This document shows, in pieces, positions 1-64,000 of a DNA stretch of 64,000 nt. Origin of the DNA: Rhodobacterales bacterium (lineage in GTDB: Bacteria > Pseudomonadota > Alphaproteobacteria > Rhodobacterales > Rhodobacteraceae); contig PDSA01000028.1 in the NCBI GenBank assembly GCA_002748285.1, positions 62,001 through 126,000 on the forward strand, in the 5' to 3' direction. Each line of letters opens with the position of its first letter. Position 1 is the stretch's first letter. The notes under the pieces are model-generated. The model was not told where the DNA came from. It worked only from the letters and a program-made list of their open reading frames with translations, and did not search any database. A program made the position numbers and the translations under genes.

Positions 1-1608
1 ATCCGGGCGATGGGGCTGAAAGACGCCGCCAAGGTGCTGATGCAGAAGGCCGGCGTGCCGGTGGTGCCGGGCTATCATGGCGAGGATCAGGACCCGGCGC
101 ATCTGGCGGCTGAGGCCGAAAAGATCGGTTATCCGGTGTTGATCAAGGCCGTGGCCGGCGGCGGCGGCAAGGGCATGCGGCTGGTGGAAAATGCCGCCGA
201 TTTCCCGCAAGGGCTGGACGCTGCCAAGGCCGAGGCGCTGAATGCGTTTGGCAATGATGTGGTGTTGATCGAAAAATACATCCGCAAGCCGCGCCATATC
301 GAGGTGCAGGTGTTTGGCGATGGCAAACATGCGGTGCATTTGTTCGAGCGCGATTGTTCCCTGCAGCGCCGCCACCAAAAGGTGATCGAAGAAGCCCCCG
401 CCCCGGGGATGAGCGACAAGGTCCGCGCCGCCATGGGTGCTGCCGCGGTCAAGGCCGCCGAAGCCATCGGCTATGCCGGGGCCGGGACGATTGAATTTAT
501 CGTCGATGGCTCGGACGGGCTGCGCGAGGATGGGTTCTGGTTTATGGAAATGAACACCCGCCTTCAGGTCGAACACCCCGTAACCGAAGCGATCACCGGC
601 GTTGATCTGGTGGAATGGCAGCTTCATGTGGCCTCGGGCCAGCCGCTGCCCGCCACGCAGGATCAGCTCTCGATTGACGGCCATTCCTTTGAGGCCCGCC
701 TCTATGCTGAGGACGTCCCCGCCGGTTTCCTGCCCGCCACCGGCACGCTGACGCATCTGAGCTTCCCCGCCGCCGCCCGTGCCGATAGTGGCGTGCGCAG
801 TGGCGATCAGATTTCGCCGTTTTATGATCCGATGATCGCCAAGCTGACCGTGCATGGTCGCACCCGGGAACATGCGCTGGCCCGGCTGGTGCAAGTGCTG
901 GGGCAGACCGAAGTCGCGGGCTCGGTGACCAATCTGGCGTTCCTGCGGGCTTTGGCGCTGCATCAGGGCTTTGCCGCCGGGCAGGTCGATACCGATCTGA
1001 TCGCCCGCGATCTGGACAATCTTGTGCAGGAACCGCAGCTGACCAATGCGCTGATTGCACTGGCAGCCTTGGGTGCGGTCGGGCTGCATCAGAGCGATGC
1101 CAGCGGCTTTGCCCTGTGGCAACCTCTGCTGCAAACTGTGCAGCTGCGCCATGGCGAGGACGACATCAGCGCCAAAATCGCCACGCTGGGGGCAGGGCGC
1201 TTTGACGTTTCTCTGAACGACCAAGTGCTGCATGTGGTGCATGAGGATCAATGGCAGGTGGATGACGAAGTGGTGGTCGCCAATGTGCTGGCGCTTGAGG
1301 GCCATGTCAGCGTGTTTGCCAATCACGGTTTCCATTTTGAAGTCATCGACCCTCTGCAAAGCGATGCCAGCCATGCCGGCGACGGCAATCTGATCGAAGC
1401 GCCGATGCCCGGCTCGGTCAAGGCGGTGTTTGCCAAACCGGGGCAGGTGGTGGCCAAAGGTGACCGGCTGGCGATTCTGGAGGCGATGAAAATGGAACAC
1501 GCCCTGCTGGCGGCCCGCGATGGCGAGGTGGCCGAGGTTTTGGTGGCCGAGGGCGATCAGGTCGAGGCCGGCGCGCCGCTGATCCAGTTGCAGGAAGAAC
1601 AGGCTTAG
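1..1608 (+). CDS. mccA: Methylcrotonyl-CoA carboxylase biotin-carboxylase (alpha) subunit, 5' truncated by window
   Basis: The reading frame is open from base 1, so the true start lies upstream. The protein shows the glycine-rich ATP-grasp loop (GGGGKGM), the biotin carboxylase signature EMNTRLQVEHP near codon 185, and a C-terminal biotinyl domain with AMKMEH at about codon 496 (the biotinylated lysine). This subunit carboxylates its own biotin with bicarbonate and ATP. Acetyl-, propionyl- and methylcrotonyl-CoA carboxylase alpha chains look alike. The methylcrotonyl assignment rests on the downstream HMG-CoA lyase and methylglutaconyl-CoA hydratase, which complete leucine degradation. The beta subunit is presumably upstream of the window. 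Confidence 0.9.
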   Translation: MRAMGLKDAAKVLMQKAGVPVVPGYHGEDQDPAHLAAEAEKIGYPVLIKAVAGGGGKGMRLVENAADFPQGLDAAKAEALNAFGNDVVLIEKYIRKPRHIEVQVFGDGKHAVHLFERDCSLQRRHQKVIEEAPAPGMSDKVRAAMGAAAVKAAEAIGYAGAGTIEFIVDGSDGLREDGFWFMEMNTRLQVEHPVTEAITGVDLVEWQLHVASGQPLPATQDQLSIDGHSFEARLYAEDVPAGFLPATGTLTHLSFPAAARADSGVRSGDQISPFYDPMIAKLTVHGRTREHALARLVQVLGQTEVAGSVTNLAFLRALALHQGFAAGQVDTDLIARDLDNLVQEPQLTNALIALAALGAVGLHQSDASGFALWQPLLQTVQLRHGEDDISAKIATLGAGRFDVSLNDQVLHVVHEDQWQVDDEVVVANVLALEGHVSVFANHGFHFEVIDPLQSDASHAGDGNLIEAPMPGSVKAVFAKPGQVVAKGDRLAILEAMKMEHALLAARDGEVAEVLVAEGDQVEAGAPLIQLQEEQA

Positions 1609-1636
1609 CTTGCCGATCGCAGGAACCGCCAACGCC

Positions 1637-2293
1637 ATGCCGATCACTTTGCACCACTGCCCCCAGAGCCGCTCGATGCGCGTCCTGTGGCTGCTGCACG
1701 AGCTGGGTGTGGAATTTGAGCTGATTGAGCACGGCTTTGGCAAGAATCTGCGCAGCGCCGAATTTCTGGCGCTCAGCCCCGCCGGGCGGATTCCGGCGCT
1801 GGAGCTGGACGGCAAAGCGTTATTTGAAAGCGGTGCGATCACGCAGGTGCTCTGCGCCAGATTTCCCGAGTCCGGTCTGGGGCGCGTGGCGGATGATGCC
1901 GATTGGGCCGACTGGCTGATCTGGCTGCATTTCAGCGAAACCCTCAGCCAGCATTGCGCAGCCCTGACCCAGCAGCATATCGCGCTCTATGATGATTCCA
2001 TGCGCAGCCCCACCGTGATGAAGCTTGAGGCCGCGCGGCTGGGCAAATGCTATGAGGTGCTGGAAAACGCGCTGAGCGGGCGCGATTATCTGCTGGACAG
2101 CGGCTTTAGCGCAGCGGATATTTCGCTGGGTCAGGCGGTTTACATGGGCCGCCATTTCACCCACACTGCCCCTTATCCGGCGCTCAGCCGCTGGTATGCC
2201 CGCATCACCGCCCGTCCGGGGTTTGAAAAATCACTGCCGGCACCCGGTTCGGGGCTGCTCTATCAACAAGAATTTTACGAGGTTAAGCCATGA
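1637..2293 (+). CDS. Glutathione S-transferase family protein
   Basis: The N-terminal thioredoxin-like half begins MPITLHHCPQSRSMRVLW and carries the typical SPAGRIPALE and LFESGAI segments that contact glutathione. An all-helical C-terminal half with the usual late FSAADISLGQAV motif follows. I chose ATG 1637, preceded by AGGAA, over an in-frame TTG at 1610. The gene sits between mccA and the HMG-CoA lyase gene and overlaps the latter by ATGA, so it is translated within the leucine-degradation operon. Its substrate is not predictable; detoxification of reactive acyl intermediates is a guess. Confidence 0.85.
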   Translation: MPITLHHCPQSRSMRVLWLLHELGVEFELIEHGFGKNLRSAEFLALSPAGRIPALELDGKALFESGAITQVLCARFPESGLGRVADDADWADWLIWLHFSETLSQHCAALTQQHIALYDDSMRSPTVMKLEAARLGKCYEVLENALSGRDYLLDSGFSAADISLGQAVYMGRHFTHTAPYPALSRWYARITARPGFEKSLPAPGSGLLYQQEFYEVKP

Positions 2294-3141
2294 CTGAACA
2301 GGTAGAAATTTTCGAAGTGGGCCCGCGCGATGGCTTGCAAAACGAGTCCCGCCCAATTCCCACCGCGGAGAAAATCGCGCTGGTGGACAAGCTGTCAGAG
2401 GCCGGGTTTCGCCATATCGAGGTAACGTCCTTCGTGTCGCCCAAACGGGTGCCGCAAATGGCCGATGCCACCGAGGTGATGCGCGGTATTCTGAAATGCG
2501 ATGGGGTGTCTTATGCAGCACTCACCCCCAACATGCAGGGTTATGAGGCCGCAATGGCCGCCGAAGTCGATGAAATCGCGATTTTTGCTTCGGCTTCCGA
2601 AGGGTTCAGCCAAAAGAACATCAACTGCTCGATTGCTGAAAGTTTCGAGCGTTTCGCTCCGATTCTGAAAGCGGCCCGCCACAATGACATCCCGGTGCGC
2701 GGCTATGTGTCCTGCGTCACCGATTGCCCCTATGACGGTGCAGTGGCCCCCGAGGCCGTGGCCAAGGTGGCGGCCGATCTGTTCGCCGCTGGCTGTTACG
2801 AGATTTCGCTGGGCGATACGCTGGGCCATGGCACGCCGGATACGGTGGCGCGTATGCTGCTGGCGGTGCTCAAAGAGGTCCCCGCCCACCGGCTGGCCGG
2901 GCATTTCCACAACACCAACGGCCACGCGCTGGACAATATCGACGCAGCCCTTGCGCTGGGAGTGCGGGTGTTTGACGCAGCCGTTGGCGGGCTGGGCGGG
3001 TGCCCGTTTGCGCCTGGGGCGGCGGGCAATGTCGCCACCGAAGCGGTGCAGGAACATGTCACCGCGCTGGGATACGACACCGGGCTTTGCAGCGAAACAC
3101 TGGCGCAAGCCGCTGAAATGGCACGGAAAATGCGAGGTTGA
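2290..3141 (+). CDS. mvaB: Hydroxymethylglutaryl-CoA lyase
   Basis: The 283-residue protein starts with the DRE-TIM metallolyase pattern VGPRDGLQNE, has HFHNTNGHALDNI for metal binding, and has the signature GGLGGCPFAPGAAGN with the active-site cysteine. It cleaves HMG-CoA to acetoacetate and acetyl-CoA, the last step of leucine catabolism. It overlaps the GST gene by four bases and is followed one base later by the hydratase gene, so these genes are co-transcribed. Length is normal for the family. Confidence 0.95.
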   Translation: MTEQVEIFEVGPRDGLQNESRPIPTAEKIALVDKLSEAGFRHIEVTSFVSPKRVPQMADATEVMRGILKCDGVSYAALTPNMQGYEAAMAAEVDEIAIFASASEGFSQKNINCSIAESFERFAPILKAARHNDIPVRGYVSCVTDCPYDGAVAPEAVAKVAADLFAAGCYEISLGDTLGHGTPDTVARMLLAVLKEVPAHRLAGHFHNTNGHALDNIDAALALGVRVFDAAVGGLGGCPFAPGAAGNVATEAVQEHVTALGYDTGLCSETLAQAAEMARKMRG

Positions 3142-3142
3142 T

Positions 3143-3931
3143 ATGTCAGACACAGTTGAAATCACCATGGATCAGCGCGGCGTGGCCCGGCTGCTGATCA
3201 ACAACCCGGAAAAACACAACATTCTGTCGCCCGACACCATCGCCGGGCTGACCGAGGCGGCTGATCGTCTGGGCAATGACCCGGCGGTGCGGGTGGTGGT
3301 GCTGACCGGCAGCGGCAAGAGCTTCTGCGCGGGGGGCGATCTGGGTTGGATGCAGATGGCGATGAATGCCGATCACGACACCCGCAACGCCGAAGCCCGC
3401 AAGCTGGCCACCATGCTACAAGCGCTCAACACCCTGCCCAAGCCGCTGATCGGACGCATCAACGGGCAGGCTTATGGCGGCGGTGTGGGGATGCTCAGCG
3501 TGTGTGATGTGGCGATTGGCATCAGGGGCGCGCGCTTTGGCCTGACCGAAACCAAGCTGGGGGTGATCCCGGCCACGATCTCGCCCTATGTTCTGGCGCG
3601 GATGGGCGAGGACAAGGCGCGGCGCGTGTTCATGTCTTCGCGGCTGTTTGAGGCCGAGGAGGCGGTGACGCTGAACCTGCTGGCCAAGGTTGTCGAGCCT
3701 GATGATCTGGATGAAGCGGTCGAGGCCGAAATCCGCCCCTATCTGCGCTGTGCGCCGGGGGCGGTGGCCGATTCCAAGGCTCTGGCCCGCGCTTTGGGGC
3801 CGGTGATTGATGATAAGGTGATCGACATGACGGTGGCCTCTTTGGTGGATCGCTGGGAAAGTGATGAGATCAAAGAGGGGCTGGCGGCGTTTTTTGAAAA
3901 ACGTGATGCGAATTGGGTGCTGCGGGACTGA
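3143..3931 (+). CDS. liuC: Methylglutaconyl-CoA hydratase (enoyl-CoA hydratase family)
   Basis: The crotonase fold is evident from SFCAGGDLGWM (oxyanion-hole region), GQAYGGGVGML and TETKLGVIPATISPYVL. The protein is 262 residues from ATG 3143; the longer ORF in the track reads back into the lyase gene and is rejected. Within this operon the expected reaction is hydration of 3-methylglutaconyl-CoA to HMG-CoA. A generic short-chain enoyl-CoA hydratase is the alternative from sequence alone. A strong terminator follows. Confidence 0.9.
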   Translation: MSDTVEITMDQRGVARLLINNPEKHNILSPDTIAGLTEAADRLGNDPAVRVVVLTGSGKSFCAGGDLGWMQMAMNADHDTRNAEARKLATMLQALNTLPKPLIGRINGQAYGGGVGMLSVCDVAIGIRGARFGLTETKLGVIPATISPYVLARMGEDKARRVFMSSRLFEAEEAVTLNLLAKVVEPDDLDEAVEAEIRPYLRCAPGAVADSKALARALGPVIDDKVIDMTVASLVDRWESDEIKEGLAAFFEKRDANWVLRD

Positions 3932-3956
3932 TCGCGGCCAAGCACCGTCAGAATAT

Positions 3957-3989
3957 CAGCCCCGACCCGGTGTGGTTGGGGCTTTTTTT
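3957..3989 (+). terminator. Rho-independent terminator of the leucine operon
   Basis: An AGCCCC/GGGGCT stem with a short loop is followed by seven T residues, 26 bases after the liuC stop codon. Confidence 0.85.
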
Positions 3990-4131
3990 ATGGGTAGACT
4001 TACCAAAAAAAACGAGGGCGAATGGTGATGCGACACAGCCCGGCGGTGCCGCCGGGCGGGGAAAGTCGGAGCTGTTGCTTTGGTTATTTCAGAAGCTTGC
4101 CGCTTCTGGTTGCCGGGGACATTACCCCAGC

Positions 4132-4635
4132 CTAATTATTTTCCCGATAAGGCTCGACATATTGCAGCGCCATATCCCATGGGAAAAAGATCCAAGTATC
4201 CTGCGACACCGCGGTGATAAAGGTCTCGACCATCGGCCGCCCCTTGGGCTTGGCGTAAACCGTGGCGATATGCGCCTTGGGGTAAAGCCGTTTGACCACT
4301 TCCAGCGTTTTCCCCGTATCCACCAGATCATCAATCACCAGAATGCCGCTGCCATCGCCCATGATCTCATCACTGGGGGCTTTGAGCACCACGGCATCGG
4401 ATTGCTTTTGATGGTTGTAGGATTTGATCGAGATCGTATCCACCGTGCGGATATCCAATTCCCGCGCCACGATCATCGCCGGAGCCATGCCGCCCCGGGT
4501 GATCGCCACAATCGCTTTCCACGCCCCATCCAGCGGCCCTTTGCCATCCAACCGCCATGCCAGCGCGCGGCTGTCGCGGTGGATTTGATCCCAACTGATG
4601 TGGAACCCTTTTTCATGCGGAAGTCGATTGGTCAT
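4132..4635 (-). CDS. gpt: Xanthine (xanthine-guanine) phosphoribosyltransferase
   Basis: The 167-residue type I phosphoribosyltransferase has the PRPP-binding loop [14 protein letters not shown] and the N-terminal ITRGGMAPA segment. It transfers phosphoribose from PRPP to xanthine or guanine for purine salvage. Length and sequence match bacterial Gpt. It lies 45 bases downstream of fabI on the same strand and could share its transcript. Confidence 0.93.
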
Positions 4636-4680
4636 GGCATCCTCATTTGGCTGAGTTTAAAGCTGTGTCGCGAACAGGGG

Positions 4681-5499
4681 CTATTTGCGTCCGGTGACCG
4701 CGTCGATATCCGGCGCATCCACCGCCTTCATCCCGACCACATGATAGCCGGCATCCACATGCAGGTTTTCGCCGGTCACGCCCGAGCCCAGATCGCTGAG
4801 CAGGTAAAGCGCGCTCTTGCCCACCTCTTCCTGCGTCACATTGCGCCGCAGCGGCGAGTTCAGCTCGTTCCATTTCAGGATATAGCGGAAATCGCCAATG
4901 CCCGAAGCGGCCAGAGTCTTGATCGGCCCGGCGGAAATTGCGTTAACACGGATGTTGTCCTTGCCCAGATCTTCGGCCAGATATTTCACCGACGCTTCCA
5001 ACGCAGCCTTGGCCACACCCATGACGTTGTAATGCGGCATCACCTGCTCGGCCCCGTAATAGGTCAGCGTCAGCATCGAGCCGCCGTTTTTCATCAGCTT
5101 TTCCGCCCGCTGCGCCACGGCGGTGAAGGTGTAAACCGAAACATCCATCGTCATGCGGAAATTTTCCGGCGAGGTTTCAACATAACGCCCGCGCAATTCG
5201 GTCTTATCCGAAAAGCCGATGGCGTGAACAACGAAATCCAGCGTGCCCCAATCCTGTTCCAGATCAGCAAACATCGCATCCAGCGCCGCCGGGTCGCTGG
5301 CATCGCAATCATACAGCTTATCCGTGCCCAGCTGCGCCGCCAGCGGCATCACCCGCTTTTTGAACGCTTCGCCCATATAGGAAAAGGCCAGCTCAGCCCC
5401 GGCCTCGGCACACGCTTTGGCGATGCCCCAGGCGATGGATTTGTCATTTGCCAGCCCCATGATCAGGCCGCGTTTTCCTTGAAGTAATCCTGTTGACAT
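4681..5499 (-). CDS. fabI: Enoyl-[acyl-carrier-protein] reductase (NADH)
   Basis: FabI hallmarks are visible: an N-terminal GKRGLIMGLANDKSIAWGIA nucleotide-binding region and a Tyr-X6-Lys catalytic pair in HYNVMGVAKAALE, with the preceding tyrosine in TYYGAE. It catalyses the last reduction of each fatty-acid elongation cycle. I chose ATG 5499 (MSTGLLQ), which has GGAAGG upstream, rather than the upstream ATG at 5517. The product is about 272 residues, normal for the family. Confidence 0.95.
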   Translation of the reverse strand: MSTGLLQGKRGLIMGLANDKSIAWGIAKACAEAGAELAFSYMGEAFKKRVMPLAAQLGTDKLYDCDASDPAALDAMFADLEQDWGTLDFVVHAIGFSDKTELRGRYVETSPENFRMTMDVSVYTFTAVAQRAEKLMKNGGSMLTLTYYGAEQVMPHYNVMGVAKAALEASVKYLAEDLGKDNIRVNAISAGPIKTLAASGIGDFRYILKWNELNSPLRRNVTQEEVGKSALYLLSDLGSGVTGENLHVDAGYHVVGMKAVDAPDIDAVTGRK

Positions 5500-5650
5500 T
5501 TTTGGCCTTCCACCCATTTCTGTATAGAGGTTATCTTTAGGCTATTGCAGGCGGGGCGGCAAGCCCGTGTGGTGGCGTGGGGGGAACTTTCGTTTAGGTT
5601 GCCGGATGGTCGCGCCCGATGGGTCTGGCCTTTGAATTTAGGGGATTGAG

Positions 5651-6256
5651 ATGACAAAACGCTCGGGGAAATTTGCAGGCGATGATCCGTTTGAACTGGC
5701 GCAGAAATGGCTGAAAGAGGCCGAAAAAACCGAAGTCAACGATCCCAACGCCATTGCACTGGCCACGGTTGATTCGCAGGGGCTTCCCAATGTGCGCATG
5801 GTTCTGCTCAAGGAAATCGAACCGGATGGCTTTGTGTTTTACACCAATTTCCACAGCGCCAAGGGGCAGGAGCTGGAAAATAACGCCCAAGCCGCCTGTG
5901 TGATGCATTGGAAATCACTGCGCCGTCAGATCAGGGTGCGGGGGCCGGTTGAAAAGGTCGATCCGGTGCAGGCGGATGTCTATTTCGCCAGCCGATCCCT
6001 GAAAAGCCGGCTTGGGGCTTGGGCCTCGCACCAGTCGCAGCCGCTCGAATCCAAAGCCGCCCTGATGGCCAAGGTTGCCCGCATTACCGCCCAGCACGGG
6101 GCCAACCCGGCGCGGCCGGATTTCTGGGGTGGCTTTCGGATCATCCCTAGGGAGATTGAGTTCTGGGCCGATGGCCCGTTCCGGTTGCATGACCGCTTTC
6201 AATGGAGACGCACGGACGCATCCGGGGGGTGGACAGTGCAGCGTCTAAATCCTTAA
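5651..6256 (+). CDS. pdxH: Pyridoxamine 5'-phosphate oxidase
   Basis: This is a 201-residue flavoprotein with the FMN-binding split-barrel segment [20 protein letters not shown] and the C-terminal signature [14 protein letters not shown] ... [10 protein letters not shown]. It oxidises PNP and PMP to pyridoxal 5'-phosphate. It is transcribed divergently from fabI; the 150-base gap must hold both promoters. Length is normal for alphaproteobacterial PdxH. Confidence 0.95.
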
Positions 6257-6381
6257 TTAGTAATTAATCTGTTGATTAGATTCGATTTTCAATGCGCGCA
6301 TGGCCATGCAATGAAGCCTCTGTATCTGGTAATCCGGCAGTTGGACTGTAGAATGAACAAATAAATATTAAGAGCAAAAAA

Positions 6382-6909
6382 ATGAATCAAGAGAACGGAC
6401 AGCAAAAGCGGGTCACCGGAGTGGTGAAGTGGTTTGATCCCGGCAAGGGGTTTGGCTTTGTGTTGGCCGATGATGGGGGGCCCGACATCCTGCTGCATAT
6501 CAATGTGCTGCGCAATTTTGGGCAAAGCTCGATTGCCGATCAGGCGGTGGTTGATATTCTGGTGCAGGAAAATGAGCGCGGTTTGCAGACCAGCCAGATC
6601 CTGTCGATTTCGCCGCCAGCAACGGTGCATGATGCGCAGCAGAGCGATTTTCAGGAGTTTGACCCGCAAGAGGTGGGCGAGATCCAGCCCGCCCGGGTCA
6701 AGTGGTTTGACAAGGGCAAGGGGTTTGGCTTTGTCAATGTGTTTGGCAGCGCCGAGGATGTGTTCGTGCATGTCGAAGTGCTGCGCCGTTCCGGGCTGGC
6801 CGGGTTGCAGCCCGGCGAGGCGATTTGTGTGCGCATCGTGCATGGCCAGCGCGGCTTGATGGCGGCGCAGGTTTTGCCTTGGGATGCGTCGTTTCAGGGC
6901 GGACAATGA
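6382..6909 (+). CDS. Tandem cold-shock-domain protein
   Basis: Two cold-shock domains lie in one 175-residue chain. Each has an RNP1-like motif (VKWFDPGKGFGFV near residue 15 and VKWFDKGKGFGFV near residue 98), and the two are joined by an acidic linker. Such two-domain Csp proteins are common in Alphaproteobacteria and bind single-stranded nucleic acid. The 125-base A/T-rich upstream region may act as a leader. The stop codon overlaps the start of the DUF192 gene (ATGA), so the two are translationally coupled. Confidence 0.9.
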   Translation: MNQENGQQKRVTGVVKWFDPGKGFGFVLADDGGPDILLHINVLRNFGQSSIADQAVVDILVQENERGLQTSQILSISPPATVHDAQQSDFQEFDPQEVGEIQPARVKWFDKGKGFGFVNVFGSAEDVFVHVEVLRRSGLAGLQPGEAICVRIVHGQRGLMAAQVLPWDASFQGGQ

Positions 6910-7379
6910 GGCTCCGCCGGGCGTTTTGGGCACTGATATTGGGCGTGTTGGCCGCTGGTCCGCTCTGGGCTGCGGGCTGCCGGCCGGATTCGGTTGATCT
7001 GCGCGGCGGTTGGGGGCAGGCGCATTTCACGGTCGAGCTGGCCGATACGCCGCAAAAACAGGCCAAAGGTCTGATGTTTCGCAAAAAACTGCCCGCAAGT
7101 GCCGGGATGCTGTTTGTTTATGACACGCCGCGCCCGGCCAAGTTCTGGATGGAGAACACCCTGATCCCGCTGGATATGCTGTTTGTCGATATCCGCGGGC
7201 AGGTGACGCGGATCAAACACAATGCCCGCCCTCTGGATAAAACCGTGATTGAGGGCGGCGATCAGGTGGCGCTGATTCTCGAAATCAATGGCGGTCTGGC
7301 GCGGGCCTTGGGAATCAGCGTGGGTTCCGAGCTGCGTCACCCGGCGCTTGATCCACAAATTGCCCTCTGGCCCTGCTGA
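6906..7379 (+). CDS. DUF192 family secreted protein
   Basis: From ATG 6906 the protein begins with a signal-like segment (RRAFWALILGVLAAGPLWA). It continues as a DUF192 domain with TPQKQAKGLMFRKKLPASAGMLF, FWMENTLIPLDMLFVD and a C-terminal ILEINGGLARALGISVGSEL. The fold is known but no enzymatic role is established. The start overlaps the cold-shock gene; the longer ORF from 6825 is rejected because it would overlap that gene by 85 bases. Confidence 0.88.
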   Translation: MRLRRAFWALILGVLAAGPLWAAGCRPDSVDLRGGWGQAHFTVELADTPQKQAKGLMFRKKLPASAGMLFVYDTPRPAKFWMENTLIPLDMLFVDIRGQVTRIKHNARPLDKTVIEGGDQVALILEINGGLARALGISVGSELRHPALDPQIALWPC

Positions 7380-7477
7380 TAATCCACGGCTTGCGGCCCC
7401 TGTGACAAAAAAGAATGGATTTGGCGCATTCTAGGGGTTTTCATTGCCCGCCGGTCTATATAATAGAAGCCTCAGTT

Positions 7478-7554
7478 CGGGGCGTAGCGCAGCCTGGTAG
7501 CGCGACGGTTTTGGGTACCGTAGGTCGCAAGTTCGAATCTTGCCGTCCCGACCA
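7478..7554 (+). tRNA. tRNA-Pro (anticodon TGG)
   Basis: A full cloverleaf can be drawn. The acceptor CGGGGCG pairs with CGTCCCG, the anticodon stem ACGGT/ACCGT encloses the loop TTTGGGT (anticodon TGG), and the T-arm is GCAAG-TTCGAAT-CTTGC. The CCA end is encoded. Confidence 0.97.
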
Positions 7555-7675
7555 CTTCTGACAATAGCGGATGATATTGGCTGGCGGATGCGCTGTGTTG
7601 CGCTTGGCTCTGCCCCCTTCACATTGCCGCATAAATCATGCAGTTAGAGCCGACCTCAATCAACAGGAGCCCCCT

Positions 7676-8776
7676 ATGTCAAAGCTGGGAATCATGATCT
7701 GCGGCCATGGGAGCCGCTCCAAAGCCGCCGAGCAGGAATTCGGCCTGCTGGCCAAAGGCATCCGGCAGCGTTTCCCGGATATTCCGGTTGAATATGGTTT
7801 TCTGGAATACTCGGCGCCGAACATCCATATGGGGCTGAACAAGCTGGTGCAGGCCGGGGTTACCGAAATCATCGCCGTGCCGGGGATGCTGTTTGCTGCC
7901 ACCCATGCGAAAAACGATATCCCTTCGGTGCTGACCACCTTTCAGGATAAAACCCCCGGGGTAACGGTGAAATATGGCCGCGAGCTGGCGCTGCATCCGC
8001 AAATGATCGCGGCGTTCGAGGCCCGCATTCTGCAAGCGCTGGGGCTGGATCATGTCCATGACGGAGACCTTTACGACACCATGCTGGTGGTGGTCGGCCG
8101 CGGCACGTCCGACACAATGGCCAATGCCGAAGCCGCCCGCCTGACCCGGATCGTCAGCGAAAGTATGGGCTTTGGCTGGGCCGAAACCGTCTATTCCGGC
8201 GTTACCTATCCTTCGGTCGGGCGCGGGCTGGAAATGGCGTTGAAGCTGGGGTTCAAAAAAGTGGTGGTCGCGCCTTATTTCCTGTTTACCGGGCGGCTGA
8301 TCGACCGGATTTATGGTTATGTCGACAAGGTGGCAGCGGCGACCCCTGAGGTGGTGTTTTTCAAGGCCGGCTACCTCAAGGATCAGGACCACGTCATTGA
8401 CACCTTTGTTGAGCGCATCCATGAGGCCCGCCAGTCTCGACTGTCGGAAACCACCGATCTGATGGCATCGTTCAAACAGCGGCTGGCCAAGGGTGAGGTT
8501 GAAGTGCATCACCACCATGCCGAATTCCAGGATCCTCTGGATGATGAAAACCCCGATGGGCACAGCCATGATCACGACCATGATCACGGGAACGGGCATC
8601 ACCATCATCACCATGACCACAGCCACGGCCATTCGCATGGGGTTTACCGCCACATCGCCCACCCGCACGGCCCGCGCACCATGATTGATGAAGGGGTGTG
8701 TTGTTGTTTTATGAGCCAGTTCCCCGAAGGAGTGATCCAAGAAGAACGCCGCCGGCGCAAAGGGCAGGGGGCATAG
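7676..8776 (+). CDS. cbiX: Sirohydrochlorin cobaltochelatase (CbiX family) with His-rich tail
   Basis: The protein is 366 residues from ATG 7676 (CAGGAG upstream). It has two CbiX-like halves: an N-terminal MICGHGSR motif with the metal-binding His, VPGMLFAATHAKNDIP, and a second half with VVVGRGTSD and VVAPYFLFTGRLIDRI. Cobalt insertion into sirohydrochlorin for cobalamin is the likely reaction. Near residue 280 onward it carries HHHH, a long HDHDHDHGNGHHHHHH-type run and then a CCC motif, so it may store metal or bind an Fe-S cluster. It stands alone behind tRNA-Pro with no other cobalamin genes in view. Confidence 0.88.
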   Translation: MSKLGIMICGHGSRSKAAEQEFGLLAKGIRQRFPDIPVEYGFLEYSAPNIHMGLNKLVQAGVTEIIAVPGMLFAATHAKNDIPSVLTTFQDKTPGVTVKYGRELALHPQMIAAFEARILQALGLDHVHDGDLYDTMLVVVGRGTSDTMANAEAARLTRIVSESMGFGWAETVYSGVTYPSVGRGLEMALKLGFKKVVVAPYFLFTGRLIDRIYGYVDKVAAATPEVVFFKAGYLKDQDHVIDTFVERIHEARQSRLSETTDLMASFKQRLAKGEVEVHHHHAEFQDPLDDENPDGHSHDHDHDHGNGHHHHHHDHSHGHSHGVYRHIAHPHGPRTMIDEGVCCCFMSQFPEGVIQEERRRRKGQGA

Positions 8777-8855
8777 CCCCTCGAAACGATTTGACCTTGG
8801 GATGATCCGTGCGGATTGGGGTTTCATGCATAAAGCCGCGCCCGCTTAAACTGCC

Positions 8856-9005
8856 CCGCCCGGCCGATAGGCCGGGCTGCGCCTGCCTGCCCCCCGGCAG
8901 GCGCAATCAGCCTATCAACATCTTGCAACGTAGCGACTCCTTTCACGAACCGCGATTGCTGCAAAGCCTCACTTAAGCGCCTACCCAGGCAGGCGCAGCC
9001 CGGCG
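8856..9005. repeat. GC-rich dispersed repeat with 19-bp inverted arms
   Basis: Bases 8856-8895 recur perfectly, in opposite orientation, at 21619-21658. Within this locus GCCGGGCTGCGCCTGCCTG (8871-8889) is the exact inverse of 8986-9004, with a 96-base spacer. It fills much of the 284-base gap between the convergent cbiX and sixA-like genes. The gap contains no credible ORF. Confidence 0.8.
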
Positions 9006-9060
9006 TTTTGGACTTTATACGGCATGATGCAGGTGTTTTTCAGATGAAAGGCTGGGGGTC

Positions 9061-9567
9061 TTAATCCGTCAGATCACGCGGCACCACGAAATCCACCACT
9101 TGGCCGCTCTGCGGCGTGATGTCAGCCCAGCTTTCGGCCTCAAAATCTATCACGGTGGTTGCCGCCGTGGGGTATTGCTCAAACTTCGGATGCGCCGGAG
9201 CCCGCGCCACCAGATCATGTGCCAGCATCCCGATCCCCGGATTATGCCCCAAAAGCAAGACCTTATCCTGCCGGCACCCTTTCAGAATGTTCAACATCCG
9301 CTCGGGCGAGGCCAGATACAGCGCCGATGTAAACTGAACCTCATCCACCTGCTGGCAATGGCGCGAAATCGCCTCCCAAGTTTGCGCCGTGCGCCGCGCG
9401 GTCGAGGAAAACACCGCTTGCGGGCAATAATGATGCGCCCCGATCCAACCGCCAATCGCCGCCGCCGCCTTGAGCCCGCGCGGGTTGAGCGGGCGGTCAT
9501 GATCCCTCAGCGCCAGATCATCCCAGCTGGATTTCGCATGTCGGGTCAGGATTAAACGTAAGGTCAT
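9061..9567 (-). CDS. SixA-like histidine phosphatase
   Basis: This 168-residue protein starts LRLILTRHAKSSWDD (RHG phosphohistidine motif) and has FSSTARRTAQTW and LLGHNPGIGMLA with the second catalytic His. This matches the SixA branch of the histidine phosphatase superfamily, which dephosphorylates phosphohistidine proteins. Start 9567 (MTLRL) is preferred over 9585 because the family begins at this point. The specific substrate is unknown. Confidence 0.88.
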   Translation of the reverse strand: MTLRLILTRHAKSSWDDLALRDHDRPLNPRGLKAAAAIGGWIGAHHYCPQAVFSSTARRTAQTWEAISRHCQQVDEVQFTSALYLASPERMLNILKGCRQDKVLLLGHNPGIGMLAHDLVARAPAHPKFEQYPTAATTVIDFEAESWADITPQSGQVVDFVVPRDLTD

Positions 9568-9695
9568 GATGTCAAAGGCAACCAATTCAGAGAAACGGAT
9601 TTCCCCAAACTGCCACAGATGCGCCGCTCAGAGCAAGCCTTTCACGCGAAACAGGTTGTTTCACCGGGGCAAGGGCCGATCTGAGCGCGGCGGGG

Positions 9696-10568
9696 CTAAA
9701 TCCGTTTCGGCCGGATCAGAGTGCCCGCCCCATGTTCGGTGTAAAGCTCGAGCAAACAGGCATTGGGCGCACGCCCATCCATGATCACCACCCCGCGCAC
9801 GCCGTTTTTAATGGCACGTCTGGCAGTTTCAGCCTTGGGTACCATACCGCCGGCAATGGTGCCGTCACGGATCAGTCTCTTGATGTCTGCGGGCAGAAGC
9901 TCGGTCAGCACATCGCCGGATTTGCTCTTGATGCCCTCGACATCGGTCAGCAACAACAGCCGATTCGCCTTGAGCGCGGCGGCGATCGCCCCGGCGGCGG
10001 TGTCACCATTGATGTTGAATGTCTCGCCGTTTTCGCCAGCCCCCAGCGGCGCAATCACCGGGATGGTGTCGGCATCAAACAGGGTGTGCAGCACGGACGT
10101 ATCCAGCCGATGCGGCGTGCCCACCAGCCCCAGCGCCGGGTCGGTCGGCTTGCAGGTGATCAGATTGGCATCCTTTCCCGACAGCCCCACGGCCCGCCCG
10201 CCTTGGCCATTGATCGCCTGCACGATGCGCTTGTTCACCCGGCCCGACAGCACCATCTCAACCACTTCCAGCGTGGCCGCATCCGTCACCCGCTTGCCAT
10301 CGACAAAGCTCGACTGCACCCCCAGCCGCTCGAGCATCTGGTTGATCATCGGCCCGCCGCCATGCACGATCACCGGGTTGACCCCGACCTGCTGCATCAG
10401 CACCACATCGCGGGCAAAGCTGTTCATCGCCGCATCGCTACTCATCGCATGGCCGCCCAGCTTGACCACAATGGTTGTGCCTTTGTAATGCTGCAACAGA
10501 GGCAGGGCATCAGACAGAGTTTTGGCGGTTGCGATCCAATCTTGCTGCATGGCGTTTTGTTTTTTCAT
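9696..10568 (-). CDS. argB: Acetylglutamate kinase
   Basis: The 290-residue amino-acid-kinase fold protein has [33 protein letters not shown] and IAGGMVPK. It phosphorylates N-acetylglutamate in arginine synthesis. The start at 10568 ([11 protein letters not shown]) is chosen over the upstream ATG 10646, which would add a non-homologous tail. It is divergent from the SDR gene. Confidence 0.95.
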
Positions 10569-10694
10569 CACTTTGATCCTCGCTTGCAATGTTGATAGCC
10601 ATTTGCCGGGGCTCTGCCAAGGTCCGGCGGTGCAATGGATTGTCATTTCTGCGCTGCAGGCCTAATATCGGGCCATGCTGTAAAAGGGGCGAAT

Positions 10695-11435
10695 ATGACG
10701 GATCAGCCGGATCGCAAAACCTTGCTTCTGACCGGGGCCAGCCGGGGCATCGGCCATGCCACCGTTCAGTATTTCAATGCGCGTGGCTGGCGGGTGATTT
10801 CCTGTTCCCGCACCGCTTTTGCCAGCAAATGCCCCTGGGGCAGCGGGGCCGAGAACCATGTGCAGATTGATCTGTCCGACCCGGAAAAGACCATGGCCGC
10901 GATGGACGAGATCAGATCCCGCCTCAATGGCCGGCTGGATGCGTTGGTGAACAATGCCGGGGTGTCGCCCAAAGGGCCCGAGGGTGAGCGGCTGACCAGC
11001 ATCAACACCGATCTGCGTGATTGGGGGCGAGTGTTCCACGTTAACTTTTTCGCGCCGGTGATTTTGGCGCGGGGCTTGCGGCGCGAGCTGGCGGCGGCCA
11101 AAGGCGCGGTGGTGAATGTGACCTCGATTGCCGGGTCGCGGGTGCATCCCTTTGCCGGGGCAGCCTATGCCACGTCGAAAGCGGCGCTGGCGGCGTTGAC
11201 CCGGGAGATGGCGCATGATTTCGGGCCGATGGGGGTGCGGGTGAATGCGATTGCCCCGGGCGAGGTCGAGACCGCGATCCTCAGCCCCGGCACCGACAAG
11301 ATTGTCGATCAACTGCCCCTGCGCCGCTTGGGTCAGCCCGAAGAGGTGGCGGCGGCGATCTATTTTCTATGCTCCGAGGACTCTTCTTACATTTCCGGCA
11401 CCGAGATCGAGGTGAACGGGGCGCAGCATGTGTAA
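10695..11435 (+). CDS. Short-chain dehydrogenase/reductase (3-oxoacyl-ACP reductase-like)
   Basis: The 246-residue classical SDR has LTGASRGIGHATV for NAD(P) binding, the NNAGVSPKG loop, catalytic Ser in TSIAGS and the YATSKAAL Tyr-Lys pair. The C-terminus YISGTEIEVNGAQHV is typical of FabG relatives. The substrate cannot be told. It runs convergently toward engB, and a 99-bp palindromic repeat lies between the two stops. Confidence 0.88.
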   Translation: MTDQPDRKTLLLTGASRGIGHATVQYFNARGWRVISCSRTAFASKCPWGSGAENHVQIDLSDPEKTMAAMDEIRSRLNGRLDALVNNAGVSPKGPEGERLTSINTDLRDWGRVFHVNFFAPVILARGLRRELAAAKGAVVNVTSIAGSRVHPFAGAAYATSKAALAALTREMAHDFGPMGVRVNAIAPGEVETAILSPGTDKIVDQLPLRRLGQPEEVAAAIYFLCSEDSSYISGTEIEVNGAQHV

Positions 11436-11457
11436 GGTGCAAGCAAACCGCAGCTAT

Positions 11458-11556
11458 AGCGTTTGACGAAATACCTGAAACACAGAGCATCACTTAACGC
11501 GTTGAAATCCTTGATTTCAGGCAGCGTTAAGTGATTCAGGTTTTTCGCATAACGCT
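11458..11556. repeat. 99-bp dispersed imperfect palindrome, copy 1
   Basis: The left arm begins AGCGTTTGACGAAAT and the right arm ends TTTTTCGCATAACGCT. The inner stem is ACTTAACGC/GCGTTAAGT. An inverted second copy of identical length, differing at about nine positions, lies at 31811-31909. This copy ends exactly at the engB stop codon. Confidence 0.85.
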
Positions 11557-12207
11557 TTAAACCAGATCGGCAATGATGCTGCGCAGAGTGGCAATGCCTT
11601 CGCCCTTTTCCGACGAAGTCAGAACCAGCTCGGGATAGGCTGCCGGGTGTTTGGCCAACGCTTTGCGCACCTGTTCCAGCACTTTGGCGCGCTCTTTGTC
11701 CTTGATCTTGTCGGTTTTGGTCAGCACCACCTGAAACGTTACCGCAGCGCGATCCAGCAGGGTCAGGATGTCTTCATCCACCTTTTTCACCCCGTGGCGG
11801 GCGTCAATCAGCACAAAGGCCCGGCGCAGGGTCTGGCGGCCGGACAGGTAGGATTTCAGCAACCGCTGCCATTTGTCCACCACCGCGACCGGCGCATTGG
11901 CATAGCCATAGCCGGGCAGGTCGACCAGATAGGGGCCGTTCAGGGTGGTGAAATAGTTGATCTCTTGCGTGCGGCCGGGCGTGTTCGAAGCCCGCGCCAA
12001 CCCTTTGCGCCCGGTTAAGGCATTGATCAGAGTGGATTTTCCGACATTGGAGCGCCCGGCAAAGCAGACCTCCAACCGATCTGCCTGTGGCAAGCCGTCC
12101 ATCGCTACCACGCCTTTGAGAAAATCGGTGTTGCCGGCAAACAGCTTGCGGCCGCGTTCCTTGGCATCGGCCTCGGGCGCGGGGGCAATGGGAAATGAGA
12201 TGGTCAT
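11557..12207 (-). CDS. engB: Ribosome biogenesis GTP-binding protein EngB (YihA/YsxC)
   Basis: GTPase motifs are clear: G1 GRSNVGKSTLINALTG, G2/G3 region TPGRTQEINYF and DLPGYGYA, and G4 LTKTDKIK. It assists large-subunit assembly. ATG 12207 has GGAGG nine bases upstream and gives about 216 residues; the longer ORF start at 12258 lies inside the MOSC gene. The last codon touches the 99-bp repeat. Confidence 0.95.
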   Translation of the reverse strand: MTISFPIAPAPEADAKERGRKLFAGNTDFLKGVVAMDGLPQADRLEVCFAGRSNVGKSTLINALTGRKGLARASNTPGRTQEINYFTTLNGPYLVDLPGYGYANAPVAVVDKWQRLLKSYLSGRQTLRRAFVLIDARHGVKKVDEDILTLLDRAAVTFQVVLTKTDKIKDKERAKVLEQVRKALAKHPAAYPELVLTSSEKGEGIATLRSIIADLV

Positions 12208-12220
12208 GGCAGAACCTCCA

Positions 12221-12841
12221 GGTTTTCGGGTTGGCGGTGGTGGCCAGACAGCGGCCAATCGGGTCGATCACCTCAAGGCGCACCGCGCCGATCTTGAGCG
12301 TTTTGCCCAGCCATTCATTTTCCTGCCACGGCTCCAGCCCGTCAAACCACAAATTGCCGCGCCAGCGCAGCGGCGAAAGCTCTTGCCCCAGCTTTTCTCC
12401 GACCTCGGCATTGCTGGCCGGATTATTCAAGCTGATCGAGGCAAAATCTGTGTCGGTCATGCCACGGCTTTGCGCCCGCACGATACGCGCCGGGGCTTTT
12501 TCGCGCGGGTGCAGTAGTGGTTGCAACCAGCTGATGAAATCATCGCTCTGGCTGTCTGGATTCAAGGAGATGTCGGGGCGGTTGGGGTGGCTGAAGCGAA
12601 GGGTTTGGGTGCCCTCATCCAGCTGGCAGGTGATCGCCATCAGCGCCGGATGATTTGCCCCGCGGCTGAAATTGCCGCAATTGGCCCAATGCGAGCCATC
12701 GGCGCGGGAACGCTCATGCACCACCGCCCAAGCCCGATCCCAGGGCATGGTCTGCCCCGGGCTCAACGTCACCGATTGCAGCGGCTCGGCCCCATGCGCT
12801 TTGATTGGGTAGCGCCAGATCTGGGCCAGCCGCGCGGTCAC
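12221..12841 (-). pseudogene. MOSC-domain protein gene, 3' end deleted
   Basis: The GTG start (overlapping the yidC stop as GTGA) opens a protein with the MOSC N-terminal barrel (IWRYPIKAHG, ANCGNFSRG) and the core GRCLATTANPKT. MOSC proteins of this type normally continue about 40 residues (GxRDAD...). Here homology stops at KT and the frame runs on as WRFCHDHL through the engB ribosome-binding site and well into engB, stopping only at 11804. The gene therefore appears to have lost its 3' end and its own stop. The engB start and Shine-Dalgarno are intact. Confidence 0.75.
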
Positions 12842-14682
12842 TTTTTCGCCTTCGGTTTGGTTTTCTTGCGGGCGAATCCGGCTCTGATATTACCGAACAC
12901 ATCCGGTTTGGCACCTTGCGAGCGCATGATCGCATATTGCTGGATAAAGGTGATGGTGTTGTTGGTGATCCAGTACAGCACCAGCCCCGAAGCAAAGCTG
13001 CCCAGCATAAACATGAACACCCAAGGCATCCAGGCCATAATCATCGCCTGTGTTGGGTCAGTCGGGGTGGGGTTCAGCTTTTGTTGCAGCCACATCGAGA
13101 TCCCCAGCAGGATCGGCAGCACGCCCAGCGAGATGATCGCAATGACCGAGCCGGGTTCAGGCGCGGCAAAGGGCAGCAGGCCAAACAGGTTCAGGATCGA
13201 GGTCGGATCCGGGGCCGACAGGTCGTGCAGCCAGCCAATGAACGGCGCATGGCGCAGCTCCAGCGTGACAAAGATCACCTTATAGAGCGAAAAGAAGATC
13301 GGGATTTGCAGCAGGATCGGCAAACACCCGGCGGCGGGGTTTACCTTTTCCTTTTTGTAAAGCGCCATCATTTCTTTTTGCATTTTTTGCTTGTCGTCGC
13401 CGCAGCGTTCCTTTAGCGCCTCCATCTCGGGTTGAAGGGTCTTCATTTTGGCCATCGAGACATAGGATTTATAGGCCAGCGGCAAAAGTGCGGCCTTGAT
13501 GATGATGGTCAGGGCGATGATCGACCAGCCCATATTGCCGATATACCCATTCAGGGTGTGCAGCAGCCAGAAGATCGGCTTGGTCAGGAAAAAGAACCAG
13601 CCCCAGTCGATCGAATCCAGAAAGCCGAGGATGCCGCTCTTTTGCTCATAGGCGCGGATGGTTTCCCATTCCTTGGCCCCGGCGAACAACCGGGTGTTGA
13701 CGGTGACGGTTGCGCCGGGTTGAACGGTTTGCACCGGCAGGCGGGCTTCGGTGGTGTAAATGTCACCACCCTTGATATATTTCGCCACCGAGGTGAATTT
13801 CTGGCCCGGATCCGGGATAAGGCTGGTCATCCAGTTTTTATCGGTAAAGCCGACCCAGCCATTCTGTTCAACCTCGATCAGCTCGGCATTGGCATTTTCA
13901 GTGTTAAGGAAATCATAATCGGGCATGTCCGAATATTTGGTTTCTTCCAATTCGCCATCCGACATGCGCACCACGCCTTCATGCAGGATGAAAAACCCGG
14001 TCACATCCGGCTCGCCATAGCGGGCAACGATGCCGTAGGGGAACAGATGATGCGCCCCGGTCGAGCCATTTTCCACCGATTGCGCCACCGAGAACATGTA
14101 ATGTTCGTCCACCGAAATCGTGCGGCGGAAAGTCATGCCGATATTGTTATCCCAGCGCAGGGTGATCGGGGTGGCTTCGGTCAGCTCATCACCGCTTTCC
14201 AGAGTCCACAAGGTATTGGGACCGGGCACCTGATCTGCCTCCAGATCACCGGCGCGGCCCCAGCCGAAAATCGCGTAATAGGGGTGGTCCGAGCCAAAGG
14301 GAGACAGCAGGGTGACCAGATCAGAATCTTTATCCAGAGTTTCGCGATAGCTTTTGAGCGCCAGATCATCAATGCGCCCGCCCAGCAGGGTGATCGAGCC
14401 CTGCAATTCGGCGGTGTCGACTTTGATCCGGGCGGCGGATTTCAGCTTTTCCTGATGCGAACCGGGCGGGACCGGTGCCGCAGTGGTGTTGCCGGGGGCA
14501 GGGGCCGCCGGAGGGGTGGCAACGCCGGTTGCTCCCGTGTTTTGCCCGGTATTCTGCGCCGCATTTTCCGTATTCTGCGCAATCGGAGCGGGTGGTGGCG
14601 GTTGGAACCAAGCGCTCCAGACCAGCATCACGATGCCGCTCAATACGATTGCCAGAATTAGGTTCTTGTTCTGATCGTCCAT
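12838..14682 (-). CDS. yidC: Membrane protein insertase YidC
   Basis: The 614-residue protein has an N-terminal membrane anchor (KNLILAIVLSGIVMLVW), a Pro/Ala/Thr-rich linker, a large periplasmic beta domain, and a C-terminal Oxa1 core with several hydrophobic helices. The core contains GWSIIALTIIIKAALLPL and a basic tail ending KKTKPKAKK. It inserts proteins into the inner membrane with or without Sec. Start 14682 (MDDQNKN) is the family start. It is part of the usual rnpA-yidD-yidC neighbourhood. Confidence 0.95.
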   Translation of the reverse strand: MDDQNKNLILAIVLSGIVMLVWSAWFQPPPPAPIAQNTENAAQNTGQNTGATGVATPPAAPAPGNTTAAPVPPGSHQEKLKSAARIKVDTAELQGSITLLGGRIDDLALKSYRETLDKDSDLVTLLSPFGSDHPYYAIFGWGRAGDLEADQVPGPNTLWTLESGDELTEATPITLRWDNNIGMTFRRTISVDEHYMFSVAQSVENGSTGAHHLFPYGIVARYGEPDVTGFFILHEGVVRMSDGELEETKYSDMPDYDFLNTENANAELIEVEQNGWVGFTDKNWMTSLIPDPGQKFTSVAKYIKGGDIYTTEARLPVQTVQPGATVTVNTRLFAGAKEWETIRAYEQKSGILGFLDSIDWGWFFFLTKPIFWLLHTLNGYIGNMGWSIIALTIIIKAALLPLAYKSYVSMAKMKTLQPEMEALKERCGDDKQKMQKEMMALYKKEKVNPAAGCLPILLQIPIFFSLYKVIFVTLELRHAPFIGWLHDLSAPDPTSILNLFGLLPFAAPEPGSVIAIISLGVLPILLGISMWLQQKLNPTPTDPTQAMIMAWMPWVFMFMLGSFASGLVLYWITNNTITFIQQYAIMRSQGAKPDVFGNIRAGFARKKTKPKAKK

Positions 14683-14879
14683 TTGGACACACCCCATCAC
14701 TGAAATTGGTCTCAGTGGTTCAACAGCCCAAGGGCGCAAAGGTCAAGCAGTTTTCCCGATTTTCAAGGCAAAGCAGGGAAAAACCTGCCTCTGCTGCGCT
14801 GAAAGTGGCCAGCAGCGGTGTTCACGCAAATCAGCATCGGGCAGGGACCATGACGCGCATGATCGTTGTAAGATTGGCA

Positions 14880-16457
14880 TCATTCAAAACAGTCCCCGAT
14901 TTTCGGCGTGCGGGCCAGCTTTTCATTATGCTGCGCCATCCAGTCGATGGTCTGATCAAACGGCAAGGGGCGGGACAGGCCAAAGCCCTGAATATGGCCA
15001 CAACCCAGCTGCGCCAGCATGGCATGTTCGCCCACGGTTTCGACCCCTTCGCCCAGGGTTTCGATGTCCAACTGCTCGGCCATGGTCAGAATGGCCGAGA
15101 CCATCCGTTGCTGTTCCGGGTCGGTGTCGACCTTCATCACGAAAGAACGATCAATCTTGATTCGTCCCACCGCAAAACGGCGGATATTGGAAATCGAAGC
15201 ATGGCCGGTGCCGAAATCATCCAGATCAATCGCGCAGCCCAGCTTGGCCAGATTGGCGATGTTGCGGGTGATGATGTCGTCATCGGTCTTGGTCACAACG
15301 GTTTCCAGAATTTCGACCGCCAGCCGCTGTGGGGCCAGATCAAAGCGGTCCAGCTCCCAGCGGATTTTATCAACCAGATTGGGGTTGCGCAGCTCGGCGC
15401 TGGAAAAATTCACCCCGACTTGCGGCACAAAGAACCCATCCTTTTCCCATTTCGTCAATGCTTTGAGGGAATGATACAGGATGATCTCGCTCAGCCGCTC
15501 TGACAGCCCGGCCTGCTCAATGGCGGGCAGAAAATCACCGGGCGACACCATCCCATGCTGCGGATGCTGCCAACGCGCCAGTGCTTCGAAGCCAGTGACC
15601 TGTCCGGTATCCGTCGAAATCTGCGGCTGAAACCAAGGCACGATCTGCCCCTCTTCCAATGCCGCGCTGACTTCTTTGATCAACGCATGTTTTTTCTGCG
15701 CCTTTTGCTGCATCTCGCCAGAATATGCCCGCAGCGCCGCCGGGCCATTCAGCTGCGCCTCTTCCAGCGCCAGCTCGGCGGCCTCCAACATGGCCGAGCC
15801 GCTGGCCTCGGGGCTGCGGCTGCCCAGGCAGAACCCGACCGAAGCTGAAATATAAACCGTGGTTGCATTCAGGCTGATCGGTTCTGAAATCGCGGCTTGC
15901 AGGCGCGAGGATATCTGGATCAGGCTTTCCAGATCGGCCCGGCGCACGGGACCCAGAGCGATGGCAAAAATTGCCCCATCCAGTCGGCAAACCGTGTCGT
16001 TTTCACGCAAAGTCCCGCAAAGCCGTTCGTGGCTTTTCTGCAAAATATCATCACATGCCTTATGCCCCAGCCGGCCCACCAGCGCGGTATAGTCATCCAG
16101 CTCCAGCACAATAGCGGCGGTGGTTTGCCCGGTTTTGGGGCGGTTTTGCAGCACGACATCCAGCGCGGTTTCAATGATTTCCCGCTGGCCGACTCCGGCG
16201 CTGTGTCCGTTTCTGCCCGCCGAAACCAACGGATTTGATCCGGGGTGTTTGCCATTGTCCGATTGCGGATCCGGGACGCCTATTGCCGCGATCACTGCCG
16301 GGAATATCAGCGCGGCCACCAAAAGCGCCGCTTCGCCCCCTAGCCAGAATGCGCCCAGCATAATTGCCGGAACAAAGGCCAGCATCTGTGGCCCATAGAT
16401 GATCCCGTGAATCTGTTTGCGAGAAAATCTTTCTGTAATCCCAGCCTTGAGCGGCAT
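14880..16457 (-). CDS. Membrane-anchored GGDEF/EAL protein with degenerate GGDEF
   Basis: An N-terminal hydrophobic hairpin (residues about 20-60) is followed by a diguanylate-cyclase-like domain in which the GGDEF signature is replaced by LDGAI, so cyclase activity is unlikely. The C-terminal EAL domain looks intact: FEALARWQHP, VNFSSAELRNP, DDFGTGHASI, KIDRSFV and EGVET. It is probably a c-di-GMP phosphodiesterase. Two starts have ribosome-binding sites, ATG 16457 (AAGGA, eight bases) and ATG 16466; the shorter is used here. Confidence 0.88.
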   Translation of the reverse strand: MPLKAGITERFSRKQIHGIIYGPQMLAFVPAIMLGAFWLGGEAALLVAALIFPAVIAAIGVPDPQSDNGKHPGSNPLVSAGRNGHSAGVGQREIIETALDVVLQNRPKTGQTTAAIVLELDDYTALVGRLGHKACDDILQKSHERLCGTLRENDTVCRLDGAIFAIALGPVRRADLESLIQISSRLQAAISEPISLNATTVYISASVGFCLGSRSPEASGSAMLEAAELALEEAQLNGPAALRAYSGEMQQKAQKKHALIKEVSAALEEGQIVPWFQPQISTDTGQVTGFEALARWQHPQHGMVSPGDFLPAIEQAGLSERLSEIILYHSLKALTKWEKDGFFVPQVGVNFSSAELRNPNLVDKIRWELDRFDLAPQRLAVEILETVVTKTDDDIITRNIANLAKLGCAIDLDDFGTGHASISNIRRFAVGRIKIDRSFVMKVDTDPEQQRMVSAILTMAEQLDIETLGEGVETVGEHAMLAQLGCGHIQGFGLSRPLPFDQTIDWMAQHNEKLARTPKIGDCFE

Positions 16458-16540
16458 GTTACGCATCCTTTTCCTGAAACGTCGCAGCCCGGGCCGCAAC
16501 CTGTTGGAAAACACGCTAGAGCTGTTTGGTCAGAGGATTA

Positions 16541-17410
16541 TTAACGCAACTTGGGAATCTGCATTGCATTTTCATCAATTTCGCAGGATTTGCGTAACAA
16601 ACCGGCGAAATCAAACAGCTTCGGGTCCAGCAAATGCGAGGGCCGGGCATTCATCAGGGCGCTAAACATTTTTTGCCGCCGCCCGGGGGCGTTTTTCTCC
16701 CACCCATCCAGAATGGCTTTGACCTGCTGGCGTTGCAAATTGTCCTGAGAGCCGCATAGCCCGCACGGAATAATCGGGTAATTCATTGAATTTGCAAACT
16801 TTTCGCAATCGGCCTCGGCCACATGCGCCAGCGGGCGGTAAACGAACAGATCGCCTGCATCATTGAGCAGCTTGGGCGGCATGGTCGCCAGGCGTCCACC
16901 GTGAAACAGGTTCATGAAAAAGGTTTCCAAAATGTCGTCGCGGTGATGCCCCAACACAATGGCGCTGCAATTTTCCTCGCGCGCGATGCGGTATAAATGA
17001 CCGCGCCGCAGCCTGGAACAGAGCGAACAAAAGGTACGCCCCTCGGGGATTTTATCGGTGACCACGGAATAGGTGTCTTCATATTCCACCCGGTGCGGCA
17101 CCTGCATGTCTTTCAGAAATTTCGGCAGCACGGTTGCCGGGAAGTTGGGCTGGCCCTGATCCAGATTGCAGGCCAGCAGCTCAACCGGCAGCAGGCCGCG
17201 CCATTTCAACTCGTGCAGCACCGCCAGCAGGGTATAGCTGTCTTTGCCGCCGGATAGACACACCAGCCAACGGGTGCCGCGCTCGATCATGCCATAGGCT
17301 TCGATCGCCTCGCGGGTCTGGCGCACGATGCGCTTGCGCAGTTTTTTGAACTCGGTGCTGCTGGGGGCGCCGTGGAACAAGGGGTGGATGTCGTCATTGT
17401 CGTCAAGCAT
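16541..17410 (-). CDS. ttcA: tRNA 2-thiocytidine(32) synthetase TtcA
   Basis: The PP-loop motif SGGKDS lies near residue 54 and two CxxC motifs follow (CSLC and CGLC), which ligate the Fe-S cluster used for thiolation of cytidine 32 in tRNA. The 289-residue length is normal. Its start overlaps the small ORF that follows yidD, suggesting translation in series. Confidence 0.94.
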
Positions 17411-17594
17411 GGGAGTCTTTGCGATAAGAAGATGAAAAACCGCTGATCGGGGTCTGCGGTGAAAAGGGCTGGGTCAGGATGTTCCGGGCCGCGGTAAAGG
17501 ACGAGCGGTAGGGCGGCTTTTGCGGGCGTGGGTTTAGATTGACCACCTGCATCACCCCCAATCGCCAGAGCCATTTGGTAACACCCGTTCCCAT
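17403..17594 (-). CDS. Small hypothetical protein between yidD and ttcA
   Basis: I do not recognise this 63-residue ORF. Its ATG overlaps the yidD stop (TGATG) and its end overlaps the ttcA start by eight bases, the arrangement expected of a translationally coupled gene. The product is basic, has no membrane segment, and ends [15 protein letters not shown]. It could equally be a chance ORF in a tight intergenic space. Confidence 0.45.
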
Positions 17595-17830
17595 CAGCTT
17601 TTCCCATCCTCGCCATCCACAGGGTCATAGCCGCAGCCGCCCCAGGGGTTGCAACGGGCAATGCGCTTGGCCGCCATCCAGCCGCCTTTGAACGCGCCGT
17701 ATTTCTGCAAGGCTTCCAGCGCATAGACGCTGCAAGTGGGCTGATAGCGGCAGTTAAAGCCGACCCATGGGCTGAAAATCAGCCGATAGAGGCGAATCGG
17801 AGCCGCCAGAATATGGGCCAGCGGGCTCAT
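17594..17830 (-). CDS. yidD: Membrane protein insertion efficiency factor YidD
   Basis: The 78-residue protein has the diagnostic [23 protein letters not shown] and [12 protein letters not shown] motifs. It starts at ATG 17830, overlapping the rnpA stop. The longer ORF in the track is rnpA read out of frame. It acts with YidC in membrane protein insertion. Confidence 0.94.
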
Positions 17831-18261
17831 TTGCGTGGGCCGTGAATGATGGTCAGCGCGTGGCGCAGATCGGCCAGCATGTCGGGGTAGGGACGCTCGG
17901 CGGTGATCTGTTTGCGCCCGATCAAAACATAATCCCAGCCCGGCTGCCCCAATTCGGGCAGCACCGTGCGGGCAATCGCGCGCAAACGCCGCTTGGCGCG
18001 GTTGCGGGCCACGGCATTGCCGACCTTCTTTGAGCAGGTAAACCCAACCCGAATGCCATCGGTATCGGCCTCGCCGGAGCGTCTGCGCCGGGCTTGCAGG
18101 ATCAACCCCGCACAAGCCCGGCGTCTGGCCCGGGCGGCTTGCAGGAAATCCGAGCGTTTGCGCAATGTGATCAGGGCAGGGGGCAGACATGAAGAAACCG
18201 CCTCCGGCACAGATGCAGCGCGGGGCGTATTGCCTGCTGCCGGAGCCGATGGCGGTGTCAT
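17827..18261 (-). CDS. rnpA: Ribonuclease P protein component
   Basis: The 144-residue basic protein has the RnpA core [36 protein letters not shown] and the late WDYVLIGRK. It binds RNase P RNA for tRNA 5' processing. It has an N-terminal extension of about 30 residues before the conserved LRKRSDF, so a downstream start is possible. It follows rpmH in the classical order. Confidence 0.93.
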
Positions 18262-18295
18262 GATGTTAAACCTGTTGCGAAACGCCTGAAAACGC

Positions 18296-18430
18296 CTAGG
18301 CGCTCAGCTTGGCGCGGCCTTTGGCACGGCGGGCGTTCAGAATTTTGCGCCCGGCTTTGGTGGCCATACGTGCCCGAAAGCCGTGGCGGTGTTTGCGAAC
18401 CAGGTTCGATGGTTGAAATGTGCGTTTCAT
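18296..18430 (-). CDS. rpmH: 50S ribosomal protein L34
   Basis: This 44-residue protein is too short for the ORF track. It reads [18 protein letters not shown] and ends GRAKLSA, the universal L34 sequence. It is first in the rpmH-rnpA-yidD cluster. Confidence 0.97.
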
Positions 18431-18653
18431 CGCGCTCTCCGTTTCAAAACGTCTAAGATCAGACCTGCACCCGCAATGGATTCGAAGGTCACTGTTGTTC
18501 GAAGCCCGTCATTTAGGCTGATGTTGGGGGTAAGTCAATTCGCTAAGCCGGGAAAAAGCGTAAATCGCCGACAAAATCGCCCCGGAAGGAGCAAATATGG
18601 TCAAACCCTGCGATTCCAAAGCCCCATATGGGCCGAGATCACACCGGATGCCC

Positions 18654-19349
18654 TCAGCCGGGAACGCCGCATTCGTCCGATTTGACCAGCCGCAGCCCAT
18701 GCGGTTTTGCCCGGTTAGACGGGGAGGCAACAGGGCGCGACTGTGGCGCGGGGCGGTCCTGAGCCGGGCTCAGCGCCGTCAGTTTCTGATCCCTCACATG
18801 AAACCGGCGCGGGGTGCGGCCAATCACGCCGCTACCCACCAGACAGCCAATGGCCCGATTAATCGCCCCACTTTCGCTGCGCAGCGGAAACAGCGCCAGC
18901 TTGCCATCCAGCCCGGGCTTTCCAATATGGCTTTCGGCCCGCAGGGTCAGTTCGGCGATTTGCGGACCGTCAAAGACCTGTTCCAGCGTCTCCGTGATGC
19001 TCTTGCGCCCGTTGGGGGTGAAAAAGGCGGTGAAGGGCAGCCCGCGCACCTCCATCCCAAGCAGATCGTTCAGATGCTGTCCGCCCAGCCGCAGCCGCGC
19101 CATGCCCGGCGCGATGCGCTCGAGCAGGAAAATCTGGCTCAGCGCCCCTTCGATGCCGCGCGGGTCGACTTCGCTGCGCAGCGGCACCAGACGGCCCATG
19201 CGCAGACCTTCCCAATAGGCCCGCAGCTGCTGAATCTGAGGACATAGATGATCCTTTTTGTAACCGGCCAATGACACCACGTTTTTTCCACCAAATAATT
19301 TACGCATTTCTGACACCCGTCCTTTAATGCCCCCATAGCGGTCAGACAT
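18654..19349 (-). CDS. PAS-domain protein (PAS_5 type)
   Basis: The protein is about 231 residues. The central LRAYWEGLRMGRLVPLRSEVDP, IFLLERIAPGMARLRLGGQHLNDLLG and GLPFTAFFT resemble the alphaproteobacterial PAS_5 (DUF1457) family of stand-alone sensor-like proteins. No output domain is present. ATG 19307 (MRKLFGG) is an alternative start; neither candidate has a strong ribosome-binding site. Role unknown. Confidence 0.78.
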   Translation of the reverse strand: MSDRYGGIKGRVSEMRKLFGGKNVVSLAGYKKDHLCPQIQQLRAYWEGLRMGRLVPLRSEVDPRGIEGALSQIFLLERIAPGMARLRLGGQHLNDLLGMEVRGLPFTAFFTPNGRKSITETLEQVFDGPQIAELTLRAESHIGKPGLDGKLALFPLRSESGAINRAIGCLVGSGVIGRTPRRFHVRDQKLTALSPAQDRPAPQSRPVASPSNRAKPHGLRLVKSDECGVPG

Positions 19350-19466
19350 TGTTGTTCACGGGATCAATCTTGTGTTAATCATTTGAACAGAATGCTTACC
19401 ATTGTGTTAACATAGCACGGTTTTCATAAAATTCAGGGGGTAAAAATACGAAATGGTTAACCGCCG

Positions 19467-20357
19467 ATGATCCGATCCATGACCGGCTTTGCCGCCCGCA
19501 ACAACGAAATGCCCGGTTTTTCCTGGAGCTGGGAGCTGCGCAGCGTCAACGCCAAGGCGCTGGACATCCGTATGCGTCTGCCTGACTGGATCGAGGGGCT
19601 GGAAACGGCGCTGCGCGAGCAACTGGCCAAAGAGGCAGAGCGCGGCAGCATTGGCCTGACCCTGCGCGTTCAGCGCGATGAACCCGCCACGCCTCTGATC
19701 CTGAATGAGGTGCAGTTGCAGCGCAACATCGCAGCGATCCGCCAGATTGAAAGTGCTGCGGCCGAGGCCGGGTTGCCCCTGATCCGTTGCTCCGCCGCCG
19801 ATCTACTGACCCAGCGCGGGGTGATCGACTCCACCCCGCCCGCAATTGACACGGCACCGCTGCGGGCGGCGCTGCTGGCCGATCTGCCCGCTTTACTCGA
19901 AGATTTCACCGCCATGCGCCGGGCCGAGGGGCAGGCTCTGGAAACGGTGATTCGGGGGCAGCTGGATCAGATCAGCGCGCTCAGTGCCGATGCTGCGGTC
20001 ATTGCCGAACAGCGCAAGGGGCAAATGGCCGAAACCCTGCGCAAAAATCTGGCACTGGTGCTGGACAATGTCGACGGGGCCGATGCCGACCGGGTGGCGC
20101 AGGAACTGGCGCTGCTGGCGGTCAAGGCTGATGTCACCGAAGAGCTGGATCGCCTGAACGCCCATGTCGATGCCGCGCTTGACCTGCTGGGCCAAAGCGG
20201 TGCGGTCGGGCGCAAGCTGGATTTCCTGATGCAGGAATTCATGCGTGAAACCAACACCTTATGTTCCAAAGCTCAATCAACACCGCTGACCCGGATCGGG
20301 CTGGATTTAAAGGCCGTGATCGGCCAGATGCGGGAACAAGTGCAAAATGTGGAGTAA
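19467..20357 (+). CDS. yicC: YicC family endoribonuclease
   Basis: The N-terminus MIRSMTGFAARN and the C-terminal KLDFLMQEFMRETNTLCSKA define the YicC family. E. coli YicC is reported to be an endoribonuclease that affects small-RNA turnover. The gene lies three bases before gmk, a conserved pairing, so it is co-transcribed with gmk and the carbonic anhydrase gene. Confidence 0.92.
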   Translation: MIRSMTGFAARNNEMPGFSWSWELRSVNAKALDIRMRLPDWIEGLETALREQLAKEAERGSIGLTLRVQRDEPATPLILNEVQLQRNIAAIRQIESAAAEAGLPLIRCSAADLLTQRGVIDSTPPAIDTAPLRAALLADLPALLEDFTAMRRAEGQALETVIRGQLDQISALSADAAVIAEQRKGQMAETLRKNLALVLDNVDGADADRVAQELALLAVKADVTEELDRLNAHVDAALDLLGQSGAVGRKLDFLMQEFMRETNTLCSKAQSTPLTRIGLDLKAVIGQMREQVQNVE

Positions 20358-20360
20358 ACG

Positions 20361-21002
20361 ATGACAGATCGCCGTGGCTTGTTAATCATCCTGTCCTCGC
20401 CCTCGGGTGCGGGCAAATCGACGCTGGCCAAGCGGCTGATGGCCTGGGATCCTGAGATCAGCTTTTCGGTTTCCGCCACCACCCGCAAGCCGCGCCCCGG
20501 AGAAGTCGATGGCGTGGATTATTATTTCAAGACCCATGCCGAATTCGCCGATATGGTGGAAAAAGGCGAAATGCTGGAACATGCGCAGGTTTTTGACCAT
20601 TATTACGGCTCACCCAAGGCCTCGGTGCAAAAGGCGATCGAGGCCGGGCGCGATGTGCTGTTTGATGTCGACTGGCAGGGCGGGCAGCAGGTGCGGGCCT
20701 CGAGCCTTGGGGCCAATGTGCTGACGATCTTTATCCTGCCCCCTTCCATCGCCGAGCTTGAGCGCCGCCTGCACAGCCGGGCTCAGGACAGCGCCGAGGT
20801 GATCGCCCGGCGGATGCAGAAAAGTGCAGACGAGATCAGCCATTGGCCGGAATATGATTTCATCATTTTCAACGATGATCTGGACGAGGCCGAGGCGCAG
20901 TTGAAAACCATCGTCAGCGCCGCCCGGCTGCGGCGTTCGCAACAACCGGCATTGGTCGAGCGCGTCCGCGCACTGGATGCCGAATTCAAGGAGAGACAAT
21001 GA
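20361..21002 (+). CDS. gmk: Guanylate kinase
   Basis: The 213-residue protein has the P-loop [11 protein letters not shown], the GMP-binding [17 protein letters not shown] and the late [10 protein letters not shown]. It phosphorylates GMP to GDP. The end overlaps the next start by four bases. Confidence 0.96.
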
Positions 21003-21529
21003 GCTTTTACAAATTGGATGACCGCAGCCCGACCGTGCCGCCAAGCGATGATTTCTGGGTGGCCCCGGATGCCAATGTGATTGGCAATGTGGTGCTGCAA
21101 GAGGCGGTCTCGATCTGGTTTTGCAGCACGTTGCGCGGCGATAACGATCAGATCGTGGTCGGGGCGGGCAGCAACATTCAGGAAAACTGTGTGCTGCACA
21201 CGGATGTCGGCTTTCCGCTAAATATTGGCGAAAACTGCACCATTGGCCATAAGGCGATGCTGCATGGCTGCACCATTGGCCGCAATTCGCTGATCGGGAT
21301 GGGGGCCACGGTGCTGAACGGGGCGCGGATTGGCGAGAATTGCCTGATCGGGGCCGGAGCGCTGATCACCGAGGGGGCCGAGATCCCGGATGGTTCGATG
21401 GTGATGGGGATGCCCGGCAAGGTCAGGCGTGCGCTGAGCCCTGAGGAAATCGAAGCGCTGGCCGCCAGTGCGCTGCATTACCAGGAGAATATGCGCCGCT
21501 TCAAGGCGGGGCTGGTGCAGATCGGTTAG
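20999..21529 (+). CDS. Gamma-carbonic anhydrase family protein
   Basis: The 176-residue left-handed beta-helix shows hexapeptide repeats ([24 protein letters not shown]). The three metal-binding His positions are present in VLHTDVG and IGHKAMLHG, so carbonic anhydrase activity is possible. Relatives (YrdA/PaaY/CaiE) vary in function. It is the third gene of the yicC-gmk unit. Confidence 0.88.
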
Positions 21530-21600
21530 AGCTGTCCGACACACACTTGGCGCACAGAGTGTTTAAAGGACCTCTGTGAAAGGCCGTAGAGTGATAAGAA

Positions 21601-21658
21601 CGCCGGGCTGAGCCTGTCGGGGGGCAGGCAGGCGCAGCCCGGCCTATCGGCCGGGCGG
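21601..21658. repeat. GC-rich dispersed repeat, second copy
   Basis: Bases 21619-21658 are the exact reverse complement of 8856-8895. The flank also resembles the other locus (GCCGGGCTGAGCCTGTC). It lies between the convergent carbonic anhydrase and aroG genes. Confidence 0.8.
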
Positions 21659-21696
21659 AACTATTCAAGTGTGCGCGGCTTTAAGTTGGAGTCGCA

Positions 21697-22916
<1,220 letters not shown>

Positions 22917-23096
22917 CGTTTTGCTCCGCAATTTAGAATTCGTGGCCCCCACCTATATAGCCTGATGTGGCCGGTGCCAACTGCCGAAATATGCCAAAAC
23001 GACCCGGGGGAGGGCCGGCGGGGTGATATATTTCCTTGATCCAACCGGATAAACCTGTTTTCGTATTTGCGTAACCCCACCGATAAAGGCCCGTGA

Positions 23097-24104
23097 ATGG
23101 ACGCAAACCGGACGCAAACTGTTGTTGTCAAGCCGCCCGAAACCCCGCGGCGCTTTGTCTTTTTGCTGCTGGCGGATTATTCGCTGATCAGCTGCACCGC
23201 CGCGATTGATGCGCTGCGCATTGCCAACCGGATGTCCGGCCACACCCTTTATAGCTGGCATTTGATGTGCGAGGAACATCCAGCGACCAGCTCAGCACAG
23301 GTTGCGCTGATGACCGATAGCGGGATCGAAGATGTGGGCCGGGATGACACGATTTTGGTTTGCGGCGGGGTGAATATCCAGCAGGCCAGCACCGATAAAA
23401 CCATCGCCTGGCTGCGCCATCAGGCCCGGCTGGGGGTGCGGATGGGGGGACTCTGCACCGCTGCCTATACGCTGGCCAAGGCCGGATTGCTCAACGGCAA
23501 ACGCGCCACCACGCATTGGGAAAACCATGACAGCTTTCTTGAGGACTTCCCCGAAATCGAGCTGACCAAATCCGTGTTTGTGGTGGATGGCAATCGCTAT
23601 AGCACCGCGGGCGGCATTGCCTCGCTGGATCTGATGCTGCATCTGATTGCTTCGGATTATGGCGAGGAGCTGGCCGCCGCCGTGGCCGATCTGATGATCT
23701 ATAGTGCGATCCGCACCGATCAGGACACGCAGCGGCTGTCGATCCCGACCCGGATCGGGGTGCGGCATCCGAAATTATCCATTGTGATCAAGCGGATGGA
23801 GAACAATATTGAAGAACCGATCAGCCCCGCCGCCCTGGCCAAGGATGTGGGCATGTCGACCCGACAGCTCGAACGGCTGTTTCGGCGCTATCTGAACCGC
23901 TCGCCCAAGCGTTACTATATGGCGCTGCGCCTGCAAAAAGCGCGCAATTTGCTGATGCAGACCGATATGAGTGTGATCAATGTGGCGCTGGCCTGTGGCT
24001 TTGCGTCGCCGTCGCATTTCTCCAAATGCTACCGGGCGCATTACAGCATCACGCCCTATCGCGAGCGCGGCACGCAGGGTGCGCTCAGCCCGCTGGCCGA
24101 CTGA
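23097..24104 (+). CDS. GlxA/AraC-family transcriptional regulator
   Basis: The N-terminal DJ-1/PfpI-like domain (FLLLADYSLISCTAAIDALRIAN, with Cys in GGLCTAAY) is followed by a C-terminal AraC double helix-turn-helix (ALAKDVGMSTRQLERLFRRYL ... VALACGFASPSHFSKCYR). This architecture is shared with GbdR and CdhR, activators of betaine and carnitine catabolism. It lies just upstream of the ABC transporter on the same strand and may regulate it; that is inference. Confidence 0.88.
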   Translation: MDANRTQTVVVKPPETPRRFVFLLLADYSLISCTAAIDALRIANRMSGHTLYSWHLMCEEHPATSSAQVALMTDSGIEDVGRDDTILVCGGVNIQQASTDKTIAWLRHQARLGVRMGGLCTAAYTLAKAGLLNGKRATTHWENHDSFLEDFPEIELTKSVFVVDGNRYSTAGGIASLDLMLHLIASDYGEELAAAVADLMIYSAIRTDQDTQRLSIPTRIGVRHPKLSIVIKRMENNIEEPISPAALAKDVGMSTRQLERLFRRYLNRSPKRYYMALRLQKARNLLMQTDMSVINVALACGFASPSHFSKCYRAHYSITPYRERGTQGALSPLAD

Positions 24105-24301
24105 GACGGCAACAGATTCGCACCCAGAGAGCCCACCTGTGCTTTGCCGCCGCAAAAGCGGGCAAATTGGCCACTTTCCCCTTTGCAAAGGAATGCTAGA
24201 GGCGATATTTGCACTTTTGGGCTGGGGCTAAGCGCTTTTCTTTTGCAAAAATGCAGAATAATGTCCGAAAGAGAAATAATGTCCAAGTTGGGAGAGACAA
24301 A

Positions 24302-25483
24302 ATGAAAAGATTATTACTGGCGACCGCCGCCGGTGCTTTGTGCGCCGGCAGTGTCAGCGCCGAAGATATCAAGATCGGGGTGCTGCTGGGCTTTACCGGG
24401 CCGATTGAATCCATGGCGGTTCATATGGGGGCCGGGGCCGAGTTTGCCATCAAAGAGGTTAGCGACTCCGGTGCGCTGCTGGGCGGGGCCACGGTGACGC
24501 CGGTGCGCGCCGATACCACCTGCGTGGATGCCGCCGCTGCCACTGCTGCCGCCGAGCGCCTGATCACCAGTGACGGGGTCAAGGCGATTGTCGGGGCCGA
24601 TTGCTCGGGCGTGACCGCTGCCGTGCTGGCCAATGTGGCGATGCCAAACGGGATCGTGATGATCTCACCCTCGGCCACCTCGCCTTCGCTGACTGATGCA
24701 CCCGATAACGGCCTGTTCTTCCGCACAGCCCCTTCGGATGCGCGTCAGGGGCAGGTGATGGCCGATGTGCTGATGGAAGAAGGCGTGAAATCGGTGGCCG
24801 TGACCTACACCAACAATGACTATGGCAAGGGTCTGGCCGATGCGTTCGAGGCTGCCTATAAGGCCGCTGGCGGTACCGTGACCATCTCGGCCTCGCATGA
24901 GGACGGCAAGGCGGATTACTCGGCCGAAGTCGGTGCGCTGGCTTCTGCCGGTGGCGATCGTCTGGTCGTGGCGGGCTATGCGGATAAAGGTGGCGGAGCC
25001 ATCGTGCAGGCCGCTGTTGATGCCGGTGCCTTTGATATGTTCCACCTGCCTGATGGTATGGTGAGCAACTCGACCGAGGAAAATCTGGGGCAATATCTGG
25101 AAGGCTCCACCGGTCAGGTGCCCGGCTCTGACAGCCCCGGCACCGCGAAATATGTCGAAATCGTTGGCGATGCCCATGATCCAACCTCGACCTTCTCGCC
25201 CGAATCCTATGACGCTGCGGCGCTGATTATGCTGGCGATGCAGGCGGCAGGCTCGGCTGAATCTTCGGCGCTCAAAGGTAAGGTGATGGACGTTGCCAAT
25301 GCGCCGGGTGTCAAGATTTACCCCGGTGAGCTGGCCAAAGGTCTGAAGATCCTGAAAGACGGCGGCGACATTGATTATGTTGGTGCAACATCGCTGGAAT
25401 TGATTGGCGGCGGCGAATCCGCTGGCAACTACCGGCAGATCGTGATCAAAGACGGCAAAATCACCACCGTGAAATATCGTTAA
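24302..25483 (+). CDS. ABC transporter substrate-binding protein (branched-chain amino acid/amide type)
   Basis: ATG 24302 gives a 393-residue protein with a Sec signal peptide (MKRLLLATAAGALCAGSVSA). It continues as a periplasmic binding fold (IKIGVLLGFTGPIES, VKAIVGADCSGVT, VAVTYTNNDYGKGLAD). It is the first gene of the transporter set 24302-29476. LivK-type proteins bind leucine-like amino acids, amides or urea; the ligand here cannot be read from sequence. Confidence 0.9.
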   Translation: MKRLLLATAAGALCAGSVSAEDIKIGVLLGFTGPIESMAVHMGAGAEFAIKEVSDSGALLGGATVTPVRADTTCVDAAAATAAAERLITSDGVKAIVGADCSGVTAAVLANVAMPNGIVMISPSATSPSLTDAPDNGLFFRTAPSDARQGQVMADVLMEEGVKSVAVTYTNNDYGKGLADAFEAAYKAAGGTVTISASHEDGKADYSAEVGALASAGGDRLVVAGYADKGGGAIVQAAVDAGAFDMFHLPDGMVSNSTEENLGQYLEGSTGQVPGSDSPGTAKYVEIVGDAHDPTSTFSPESYDAAALIMLAMQAAGSAESSALKGKVMDVANAPGVKIYPGELAKGLKILKDGGDIDYVGATSLELIGGGESAGNYRQIVIKDGKITTVKYR

Positions 25484-25507
25484 TTTCACAGGGTTATAAA
25501 GCGGAAA

Positions 25508-25536
25508 AACAGCCCGAAGAAACTTCGGGCTGTTTT
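25508..25536 (+). terminator. Hairpin terminator/attenuator after the binding-protein gene
   Basis: A perfect 11-bp stem ACAGCCCGAAG/CTTCGGGCTGT with a three-base loop is followed by TTTT. Lying between the binding protein and the ATPase genes, it probably gives partial termination so that the binding protein is made in excess. Confidence 0.75.
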
Positions 25537-25613
25537 GCACAATACTATGATAAGAACACGGCAATAAATGTGGCGCCCGGGCTGTGATGCGTTTGGGTGA
25601 GGGGATGTAAAGA

Positions 25614-26399
25614 ATGATCACTGTTGAGAATCTGGCCAAGCAGTTTGGCGGTTTTCGCGCCGTTGACGGGGCCAGCCTGAAAATTGCCGATGGTTCGATC
25701 ACCGGGTTGATTGGGCCGAACGGGGCGGGAAAAACCACTCTTTTCAATGTGATAGCGGGCATTCATAAACCATCCGGTGGCCGGGTGACGATGAATGGCG
25801 AAGACATCACCGGCCTTGAGCCGCATCAGCTGTTTCACAAGGGGCTGCTGCGCACCTTTCAGATCGCGCATGAGTTTTCCTCGATGACGGTGCGGGAAAA
25901 TCTGATGATGGTGCCCGGCGGGCAATCCGGGGAAAATCTGTGGAACAGCTGGTTTCACCGCGCCCGGATTGCACGGGAAGAGGCCAGCCTGATGAAAAAA
26001 GCCGACGAGGTTCTGGAATTTCTGACCATCGACCATCTCAAGGATGAACGCGCCGGTAATCTGTCCGGCGGGCAGAAAAAGCTGCTCGAGCTGGGGCGCA
26101 CCATGATGGTGGATGCCAAAATCGTGTTTCTGGACGAGGTCGGGGCAGGGGTGAACCGCACCCTGTTGAACACCATTGGCGATGCGATCATCCGGCTGAA
26201 CAAGGAACGCGGCTATACTTTTGTGGTCATTGAACATGACATGGATTTCATCGGCCGTCTGTGTGATCCGGTGATCTGCATGGCCGAGGGCAAGGTTCTG
26301 GCCGAGGGCTCGCTGGCTGAAATCAAAGCCAATGAGCAGGTGATCGAGGCCTATCTGGGCACCGGATTAAAGAACAAAATCAAAGAGGAAACCGCCTGA
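25614..26399 (+). CDS. livG: ABC transporter ATP-binding protein (LivG-like)
   Basis: Walker A GPNGAGKTTL, the family-specific LLRTFQIAHEFSSMTVRENL, signature LSGGQKKLLELGR and Walker B IVFLDEVGAGVN are all present; the last is usually DEPxAGxN. It is one of two ATPases for the 24-29 kb importer. Length of 261 residues is normal. Confidence 0.92.
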   Translation: MITVENLAKQFGGFRAVDGASLKIADGSITGLIGPNGAGKTTLFNVIAGIHKPSGGRVTMNGEDITGLEPHQLFHKGLLRTFQIAHEFSSMTVRENLMMVPGGQSGENLWNSWFHRARIAREEASLMKKADEVLEFLTIDHLKDERAGNLSGGQKKLLELGRTMMVDAKIVFLDEVGAGVNRTLLNTIGDAIIRLNKERGYTFVVIEHDMDFIGRLCDPVICMAEGKVLAEGSLAEIKANEQVIEAYLGTGLKNKIKEETA

Positions 26400-26441
26400 T
26401 GCTGTTGAATTTAAAGGGTTTTTGTCAAGGCGGGGTGCGCG

Positions 26442-27155
26442 ATGCCTGAGCCGTTTCTGATGGCCGAAGCGATGACCGGCGGCTATGGCAAGGGGCCGGA
26501 TATTCTGCATGATTGCACGATCTCGGTCGATAAGGGTGAAATCGCGGTGATTGTCGGACCCAACGGGGCGGGCAAATCCACGGCGATGAAGGCGGTGTTC
26601 GGAATGCTCAATCTGAACCGCGGCGCGGTGCGCTTGGGCGGGCAGGATATCAGCAAGCTCAGCCCGCAGGCGCGGGTGGCCAAGGGGATGGGCTTTGTGC
26701 CGCAAACCCATAACGTGTTTACCTCGATGAGCGTTGAGGAAAACCTCGAAATGGGCGCGTTTTTGCGCGAGGACGACGTTACCCACACCATGGAGCAGGT
26801 CTATCATCTGTTCCCGGTGCTGCGCGAAAAACGCGACCAGCCCGCCGGCGAGCTGTCGGGCGGGCAACGCCAGCAGGTGGCGGTTGGCCGGGCCTTGATG
26901 ACTCAGCCGCAGTTGCTGATGCTGGACGAGCCCACCGCCGGGGTCAGCCCGATCGTGATGGATGAGCTGTTTGACCGCATCATCGAGGTGGCCCGCACCG
27001 GGATTTCGATCCTGATGGTCGAGCAAAACGCCCGTCAGGCGCTGGAGATCGCCGATAAGGGCTATGTTCTGGTGCAGGGGCGCAACCGGTTCAGCGACAC
27101 CGGCGCGGCCCTGCTGGCCGATCCCGAAGTGCGCAAAAGTTTTCTGGGGGGATAA
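26442..27155 (+). CDS. livF: ABC transporter ATP-binding protein (LivF-like)
   Basis: Walker A GPNGAGKSTAM, signature LSGGQRQQVAVGRAL and Walker B LMLDEPTAGVSP place this as the second ATPase. It directly abuts the permease gene at 27156. The 42-base spacer from livG shows no other feature. Confidence 0.92.
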   Translation: MPEPFLMAEAMTGGYGKGPDILHDCTISVDKGEIAVIVGPNGAGKSTAMKAVFGMLNLNRGAVRLGGQDISKLSPQARVAKGMGFVPQTHNVFTSMSVEENLEMGAFLREDDVTHTMEQVYHLFPVLREKRDQPAGELSGGQRQQVAVGRALMTQPQLLMLDEPTAGVSPIVMDELFDRIIEVARTGISILMVEQNARQALEIADKGYVLVQGRNRFSDTGAALLADPEVRKSFLGG

Positions 27156-28166
27156 ATGGAATTTCTCAACGCTCTGGTGGCGCTTTCCAACTATGTGATG
27201 ATCCCGGCCATTGCCTATGGCAGCCAGCTGGCGCTGGGGGCGCTGGGGGTGACGCTGATTTATGGCATCCTGCGGTTTTCCAACTTTGCCCATGGCGACA
27301 CCATGGCATTTGGCGCGATGGTGACAATTCTGGTCACCTGGCTGTTTCAAAGCTGGGGGCTTGGTTTGGGTCCGCTGCCCACGGCGCTGCTGGCGCTGCC
27401 CTTTGGCATTCTGGGCACTGCGGCTTTGCTGCTGGGCACCGATCGGGTGGTTTACCGGTTTTACCGCCAGAAAAAGGCGGCACCGGTGATCTTGGTGATC
27501 GTGTCGATGGGGGTGATGTTTGTGCTGAACGGGCTGGTGCGCTTTATCATCGGCCCCGGAGATCAGCATTTCGCCGATGGCCAGCGTTTCATCATCAAGG
27601 CCCGTGAATTCAAACAGTGGTCGGGGCTGAACGAAGGCCTGGCCTTTAAAACCAGTCAGGGCATCACCATCATTACGGCGGTGATCGTGGTGATCGCGCT
27701 GTTCTGGTTTCTGAACCACACCCGCACCGGCAAATCCATGCGCGCTTTTTCCGATAACGAAGATCTGGCGCTGCTTTCAGGCATCAATCCTGAGCGCGTG
27801 GTGATGTATACTTGGCTGATCGTTGCCGCGCTGGCCACCATTGCCGGGGTGCTGTATGGGCTGGATAAGTCCTTTAAACCTTTCACGTATTTCCAGCTGT
27901 TGCTGCCGGTCTTTGCCAGCGCCATTGTCGGCGGGCTGGGCAATCCGGTGGGGGCGATTATCGGCGGTTTCCTGATCGCCTTTTCCGAAGTCACCGTGAC
28001 CTATGCCTGGAAAAAAGTCATCACCTATCTGGCCCCGGACAGCCTGGACCCCAGCGGCCTGATGCAGCTGATGTCCACGGATTACAAATTTGCTGTCAGC
28101 TTTGCCATTTTGGTGGTGGTGCTGCTGTTCAAACCCACCGGATTGCTAAAGGGGAAATCCGTATGA
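27156..28166 (+). CDS. livH: ABC transporter permease (LivH-like)
   Basis: The protein has 336 residues with about eight hydrophobic segments. It has the LivH hallmark ALGVTLIYGILRFSNFAHGD near the N-terminus and VGGLGNPVGAIIGGFLIA near the C-terminus. It overlaps livM by ATGA. Confidence 0.92.
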   Translation: MEFLNALVALSNYVMIPAIAYGSQLALGALGVTLIYGILRFSNFAHGDTMAFGAMVTILVTWLFQSWGLGLGPLPTALLALPFGILGTAALLLGTDRVVYRFYRQKKAAPVILVIVSMGVMFVLNGLVRFIIGPGDQHFADGQRFIIKAREFKQWSGLNEGLAFKTSQGITIITAVIVVIALFWFLNHTRTGKSMRAFSDNEDLALLSGINPERVVMYTWLIVAALATIAGVLYGLDKSFKPFTYFQLLLPVFASAIVGGLGNPVGAIIGGFLIAFSEVTVTYAWKKVITYLAPDSLDPSGLMQLMSTDYKFAVSFAILVVVLLFKPTGLLKGKSV

Positions 28167-29476
28167 GCGTGAATTACCGAAATATCGCCCTGTTTGCCAC
28201 GGTGGCCGTGCTGATCCTGCTGGCCGGGCTGTTGCAGAGCTGGAATACTGCGCTGATCATCGTCAATATGGGTCTGATTTCGGCGATCATGGCGCTGGGG
28301 GTCAATCTGCAATGGGGCTTTGCCGGGCTGTTCAATGTCGGGATCATGGGTTTTGTGGCGCTTGGCGGGCTGGCGGCGGTGCTGGTCAGTATGCCGCCTA
28401 CGCCAAACGCGATGAGCGCCGGTGGCTGGCGCGTCTTGCTGGCGCTGCTGCTGGGCGCGGGGACCATCGCAGCGGTGATCCTGATGCGGGCGCGTATGCC
28501 GCGTGGGGCAGGGCGGGCCTGGGCCACTTTGGCGCTGCTGGTCGTTGGTTTCCTGCTGTTTCGCTGGTTGTTTGATCCCGCCGTGGCGGCGATCGAAGCC
28601 ATCAACCCGGCCCGTACCGGCTATCTGGGAGGGCTGAACCTGCCGGTGCTGCTGGCTTGGCCGGTGGGCGGCGTGCTGGCTGCCGGGGCGGCTTGGGTGA
28701 TTGGCAAAACCGCTTTGGGGCTGCGCTCGGACTATCTGGCGATTGCCACGCTGGGGATTGCGGAAATCATCATTGCGGTGATGAAAAACGAAGACTGGCT
28801 GTCGCGCGGGGTAAAAAATGTGATCGGCATTCCGCGGCCAGCGCCGATCGTGCCTTATGAGGTCGATCTGCAAAACAGCCCCGCCTTTGTCGAACGCGCT
28901 ACCGGGCTGGGGCTGGACCCGGTCGTGGCCTCAACCCTTTATGTCAAGCTGGGCTATTCGCTGCTGTTTACTATCGTGCTGCTGATCATATTGTGGCTGA
29001 TGCAAAACGCGCTGAATTCGCCTTGGGGCCGGATGATGCGCGCCATTCGCGATAACGAAGACGCCGCCCGTGCCATGGGCAAAAACGTCACCGCGCGGCA
29101 TTTGCAGATCTTCGTGCTGGGCTCGGCGATTTGCGGCATTGCCGGGGCGATGATGGCCACGCTGGACGGCCAGCTGGTGCCCGGCACCTATCAGCCGCTG
29201 CGCTATACCTTTCTGATCTGGGTGATGGTGATCGTTGGAGGCTCGGGCAATAATTGGGGTGCGGTGCTGGGCGGGATGCTGATCTGGTTTCTCTGGGTCG
29301 AAGTCGAACCGATCGGCGCGATGCTGATGGAGCTGATCACCGCCCCAATGGATGCGGATTCTCCGCTGCGGGCGCATCTGCTGGCCAGCGTGTCGCATAT
29401 GCGGCTGCTGACCATGGGTGTGGTGCTGCTGTTGGTACTACGCTTTAGCCCGCGTGGGCTGATCCCGGAGAAATAA
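28163..29476 (+). CDS. livM: ABC transporter permease (LivM-like)
   Basis: The 437-residue permease has LQWGFAGLFNVGIMGFVALGG, LRSDYLAIATLGIAEII, MMRAIRDNEDAARAMGKNV and VGGSGNNWGAVLGGMLIWFLW. It has an insertion of roughly 80 residues (after residue 70) relative to short LivM proteins, containing extra hydrophobic stretches. It closes the transporter operon. Confidence 0.92.
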   Translation: MSVNYRNIALFATVAVLILLAGLLQSWNTALIIVNMGLISAIMALGVNLQWGFAGLFNVGIMGFVALGGLAAVLVSMPPTPNAMSAGGWRVLLALLLGAGTIAAVILMRARMPRGAGRAWATLALLVVGFLLFRWLFDPAVAAIEAINPARTGYLGGLNLPVLLAWPVGGVLAAGAAWVIGKTALGLRSDYLAIATLGIAEIIIAVMKNEDWLSRGVKNVIGIPRPAPIVPYEVDLQNSPAFVERATGLGLDPVVASTLYVKLGYSLLFTIVLLIILWLMQNALNSPWGRMMRAIRDNEDAARAMGKNVTARHLQIFVLGSAICGIAGAMMATLDGQLVPGTYQPLRYTFLIWVMVIVGGSGNNWGAVLGGMLIWFLWVEVEPIGAMLMELITAPMDADSPLRAHLLASVSHMRLLTMGVVLLLVLRFSPRGLIPEK

Positions 29477-29490
29477 GGGCAGGGGGGCGT

Positions 29491-29814
29491 TCAGCGGGTT
29501 TTGTCCGGGATTTCAAACAGATCGAAGTCGATCTGCGGAAACTGATCCCGGACCTCCTGCAAGATCATCGCGGTGTTGGGCAAAGGCGGCACGAGCGCCC
29601 GCAGCGCACCTTTATAGTGCAGCTGGCACAACACCGCCGCCAGATCGAGAATGTCAAACATCGCTCCGGTCAGCGGCGCGAGAATGATCTGCGGCGCGGT
29701 GCTTTTCAGGAACCTGTCACTCAGATCACGGAAATCGCAGAAATCGGCATTTGTGATCTTTGGTAGATCATTTGGGGCAATTTGGGATAAAGGCGTGCCT
29801 GTCACAATCAGCAT
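29491..29814 (-). CDS. Conserved-looking small hypothetical protein
   Basis: I do not recognise a named family. ATG 29814 (MLIVTGTPL) has GGAG eight bases upstream and gives 107 residues; the ORF-track start at 29853 lacks such a site. The product is soluble, with a regular alpha/beta look (LKSTAPQIILAPLTGAMFDILDLAAVL) and no cysteine motif. It is encoded convergently to livM, 14 bases away. Confidence 0.6.
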   Translation of the reverse strand: MLIVTGTPLSQIAPNDLPKITNADFCDFRDLSDRFLKSTAPQIILAPLTGAMFDILDLAAVLCQLHYKGALRALVPPLPNTAMILQEVRDQFPQIDFDLFEIPDKTR

Positions 29815-30222
29815 CTTCAACTCTCCACCCGAGTTTTTCATCATCGGCACCAAGCTATTTTAAAATTTGCGTCGTAATGGTTTACCAATGGGTTACACAC
29901 TATTTTGGGGTGTTTATGCATTCTTGCCGGATTTGTATATTGTTTTCTTTTAATTCTGGCGAGAAAATGCAACCAAGGCAAGATAATATCACCCCTTAGG
30001 TGTATAATTTACCACAATCACAACCCAAGATGGTTGGGGCGACCTTCAAGATGGTTGGGGCGACCTTATGGAGACCTTAACGATAATCGCATAATAAGTA
30101 TTATGTTAATACTAGTGACAACTTTGTTGCTTCGCCGCAAGGAATTGCTGCAGCGATGATTGAAATGCTTGAACACAAAGATTTGTTTTTCTACAGTGAG
30201 TTTAAACACTCAAGGGCACAAA
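29815..30222. other. AT-rich intergenic region upstream of aroQ-luxR
   Basis: These 408 bases contain no credible ORF and are clearly A/T-richer than the genes around them. They hold the 21-bp tandem repeat at 30026-30067 and presumably the aroQ-luxR promoter. No classical lux box is recognisable. Confidence 0.6.
30026..30067. repeat. Perfect 21-bp tandem duplication upstream of aroQ-luxR
   Basis: The unit beginning CAAGATGGTTGGGGCGACC occurs twice back to back without mismatch, about 155 bases before the aroQ start. It may be an operator pair or a simple slippage duplication. Confidence 0.7.
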
Positions 30223-30669
30223 ATGAAATCGCTGCTAATTCTGAACGGCCCCAATTTGAATCTGTTGGGTCAGCGTCAACCTGATGTCTATGGTAAAACC
30301 ACCCTGCAACAGGTTGAAACAACTTGCCAAATTCTGGCCGAGCGCATCGGCTGTCAGGTTGCTTTCCTGCAATCCAACCATGAAGGTGCGCTGGTGGATG
30401 CGATTCATGCCGCGCGTGGCAAGTTTGATGGCATCATCCTGAATGCTGGCGCCTACACCCATACATCGGTGGCGTTGATGGATGCGATTGCCTCGGTCGA
30501 ATTGCCAGTTTGCGAGCTGCATTTGTCCAACATCCACGCGCGTGAGCCTTTCCGGCACAAATCCTATATCGCTCCGGTCGCGATTGGGCAGATTTGCGGC
30601 TTTGGCCCGATGGGCTATGAATTGGCGATCCATGCGATGATGGCTTATCTCGAGCGTGACAATGCTTGA
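30223..30669 (+). CDS. aroQ: Type II 3-dehydroquinate dehydratase
   Basis: The 148-residue protein has the AroQ motifs ILNGPNLNLLGQRQPDVYG (catalytic Tyr), FLQSNHEGALVDAIH and the HLSNIHAREPFRHKSYI lid. It dehydrates 3-dehydroquinate in the shikimate pathway. ATG 30223 is the family start. It overlaps luxR. Confidence 0.95.
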   Translation: MKSLLILNGPNLNLLGQRQPDVYGKTTLQQVETTCQILAERIGCQVAFLQSNHEGALVDAIHAARGKFDGIILNAGAYTHTSVALMDAIASVELPVCELHLSNIHAREPFRHKSYIAPVAIGQICGFGPMGYELAIHAMMAYLERDNA

Positions 30670-31405
30670 ATTTCTCGAAGCAATTTATGCCGCCGATACC
30701 ACCGAACAAGTCTGGGATACGCTGACCAGGAAAATGGATAGCTATGGTTTTGACCGCCTGTTTTACGCCTATACTCGCTTCAACCTGGGGGCCGAACATA
30801 GTGACCCGGCGGATTCGTTGCTGTTATCCAGCCATTCAGAGGACTACACCAGACGCTATATCAATGAGCGGCATTTTTCCAACGGCCCGATGTTGCGTTG
30901 GTCATTGCATCACAACGGGGCCTGCAGTTGGAGCTGGCTGCAGGAATTGGAAAAAACCGACAGCCTGACCGAAGCCGAACGTAAGGTGCTGAGTTTCAAT
31001 CACTCTTTCGGGGTGATTACAGGCTATACCATTGGTTTTAAATCAGATTCTGCCCGTTGCCGCGCGGGTCTGGGGCTGACAGCGCGCCTTGATCTAAGCC
31101 AGGATGAGGTAGATGCAATCTGGGCAAAATCCGGCCGCGAGATCTTGGTAATGTGCAATATGGCGCATCTGAAAATCATCAGCCTGCCCTATTGCAGCAA
31201 ACGCCGCCCGCTGACCAAGCGCCAGCGCGAGGTGTTGGAATGGGTCGGCGAAGGCAAAACCATGCAGGACATCGCCACCATCATGAACCTGACCACCGCC
31301 ACGGTGGAAAAGCATCTGCGGCTGGCCCGACAAGCGCTGGGGGTGGAAACAACCGCGCAGGCGGTGCTGAAAGCTTCGTATCAGGATCAGATTTTCGTGA
31401 TTTAG
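30662..31405 (+). CDS. LuxR-family regulator with autoinducer-domain-like N-terminus
   Basis: An N-terminal domain of about 165 residues resembles the acyl-homoserine-lactone-binding fold (YINERHFSNGPMLRWSLHH region). The C-terminal LuxR helix-turn-helix is LTKRQREVLEWVGEGKTMQDIATIMNLTTATVEKHLRLARQALGV. The usual Asp-Pro pair of the ligand pocket appears as Gly-Pro here, so AHL binding is doubtful. No luxI lies in the window (an orphan or solo LuxR). ATG 30662 overlaps the aroQ stop. Confidence 0.87.
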   Translation: MLEFLEAIYAADTTEQVWDTLTRKMDSYGFDRLFYAYTRFNLGAEHSDPADSLLLSSHSEDYTRRYINERHFSNGPMLRWSLHHNGACSWSWLQELEKTDSLTEAERKVLSFNHSFGVITGYTIGFKSDSARCRAGLGLTARLDLSQDEVDAIWAKSGREILVMCNMAHLKIISLPYCSKRRPLTKRQREVLEWVGEGKTMQDIATIMNLTTATVEKHLRLARQALGVETTAQAVLKASYQDQIFVI

Positions 31406-31499
31406 CCGGGTTTGTCGGATATTTTTTTCCGAAAACCTATCCAAATAGACAAGTATTTTGCGCCAAGGTATGGATTCCCGTACTTTAATTTCAAGGCGT

Positions 31500-31745
31500 T
31501 AACTGTCATGGTTTAGCTACGTTCCGTGAGTGGTGGTCTTTAAGACCGGGGAACAAAAACAAGCCGGAACCTGCGTGATTTCGTAGCTCGACGGCTTGTC
31601 CGGGGAGCCGGAAGTTGGCCGGGGGAGTGATAGTGACTTTGCCCGGTCAGCGATTTACCATTTGCGCCCTGCCCTGATCCCCATCAGTGGGGGGGGCGCA
31701 AACCCTTAACGGCGCTGCCTTGCCCGGGCGGTGCCGTTTTTATTG
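31500..31745 (+). ncRNA. Candidate structured non-coding RNA
   Basis: The region downstream of luxR has no ORF but several strong hairpins: GTTCC/GGAAC enclosing GGTCTT/AAGACC, CAAGCCG/CGGCTTG, GCCGGG/CCCGGT, and TTTGCGCCC/GGGCGCAAA with an inner CTGAT/ATCAG. It ends in a rho-independent terminator (31709-31745). The size and a long rod-like character recall regulatory RNAs such as 6S, but I cannot match a family. It could instead be a structured luxR 3' UTR. The 5' end is approximate. Confidence 0.45.
31709..31745 (+). terminator. Rho-independent terminator
   Basis: The stem CGGCGCTGCC/GGCGGTGCCG has a TTGCCCG loop and is followed by TTTTTATTG on the plus strand. Confidence 0.8.
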
Positions 31746-31810
31746 TTAGAAAACAAACGGATAGAATTCGAACCTAAAGTAGCCCAACCTTGCAAAACAT
31801 GAGGGCTTGG

Positions 31811-31909
31811 AGCGTTATGCGAAAAACCTGAATCACCTAACGCTGCCTGAAATTATGGATTTCAACGCGTTAGGTGATGTTCTTTGTATCGGATATTTCG
31901 TCAAACGCT
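31811..31909. repeat. 99-bp dispersed imperfect palindrome, copy 2 (inverted)
   Basis: This is the reverse-complement counterpart of 11458-11556, the same length with about nine differences. The inner stem reads ACCTAACGC/GCGTTAGGT here, a compensatory T-A to C-G change relative to copy 1. It lies between the plus-strand terminator above and the tsf terminator. Confidence 0.85.
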
Positions 31910-31918
31910 ATAAAAGCA

Positions 31919-31949
31919 AAGCCCCCCGACCATAAAACCGGGGGGCTTA
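31919..31949 (-). terminator. Terminator of rpsB-tsf
   Basis: The stem AAGCCCCCCG/CGGGGGGCTT with a nine-base A-rich loop lies 26 bases beyond the tsf stop, with T-rich sequence following on the minus strand. Confidence 0.85.
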
Positions 31950-31975
31950 AATGACAATAGAAGAAAGCTGGTTGA

Positions 31976-32848
31976 TCAGCTGTTCATTTTGGCCACTTCA
32001 GCGGCAAAATCTTCTTCTTTTTTCTCGATGCCTTCGCCCACTTCCAGACGCACGAAACCGGTGATCTCAACGCCGGCTTCTTTGGCCGCTGCGGCCACGG
32101 TCAGGTCAGGGTTGATGACAAAGGATTGGCCCAGCAAGGTGACTTCGGACAGGAATTTTTTCATCCGCCCGACAATCATCTTTTCAATCACCTGCTCAGG
32201 CTTGCCGGATTCGCGGGCTTGCTCGGTCAGAACCGCCTTTTCACGCTCGACAACTGCCGGATCCAGATCGGCCTCGGACAGCGAAGCCGGGTTCACGGCA
32301 GCGATATGCATCGCAACCTGACGGCCAAACGCGGCGTTGTCGCCCTTCAGGGCCACCAGCACACCGATTTTGCCCATGCCATCGGCGACCGAGTTATGCA
32401 CATAAGAGGTCACAGTGTCGCCCTCCAGCGCAGCCATGCGGCGCACCGACATGTTTTCGCCGATGGTGGCGATGGCCGAGGTCACGGTATCCTCAACGGT
32501 TTTACCGCCCATATCCGCAGCTTTCAGCGCGTCCAGATCGGCAACGCCCAGAGCAGTTTTGGCGATGGTGCTGACCATGCTCTGGAAATCGGCGTTTTTG
32601 GCAACAAAATCGGTTTCCGAGTTCACCTCAACCGCGACCCCTTTGCCACCGTCCACGGTGACGGCCACCAGACCTTCAGCGGCGGTGCGGCCGGATTTCT
32701 TGGCAGCTTTGGCCAGACCTTTGGTGCGCAGCCAGTCGGTTGCGGCTTCGATATCGCCATCGGTTTCAACCAGGGCTTTTTTTGCGTCCATCATGCCAGC
32801 GCCAGTGCTGTCACGAAGCTGTTTTACCAATGCAGCTGTAATTGCCAT
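31976..32848 (-). CDS. tsf: Translation elongation factor Ts
   Basis: The 290-residue protein begins [26 protein letters not shown] and has [13 protein letters not shown], the TDFV contact with EF-Tu. It is the nucleotide exchange factor of EF-Tu. Tandem ATGs occur at 32851 and 32848; AGGAG spacing favours the latter. It lies 74 bases downstream of rpsB, as in most bacteria. Confidence 0.97.
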
Positions 32849-32922
32849 CATGGTTCTCCTGAAAATAGGTTTCAAATCGTCAGGCGCGCCAGCTCGGGCG
32901 CCCCTGACCTTGTCCAGATTGC

Positions 32923-33708
32923 TTATTCGGCGGGCTTTTCTTCGGCCGGGGCCTCTTCGGCCACCGCCTCTTCCATCGGAGCTTCTTCCATCTCGCCCAG
33001 ATCAATCCCGGCCGCACCCAGCTGGGCCGTCATGCCGTCCAGCGCCGCGCGAGCCACCAGATCGGTGTAAAGCGCAATGGCGCGGGCCGCATCGTCATTG
33101 CCGGGGATGATGTAATCAATGCCATCGGGGTTACAGTTGCTGTCAACCACAGCGACCACAGGGATGCCCAGCTTGTTGGCTTCGGCCACGGCCAGATCTT
33201 CTTTGCGCACGTCGATGACGAAAATCAGATCAGGCTGGCTGCCCATCTCACGGATACCGCCCAGGCTGGCTTGCAGTTTGGCCTGCTCGCGCTCGATCCC
33301 CAGACGTTCCTTTTTGGTCAGACCTTCGGCACCGCTTGCCAGCAGTTCGTCATGGTCTTTCAGACGCTTGATGGATTTCGAGATAGTCTGCCAGTTGGTC
33401 AGCGTGCCGCCCAGCCAGCGGTGGTTCATGTAGTATTGTGCGCATTTTTCGGCAGCCTCGGCAATCGGGCCAGCGGCCTGACGTTTGGTGCCGACAAACA
33501 GAATGCGTCCGCCCTTGGCTGCGACATCACGCACCGCTTGCAGCGCCTGATCCAGCATCGGCACGGTCTGGGTCAGATCCATGATGTGAATGCCATTGCG
33601 CGCGCCGTAAATGAACGGGCCCATCTTCGGGTTCCAACGCTGAGTCTGGTGGCCAAAATGTACGCCAGCTTCTAACAGCTGCCGCATGGTAAATTCAGGA
33701 AGCGCCAT
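32923..33708 (-). CDS. rpsB: 30S ribosomal protein S2
   Basis: The 261-residue protein starts [22 protein letters not shown] and has MHRWLGG-type and [26 protein letters not shown] motifs. It has the acidic, Glu/Ala-rich C-terminal tail typical of alphaproteobacteria. It is the first gene of rpsB-tsf. Confidence 0.97.
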
Positions 33709-33750
33709 GCTTATCTATCCTTTTCTTTTCCGGTTTGTTCCATGGGCGGG

Positions 33751-33772
33751 GGTTGAGGGCATATGCCCAACC
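33751..33772 (-). promoter_or_regulatory. Leader hairpin upstream of rpsB
   Basis: The near-perfect inverted repeat GGTTGAGGGCAT/ATGCCCAACC lies 43 bases upstream of the rpsB start. It could be part of an S2 autoregulatory leader; this is inference from position. Confidence 0.4.
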
Positions 33773-33986
33773 GGCGGACCTGATCGGGATTTCTCCCCGA
33801 ACCGGCCCCTCCCCGCTTACGGGAGTGAAGTCGCGCATATACAAAGCCTTTGGCCCGTTGGCAAGCCCTGTTTTGCCAAATCCTGGCCAAGCGCCGCCGG
33901 GTCTTGCTCCGCCCCCCGCCTTGCCCTATACCCGCCCCCTGCCCGGCCATGCCTGTGCCGCGGTGATTTTCAGGGGTTTGGAACGG

Positions 33987-34877
33987 ATGCAACAGACAGA
34001 GATCCTATGTATCGGCAGCGTGCTGTGGGATGTGATTGGCCGCCACCCGAATCCGATGCCCCATGGTGCCGACCGGCCCGGGCGCATCACCCGCCTGCCC
34101 GGCGGCGTGGCGCTCAATATCGCCATGACTCTGCGCCGCTTTGATCTGTCGCCCGTTTTGCTTAGCGCTATTGGCACTGATGAAGAGGGCCGCGAGCTGT
34201 TTAACCTGTGCAAAGGCATGGGGCTGAATTGCGACTATATCTACCGGGACCCCGATTTGCCCACCGACATCTATATGGCGATTGAGGGGGCCAACGGGCT
34301 GATCGCTGCCATTGCCGATGCCCATTCGCTGGAAGCCGCTGGCGACAAGATCCTGACCCCTCTGGCCGATGGCCGGCTGGGGGATGTGGAAAACCCCTAT
34401 GGCGGCGTGATCGTGCTGGATGGCAATCTGACTGAAAGCCTGCTGGATCAGATCGCCCACAGCCCGCTGTTTCGTGCCGCTGATCTGCGGCTGGCCCCGG
34501 CCTCGCCCGGCAAGGCCGAGCGGCTAACCCCGTTGCTCAACCAGCGCAATGTGACGCTTTACGTCAATCTGGAAGAGGCCGGGGTGCTGTGTGATCGCTG
34601 CTTTGCTGATTCCAAACAGGCGGCAGCGCGGCTGCTGGAGCGGGGGCTGCACCGGGTTCTGGTCACCGATGGGGCCAAAATGGCGACGCTGGGCAGTCAG
34701 AACGGGCTGGTCAGCCAAACGCCGCCGCAAGTGCTGGCCAAACGCATCACCGGGGCAGGAGACAGCTTCATGGCCGGCCATATCGCCGCCGATCTGCACG
34801 GCCACTGCCCGCAAACCGCGCTGGAGGCGGCCTTGAGCGCCGCCGCGCAGCATGTTTCAGGAGACCACCCAAAATGA
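33987..34877 (+). CDS. psuK: PfkB-family sugar kinase, probable pseudouridine kinase
   Basis: ATG 33987 gives 296 residues with the PfkB fold: ILCIGSVLWDVIG, PGGVALNIAMTLRRF and the C-terminal anion hole GAGDSFMAGH. Fusion-like coupling (ATGA) to psuG identifies the substrate as pseudouridine, converted to its 5'-phosphate. The longer ORF from 33735 lacks homology upstream. Confidence 0.88.
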   Translation: MQQTEILCIGSVLWDVIGRHPNPMPHGADRPGRITRLPGGVALNIAMTLRRFDLSPVLLSAIGTDEEGRELFNLCKGMGLNCDYIYRDPDLPTDIYMAIEGANGLIAAIADAHSLEAAGDKILTPLADGRLGDVENPYGGVIVLDGNLTESLLDQIAHSPLFRAADLRLAPASPGKAERLTPLLNQRNVTLYVNLEEAGVLCDRCFADSKQAAARLLERGLHRVLVTDGAKMATLGSQNGLVSQTPPQVLAKRITGAGDSFMAGHIAADLHGHCPQTALEAALSAAAQHVSGDHPK

Positions 34878-35803
34878 GCCATCCCCGCCCCGACATCCCG
34901 CTGATCCTGTCTGATGAGGTTGCCGCCGCCCGCCGCGACAACCGCCCGATCGTGGCGCTGGAAAGCACCATCATCACCCATGGGATGCCCTACCCGCAAA
35001 ACCTTGAAACCGCGCAAAAGGTCGAAGAGCGGGTGCGCCAATCCGGCGCGACTCCGGCCACGATTGCGGTGCTGGACGGGCAGTTGCATATCGGGCTGAG
35101 TGAAGCGCAGCTGCAAAAGCTGGCGCAGGCCCGGGACGTGGCCAAGCTGTCGCGCGCTGATTTCGCCGCTTGTCTGGCCACTGGCGGCACCGGAGCCACC
35201 ACGGTCGCGGCCACCATGATCGCCGCTGATCTGGCCGGTATCAAGGTGTTTGCCACTGGCGGCATTGGCGGGGTGCATCGCGGGGCCGAGTTGGATTTCG
35301 ACATCTCCGCCGATTTGCATGAACTGGCCAAGACCCCAGTCACAGTGGTCGCCGCCGGGCCCAAAGCCATTCTGGATGTGCCCAAGACGCTGGAGGTTCT
35401 GGAAACATTAGGAGTGCCGGTTATCACCTTCAAACAAAATGATATTCCGGCATTTTGGTCGCGCCATTCCGGCCTGAAAACGCCGCTGCGGATGGATCAG
35501 CCCAGCCAGATCGCCAAAGCGCAGATTTTGCGCACGCAGCTGGGGTTGTCCGGCGGGCAGTTGGTGAACAATCCGATCCCGGAGGCCGATGAAATCCCCC
35601 GCACCCGGCTGCAACCGATCATCGAACAGGCTCTGGACGAGGCCCGCGCGCAAAAGATCAGTGCCAAAGCTGTGACTCCCTTCATGCTGCAACGGATTTT
35701 CGAACTGACTGAGGGCGCTTCGCTTACCGCCAACATCGCTTTGGTGCTGAACAATGCGGCTTTGGCGGCTGAAATCGCGGCAGAGTTTGCCAAACAGAGC
35801 TAA
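34874..35803 (+). CDS. psuG: Pseudouridine-5'-phosphate glycosidase
   Basis: The 309-residue PsuG has ALESTIITHGMPYPQN, TGGTGATTVAATM, FATGGIGGVHRG and FWSRHSGLKTP. It splits pseudouridine 5'-phosphate to uracil and ribose 5-phosphate. Together with psuK it recycles pseudouridine from RNA turnover. Confidence 0.95.
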   Translation: MSHPRPDIPLILSDEVAAARRDNRPIVALESTIITHGMPYPQNLETAQKVEERVRQSGATPATIAVLDGQLHIGLSEAQLQKLAQARDVAKLSRADFAACLATGGTGATTVAATMIAADLAGIKVFATGGIGGVHRGAELDFDISADLHELAKTPVTVVAAGPKAILDVPKTLEVLETLGVPVITFKQNDIPAFWSRHSGLKTPLRMDQPSQIAKAQILRTQLGLSGGQLVNNPIPEADEIPRTRLQPIIEQALDEARAQKISAKAVTPFMLQRIFELTEGASLTANIALVLNNAALAAEIAAEFAKQS

Positions 35804-35918
35804 ACGCGCCAGATTTTGCCGATTCGCAGGTTGATTGCGCCGCTGGGTTATTGCGCAAAGCGGCCATGCTGCCTACAATCACCGCTCTGAGCCCCGATGA
35901 TATTTGAAACGGACCAAA

Positions 35919-36626
35919 ATGCCAAAATTGCCAAATATCCCCCCCCCGGAGCGGCGCAAACGCCGCTGGGTCACCGCGCTGCGCAACAACTTTTTCACCG
36001 GTCTGGTGGTGGTTGCGCCAATCGGGATGACTCTGTGGCTGATCTGGACGATCACCGGCCATATCGACAGCTGGGTGCTGCCGTTTATTCCTGAGCGGTT
36101 CTCGCCGAAAACCTATATCGGCATTGATCTGCGCGGCATCGGCGTGATCGTCTTTTTGATCTTTACTCTGCTGGTCGGCTGGATGGCCAAGGGGCTGATC
36201 GGGCGTTCGTTGCTGAATATGGGCGAAGATCTGGTGGGCCGGATGCCGGTGGTGCGGTCGGTCTATAACGGCTTGAAACAACTGGCAGAAACCGTATTCG
36301 CCCAGAGCGAAACCTCGTTTGATAAGGTTTGCCTGATCGAATATCCGCGCAAGGGGCTGTGGGCGATGGCGTTTATCTCGACCTCCACCAAGGGCGAAGT
36401 GAACCAGAAAATTCCGGTGGAAGATCAGCTGATCTCGATTTTCCTGCCCACCACGCCCAACCCGACCTCGGGCTTTTTGCTGTTTGCGCCGCAATCGGAC
36501 ATTATCGAGCTGGATATGACGGTGGGGGATGCGATGAAGCTGGTGATCTCGGCTGGTCTGGTCTATCCGCAGCCGGAAAATCTGGACCAACCCAGCCTGC
36601 CGCTGGAACCCCCGGGACAAGACTGA
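35919..36626 (+). CDS. DUF502 family membrane protein
   Basis: ATG 35919 (MPKLPNI) gives a 235-residue protein with two N-terminal membrane helices (FFTGLVVVAPIGMTLWLIWTI and GVIVFLIFTLLVGW). The DUF502 motifs GEDLVGRMPVVRSVYNGLKQ and LPTTPNPTSGFLLF follow. The function is not established. It sits alone, 115 bases after psuG. Confidence 0.88.
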   Translation: MPKLPNIPPPERRKRRWVTALRNNFFTGLVVVAPIGMTLWLIWTITGHIDSWVLPFIPERFSPKTYIGIDLRGIGVIVFLIFTLLVGWMAKGLIGRSLLNMGEDLVGRMPVVRSVYNGLKQLAETVFAQSETSFDKVCLIEYPRKGLWAMAFISTSTKGEVNQKIPVEDQLISIFLPTTPNPTSGFLLFAPQSDIIELDMTVGDAMKLVISAGLVYPQPENLDQPSLPLEPPGQD

Positions 36627-36657
36627 ACTGCCGGCTTGCCCTATCTTTGAAAGCACC

Positions 36658-36686
36658 AAAAAAAACGCCAGCACGAAGCTGGCGTT
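36658..36686 (-). terminator. Terminator hairpin oriented toward the minus strand
   Basis: The stem AACGCCAGC/GCTGGCGTT has a run of eight A on its left, i.e. eight T on the minus strand. The plus-strand side lacks a T run. Both neighbouring genes are on the plus strand. Confidence 0.6.
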
Positions 36687-36847
36687 AAGTTATTGAGGCA
36701 GGTTTCATACAGGCAAGAAACCTATCGAGCAGTGACACCTTTATATACAAACTATCGCTTATTTCCAAGCTAAAAGTTTGAATTCGCTGGCATTGCACAA
36801 TAGAGTTACAGCCAATGAAACAAGGAAATAAAGGGTTTGTCGCAAAA

Positions 36848-38668
36848 ATGAGAACAGTTTTTTTCACCCGCCTGCGCCGCCTGGCAGCGCTTTCCGGGCT
36901 GATTCTGGCGGCGGGATTCGCCAATGCCGACCCTCAGCATGGAATCGCGATGTATGGCACCCCTGCCCTGCCCGCCGATTTCACCCATCTGCCCTATGCA
37001 AACCCCGATGCCCCCAAGGGGGGTAAGATCGTTCTGGGCGAAGTGGGCAGCTTTGATTCACTCAATCCGCATATCCTGAAAGGTCGGGTGCCGTGGCAGC
37101 TGCGGTTTTTGGCCTATGAAAGCCTGATGGGGCGCAATTATGATGAGCCGTTCTCGCTCTATGGTCTGCTGGCTGAAAGCGTTGAGACCAACCCCGAGCG
37201 CAGCTGGGTCGAGTTCACCCTGCGCAAAGAGGCCAAGTTTTCCGATGGCAGCCCGCTGACGGTCGAGGATGTGATCTGGTCGTTTGAAACTCTGGGCCGC
37301 AGCGGCCACCCCCGCTATAAAAGCGCCTGGGAAAAGATTGCCAAAATTGAAGCCACGGGCGAACGCAAGCTGCGTTTTACCTTTAACGTGCAAGATCGCG
37401 AGCTGGCGCTGATCGTCGGGATGCGCCCGATTTTGAAAAAGGCGCAGTGGGACGGCAAAGATTTCGCGGACTCTTCGCTTGAGGCACCGATCACCACCGC
37501 GCCCTATGTGATCGGCGATTTTGAGCCCGGGCGTTATCTGGAGCTGAACCGCAACCCCGATTACTGGGGCAAAAATCTGCCCCTGCGCCGGGGCAGCAAT
37601 AATTTTGATCAGATCCGGTTGGAGTTTTTCGGCGATGCCGGCGTGCTGTTTGAATCGTTCAAGGCCGGTGTCACCGATGTGATGCGCGAAACCAACGCCA
37701 ATAAGTGGTATAGTCTTTATGATTTCATCACCGGCGCGCCCAAGGCGAGATTTACCAAATCCATCATCCCGCATCAGCGCCCCACCGGCATTACCGGGCT
37801 GGTGATGAACACCCGCAAGCCGGTCTTTGCTGATTGGCGGGTGCGTGAGGCAATGTCGCGGGCGTTTAATTATGAGTTCATCAGTGAAACCCTTAACAGC
37901 AGCGCCACGCCGCGGATCAGCTCTTATTTCTCCAATTCCGTGCTGGGGATGGAGAGCGGGCCGGCAAAAGGCCGGGTGCTTGAGCTGCTCAGCCCCTATC
38001 GCGACCAGCTGCTGCCCGGCACGATTGAGGGCTACACCCAGCCGGTTTCCGATGGCACCACCCGCAACCGCAAAAATATCCGCGCCGCTAAGGCTCTGCT
38101 GCAACAGGCCGGCTGGACGGTGCAGGGCGGGGTGTTGAAAAACGCCAAGGGGCAGCCCTTTGAGTTTGAGATTTTGCTCAAGCTGGGCTCGGCACAGGTG
38201 AAATCCATCGTGGATATCTATGTGCAGGCGCTCAAACGGTTGGGGATCACCCCCAAAGTCACCGTGATCGACAGCGCCCAATATAAGGAACGCACCACCA
38301 ATTATGATTTCGGGATGACGTTCTACCGCCGCGGCCTGTCGCTGTCTCCGGGCAATGAGCAATATCTCTATTGGGGCGCGGAGGGGGTAAAAACCCCGGG
38401 CACCCGCAACTGGATGGGGATGAACATGCCCGCCGCCGAAGCGATGATTGACCAGCTGTTGAATGCCCAAAGCCAGCCCGATTTCCGCGCCGCTGCCAAG
38501 GCTCTGGATCGCATTCTGACCGCCGGGCGTTATGTGATCCCGATCTGGTCAAACGGGCCATCGCGTGTTGCGCATAAAACGACATTGCATTATCCCGCGG
38601 ATCATCTGCCGATGTATGGCGATTGGATCGGCTTTTTGCCGGATGTCTGGTGGTATGAAAAGGAGTAA
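36848..38668 (+). CDS. Extracellular solute-binding protein family 5 (peptide ABC transporter type)
   Basis: From MRTVFFTRLRR a Sec signal peptide (LAALSGLILAAGFANA) leads into a cluster C binding protein of about 580 residues (GGKIVLGEVGSFDSLNPH, LRKEAKFSDGSPLTVEDV, WRVREAMSRAFN), resembling YejA. ATG 36815 is an alternative start. No permease or ATPase genes adjoin it, so it must feed a transporter encoded elsewhere or act alone. Confidence 0.88.
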   Translation: MRTVFFTRLRRLAALSGLILAAGFANADPQHGIAMYGTPALPADFTHLPYANPDAPKGGKIVLGEVGSFDSLNPHILKGRVPWQLRFLAYESLMGRNYDEPFSLYGLLAESVETNPERSWVEFTLRKEAKFSDGSPLTVEDVIWSFETLGRSGHPRYKSAWEKIAKIEATGERKLRFTFNVQDRELALIVGMRPILKKAQWDGKDFADSSLEAPITTAPYVIGDFEPGRYLELNRNPDYWGKNLPLRRGSNNFDQIRLEFFGDAGVLFESFKAGVTDVMRETNANKWYSLYDFITGAPKARFTKSIIPHQRPTGITGLVMNTRKPVFADWRVREAMSRAFNYEFISETLNSSATPRISSYFSNSVLGMESGPAKGRVLELLSPYRDQLLPGTIEGYTQPVSDGTTRNRKNIRAAKALLQQAGWTVQGGVLKNAKGQPFEFEILLKLGSAQVKSIVDIYVQALKRLGITPKVTVIDSAQYKERTTNYDFGMTFYRRGLSLSPGNEQYLYWGAEGVKTPGTRNWMGMNMPAAEAMIDQLLNAQSQPDFRAAAKALDRILTAGRYVIPIWSNGPSRVAHKTTLHYPADHLPMYGDWIGFLPDVWWYEKE

Positions 38669-38670
38669 CC

Positions 38671-38784
38671 ATGATCAGATTGTTCTTGCTCTGCGCCCTG
38701 TTGGGGTTAAGCGCCTGTGCTACCGTTGAAGGCATGGGCCGCGACATTTCCGCCGGGGCGCGCAAAGTTAGTGATGCGCTTTAA
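38671..38784 (+). CDS. Entericidin A/B family small lipoprotein
   Basis: This 37-residue ORF is too short for the track. ATG 38671 follows AGGAG and opens a signal sequence with lipobox LGLSAC. The mature part CATVEGMGRDISAGARKV contains the GxGxD and A-K pattern of entericidins. It starts two bases after the upstream stop, so it is co-transcribed. Entericidins are small cell-envelope lipoproteins linked to stress lysis. Confidence 0.85.
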   Translation: MIRLFLLCALLGLSACATVEGMGRDISAGARKVSDAL

Positions 38785-38875
38785 GAATGGCGTTTAACAG
38801 GCTGTAATAAAGACAAAATCACCGGGCGGATTTCTGCCCGGCCGTGCTGTTTGGGTTTCCTTGAGGGGGCAGCTC

Positions 38876-39598
38876 ATGCTAAGATGGAGAATGGTAAATT
38901 TGCTCCAACACTTCAGCCAATCCAGACGCCTTTCATGGTCCTACCCGGCGGCCCTGCTGCTTGGCTTGAGCCTTGCCGGCGCTGCAGCCGGGTCGGGCCT
39001 TGCCCCTGCCCAGTCTTTGCGCCCGCTCAACCGCCCTGCCCCAACCCACGGCGCTGAACAGCCAGATAGCGCTTGGGCGAGCAAGCTGATCGCAAACGCC
39101 CGCAGCCAGATCGGCGTGACGCTGATCTATGATGGCCGCTATCAGAAACTGGATTTCCCCAATGGCGATATTGACCGCCTGCGCGGGGTTTGCACAGACG
39201 TGGTGATCCGCGCCTTGCGGGATGCGCATGGGGTGGACCTACAATCAGAGGTCAACCGCGATATGAAGGCGCATTTCGCCGCCTATCCGAAAAAATGGGG
39301 CCTGAAAACCACCGACCGCAATATCGACCACCGCCGGGTGCCCAATCTACGCACCTATTTCCGCCGTCAGGGGGCCGAACTGCCGATCAGCGACCGTGCC
39401 TCCGACTATAAGCCCGGCGATCTGGTCACCTGGAGGCTGACAGGCAACCTGCCTCATATCGGCATTGTCAGCGACCGGATGAACACCGATCACAGCCGCC
39501 CGCTGATCATCCACAATGTCGGCTATGGCACGCAGGAGGTAGATGTGCTGTTTGCCTATGACATCACCGGGCATTACCGCCTACAGCCGGGCAAATAG
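38876..39598 (+). CDS. DUF1287 domain protein
   Basis: ATG 38876 (GAGGGGGC upstream) gives about 240 residues with an N-terminal signal-anchor (PAALLLGLSLAGAAAG). The DUF1287 domain follows: ARSQIGVTLIYDGRYQKLDFPNGD, GVCTDVVIRALR, GDLVTWRL and IIHNVGYGTQ. The Cys and His suggest an NlpC/P60-like hydrolase fold, but activity is not demonstrated for the family. Confidence 0.85.
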   Translation: MLRWRMVNLLQHFSQSRRLSWSYPAALLLGLSLAGAAAGSGLAPAQSLRPLNRPAPTHGAEQPDSAWASKLIANARSQIGVTLIYDGRYQKLDFPNGDIDRLRGVCTDVVIRALRDAHGVDLQSEVNRDMKAHFAAYPKKWGLKTTDRNIDHRRVPNLRTYFRRQGAELPISDRASDYKPGDLVTWRLTGNLPHIGIVSDRMNTDHSRPLIIHNVGYGTQEVDVLFAYDITGHYRLQPGK

Positions 39599-39644
39599 CA
39601 ACTCTGCCCTTTTCATTTCCGCCGCGGATCCCTATATTGGTCCT

Positions 39645-39963
39645 GTTCCCGTGTGGAACTATGAACATAAACGCGCTCGTAATAAGCGGATCGGACCCGG
39701 GGGCGGTACCCGGCGGCTCCACCAAATATCCTGTCGTTTGCGGGATCAGGGGGCCGAAACAGGATCGACGAACGTCTAAAGGGGTTAGCTTTGTTTCGGT
39801 GAGATACCACCGTTATCGGTTCGATTTAAGCTAGTTGCAAACGACAACAAAGCTCCGATGGCTCTGGCTGCTTAAGCAGTCCGAAAAGTCGAAATCTCAA
39901 GTCCTTACGCCTAGCAGCCTAAGGCGGGGTTTGCAGGTACCTGGCAACAGAAACCTGCGCTTT
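39645..39963 (+). ncRNA. ssrA: Transfer-messenger RNA, circularly permuted two-piece form
   Basis: The acceptor piece comes first, with the T-arm region and CGGCTCCACCA ending at 39724. A short excised linker follows. The coding piece begins at about 39750 with GGGGCCGAAACAGGATCGACG. GGGGCCG pairs with CGGCTCC of the first piece (one G-U). The tag reading frame 39837-39875 encodes ANDNKAPMALAA and stops with TAA. A terminator-like hairpin GCAGGT/ACCTGC with T residues closes the gene. The outer ends are approximate. The order 3' half before 5' half is the alphaproteobacterial permutation. Confidence 0.93.
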
Positions 39964-40039
39964 TCAGTGCCAGCGACACATAATTAAGCCATTGACTTTT
40001 GAGCGAAAATCCGGTTCAGGTAAATCCTGATTAAATTGG

Positions 40040-40053
40040 TTGGTTTTGATCAA
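40040..40053 (+). promoter_or_regulatory. FNR/NnrR-type box upstream of nirK
   Basis: TTGGTTTTGATCAA matches the Crp/FNR-family consensus TTGAT-N4-ATCAA with one mismatch. It lies 48 bases before the nirK start. In denitrifying alphaproteobacteria nirK is activated through such a site by NnrR in response to NO and low oxygen. Confidence 0.7.
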
Positions 40054-40101
40054 TTTTTCATTTCCACCGACCACATATGAACCATCCACAAGGAGACCAC
40101 C

Positions 40102-41226
40102 ATGATTACGAGAAGAGCTGCGCTTGCAGGGGCGGCACTGGTTGCTGCATCGCCATTTGTTGTGTCCAAAGCATCCGCAGGAAGCGAGGCTGCAGATACC
40201 TCTGGTGCTGCGCCCGTTGATCTGTCCAGCCTGCCTCGGGTCAAGCAAAAACTGGCGGTGCCGCCATTCGTGCATGAGCATGAACAGGTCGCCACGTCTG
40301 GCCCGAAAATTGTTGAATTTGAAATGACCATCATTGAAAAAGAACTTGAGATTGACGATGGGGTTTTCGTGCAGGCGATGACCTTTAATGGCTCGGTCCC
40401 CGGTCCGATGATGGTGGTTCACGAGGGCGATTATCTGGAGTTGACCCTAATCAACCCTGAAACCAACGAATTGCAGCACAATATCGACTTCCACGCGTCG
40501 ACCGGTGCGTTGGGCGGCGGCGGGCTGACCCTGATCAACCCCGGTGAAAAAGTGGTTCTGCGGTTCAAGGCCACCCGTCCCGGCACCTTTGTCTATCACT
40601 GCGCCCCCGGTGGGCCCATGATCCCATGGCATGTGGTGTCTGGCATGGTTGGTGCCGTGATGGTTCTGCCCCGCGATGGGCTGCGCGATCAAAATGGCGA
40701 TCCAATTCGCTATGATAAAGTCTATTACGTTGGCGAGCATGACTTCTATGTGCCAAAAGACGAAGAAGGCAATTACAAGCGCTATGAAAGCGCCGGTGAG
40801 GGCTATGACGATATGGTCGAAGTCATGCAGGGTCTGATCCCGACTCACGAGGTCTTTAACGGCCGGGTTGGCGCTCTGACCGGTGAGGGCGCGATGAAAG
40901 CCAAGGTTGGCGAACGCGTGCTGTTCATCCATTCGCAAGGCAACCGCGACACCCGTCCGCATATCATCGGCGGCCATGGCGATCAGGTCTGGGAGCTGGG
41001 CAAATTCAACAACAAGCCCGATGTTGATCTGGAAACCTGGCTCATCCGCGGTGGTTCGGCCGGGGCGGCGCTTTACAAGTTCCTGCAGCCCGGGGTTTAC
41101 GCCTATGTGAACCACAACCTGATCGAAGCGGTGCATCTGGGCGCCACCGGTCACGTGGTGGTCGAAGGGGATTGGGACAATGATCTGATGGAACAGGTCG
41201 TGGCCCCCTCGCCGATCAACGAGTGA
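40102..41226 (+). CDS. nirK: Copper-containing nitrite reductase
   Basis: The 374-residue protein has a Tat-like leader ([15 protein letters not shown]). Copper ligands are visible: [11 protein letters not shown] (type 1 and type 2 His plus the catalytic Asp), [20 protein letters not shown] (type 2 His, type 1 Cys, His and Met) and YVNHNLIEA (type 2 His). The second catalytic His is in IIGGHGD. It reduces nitrite to NO in the periplasm. nirV follows; no NO reductase genes are in view. Confidence 0.97.
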
Positions 41227-41275
41227 TCGGGGGGGCTTCGGTTGCAGCCTCTGTAACCGGCCAAATATAGCAACA

Positions 41276-41297
41276 GAGTGGCCTGTCCGGGCCACTC
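41276..41297 (+). promoter_or_regulatory. Stable hairpin between nirK and nirV
   Basis: The perfect 8-bp+ stem GAGTGGCC/GGCCACTC has no T run. It probably protects or partially separates the nirK message from nirV. Confidence 0.5.
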
Positions 41298-41322
41298 TTC
41301 ACCGCCGTCTGGAGTAAATACG

Positions 41323-42144
41323 ATGAAACCTAACTTACTTTGGGCCGGTTTGCCTGTGGTCGTTGGCGGCCTGGCACTGATCGGGTATCTGAATATGGAT
41401 CGCATATTCCCCCCCGAAATCACCGATCTTCCCGAGCTGGTCGAGATCCCCGCCGGCACCTTTCATTTTCGGATGAACGGGCAGTTCAGGGTCGGCAAAC
41501 ATATCGTTGATGCCCCCTTGCAAGAGCTGACCGACCAGCCGCCGCTGACGGTGATGAAATACCATGTCAGCCAGGCCGAATATGCGCGCTGCGTGGCGGA
41601 TGGGGCGTGTGAAGAGACCGTTGTCAAGCCCGGTGAAAATCTGCCTCAGGTGATGATCAGCTATTACGATGCCCGGGCCTATGCCAAATGGTTTTCCGAA
41701 AAGACCCGGCTGCATTGGCGCTTGCCAAGCGCACTTGAGTTTCAGCGTTACGCTGGAGATGCGTATATTGATCTGTCATTGGGCGATATGGATGATGAAG
41801 ATGACCCCGCGCAACGCTGGATTGCCGAATATCTGCAACAAAGCGAATTGCGCCGCGAGCGCGAGTTGAATTTGTATGAGCTGGGGACAGCGGGCGAGAA
41901 CAATTTCGGCGTGGCTGATGTTGCTTCCAATGTCTGGGAGTGGACCGATACCTGCTATTATAACGTCAAGCTGGACAGTGACGGCAAAACCGTGCTGGAC
42001 AGGTTCGAAAACTGCGCCGTGCGCGCGGCCGAAGGCAAACACACCGCCTATATCATCGAGTTTGTCCGGGATGCCAATGTCGGCGGCTGTGCGGTGGGGG
42101 TTCCGCCCGATTTCCTTGGGTTCCGGCTGATTCTCGACGGATAG
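41323..42144 (+). CDS. nirV: NirV, formylglycine-generating-enzyme-like protein
   Basis: The 273-residue protein has an N-terminal membrane anchor (LWAGLPVVVGGLALIGYL) and a SUMF1/FGE-sulfatase domain (ELVEIPAGTFHFRMNG, VSQAEYARCVADG, WRLPSALEFQRYAGDA, NVWEWTDTCY, LGFRLILDG). nirV accompanies nirK in many denitrifiers; its role is unproven. ATG 41323 follows GGAG. Confidence 0.9.
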   Translation: MKPNLLWAGLPVVVGGLALIGYLNMDRIFPPEITDLPELVEIPAGTFHFRMNGQFRVGKHIVDAPLQELTDQPPLTVMKYHVSQAEYARCVADGACEETVVKPGENLPQVMISYYDARAYAKWFSEKTRLHWRLPSALEFQRYAGDAYIDLSLGDMDDEDDPAQRWIAEYLQQSELRRERELNLYELGTAGENNFGVADVASNVWEWTDTCYYNVKLDSDGKTVLDRFENCAVRAAEGKHTAYIIEFVRDANVGGCAVGVPPDFLGFRLILDG

Positions 42145-42157
42145 GGGCAGCCCTCCT

Positions 42158-42967
42158 TTACATTGCCGAAGCTACCATCTGCTGGCAATGCTGGGCCAGC
42201 GCCTTGCGATCAGCAAAATCCGCCACCGCCACCGGCGGGTGGAAACTGAGTTGCACCGCCCCCTGCCGGCGCATCGCCAGCACCTTAATCAGATGTGGCG
42301 CCAGCTGCATGTCTCCCCACCAGCCATAAAAACGCGGCTCTTGCCCCTCGGGCGCGTGGTATTTCACCGTGACCGGCTGGATATACAGTTGATCCCGCAA
42401 ATCCGGCTGGAAATAGGCCTGAAACAGGGTGGATTTAAACGCCAGCACCCGCAAGCCATCGGTCGAGGTGCCTTCGGGGAAAAACAGCAATTTATGCCCG
42501 GCCAGCAGGCGTTTTTCGAAAATCTGCAAATGGGTTTTCGCATCGGTTGCGCGCCGCGCAATAAACACCGTCCCTGTGGCCCGCGCCAGCCAACCGACCA
42601 GCGGCCAGCCCGAGACTTCGGATTTGGCCACAAAATACATCCGCATCACAGAATTCAGCACGAAAATATCCAGCCACGAAGAATGATTGCTGACAATCGC
42701 GCCGTTCTGCGTCATGCAATCTCCTTTAACTTTGATCTGCAAGCCAATGATAAATAGTGATATTTTACATACTATCTGCGTAATAAATGGCGTGATCGGT
42801 CGCCTTAGCCCCCAAATCGGGCGTTCGATCAGGCGCAACAGCAGCTTTAGCGCCAACCCGCCAAACACCACCAAAAACAACAAAACACAACGGATCACCG
42901 CCCGGACCCAGCCTAGTGGGCCGATCCTGACCGGGGCGGGCTCTTCTTCGGGATACCAGATGCTCAT
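42158..42967 (-). CDS. olsA: 1-acyl-sn-glycerol-3-phosphate acyltransferase family (OlsA-like)
   Basis: The 269-residue protein has an N-terminal hydrophobic stretch, the catalytic NHSSWLD (NHx4D) motif and FPEGTS. It overlaps the olsB-like gene by four bases. OlsA adds the ester-linked fatty acid to lyso-ornithine lipid. A general PlsC role in phospholipid synthesis is the alternative. Confidence 0.85.
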   Translation of the reverse strand: MSIWYPEEEPAPVRIGPLGWVRAVIRCVLLFLVVFGGLALKLLLRLIERPIWGLRRPITPFITQIVCKISLFIIGLQIKVKGDCMTQNGAIVSNHSSWLDIFVLNSVMRMYFVAKSEVSGWPLVGWLARATGTVFIARRATDAKTHLQIFEKRLLAGHKLLFFPEGTSTDGLRVLAFKSTLFQAYFQPDLRDQLYIQPVTVKYHAPEGQEPRFYGWWGDMQLAPHLIKVLAMRRQGAVQLSFHPPVAVADFADRKALAQHCQQMVASAM

Positions 42968-43749
42968 CCCCGGCGGCCTTTGGTATAGAGGCTGCGCTGC
43001 TTGTCGCTGACCTTATCGGCTTCCATCATCACCAACACATCCGCGGTGTTAAAGCTGTGGTCGATATAAACCCCCTCGCCCACACAGCCGCCCAGCCGCA
43101 GATACGCCTTGATCAGAGTCGGCATCTGCCGCAGCGCCCGACGGGCATCAATCTGATCGGCGGCCATCAGATCCATGCTGTGAAAATCAGCCTCCTTCAC
43201 TCGCACCCGCAGCGACTCGCGGGCCAGATGGTTGTGATGTAGATAGGCCAGAGGCTCGGCAATCGGGGCCAGATCGGTGCCGTGAAAGCTGGCCACACCG
43301 AACAGGATATCAATCTGGTGCTGGCAGACATAAGCCCCCAGCCCGTTCCACAGATGATACATCGCCGCAGAGCCCCGGTAATCTTTGCGCACACAAGAGC
43401 GCCCCAGCTCCAGCAGCCGTGCGCCGCTGTGTTTCAGCTTGTCCAGATCATATTCATGGTCCGAATAGAACCCGCCGGCCTGCGCGGCCATATCGCTGCG
43501 CAACAGCCGATACACCCCAACCACGGCCCGATCAGATCCCGTAGGCTGGCGTTTGTCGATCAGCAGCAAATGGTCGAAATACGCATCAAACGCATCCCGC
43601 TCCAGCCGGTTATCGTGATCGACCATCGGCCCATCCCCGCCCAGCTCGGCGATGAACACCTCATAGCGCAAGCGCTGCGCCGCCCGCAGATCCGCAGGGG
43701 TTTTGGCCAAGCGCAAATCGAAATTCGGATTGTCAGCCTTCATATGCAT
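42964..43749 (-). CDS. olsB: Ornithine-acyl-[ACP] N-acyltransferase (OlsB-like GNAT)
   Basis: The 261-residue GNAT-fold protein has RLRYEVFIAELGG, FDHLLLID, LLELGRSCVRKDYRG and IDILFGVASFHGTD, as in OlsB (formerly annotated hemolysin). It forms lyso-ornithine lipid from ornithine and acyl-ACP. With olsA it makes the phosphate-free ornithine membrane lipid. An in-frame ATG at 43743 is an equal start candidate. Confidence 0.88.
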   Translation of the reverse strand: MHMKADNPNFDLRLAKTPADLRAAQRLRYEVFIAELGGDGPMVDHDNRLERDAFDAYFDHLLLIDKRQPTGSDRAVVGVYRLLRSDMAAQAGGFYSDHEYDLDKLKHSGARLLELGRSCVRKDYRGSAAMYHLWNGLGAYVCQHQIDILFGVASFHGTDLAPIAEPLAYLHHNHLARESLRVRVKEADFHSMDLMAADQIDARRALRQMPTLIKAYLRLGGCVGEGVYIDHSFNTADVLVMMEADKVSDKQRSLYTKGRRG

Positions 43750-44157
43750 TGGGGCCTTTAATTCTGTTCACTTCCTTGGTCTACGGATTGCAAGCGCCGA
43801 TGGCAATAATGCTTTCAGGCATGTTTCGTTTGACACGCCCCAGAGTTGTGCTATTTTCTCGCGAATCGCGCAAAGGCGCATGAGCCGCAACGTATATGAA
43901 AGTAAAGAGTGCCCAACAAAAATAAGAATATGTAAAGAGTAAAAAGCGTCTGTAATCAATATGTTAAACGCAGTTGTTTATGTTGATTTATCCAGGCGGT
44001 TCCCCAAAACACCTTCCCTATGATCTGGTCTGGCCATTGGCCGGTTAAATTTGTCTGAAATTAACCGGTTTTTTACCAGCACTATATTAATTGAGGCCGA
44101 AAATCGGCGACCCACAGAGATGCTCTCAGGTAAAACGAATACAGGACAAGCACAGAG
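43750..44157. other. Intergenic region between olsB and chpT
   Basis: These 408 bases between divergent genes have no convincing ORF. An A/T-rich stretch near 43900-43990 probably carries promoters for both directions. The strong plus-strand terminator hairpin at 44041-44074 lies between any distal promoter and chpT. Confidence 0.5.
44041..44074 (+). terminator. Terminator hairpin in the chpT upstream region
   Basis: CCGGTTAAATTT pairs with AAATTAACCGG around a short loop and TTTTTT follows. It points toward chpT from 84 bases upstream, with no recognised plus-strand gene before it. Confidence 0.7.
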
Positions 44158-44754
44158 ATGAACACGGAAAAAGACATTGCGGCCTTGATTGGCTCGCGCA
44201 TTTGCCATGATCTGATCAGCCCGATCGGGGCGATTGGCAACGGGGTTGAGCTGCTGAGCATGGCCGGCAGCGTCAGCGGGCCAGAGATGTCGTTGATCAG
44301 TGAAAGTGTGGCCAATGCCAATGCCCGCATCCGGTTTTTCCGCATCGCCTTTGGGGCGGCGCAAAAGGGGCAGATCATTGGTCAGGACGAGGTTGCCGCC
44401 ATCATTCGTGACCTCAACCAGTCGGGGCGTGTTCAGATCGAGTGGAGCAGCGACACCACCCTGCCCCGCGATCAGGTCAAGCTGGTGTTTTTGCTGATCC
44501 AATGCTGTGAATCAGCCATGCCCTATGGTGGCACAGTGAAGGTGCAGCGGCAGGATGAGCGCTGGGGACTGTCTTGCAACGGGCGCCGGATTCAGATTGA
44601 TCCGTTGCTGTGGCAAATGCTGATCTCAAACCAGCATATGCATGATGTGTCGCCCTCAAATGTGCATTTCGCATTGGTGCCGGGCGCGGTGCAGCAAAGC
44701 GGACGCGTGTTGCAAACCGAGTTGAGCGATTCCGAAATTACCCTGCAATTCTAG
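44158..44754 (+). CDS. chpT: Histidine phosphotransferase ChpT
   Basis: The 198-residue protein has SRICHDLISPIGAIGNGVELL, the DHp-like helix with the phosphorylated His, followed by a degenerate ATPase-like domain. ChpT passes phosphate from CckA to CtrA and CpdR. In Rhodobacteraceae this pathway governs motility, gene transfer agents and related traits rather than being essential. Confidence 0.9.
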   Translation: MNTEKDIAALIGSRICHDLISPIGAIGNGVELLSMAGSVSGPEMSLISESVANANARIRFFRIAFGAAQKGQIIGQDEVAAIIRDLNQSGRVQIEWSSDTTLPRDQVKLVFLLIQCCESAMPYGGTVKVQRQDERWGLSCNGRRIQIDPLLWQMLISNQHMHDVSPSNVHFALVPGAVQQSGRVLQTELSDSEITLQF

Positions 44755-44784
44755 GGCATTATGAAGTCTTGTTGATGTTATACT

Positions 44785-46038
44785 TTAGGGTCGCACCGTT
44801 CCCTCACCCGTGACCATATATTTGAAACTGGTCAGCTGCTCGGCCCCCACAGGCCCGCGGGCGTGCATTTTGCCGGTGGCGATGCCGATCTCGGCGCCCA
44901 TACCGAACTCGCCACCATCGGCAAATTGAGTCGAAGCATTCTGCATCAGAATAGCACTGTCCAGATGTTCAAAAAAGCGCTCGGCCGCGGCCTGATCCTC
45001 GGTCATGATCGCATCGGTGTGGTTCGAGCCATAACGCCGGATATGCGCCACCGCCTGATCCAGATCATCCACCAGACGGGCAGCGATGATCATATCGGAA
45101 AACTCATGGCCGAAATCGGAGTCAGAGGCAGGCTTGCTACCCTTGAGGCCGTCACCCACGCGCACCTCGACTCCGGCGGCGATCAGATCATCAATCACCG
45201 TCTGGCCAATCTCGGCAGCATCACGATGGATCAACAAACACTCTGCCGCGCCGCAGATCCCGGGTCGGCGGGTTTTGGCGTTCATCACCACGGCGCGGGT
45301 TTTCTCAGGATCAGCCGCCGCGTCGATATAGATATGCACGATGCCCTCCAGATGGGCAAAAACCGGCACCCGGGCTTCGCGCTGCACCAGCCCGACCAGC
45401 CCCTTGCCGCCACGGGGCACGATCACGTCGATGCAATCGGTCATGGTTAACATCTGCTGCACCGCCGCCCGGTCGCGGGTGGGCACCAGCTGGATCGCAT
45501 CGGCGGGCAACCCGGCCGCTTTCAGCCCCTGCACCAGCGCGGCATGGATCGCCATCGAAGAATGGAAGCTCTCAGAGCCGCCGCGCAAAATCACCGCATT
45601 GCCGGATTTCAGGCACAGCGCCCCGGCATCGGCCGTCACATTGGGGCGGCTTTCATAGATCACCCCAATCACCCCCAAAGGCGTGCGCACCCGTTTGATA
45701 TGCAGCCCGCTGGGCCGATCCCATTGCGCGATCACCTCGCCCACCGGATCCTTTTGCTCGGCGACATTGCGCACCCCGTCGGCCATGCCCTGAATGCGGT
45801 TCTCATCCAGCATCAGCCGGTCCAGCATCGCCGCGCTCAAGCCCTTGTCGCGGCCATATTCCATATCCTTGGCATTGGCGGCCAGAATATCGGCGCGGTT
45901 CTCCCAAATCGCATCCGCCGCCGCCATCAGCGCCCGTTGCTTATCCGCAGCGCTGGCGCGGGCCAGATGCGCGGCGGCGGCCTTGGCACGTTGGCCGAGA
46001 TCGGCCATCACTTCGGGGATGTTGTGTTGCTGGGTCAT
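44785..46038 (-). CDS. proA: Glutamate-5-semialdehyde dehydrogenase (gamma-glutamyl phosphate reductase)
   Basis: The 417-residue aldehyde-dehydrogenase-fold protein has [29 protein letters not shown], the catalytic Cys in [13 protein letters not shown] and [23 protein letters not shown]-like C-terminal sequence. It reduces glutamyl phosphate in proline synthesis. It lies 42 bases after proB on the same strand. Confidence 0.96.
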
Positions 46039-46080
46039 GTTCGGGCCTTTCAGCAGAGATGTAAATACGGGTTTGCCCGC

Positions 46081-48769
<2,689 letters not shown>

Positions 48770-48772
48770 GAG

Positions 48773-49312
48773 TTAGTCCAGTTTCTTAATGTAAGTCCAG
48801 GTTGCCACATTGGCCCCGCGTGCCACCGAAAAGGTCTCGGCATCGCCGATATATTCAAAGCCGGCATTGGTCAGCACCCGGGCCGAGGCCGGATTGTCCT
48901 GAAACACCTGCGCAAAGATCGACTTGCAGCCATCGGGGTTGGCATCCAGAATCGCATGGATCGCCTCAGAGGCATAGCCCGTATTCCAAAAGGCCGGGGC
49001 CACCCAGTAGGAGATCTCGGATTGATCGCCGTTGATATCTTCAAGGCAGACCAGCCCCAGCAATTCGGCGTGGCTCTGGGCCGAGCCATCCATGATCCAG
49101 ACATGCTGATTGCTCTCGCCGGCCTGCACGCGGGCGATGAAATCTTCTGTGATTCCCGGCGGTAGAGGGTGCGGGATGGTCCGCGAAGCATTGGCAATGC
49201 GGGCATCGCTGGCGTGAAGCTCCAGCAGGCCGGCATCGGATTTCTGCAAAGGACGCAGGGCAAAGCGGCGGGTCTGGATGACCGGCTGATTTGCGATGGT
49301 TTCATGTTTCAT
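48773..49312 (-). CDS. GNAT family N-acetyltransferase, paralogue
   Basis: ATG 49312 (AGGAG upstream) gives 179 residues with TRRFALRPLQKSDAGLL, FWNTGYASEAI and VFQDNPASARVLTNAGFEYIGD. It resembles the next gene in plan and is probably a tandem duplicate that has diverged. The pair sits between the ribosomal genes and obgE, a common Rhodobacteraceae arrangement. Confidence 0.86.
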   Translation of the reverse strand: MKHETIANQPVIQTRRFALRPLQKSDAGLLELHASDARIANASRTIPHPLPPGITEDFIARVQAGESNQHVWIMDGSAQSHAELLGLVCLEDINGDQSEISYWVAPAFWNTGYASEAIHAILDANPDGCKSIFAQVFQDNPASARVLTNAGFEYIGDAETFSVARGANVATWTYIKKLD

Positions 49313-49422
49313 GAGCGATTGCTCCTGTAAGAACCGCGTGGCCATTCACAGCCCTTCGGAACGAAAAAGGACCGGCGCTGACACCGATCCTCTTATATGT
49401 TGGTCACCTTGTGAGGGTCGGC

Positions 49423-49692
49423 TTATTCCGCGGCCTCGGCTGCCGGAACAACCGAAACAAAGGTGCGGCGTTTCAGACCTTTGTGAAAGGTCACATTGCC
49501 CTGGACGGTGGCGTAAATCGTGTGATCACGACCCATGCCAACCCCTTTGCCGGGGAACATTTTGGTGCCGCGCTGGCGCAAAATGATGTTGCCGGGGATC
49601 ACGGTTTCACCGCCGAATTTCTTTACACCAAGGCGACGGCCCGCGCTGTCGCGTCCATTACGGGATGAACCACCTGCTTTTTTATGTGCCAT
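49423..49692 (-). CDS. rpmA: 50S ribosomal protein L27
   Basis: From ATG 49692 the 89-residue protein reads [20 protein letters not shown] and contains [21 protein letters not shown]. The extended N-terminus reaches the peptidyl-transferase centre. It is 11 bases downstream of rplU. Confidence 0.97.
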
Positions 49693-49703
49693 CTTGTCTC
49701 TCC

Positions 49704-50357
49704 TTAGCTTTTCGCCAGTTTCTGAGCCTGTGCGACCCACTGTTCGCGCTCAATGCGGCCTTTGAACGACAGTTTTTCGTCCATCTCGGCGATATCTTTT
49801 TCCGTCCAGTCTGCGATCTGGGCGAAGGTTGTCACGCCCGCTGCATGCAGCTTTTTCTCAAGCGCCGGTCCAACGCCGGACAGTTGCTTCAGATCATCCG
49901 CAGCGGCCGGTTTTTTCGCAGCTGCCTTTGGCGCAGCCTTCTTTTCAGCCTTTTTCGCAGGCTTTTCAGCCTTGGCTGGTTTTGCCGCAGCCAGAGCCGC
50001 CGCCGAAACCGACCCAGTGCCGATTGCTGCCTTGACGCCGGACTTACCCGCGCCTTTTTCCAGAATCTCAGTAATACGCACCAGAGTCAACTTTTGACGG
50101 TGCCCTTTGGTGCGCTTGGAGCCATGCTTGCGGCGGCGCTTGACAAAGTGGATGACTTTTTCGCCCTTGATCTGTTCGATCACATCGGCCTGAACCGCAG
50201 CATCCTTGATGGTTGGGGTGCCAACCGTGCTGCCGATCATCAACACATCGTTAAACTGGACCTTTTCGCCCGCATCGGCTGCAATGCGTTCAATGCGCAG
50301 CACATCGCCGGCCTGAACCTTATATTGCTTGCCACCGGTTTTCATAACCGCAAACAT
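49704..50357 (-). CDS. rplU: 50S ribosomal protein L21 with C-terminal extension
   Basis: The first 100 residues are L21 ([18 protein letters not shown] ... [14 protein letters not shown]). A Lys/Ala-rich linker follows, and then a helix-hairpin-helix-like domain [30 protein letters not shown] ending at residue 217. The extension is not part of canonical L21. ATG 50357 is the family start. Confidence 0.95.
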
Positions 50358-50578
50358 ATGGTATTCCTTCATTTTTTCCGCGTCCTGTGGCCCCCGAAGC
50401 CGGGCGTTTTGCTGATAGATCAGCGCCGTCAAACAGCGCGCCCCTCTGGGCGACATTACACACACCGGATGGGATCATTCCCATCAGGATGCGGGCTTAT
50501 CCGGGAAACGCGCGGCCATGTCAAGGGCCAATAGGGCCGGATCGGCAAAATCCGCGGCCATTTCTCGCCTATGCGATG

Positions 50579-51403
50579 TTACAGCTGCTTGCCCCGCAGA
50601 AACGGTGCCGCCGCCAGCCCCAGCGCCTGCGAGACCTGTTTGAACACCGCATCATAAGCCTCAAACTGCGCCCGGTTCAGCGCCCGCCCGGGCCCGGAAT
50701 TGCAAAACGCAATATAACGGCGCAGCTGCGCATCGCTCAGCGGTTCATAGGCCAGCGCCAGATAGGCAAACAGCCATTGGCGAATGTCGTGACCGATCCG
50801 GTCCTGATCCTGCCAGGTGTTGCGCAAAATATCCTCTTGGGTGATGTCGCGCTCAAACGCCCCGCCCTGCACCAGCCCCAAATTGAACGCATAACGCGCA
50901 TTCATCGTGTTGGACAGGTTGTAATCCAGCAGATCCCCCCGCTCGACCAGTTCTTGCAGCAGCTGAACCCGGTCCTCACCGGCCTGCACCATTTCGGCGA
51001 AATGCCGACGGCTGCGGGCCTCGGTTTCCGGGTCCAGAAACGCCCGCCGCGCCGACAGTTCCGAGGCGACGATCTGCTGGCCAAGGGGGCTCTGATAAAA
51101 GGCCAGCATCTGATCCAGCGGCTGATCGCCCAGCCCGGCCTGAAAATGATGCTCAAAGCCGTTTTGAATCAGTGCCGGGTCATAAAGCTGCGCGACAATA
51201 TGCGCCCAATCCGCCCCTCCCCGGCCTTGCAACAGCTGCTCATCCAGCTTTTGGCCATAGATCAGCCCTTCGTCGTGCAACAGGCTTAACAGCTGTTCGA
51301 TCTGCATCGCCTGCATCAGCGCCCGGCTCTGCGGGTTTTGCTGCGCCAGGGCGGCCAGTCCCAGCGGCAAGATCAGCAGAACAAGACAAAGACGTTTCAA
51401 CAC
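50579..51403 (-). CDS. DUF2059 domain protein, secreted
   Basis: A signal peptide (LVLLILPLGLAALA) precedes a helical protein of 274 residues. DUF2059-like segments are MLAFYQSPLGQQI and YIAFCNSGPGRALNRA. The function is unknown. The 221-base gap to rplU contains the ribosomal promoter region and nothing else obvious. Confidence 0.82.
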   Translation of the reverse strand: MLKRLCLVLLILPLGLAALAQQNPQSRALMQAMQIEQLLSLLHDEGLIYGQKLDEQLLQGRGGADWAHIVAQLYDPALIQNGFEHHFQAGLGDQPLDQMLAFYQSPLGQQIVASELSARRAFLDPETEARSRRHFAEMVQAGEDRVQLLQELVERGDLLDYNLSNTMNARYAFNLGLVQGGAFERDITQEDILRNTWQDQDRIGHDIRQWLFAYLALAYEPLSDAQLRRYIAFCNSGPGRALNRAQFEAYDAVFKQVSQALGLAAAPFLRGKQL

Positions 51404-51554
51404 AGCGGCCCCTTAATCGGTGGAAAGGATCGGCTTCAGAGGTAGTGGCTTTGGCGGGAAAATCAAGCAATAAGCGGGATGGGTGAAGTTTCTGCTTGCA
51501 AGGGGCGGCCAAGCGGCCTAGATACGGGCTCGTTTCACCACACAGCCTAATTGC

Positions 51555-51644
51555 GGAGAGGTGCCGGAGTGGTCGAACGGGGCGGTCTCGAAAACCGTTG
51601 TGGGTGCAAGCCCACCCAGGGTTCGAATCCCTGTCTCTCCGCCA
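51555..51644 (+). tRNA. tRNA-Ser (anticodon CGA)
   Basis: The 90-base class II tRNA has acceptor GGAGAGG/TCTCTCC, anticodon loop CTCGAAA (CGA), a long variable arm (TGGGTGCAAGCCCA), T-arm AGGG-TTCGAAT-CCCT and an encoded CCA. Its 3' end was used as an integration site. Confidence 0.97.
51628..51644 (+). repeat. attL-like site: 3' end of tRNA-Ser
   Basis: TCCCTGTCTCTCCGCCA, the last 17 bases of the tRNA, recurs exactly at 52107-52123. Confidence 0.85.
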
Positions 51645-51711
51645 TTACTATCTAAATCAATGACTTAAGAGTTGGACAGACAAGTGCGACACAAAGTGGA
51701 GCACAAGGCCC

Positions 51712-52086
51712 ATGAAACTGTCTGCCTATCTGTCACCATCACGTCACAGAGTTTACTACTTCCGCTGGCCCTTGCCACGGACAGTGGATCAGAAGCGCCG
51801 CACAATCAGAATATCCCTTCGCACCAAATGCCCGGATCGGGCTGGCGATTTAGCCCGTCATCTTGCATCCTGCGGGCGATTGATTCGGGAGAACAAGGCA
51901 TTGGCACGGCTCAGACAAGACGAAACACGAGAAATTGTGCGGAGCTACTTTGCGGCTGCTCTGGATCGCTATGTGGAGCGGATGAACGATACCTTTGACT
52001 TGTCCCCAACGTTCGGGCTATACACTGGGGCACATAGTGAGACACACAAGCAACCTTCGCTCTTGTATGTCCAGTTAAATCAATAA
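51712..52086 (+). pseudogene. Truncated tyrosine integrase, N-terminal fragment
   Basis: The start MKLSAYLSPSRHRVYYFRWPLP and the following RRTIRISLRTKCPDRAGDLARHLASCGRLI match the N-terminal arm-binding part of phage-type integrases that sit next to tRNA genes in this family. No catalytic R...HxxR...Y region follows. The last 25 residues look unrelated and the frame ends before the attR-like repeat. Confidence 0.75.
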
Positions 52087-52106
52087 TTTAGAAGCATGGT
52101 GGATTG

Positions 52107-52123
52107 TCCCTGTCTCTCCGCCA
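52107..52123 (+). repeat. attR-like direct repeat of the tRNA-Ser end
   Basis: A second perfect copy of the 17-base tRNA end bounds a 480-base remnant that contains the integrase fragment. Confidence 0.85.
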
Positions 52124-52533
52124 GATTTTCTTGAGGCCTGGCCCCACACTTTTCCTTAAAATCAACAGCTTAACGGGCATATGACCTTGGTGCATCCGTC
52201 GTTTTGCCTTGATTTGCTACACATTTTGCAGCACAATCCGCTACACAGGCAATCGGGAGGGCGGGTCATGACAATCATGAAACGTGGCAGCACATATCGC
52301 CTGCGCAAGCGGGTGCCGGTTCGGTTGAAGACCGTAAAAACATCTGGGTGAGCCTCCACACCGATTCCGATACCATAGCCCGGCAGAAAGCGCCCATTGC
52401 CTGACAAAATCCGGTTGAGGCGTGAGAAGCCCGGCTGGCGGGGGACGCGGCAGATGCGGAGCGGCGTTTTGAGGCGGTGCGGGAACTGGCGGCGGGGTAA
52501 TCCCCCCATTTTTAATGGGGTCCGCTTGTAGAA

Positions 52534-53295
52534 CTACGCGGCCATTTTCAGTTTCATAGCGGGTGTAATGCCGCCGATGGCCATGTTGGGCCGGTTATTG
52601 TTGTATGTCCAGAGCCATTTCGTGGCCTGGTCCTGCGCCTCCTCTATCGTCTCAAAGATGTTTTGATCCAGCCATTCATGGCGAACCGTGCGATTGTATC
52701 GCTCGATATACGCGTTCTGCTGCGGCTTTCCCGGCTGGATGTATTCGATGCGAATGCCGCGTGTCTCGGCCCATGCTTTGAGCAAGCCGCTGACGTATTC
52801 CGGGCCGTTATCAACACGAATGATCTGCGGCGCGCCCCGCCATTCTATGATTTGGTTCAAGCTGCGCACGACACGCATCGCTGGCAACGAGAAGTCCACC
52901 TCGATGCCCAGACCCTCTCGATTGAAGTCGTCCAGTACGTTCAACGCCCTAAAGCTCCGGCCATCTGCAAGCTGATCCTGCATGAAGTCCATCGACCATG
53001 TGTGGTTGGGGGCGACCGGCACTGCCAGTTCATCTGGTTTGGGCCGCTTCAGCCGCTTGCGCGGCCTGATACGCAGGTTCAGCTCCAATTCGCAGTAGAT
53101 CCGATACACGCGCTTGTGGTTCCTCCCAAAGCCCCAAGTCTTGCGGTTCGCCGTCAAACGCACCAGCCAATCCGCGATCTCGGCGTGCTCATCATCGAAC
53201 TTGCGCTCATAGCGATAGCAGGTCTCGCTGATTTGGAACCTGCGGCACGCCAGTGCAACGCTGATCTGCTTGCTCTTCACCGCATTCACGGCCAT
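52534..53295 (-). CDS. IS3-family transposase OrfB (DDE integrase core)
   Basis: The 253-residue ORF has the HTH_21-like N-terminus [15 protein letters not shown] and the rve DDE core: [11 protein letters not shown] (first D), [11 protein letters not shown] (second D) and [19 protein letters not shown] (E). It ends [13 protein letters not shown]. It appears complete and is normally made as OrfAB through a -1 frameshift. Confidence 0.93.
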
Positions 53296-53315
53296 CTCTC
53301 GCCTTTGAGATGGCC

Positions 53316-53585
53316 TTACCGCTTTTTTCCAAGAGCCTCCTTCAGCAAATCGTTCTGCATGCTCATCTCAGCATACATCCGCTTCAGCCGTTTGTTCTCA
53401 GCCTCCATCGCCTTCATCTGCGACACCCTCGAGGCGTCCATGCCGCCGTACTTCGCACGCCATTTGTAAAAGCTAGCGCTGCTCATCCCATGCTCACGGC
53501 AAAGCGCGGAAACCGGCACGCCGCTCTCCGCCTGCTTCAAAATCCCCATGATCTGCGCGTCGCTGAATCGTCCGTTCTTCATCAA
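53316..53585 (-). CDS. IS3-family transposase OrfA
   Basis: The 89-residue protein has a helix-turn-helix ([29 protein letters not shown]) and a leucine-zipper-like end. A slippery AAAAAAG (53328-53322) lies just before its TAA. A -1 shift there continues in frame through AVRPSQRRE into OrfB. Confidence 0.93.
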
Positions 53586-53822
53586 AAAATCTCCTCAGAT
53601 ATCTTGCCGAGAAAATTCTACTTTTGAACACCACTATTTTGCGGGGGGATTACCGCGGTGCGGGGCTTCGATACCTGCCAGCAGCGAGCGTAGCGGACCT
53701 GCCGCGCGAAGGCCTTCTTGCGCGCATCAAAGCAACGACGCAGCGAAAGGACGAGCCCGATCCGCGTGAAGCGGCGGCCGTGCTGAGGGACACCCCCAAG
53801 CCGCCGATTGCGCTTTGACATG

Positions 53823-53855
53823 AAAAAAACCGACCGGAAAACACGCTCCGGTCGG
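53823..53855 (-). terminator. Terminator of the acx operon
   Basis: The stem CCGACCGG/CCGGTCGG is followed on the minus strand by a run of T (TTTTTTT). It lies about 20 bases beyond the acxC stop. Confidence 0.85.
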
Positions 53856-53873
53856 ACTGTGGCAGCCAAAGGA

Positions 53874-54322
53874 TCAGGCAGCGCGTTCAGGGACTTCAAG
53901 CCCCAGCCATTCGGTATAGAAGGCGTCGATATCGGGCTCAAAGTCATGGATGACCGGATACCACGGCGTCGGAGCCTCCACGTCCAGCAGGTCGCCGGAC
54001 TTGGGGCAGTAATACTCGCGGATCACCTGCCAGTCGGTCGAGGGGGCCATCAGGCGGGGGTAGAGCTCTTCCTCCAGTCGCAGAACTCGTGACCGGCCAG
54101 AGACTTGACCACCCACTTCTTGTCCGACGCCCGCTGCACGATGAACAGCTTCGGCCCCAGCGGCAGGATGATGCGGTCCTCCCATGGCACCTGCTCTTGC
54201 AGCACCTCCAGATATTTCACAAAGCGGTCGCCGTCCTTGGGGGTGGAAAGCATGGTGTGCAGGGTGTCGCGGTCGATGGTGCCATCGACCAGATCCTTGA
54301 TTTTTTCTTTGGTATAAGCCAT
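53874..54322 (-). pseudogene. acxC: Acetone carboxylase gamma subunit, internal deletion with frameshift
   Basis: MAYTKEKIKDLVDGTIDRD through KLFIVQRASDKKWVVKSLAGHEFCDW matches the N-terminal half of the gamma subunit. About 18 residues (the segment normally beginning ENWKLHA) are then missing and the frame shifts. It stops as KSSTPA, while the other frame continues ELYPRLMAPSTDWQVIREYYCP to the normal C-terminus PERAA. In addition two zinc-finger-type Cys (CxCGHEF, CPxCG) are replaced (SLAGHEF, CPKSG). The gene follows acxB by 62 bases with a good ribosome-binding site. Confidence 0.8.
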
Positions 54323-54384
54323 TTTATCACTCCTGTGTCTTTGGTGGGGTGCCACCGGGAAGAGCAGCGGCACCCCGAAAGGGA

Positions 54385-56431
54385 TTACTCCTCGACGAAC
54401 TGGACGGTCTTCACGTCCGGCAGTTCGGAAAGGTCCATCGAGTATTCGCGGCCATAGGAAGGGATGGGCAGGTCCTCTTCCTTCAGCTCCCACTCGTTGG
54501 GCAGATCCCAGAACTCGCGGAAGCCCTGCGCCCATGTCGGCCCCAGCTTGAAGCTGGAGGCATACATCTGCTGCACATGCACCCCGGCGTCCTTCTTGAG
54601 GATGCGCTCGCGCTCTTTCTCCATCCACTTGCGGGTGGGCACGGCTCTGGCCAGACGGTCCTTGCGGATCGCGGCGCGGCGCTTTTCGGTGGCGGCCTCA
54701 TCGGCAACCATCAGCCCGTCTGCCCCCTTCTTGAGCACCACGCCGTAAACCCGCTCGGCAAAGCGTTCCAGCAGGTAGCCGCCGTTCACGTCTTCGGCCA
54801 CGGCCGCGGGGTCGCGGTCCAGCGGATCGCCGAAGCCGGGACCGCCGCGCATGTAGTTGAGGTAGAGGTCGTGATCCTTGAACATGTCCTCGGTGGTGAT
54901 CGCCTGCTTGTCGCGCTTGATGCCCTCGGGGTTGATGAGGCCGTCAAACGTGGGGTTCTCGGGGTCGGTGTCCCCGCCGCAGGGGATCGGCTTGCCCGTG
55001 GCGATGGCTTCCTTCAGCCCGGTGTCATGGGCCTCGAACCGATACCCCGAGGCCGCCGGGTAGCCGCCCATCAGCCCCCAGTCGGAACTGATATGCCCGT
55101 TGCCCATGAAGAACATCGTCCAGTCCTTGGCGTTCCAGACCATGCGCAGGCTCTCGAAGCCGCAGCCGCCGCGGTATTTGCCCGCGAACGAGTTCACAGC
55201 GTGGATTTCGTCATACTGGTTGAACCCGCCGCCTTGCAGCCAGTTGGAGGTGTTGGCGTTGCCGGCGTTCACTTCCTCCAGATAGCCGCGTCCATAATAG
55301 GACCGCGACAGGCCGCGCCACAGCGCCGTCCAGGACGACACCAGGAAGTGCCAGCTATAGGCATAGGCCACGCGCCGGTCGTCGGGGTTCATCCAGGTGC
55401 CCTTGGGCAGCCGGAATTCGGTCCCGTAGGCGGCGCCATCGTTGATCATTTCGGAGGGGATCAGCGTCTGGGTCATCATCACCCAGATCCCCGACGTGAA
55501 CGACACCGCATGGGCGTTATAGGTGTGCCAGCCCCATCGGGTTGACCCTTCGAAGTCCAGCCGCCAAGTGCCGTCCGGGCGGATCGTCATCTCCGACGGG
55601 GTGTGCATGATGGTGTCCACCTTGGCGAAGGTCGAGGGCACATGCACGTCCTCATGGGCATAGGGCACGTCCACGAAGCCGACCTGACGGTAGGTGCCGG
55701 GAATGGTCATCGCCTTGATGCGGTTTTGCAGGCCAACCCGGCCATGCTCGACCGCCTCGTAGGCGAACTTCCAGTAGGCGTCGATGCCTTCCTCGGCGAT
55801 GACTTCCTCCACAAGATTGCGGATCATGTGGCAGCCGGCCACGCGGGTGCGTTCGTCCAGCATCCAGTAGCGGGTCGTGCGCACCGAACGCTGGGACTCG
55901 TGCAGCCAGTCGCGGAAGAGCTCATCGTTGGCGCCCACCTTGCGGCAGGTGACCGCGTAGCCATCCCCAAAGCGCTGAACCTGACCCGTGGTCATCGAGC
56001 CCGGCCCCACGGCGCCGGTGTCGATCACGTGGGTCACGCCGCCGACCCAGCCCACCAGTTCACCCTCGTGGAAGATGGGCACGATGGTGTGGATATCGCA
56101 GGGGTGGACGTTACCGATGAGCGGGTCATTGTTGGTGAAGATATCCCGGTCGGCAATGCCGGGGTTCCCCTCCCAGTCGTTCTCGATCATGTATTTGATC
56201 GCGGCGCCCATGGTGCCCACGTGGATGATGATCCCCGTTGAGATCCACCACCCCGGCCCGCAGACGCGAGAACAGCTTGTTATAGAGGATCGGGCTTTCC
56301 TTTTGCAGCGCCCTTTCCTTCAGGCCGGCATAGTGGCCGGTCTTTTTGGTGGCACCCATGATCTCGTCGCGGTGCTGCTTGAGCGTCTGACCGCCACGCA
56401 CGATGCCTTTGATATTTTTCTGAACATTCAT
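54385..56431 (-). pseudogene. acxB: Acetone carboxylase alpha subunit, internal deletion with frameshift
   Basis: From ATG 56431 the first frame reads MNVQKNIKGIVRGGQTLKQHRDE to LFSRLRAGVVD and then goes out of frame (LNGDHHPRG). The second frame picks up at STGIIIHVGTMGAAIKYM and is complete to the end. Roughly 32 residues normally between these points are absent. The rest is a hydantoinase B/HyuB-type domain with FTNNDPLIGNVHPCDI. The intact subunit would carry the carboxylation centre of the (alpha-beta-gamma)2 enzyme that turns acetone and bicarbonate into acetoacetate. Confidence 0.82.
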
Positions 56432-56455
56432 GATCTTGTCTCCTTTCGCCGCCGG

Positions 56456-58609
56456 TTACACTTGTTTGAGGTGGAACAGACGGTGGCCATCCAGCCATGT
56501 CTCGAAACCGCCAGGCACGACAAAGGTTGTCGCATCTGATTCGATGATCGCGGGGCCGATGATACGGTTGCCGGGCGTAAGCGCCTCCATCAGGTAAAGC
56601 TGTGCATCGGCCCATTTGCCCTTGCGGTAGAACTTGCGCGTGCCGAGGTAAGCCGACTGGGGCGGCTCGGCGGGGCCTTCCTCTTCCTTCGGAATGTTGG
56701 GCTTGGGGATCGGCACGGTGCCGCGCATGATCGCCCCGGTGACCGAATAGCCAAGCTCGGGCGAGCGGGCCGAAGCGGCATAGACGCGGCCGTATTTGTC
56801 GTTGAAGGCGTCGACCAGCTTGTCCCAGTCAGCGGCAGATTTCGCCTTTTCGATCGGGCTGTCGATCTCCAGATCGTTGAGCTGGCCGCGATACTGCATC
56901 CGGTAGCCCGGCTGAAGCTCGACCTGATCACGGGTGTAGCCGTTGAGCTCGAACTCTTCGAGCACCTTTTCGGATAGCTCGTGCCAGGCGTCGTTGACAA
57001 GCCGCGCCTCAATCTCTTTGGCGTCATCGCTGGCCACTTCGGCGATGTTGATGTCGAGCGACTTGTCGTAGCGGTATTCGAAGTCCGCCGCGGCGCAGCC
57101 AAAGGCCGAGAACCCCGCAGCCCATGCAGGCACGATGACATCCTCGAAGTCCATCCCCTCGGTGTAGCCATAGGTATGGACCGGCCCTGCCCCCCCGTAG
57201 GAGAAGCACACGAAGGATGAGGGCGAGTAGCCCTTGCCCGAAATCAGCGCCTTGAGGTAGTCGCGCAGGTCGCTGTCGAGCAGTTCGATCACCCCGGCGG
57301 CGGCTTCCTCGACCGAAATGCCCAGCGGATCGGCGATCTGCTCTTTCATCGCGGCATAGGCGCGGTCGCGATCCAGTTTGACCTGCCCGCCAAGGAAGTT
57401 GTCCGGGTTGAGATAGCCCAGGATGACGTGGCAGTCGGAGATGGTCACCGTGTCGATGCCGCTCTCGGCCCAGCACACACCCACCCGGTAGCCGGCGCTG
57501 TCGGGGCCGAGCTTGATGGCCTTGGTGTAGGGGTCGAGCCGGATGAACGAGCCCGCGCCCGCACCGACCGAATCGAGCCCCACGAGGGGCAGCGACAGAA
57601 CCAGCCGCGCCATGTCGGGGTCGTTCTGGATGGTCAGCTCGCCTTGGGTGATGAGCGCCACATCAAACGAGGTGCCGCCGATGTCGGAACAGGCGATGTT
57701 CTTGTAGCCCAGCGTTTCGCCCAGATATTTGGCTCCGATCACCCCGCCGATGGGGCCGGAAACGATGGTTCGGGCGAGCTCCTTGGCTTTCCACGAGATG
57801 GTGCCGCCATGGGTCGCCATGACCCGGATGTCGAACTTGGAGCCGTTCTCCTTGAACGCGCCGGAGATCTTCTTCAGCGTCTGGCGGCTGGGCTCGGCGG
57901 CGAAGGCCTCCAGCACCGTGGTATTGGTGCGGTGGGTTTCCTTGCGCACAGGATAGTAGTCGCAGGAGGCAAAGACGGGGATGTCCTTGCCGGATTTCTC
58001 GACCTCATCCAGCACAATATCGCGCACGCGGCGCTCGTGGCCGGGGTTCTTGTAGCTGTGCAGCAGCGAGACCACGATGCCTTCAACACCTTGCGCGATC
58101 AGCTCTTTGGCGGCGGTGTGCGCGCCCTCTTCACGCAGTGGAATGACCACATCGCCGAACATGTCCACCCGCTCCATCACGCCGCGGGTCAGGTGCCGGG
58201 GCACCAGCGGCTCGTCGTAATAGTGGGTGTTGAGATGAATGCGGTCCTCATAGGCCATGCCCAGATAGGCCTGACAGGCGCGGCCCATGCGGTGGAAATC
58301 CTCCATCCCCGCATTGACGATCAGGCCAGTTTTCAGGCCCTTGCGCTGCACCACGCGGTTGAGCATCGCGGTGCCGGAATACACCCCGGTCTGGATCGAC
58401 GACAGGGCTTCCTCAAGGCTCAGCCCCCAGTGTTCCAGCCCTTCTCGGCTGGATTCGATCAGCCCCCGGGCTTCGTTATCGGGCGTTGATTGCGCTTTGC
58501 CGACGACGAATTCCCCATCCGCATCGACAAAGAACGTGTCCGTCATTGTCCCCCCTGCGTCGATGCCAAGCACCTGCACAGAGCGTTGGTTTTTCTTGTC
58601 AAGTGGCAC
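56456..58609 (-). CDS. acxA: Acetone carboxylase beta subunit (HyuA/hydantoinase A type)
   Basis: GTG 58609, preceded by GGAGG, gives a 717-residue protein, the length of known acetone carboxylase beta subunits. It has VLGIDAGGTMTDTFF, the acetate/sugar-kinase-like phosphate motif, VYSGTAMLNRVVQRKGLKTGLIV, CSDIGGTSFDVALI and CFSYGGAGPVHTYGYTEGM. It handles ATP-dependent activation of the substrates. The ORF-track start at 58789 reads back through the promoter. This gene is intact, unlike its two partners. Confidence 0.93.
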   Translation of the reverse strand: MPLDKKNQRSVQVLGIDAGGTMTDTFFVDADGEFVVGKAQSTPDNEARGLIESSREGLEHWGLSLEEALSSIQTGVYSGTAMLNRVVQRKGLKTGLIVNAGMEDFHRMGRACQAYLGMAYEDRIHLNTHYYDEPLVPRHLTRGVMERVDMFGDVVIPLREEGAHTAAKELIAQGVEGIVVSLLHSYKNPGHERRVRDIVLDEVEKSGKDIPVFASCDYYPVRKETHRTNTTVLEAFAAEPSRQTLKKISGAFKENGSKFDIRVMATHGGTISWKAKELARTIVSGPIGGVIGAKYLGETLGYKNIACSDIGGTSFDVALITQGELTIQNDPDMARLVLSLPLVGLDSVGAGAGSFIRLDPYTKAIKLGPDSAGYRVGVCWAESGIDTVTISDCHVILGYLNPDNFLGGQVKLDRDRAYAAMKEQIADPLGISVEEAAAGVIELLDSDLRDYLKALISGKGYSPSSFVCFSYGGAGPVHTYGYTEGMDFEDVIVPAWAAGFSAFGCAAADFEYRYDKSLDINIAEVASDDAKEIEARLVNDAWHELSEKVLEEFELNGYTRDQVELQPGYRMQYRGQLNDLEIDSPIEKAKSAADWDKLVDAFNDKYGRVYAASARSPELGYSVTGAIMRGTVPIPKPNIPKEEEGPAEPPQSAYLGTRKFYRKGKWADAQLYLMEALTPGNRIIGPAIIESDATTFVVPGGFETWLDGHRLFHLKQV

Positions 58610-58810
58610 GAAAAACTCCTCCCTTGGTTTTGGCCGTCCCGGATTTGGAACTGGCTGACCACCAGTCTGCCCTATAGCCGTGGGGTGGATTTGTCCGATG
58701 ATCGTGCGGGCTGACGGACATTCTGCGGACACAAGAAATCCGGCGGCCGAACAAACGGAAAAGAACACGCCCGGGGCGCGGAAGGGCATAGACCCGCACC
58801 GCTGTGCGGA
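58610..58810 (-). promoter_or_regulatory. acxA upstream region with TGTCCG motifs
   Basis: The 200 bases between acxR and acxA contain TTGTGTCCG (58734-58726 on the minus strand), a second TGTCCG close by, and an inverted CGGACA/TGTCCG pair about 17 bases apart. No sigma-54 -24/-12 element is visible. The same TTGTGTCCG occurs at 60705-60713 upstream of the synthetase. Confidence 0.5.
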
Positions 58811-60598
58811 TCAGCTTCGCGCGCGGGAGACGCCGTAGCTGTCCATTTTCAGATAAAGGGTCGAACGGGCGATGCCCAGACGGCGCGCGGTGCGGGTCAG
58901 GTTGCCACCCTCGGCTTCGACAGCGGCCAAAATCTGTGCCCGTTCCACGTCGCGCAGGGTTTCCACACCCCGGCTGTGGCCGCTCTCCAGATATTCCGGC
59001 GGCAAGGTTGCCTCGTCGATCAGGCCGTTGGGCGATAGGGCATCAAGTGCCGCGACAAGATTGCGCATCTCGCGCAGGTTGCCCGGCCAAGCATGTTGCT
59101 TCAGGCGTGCGACCGCCGAGGACGTGAACCGCAACTGCCGCCCGCCATCCTCTGCTGCGTGGCGGCGGATCATCTCGCGCAACAGGGGCTCGATTTCGTC
59201 GCGGCGCGCGCGCAGAGGCGGAATTTCGAGCCGCGCCCCAGCGATCCGGTAGTAAAGATCGCACCGGAAACGGCCCTCGGCCATTTCGTGATAAAGGTGC
59301 CGGGTGGACAGCGCGATAACCCGTGCGCCCATATCCGTGGTGTGTTCGACAAGGCCAAGCAAGAGCTTTTGCAAGTCCTCGGACATGGCACCGGGGGAAT
59401 TGAGGCACAGCACTCCGTGGCGTTCGAACCGGCCAGAGGCAATATAGTCGCGCAGTTTTTCTTCGGTCAGTTCCGCACAGTCGATCAGGTCGAACGGGGT
59501 GTCGGCATCGGGTCCGGCACGATGAATGGCCCGTGCAAGAAAGGTCTTGCCGGTGCCGGTCTCACCCTCGATAAGAACCGAAATGGACACGGGGGCAAGG
59601 CGCTGAGCCTGACCGCACACTCTGAAAATGGCGTCACCCGTCCGGCCGATTCGGGCAAGCTCGGCACCGGGATCGGCCTTCAAAGGCGGCGGGCGCCGCA
59701 AAGAGATCATCACTCCGATGGCTCCGTCCGCGTTGCCGACGACCTCAAGATCGGTGCCGGGCATGCAGTTCGACAGCGCCTCGGCAATGGTGTCGGGAGC
59801 CTGATCGATCAACTCGGGAATGCGCGTGCGCAAAGTCCGCAAGCCGGCATCGTCTTCGCAAAAGCGGGTGAAATCACTGGTGGCAAAAACATCGACCCCC
59901 GCCCGGTCCATCACCAGCGTCGGATCATTGCCCCGCCGAAGCTGCGCAATGTGGAACCGCTCCAGAAGGCGCTCGCGCTCGCGCGCATGCATCCGGCGCA
60001 GTTCGGCTTCGATTTGCAGGGCCAGAGCGGCTGACAGAGCGGCGGCATTGCGGTGCTCGTTGCCCCTGCTCCACGAGATGTCCACCACCCCCAGAACCAG
60101 ATCAGAGCTCGGGTCGCGCACGGGGGTGGCGGCACAGTTCCAGCGTTGAATTTCCTCGCAAAAATGCTCCGCCTCGCGGATCACGACCGAACGGCGCAGG
60201 TGCAGCGCGGTGCCGATGGCGTTGGTGCCAATGGCCGATTCAGCCCAGTTGCCGCCGATATGCAGGTGGTTTTCCTGTCCCCGCTCCAGCGTCTCCCGGT
60301 CACCCACCGCATCGACCACAACACCGGCGCGATCGCACAGCATCAGGATACTGCCCGTGTCACTCAGAAGCCGCCCGGCATGGTCCAGCGCCCGCCGTGC
60401 CCCCAGACGCAGCCGGCGCGACAGAGCCTGCTGGGTAAGAAGCTGTTCATCGGCCAGAACCGGGGCCCGCTTGCGCCGTAAGACAGGATACCGGGAGGAA
60501 CGCTGCCAGCTGTGCAGCACATCGTCCCGGATCTGCGGCGGAATGCGTCCGACCGCCAGAAAATTTTCCCAATCTGTCTTATCCAGACGATACGGCAT
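58811..60598 (-). CDS. acxR: AcoR/AcxR-type Fis-family regulator with atypical AAA+ domain
   Basis: The protein is about 595 residues: an N-terminal GAF-like region (LMLCDRAGVVVDAVGD, GGNWAESAIGTNAIGTAL), an AAA+ domain with Walker A GETGTGKTFLARAIH and FRCDLYYRIAGARLEIPPLRAR, and a C-terminal Fis helix-turn-helix (LTRTARRLGIARSTLYLKMDSYGV). The GAFTGA loop is missing and Walker B reads GVLCLNSPGAM without Asp-Glu. It is probably the acetone-responsive activator of acxABC. GTG 60610 is an alternative start. Confidence 0.87.
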   Translation of the reverse strand: MPYRLDKTDWENFLAVGRIPPQIRDDVLHSWQRSSRYPVLRRKRAPVLADEQLLTQQALSRRLRLGARRALDHAGRLLSDTGSILMLCDRAGVVVDAVGDRETLERGQENHLHIGGNWAESAIGTNAIGTALHLRRSVVIREAEHFCEEIQRWNCAATPVRDPSSDLVLGVVDISWSRGNEHRNAAALSAALALQIEAELRRMHARERERLLERFHIAQLRRGNDPTLVMDRAGVDVFATSDFTRFCEDDAGLRTLRTRIPELIDQAPDTIAEALSNCMPGTDLEVVGNADGAIGVMISLRRPPPLKADPGAELARIGRTGDAIFRVCGQAQRLAPVSISVLIEGETGTGKTFLARAIHRAGPDADTPFDLIDCAELTEEKLRDYIASGRFERHGVLCLNSPGAMSEDLQKLLLGLVEHTTDMGARVIALSTRHLYHEMAEGRFRCDLYYRIAGARLEIPPLRARRDEIEPLLREMIRRHAAEDGGRQLRFTSSAVARLKQHAWPGNLREMRNLVAALDALSPNGLIDEATLPPEYLESGHSRGVETLRDVERAQILAAVEAEGGNLTRTARRLGIARSTLYLKMDSYGVSRARS

Positions 60599-60773
60599 CT
60601 TCTCTCTCACATCTCCCCGTCGAAAGGCCGCCCGGCTAAAATATCAATGGCAAACGCAAGGCAGCGCCTTAAGTTTAACAAGAGTAGCAAAAAGTTTGAA
60701 CAAATTGTGTCCGATTTTTAGACAGTGGAAATTATTTGCCGATAATGCGACCCTTGCTTTCCTCCCGGATTTT

Positions 60774-60974
60774 ATGTCAGCCTGCCAAGGAAAGCCCAAG
60801 GCCAAGGAGCATCCGGGCGGCACGATTGGCCTGTCGATGCATGTGCTTGCGGCTATGCAGGTCGCGCAAACGGCTGGCGGGATGCAGCAGCCCGGCACCG
60901 AACTGGCCCGCATCTTCAACATGGGCGGCCCGGGCGTCGCCAAACATTGCTCTATTCTGGAGGTCCGGACATGA
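60774..60974 (+). pseudogene. Thiolase (acetyl-CoA acetyltransferase) C-terminal remnant
   Basis: A 66-residue ORF reads KAKEHPGGTIGLSMHVLAAMQVAQTAGGMQ (quoted in parts: KAKEHPGGTIG, HVLAAMQVAQTAGG) and ends FNMGGPGVAKHCSILE. This corresponds to the last part of thiolases, normally GHPxGATG...NMGG; the His of GHP survives. The other 300 or more residues are absent. It overlaps the synthetase start by four bases, as an intact upstream partner would. Confidence 0.7.
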
Positions 60975-62488
60975 ACCCGGCACAATGGCTTGAACGCACG
61001 GCTCTCATTCACCCGGCCCGGCCTGCGCTTTTGTCCGGCAGCCGCGTGGTGGCGGACTATGCCACGTTCCGAAACCGGGCGGCGGCACTTGGCCGCGGAC
61101 TTCAGGCGCGGGGGATCGGCAAGGGAGACCGGGTCGTAATCTTCATGCAAAACTGCCCTCAGTATCTGGAATGCCTCTATGGCATCTGGTTCGCCGGAGC
61201 CGTTGCAGTGCCGGTCAACGGCAAGCTCCACCAAAAGGAAGCGCTCTCGATCATCCGCAATGCGCAGGCCTCTCTGGTGTTTTCGGATGCAACCCACAGC
61301 ACGCCGCTTGGCGCGGTTGGCGGGACCGGAGACCCGGAGATCATGGACGTCGGCACGTCCAGGTTTGCGGCGCTCTGCGCGGGTGATCCGCTCGACACTC
61401 CGGTTGCGCTGGACGGCGATGATCTGGTCTGGCTGTTCTACACTTCGGGCACGACAGGCCGCCCCAAGGGGGTGATGCTGACTGCGGGCAACCTCTCGGC
61501 GATGGCCCACAGCTATTTCGCCGACATCGAGCGCGTGACCGAAGACGACGCCATCCTCTATGCTGCGCCCATGTCCCACGGCGCGGGCATCTACAACTTC
61601 ATGTTCGTGATGAATGCCGCCCGGCATGTCATCCCCGAAAGCGGCGGGTTCGAGCCGGAAGAGATCTTCCGTCTGGGGCGCGCAGTGGGCAATATCTCGA
61701 TGTTCGCGGCCCCAACCATGGTGCGGCGTATGGTTGATTGCGCCTTGGCCGGGGAGCATGACGGGACCGGCCTGCGCACAGTGGTTTATGCGGGCGGCCC
61801 GATGTATGAGGCCGACATCCTGCAAGCGGTCGAGGTGCTTGGTGCGCGCTTCGTGCAGATTTACGGACAGGGAGAATGCCCCATGTCCATCACTGTGCTG
61901 CCGCGCGAGATGGTGACCGACCGCCGCCATCCCCGCTGGCGTGCGCGGCTGAACTCGGTCGGTTATACGCAAAGCCACGTCCAGGTTGCGATCTGCGACG
62001 ACGACGGCAACAGCCTGCCATATGACCAGATCGGCGAGATCATGGTCCGCGGCGCGCCGGTCATGGCGGGCTATTGGCAAAACCCCGAGGCCACGGCTGA
62101 GACGATCCGCAACGGCTGGCTGCGCACCGGCGATGTGGGCAGTCTGGATGCCGAGGGGTTCCTGACCCTGCGGGACCGCTCCAAGGATGTGATCATCTCG
62201 GGCGGCTCCAACATCTACCCGCGCGAGGTCGAGGAACTGTTGCTGCAACATGAGGCAGTCAGCGAGGTGGCCGTCATCGGCGCGAAGGATGCGGAGTGGG
62301 GCGAAATCGTGGTTGCCTTTGTCGTCGCCCGGACGGGTGCTGCCGTCACGGAACAGGATCTGGACGCCTATTGCATCGACAATATCGCCCGTTTCAAACG
62401 CCCCAAGATCTACCGCTTCGTATCCGAGCTGCCAAAGAACAATTACGGCAAAGTCCTGAAAACCGACCTGCGGCGCGGTTTTGACTGA
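60971..62488 (+). CDS. AMP-dependent acyl-CoA synthetase (class I adenylate-forming)
   Basis: ATG 60971, after GGAGG, gives 505 residues with the AMP-binding motif YTSGTTGRPKGVM, IYGQGECPMSI, GWLRTGDVG, the hinge RSKDVIISGGSNIYPREVE and the catalytic Lys in NNYGKVLKTDL. Next to acetone carboxylase the likely substrate is acetoacetate, giving acetoacetyl-CoA. Medium-chain or aromatic acids are alternatives. It is transcribed divergently from acxR. Confidence 0.87.
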   Translation: MNPAQWLERTALIHPARPALLSGSRVVADYATFRNRAAALGRGLQARGIGKGDRVVIFMQNCPQYLECLYGIWFAGAVAVPVNGKLHQKEALSIIRNAQASLVFSDATHSTPLGAVGGTGDPEIMDVGTSRFAALCAGDPLDTPVALDGDDLVWLFYTSGTTGRPKGVMLTAGNLSAMAHSYFADIERVTEDDAILYAAPMSHGAGIYNFMFVMNAARHVIPESGGFEPEEIFRLGRAVGNISMFAAPTMVRRMVDCALAGEHDGTGLRTVVYAGGPMYEADILQAVEVLGARFVQIYGQGECPMSITVLPREMVTDRRHPRWRARLNSVGYTQSHVQVAICDDDGNSLPYDQIGEIMVRGAPVMAGYWQNPEATAETIRNGWLRTGDVGSLDAEGFLTLRDRSKDVIISGGSNIYPREVEELLLQHEAVSEVAVIGAKDAEWGEIVVAFVVARTGAAVTEQDLDAYCIDNIARFKRPKIYRFVSELPKNNYGKVLKTDLRRGFD

Positions 62489-63217
62489 CACGTCGCTTTG
62501 AAAACGCCGGTCCGGGGCATGCCTCGCCACACCTTTAGGAAAGCCCTCCGCCGGTTTGGCAAAGATCGCGATGTGAGGGAAAGCTCGTAACTTATCTTTG
62601 AAATGCGGTAGCATGAAAGGAAAACCGGATGCAGCCCTTTGCGGAATTTGAAACACTCTCTACCTGAGTGCGCACAGACACCGCACGGTGTCGAAAATAG
62701 CCTTACAATCATTGGATAAACCTTGTTTTCCAGCACGTTCTCAAAACCAGTAGCACGGTAAAATCTGTTGCAAAGCAACGGGTTGTCTGTCGCGTGTGGC
62801 CGACCTTTTATCTCGCATTCCTCAAACCGTCCTGCTTGCGGGTTACGATACCCCCGCCACTGCCGCCGATTGTCCGAAAGCTTATGAAAGGGTGAATTGA
62901 GAAGAATGGCCGCCAAAACTGGGGGCACCTCATCCAGATGAGAGATAAAGCCCGAAGCTGTTTGAGGCTTTTTGAATGCAGTCCAACAAATTGAACCGCT
63001 AAAAGCTGCAAGCGACAGGTTCAATTCTGCCATCTGATGCGCTCCGTCAGGTTGGTGTCAGCTTGGCGCGTTATGCACTCCATATCTCTGGAATCAGTTC
63101 CCAGACCCGCAGGTCTGAGGAAGCTGAGAGTCAGAGGCAAATACGAGTGGAATGATCGTGACGCGTTGAGGCAGGCTGCCTGCCATAGATGTCACGCCAA
63201 TAGGAAAGTCGGAAAAA
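62489..63217. other. Non-coding or decayed stretch
   Basis: These 729 bases have lower GC than the flanking genes. A 196-residue minus-strand ORF (62443-63033) overlaps the synthetase 3' end and has an unconvincing composition, with no recognised motif. The region may be decayed island DNA; I see no RNA gene or clear repeat. Confidence 0.5.
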
Positions 63218-64000
63218 GTGAACAAATTCTCAATTGCAGCAATCTTGATCAGTGGCGTTGCGCTCGCAGCATGTGGCGGTGGCGGCGAGACAAGCCGGGG
63301 GCCGACCACCCCCGACCCTGTGACTCCAACGCCAACACCGGGCCCCAAACCCACGATCACCAACCCCAACTACACCCGCTATATCGAGCCCGCCGCGATC
63401 AAGCGCGATCTGAGCGGTCTGGCGTCGGTTTACCGCAAGAATTATCATAAATTTCTGGAATATAAGGCCCCCAACGGCAAGCCCATCCGCCTTGTCGCAA
63501 CCAATGACATCAGCGACGAGCAACTTTTGCGCTCTTACAACATCCTGTCCTTTTACCTGAGCGATGTTCCGGGCAGCAAATACGGCAAGAGGAAAGCTGC
63601 CGTTGCAAACCAGATGGCAAACAGCGGTGCCGTGCTGGTCATGGCTGGGGGTGCCGATGGCGCGAGCCCGATCAAAACCAGTGCGCTGGCGGGGCAGCCG
63701 CTTTATCAGCTTGAATTTCCGGCCGCCGGCACCAAGGCCTATCTGGAAAGCGACTATGATCAGCGTGATGCCGGATTTGAGGAAATCTTTCACATGGTGC
63801 ATGACAACGGGATCGGCACCAAATACACCCCCGGCGTTCTGAAATCCACCTATCAGAGCGACATCACCAAGGCGATGGAAAACGCCTATGCCAAAGGCAT
63901 CTGGAAGCCTGATCGTGCCACCTATGATGAGTGGAAGAAAGAAGGCAGTCTTGAGCAGGAATATATCGCCTCGGTGATTGACAGCTATTATGGCTATTGG
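63218..64000 (+). CDS. Putative lipoprotein, 3' truncated by window
   Basis: GTG 63218 opens a lipoprotein signal (KFSIAAILISGVALAAC, lipobox LAAC) and a short Gly stretch. A Pro/Thr-rich linker (PTTPDPVTPTPTPGPKP) follows, then a globular domain from about residue 60. This contains FEEIFHMVHDNGIGTKY and ends the window open at YGYW. I do not recognise the family. The FHxxH-like spacing could bind metal, but no HExxH motif is seen. The shadow ORFs starting at 63037 and 63564 are rejected. Confidence 0.75.
   Translation, partial: MNKFSIAAILISGVALAACGGGGETSRGPTTPDPVTPTPTPGPKPTITNPNYTRYIEPAAIKRDLSGLASVYRKNYHKFLEYKAPNGKPIRLVATNDISDEQLLRSYNILSFYLSDVPGSKYGKRKAAVANQMANSGAVLVMAGGADGASPIKTSALAGQPLYQLEFPAAGTKAYLESDYDQRDAGFEEIFHMVHDNGIGTKYTPGVLKSTYQSDITKAMENAYAKGIWKPDRATYDEWKKEGSLEQEYIASVIDSYYGYW

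Follow-up and report, generated by a model that had tools for sequence, protein, structure and literature searches.

The window analysed here, a 64,000-nucleotide stretch of contig PDSA01000028.1 from a Rhodobacterales bacterium (family Rhodobacteraceae, assembly GCA_002748285.1), carries an acetone carboxylase operon in the gene order acxR-acxA-acxB-acxC, which is also found in its relatives. The regulatory gene acxR lies directly upstream of acxABC on the same strand (Table 1). Judged by its gene adjoining acxABC, by full-length homology and by a GAF-AAA+-Fis HTH architecture, the encoded protein is an orthologue of AcxR. An in-frame GTG start is possible at 60610, and the open reading frame is intact from 58811 to 60610, giving a protein of 595-599 aa.

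The genome is a draft of 2.58 Mb in 57 contigs, about 96% complete. Two deletions interrupt acxB, with overlaps of 2-3 bp at their junctions; they represent either real decay or an assembly error, and the acx operon may therefore not work in this particular assembly.

Table 1 Features of the acxR-acxABC locus, numbered from the first nucleotide of the window
Feature	Position	Strand	Basis or remark
acxR, GAF / AAA+ / Fis-type HTH regulator without GAFTGA loop	58811..60598	-	ATG start
GAF domain, presumed effector sensor	59999..60346	-	Pfam PF01590
Walker A GETGTGKT	59543..59566	-	alignment; lysine invariant in 44/44 aligned AcxR proteins
RDYIASGRFE, short segment at the place of the relatives' L1/GAFTGA loop	59423..59452	-	alignment
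Walker B GVLCLNSPGAM, degenerate, without its D and E	59384..59416	-	alignment
Fis-type helix-turn-helix HTH_8	58835..58960	-	Pfam PF02954
acxA, acetone carboxylase beta subunit	56456..58609	-	GTG start, GGGAGGAG just before
acxB	54385..56431	-	compared with orthologues, 101 bp missing near 56243 (frameshift) and 162 bp missing near 55186 (in frame)
Inferred AcxR operator GTCCGCAGAATGTCCG...CACGATCATCGGACA, left palindrome half weak in the window genome	58692..58730	-	sequence conservation
Predicted -10-like hexamer CAGACT	58664..58669	-	offset of exactly 28 from the first base of CGGACA; relatives' consensus CATCCT
5'-terminal hairpin of the predicted leader RNA	58633..58655	-	computed

AcxR of the window has no GAFTGA loop

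From the letters of the window alone, the protein had been described as an AcxR-like regulator with a good Walker A motif, a missing sigma-54 contact loop and a Walker B reading GVLCLNSPGAM, and all three features were confirmed by alignment. No GAFTGA or close variant was found between Walker A and Walker B. The relatives' Walker B reads GxLCLDEIGE, and sensor I of the window protein is altered as well (LSTR versus MTNR). Pfam searches detected the GAF domain at residues 89-204, a split Sigma54_activat match, AAA_lid_14 and HTH_8. The best Sigma54_activat stretch stops at profile position 66, and in the whole-genome search the match consisted of two pieces, profile positions 7-66 and 94-167, between which the loop region is absent.

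Structure prediction gave a confident model (mean pLDDT 91) that matches the AAA+ domains of enhancer-binding proteins; the AAA+ fold is conserved despite the loss of the loop. Held against the hallmarks of a sigma-54 enhancer-binding protein, the window AcxR has Walker A and lacks GAFTGA, the aspartate and glutamate of Walker B, and a detectable rpoN in its host.

Loop loss defines one clade and probably preceded Walker B decay

Using a scan with an AcxA alignment, we fetched 80 named acxA loci; two of the loci examined (L124 and L127) have incomplete regulator genes and were excluded. At 32 loci including the window, the acxR linked to the acx genes has no loop, the 31 others coming from independent assemblies, isolate genomes among them. 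The hosts include Paracoccus, Thioclava, Roseovarius, Rhodovulum, Sinirhodobacter and Roseibium, as well as Martelella, Chelatococcus caeni, Mesorhizobium, Breoghania, Acidocella and others.

In an AcxR tree computed from an alignment that excluded the columns of the loop and of Walker B, all of these loop-less proteins group with two paralogues in one clade of 34 rows (SH-aLRT 94), the inner 32 rows having an SH-aLRT of 100, so that the loss seen in the window is indeed one shared by its relatives. The neighbour of this clade is formed by GAFTGA-containing AcxR proteins of Xanthobacter, Methylobacterium and relatives. On this tree, the loop label changes 2 times, compared with 26.7 times in shuffles. 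The second change concerns an AcoR-like protein outside the clade (G134, L041), in which GAFTGA was lost separately and which comes from another rpoN-less genome of the family.

The Walker B motif did not change at the same time. Its D and E are both kept in a 14-row subclade that includes P. denitrificans, with the exception of the two paralogues (SEP and VEP), and also in an early-branching Rhodovulum pair. The E is lost in an 18-row clade (support 100), and the D is lost too in most of that clade, the window included; GVLCLNSPGAM is thus one stage of a stepwise series across relatives. As Walker A is kept while the Walker B glutamate and then the aspartate are lost, this order suggests that AcxR could dispense with hydrolysis once the loop had been lost, with nucleotide binding probably retained. 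The Rhodovulum pair, R. visakhapatnamense (L079) and R. kholense (L080), combines a loop-less acxR and an intact Walker B with a different operator layout, and could possibly represent an intermediate state.

It should be noted that an operon with a loop-less AcxR can still be regulated. In P. denitrificans, which has a loop-less acxR (L060), proteomics showed a strong upregulation of AcxAB during growth on ethylene glycol (PMC12214560). Acidocella aminolytica (L069) has acxA together with a loop-less acxR of the Paracoccus type, and the switched unit may thus have been transferred horizontally.

Sigma-54 promoters are missing from loop-less loci

As the original prediction had stated, no -24/-12 site was found upstream of acxA in the window, where the best match over the 400-450 bp searched reached at most 6/10. 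A box matching at 8/10 or more precedes acxA in 39/40 loci with a GAFTGA-containing AcxR and in 1/32 loop-less loci (p = 4e-18); at 9/10 or more, the counts are 34/40 and 0/32. About 8% of shuffled sequences per locus reach 8/10, so the single loop-less match is at chance level. The boxes of the GAFTGA loci agree with what has been published on C. metallidurans (PMC2864759) and X. autotrophicus (PMC2244623). A sigma-54 promoter upstream of acxR that would drive the whole operon was also considered and rejected, since the loop-less loci have only scattered 8/10 matches there and none at 9/10 or more.

The gene for sigma-54 itself, rpoN, was not detected in the window's genome with Pfam PF04552 and PF04963, in an assembly of about 96% completeness. 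Among acx hosts, rpoN was found in all 19 of the 19 tested with a GAFTGA-containing AcxR and in 24/32 with a loop-less one (p = 0.019), leaving eight loop-less hosts, including that of the window, in which it was undetected. As most loop-less hosts retain rpoN, its loss was rejected as the driver of the switch in most lineages.

The link between rpoN and GAFTGA is also visible at the level of the window's family. Out of 298 genomes, 91 have rpoN and 54 contain a strict GAFTGA DNA pattern; 52 of these 54 belong to the rpoN set (p = 2e-30), and the two exceptions are 73-76% complete. A PF00158 search of the window's genome returned other enhancer-binding-protein-like genes (L001-L004 and L006; contigs C25, C3 and C23), which look NtrC-, NtrX- and DctD-like, plus two more, and GAFTGA is missing from these as well.

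The operator is kept and relocated next to a -10-like hexamer

The palindrome GTCCG-N5-CGGAC is common to the GAFTGA and the loop-less loci, except for the two Rhodovulum loci. It was found in 29/40 GAFTGA loci, with its centre mostly at -107 to -113 (about 111 bp) from the sigma-54 start, whereas in the loop-less loci its centre lies about 43 bp before the predicted acxA start. Apart from the Rhodovulum pair, the loop-less loci share a longer common block that ends in the palindrome, the left half being weak in some of them, as it is in the window. In the window's genome, no sequence other than the operator half GTCCGCAGAATGTCCG matches its pattern perfectly.

The operator block of the loop-less loci is followed by about 16 unconserved bases and then by a hexamer with the consensus CATCCT, in which A2 and T6 are nearly invariant. 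These are the two most conserved positions of the sigma-70 -10 element, although CATCCT matches TATAAT at only 3/6 positions. An xAxxxT hexamer begins exactly 28 bases after the first base of CGGACA in 23/25 non-redundant loop-less loci, and the remaining two have the hexamer at 27; every other offset occurs in three loop-less loci at most, and the GAFTGA loci give 2/29 (one mis-anchored row, L076, was left out of the later offset counts). No good -35 element was seen at the loop-less acxA promoters. CGGACA itself was rejected as a -35 hexamer, as its distance of 22 bases to the -10-like element exceeds a normal spacer.

We placed the predicted start 7 bases after the hexamer (near 58656 in the window), which would put the operator centre near -43, a class II position. 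In 24/25 loop-less loci, a hairpin begins within 3 nt of this predicted start (shuffled mean 7.4, maximum 14); such a hairpin, located at the 5' end of the predicted transcript, independently fits the predicted start. The hairpin is kept despite sequence divergence among the loop-less loci and may protect the acxA transcript.

The two loop-less AcxR paralogues, from Sinirhodobacter ferrireducens (L033:7715-10647) and Pseudodonghicola flavimaris (L032), are encoded upstream of a zinc alcohol dehydrogenase. The same palindrome lies between regulator and dehydrogenase, with a TATGCT or TATCCT hexamer at +51 or +50, respectively, about two helical turns farther from the palindrome than in the acx operons.

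AcxR likely switched to the housekeeping RNA polymerase

The loss of sigma-54 dependence proposed from the window alone is supported by the one-clade loss of the loop, the loss of the -24/-12 box, the absence of rpoN from the window's genome and seven further hosts, and the -10-like element at a fixed spacing. We consider it likely that AcxR left sigma-54 control in one large alphaproteobacterial clade and became a promoter-proximal, class II-like activator of the housekeeping RNA polymerase. The switch to sigma-70 promoters, also anticipated in the original prediction, is thereby favoured; here the promoter layout, with the -10-like element at a fixed distance from the operator, and the rpoN-less hosts point to sigma-70.

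An effector would be sensed through the GAF domain, and AcxR, to judge from sequence conservation, would still bind its ancestral operator between acxR and acxA but would no longer remodel RNA polymerase-sigma-54 through ATP hydrolysis. The predicted operator centre adjoins the place where a -35 element would lie, and bound AcxR would touch a sigma-70 type RNA polymerase directly and so recruit it to a promoter made of a -10-like element and a poor -35.

Of the other readings, the one that survives best is that loop-less AcxR represses acxABC, entirely or for the most part, until the effector relieves the repression. Loop loss removes sigma-54 activation, which would be tolerable in a repressor, and TyrR acts mainly as a repressor. 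TyrR is likewise described as having lost its interaction with sigma-54 (PMC3162934). We nevertheless find repression unlikely, as about 35 bp separate the end of the operator from the predicted start downstream, so that the -10 element and start site, which repressors usually cover, stay free, and as a poor -35 suits a promoter in need of an activator. It is this operator position that leads us to favour activation.

Comparison of the window acxR with its relatives gave dN/dS values of about 0.15-0.21, by which the gene is under purifying selection. Such values, together with open reading frames in 32 loci, an invariant Walker A lysine, and the conservation in several families of the HTH and of the operator with its fixed spacing, make it very improbable that acxR is decaying and that acxABC is constitutive or under other control, even if Walker B and sensor I are eroded, acxB is interrupted in the window assembly, and acxR evolves faster than acxA (59% versus 92% identity to Thioclava).

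We give almost no credence to continued sigma-54 dependence of acxABC, whether through another enhancer-binding protein or a non-canonical AcxR loop: the retention of rpoN in three quarters of the loop-less hosts would allow it, but neither acxA nor acxR is preceded by a convincing -24/-12 box, and the window's genome combines an undetected rpoN with enhancer-binding-protein-like genes that have no GAFTGA. Removal of the loop by a sequencing or assembly error, an explanation that the two deletions in the neighbouring acxB could have encouraged, is refuted by the same loss in homologous surroundings at 31 other loci, including isolate genomes.

Returning to activation by the housekeeping polymerase, we lean, with less assurance than for the switch itself, towards a complete stepwise conversion at one orthologous operon from a remote, ATP-driven sigma-54 activator to a promoter-proximal sigma-70 activator. 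The loop would have been lost first, then the catalytic glutamate and then the Walker B aspartate, leaving ATP as a structural ligand only; operator sequence and targets would have remained unchanged while the operator distance went from about 111 to about 43 bp.

Remote, ATP-driven activation of sigma-54 and activation of sigma-70 by recruitment are different mechanisms, and the crossing of a regulator between them is poorly documented. Among the acx loci, orthologues of both regulator and operon exist in the old and in the new state, with graded intermediates, so that a direct comparison is possible, and the control circuit was apparently rewired around an unchanged set of target genes. Our results also suggest that labelling these AcxR proteins as sigma-54 dependent is a mistake in at least 32 acx loci.

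Comparison with known systems

The AcxR proteins of Xanthobacter autotrophicus and Cupriavidus metallidurans share with the window AcxR the target operon acxABC and the GAF-AAA+-HTH architecture; the X. autotrophicus protein is homologous over its full length (38% identity, 334 bits), and the Xanthobacter acx locus has the same operator palindrome as the loop-less loci. Both proteins have GAFTGA and a -24/-12 promoter (PMC2864759, PMC2244623), and acxABC of X. autotrophicus uses sigma-54 and AcxR (PMC2244623), whereas the window has neither motif nor promoter. The operator lies at about -43 in the window, compared with about -111 in the sigma-54 AcxR loci.

NtrC of Rhodobacter capsulatus, to which the window protein had been likened, is a response regulator with a phosphorylated receiver domain where the window AcxR has GAF, and it binds far upstream of the transcription start. 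A loop including GAFTGA is deleted in this NtrC, which is reported as a sigma-70 activator that needs ATP binding and not hydrolysis (PMC10274813). The parallel therefore stands for the loss of the loop; with the class II-like promoter layout of the acx loci, DhaR and TyrR are perhaps closer models. The NtrC-like copy in the window's genome retains LDE in Walker B.

DhaR of Escherichia coli is described as sigma-70 dependent (PMC3162934). Like the window AcxR, it has a GAF-type N-terminus, an altered loop and a degenerate Walker B (LFLEK), but it differs in its target operon and in its partner, dihydroxyacetone kinase. DhaR is the best NCBIfam match of the window protein, at 189 bits against a cut-off of 551, and orthology was rejected (27% identity and 130 bits, versus 334 bits to AcxR).

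TyrR, HupR and VpsR differ from AcxR in their sensor domains and targets and are not orthologous to it. They are enhancer-binding-protein paralogues with a broken GAFTGA, described or proposed to be sigma-54 independent (PMC3162934). NtrC and HupR of R. capsulatus, TyrR and DhaR are known cases in which GAFTGA was lost and the protein works with sigma-70, and VpsR belongs to the same class (PMC10274813, PMC3162934). Loop-less sigma-70 regulators are thus already known; what appears to be new, relative to the part of the literature surveyed, is that the switch could be reconstructed at a single orthologous operon, for which the two end states are seen as well as intermediates.
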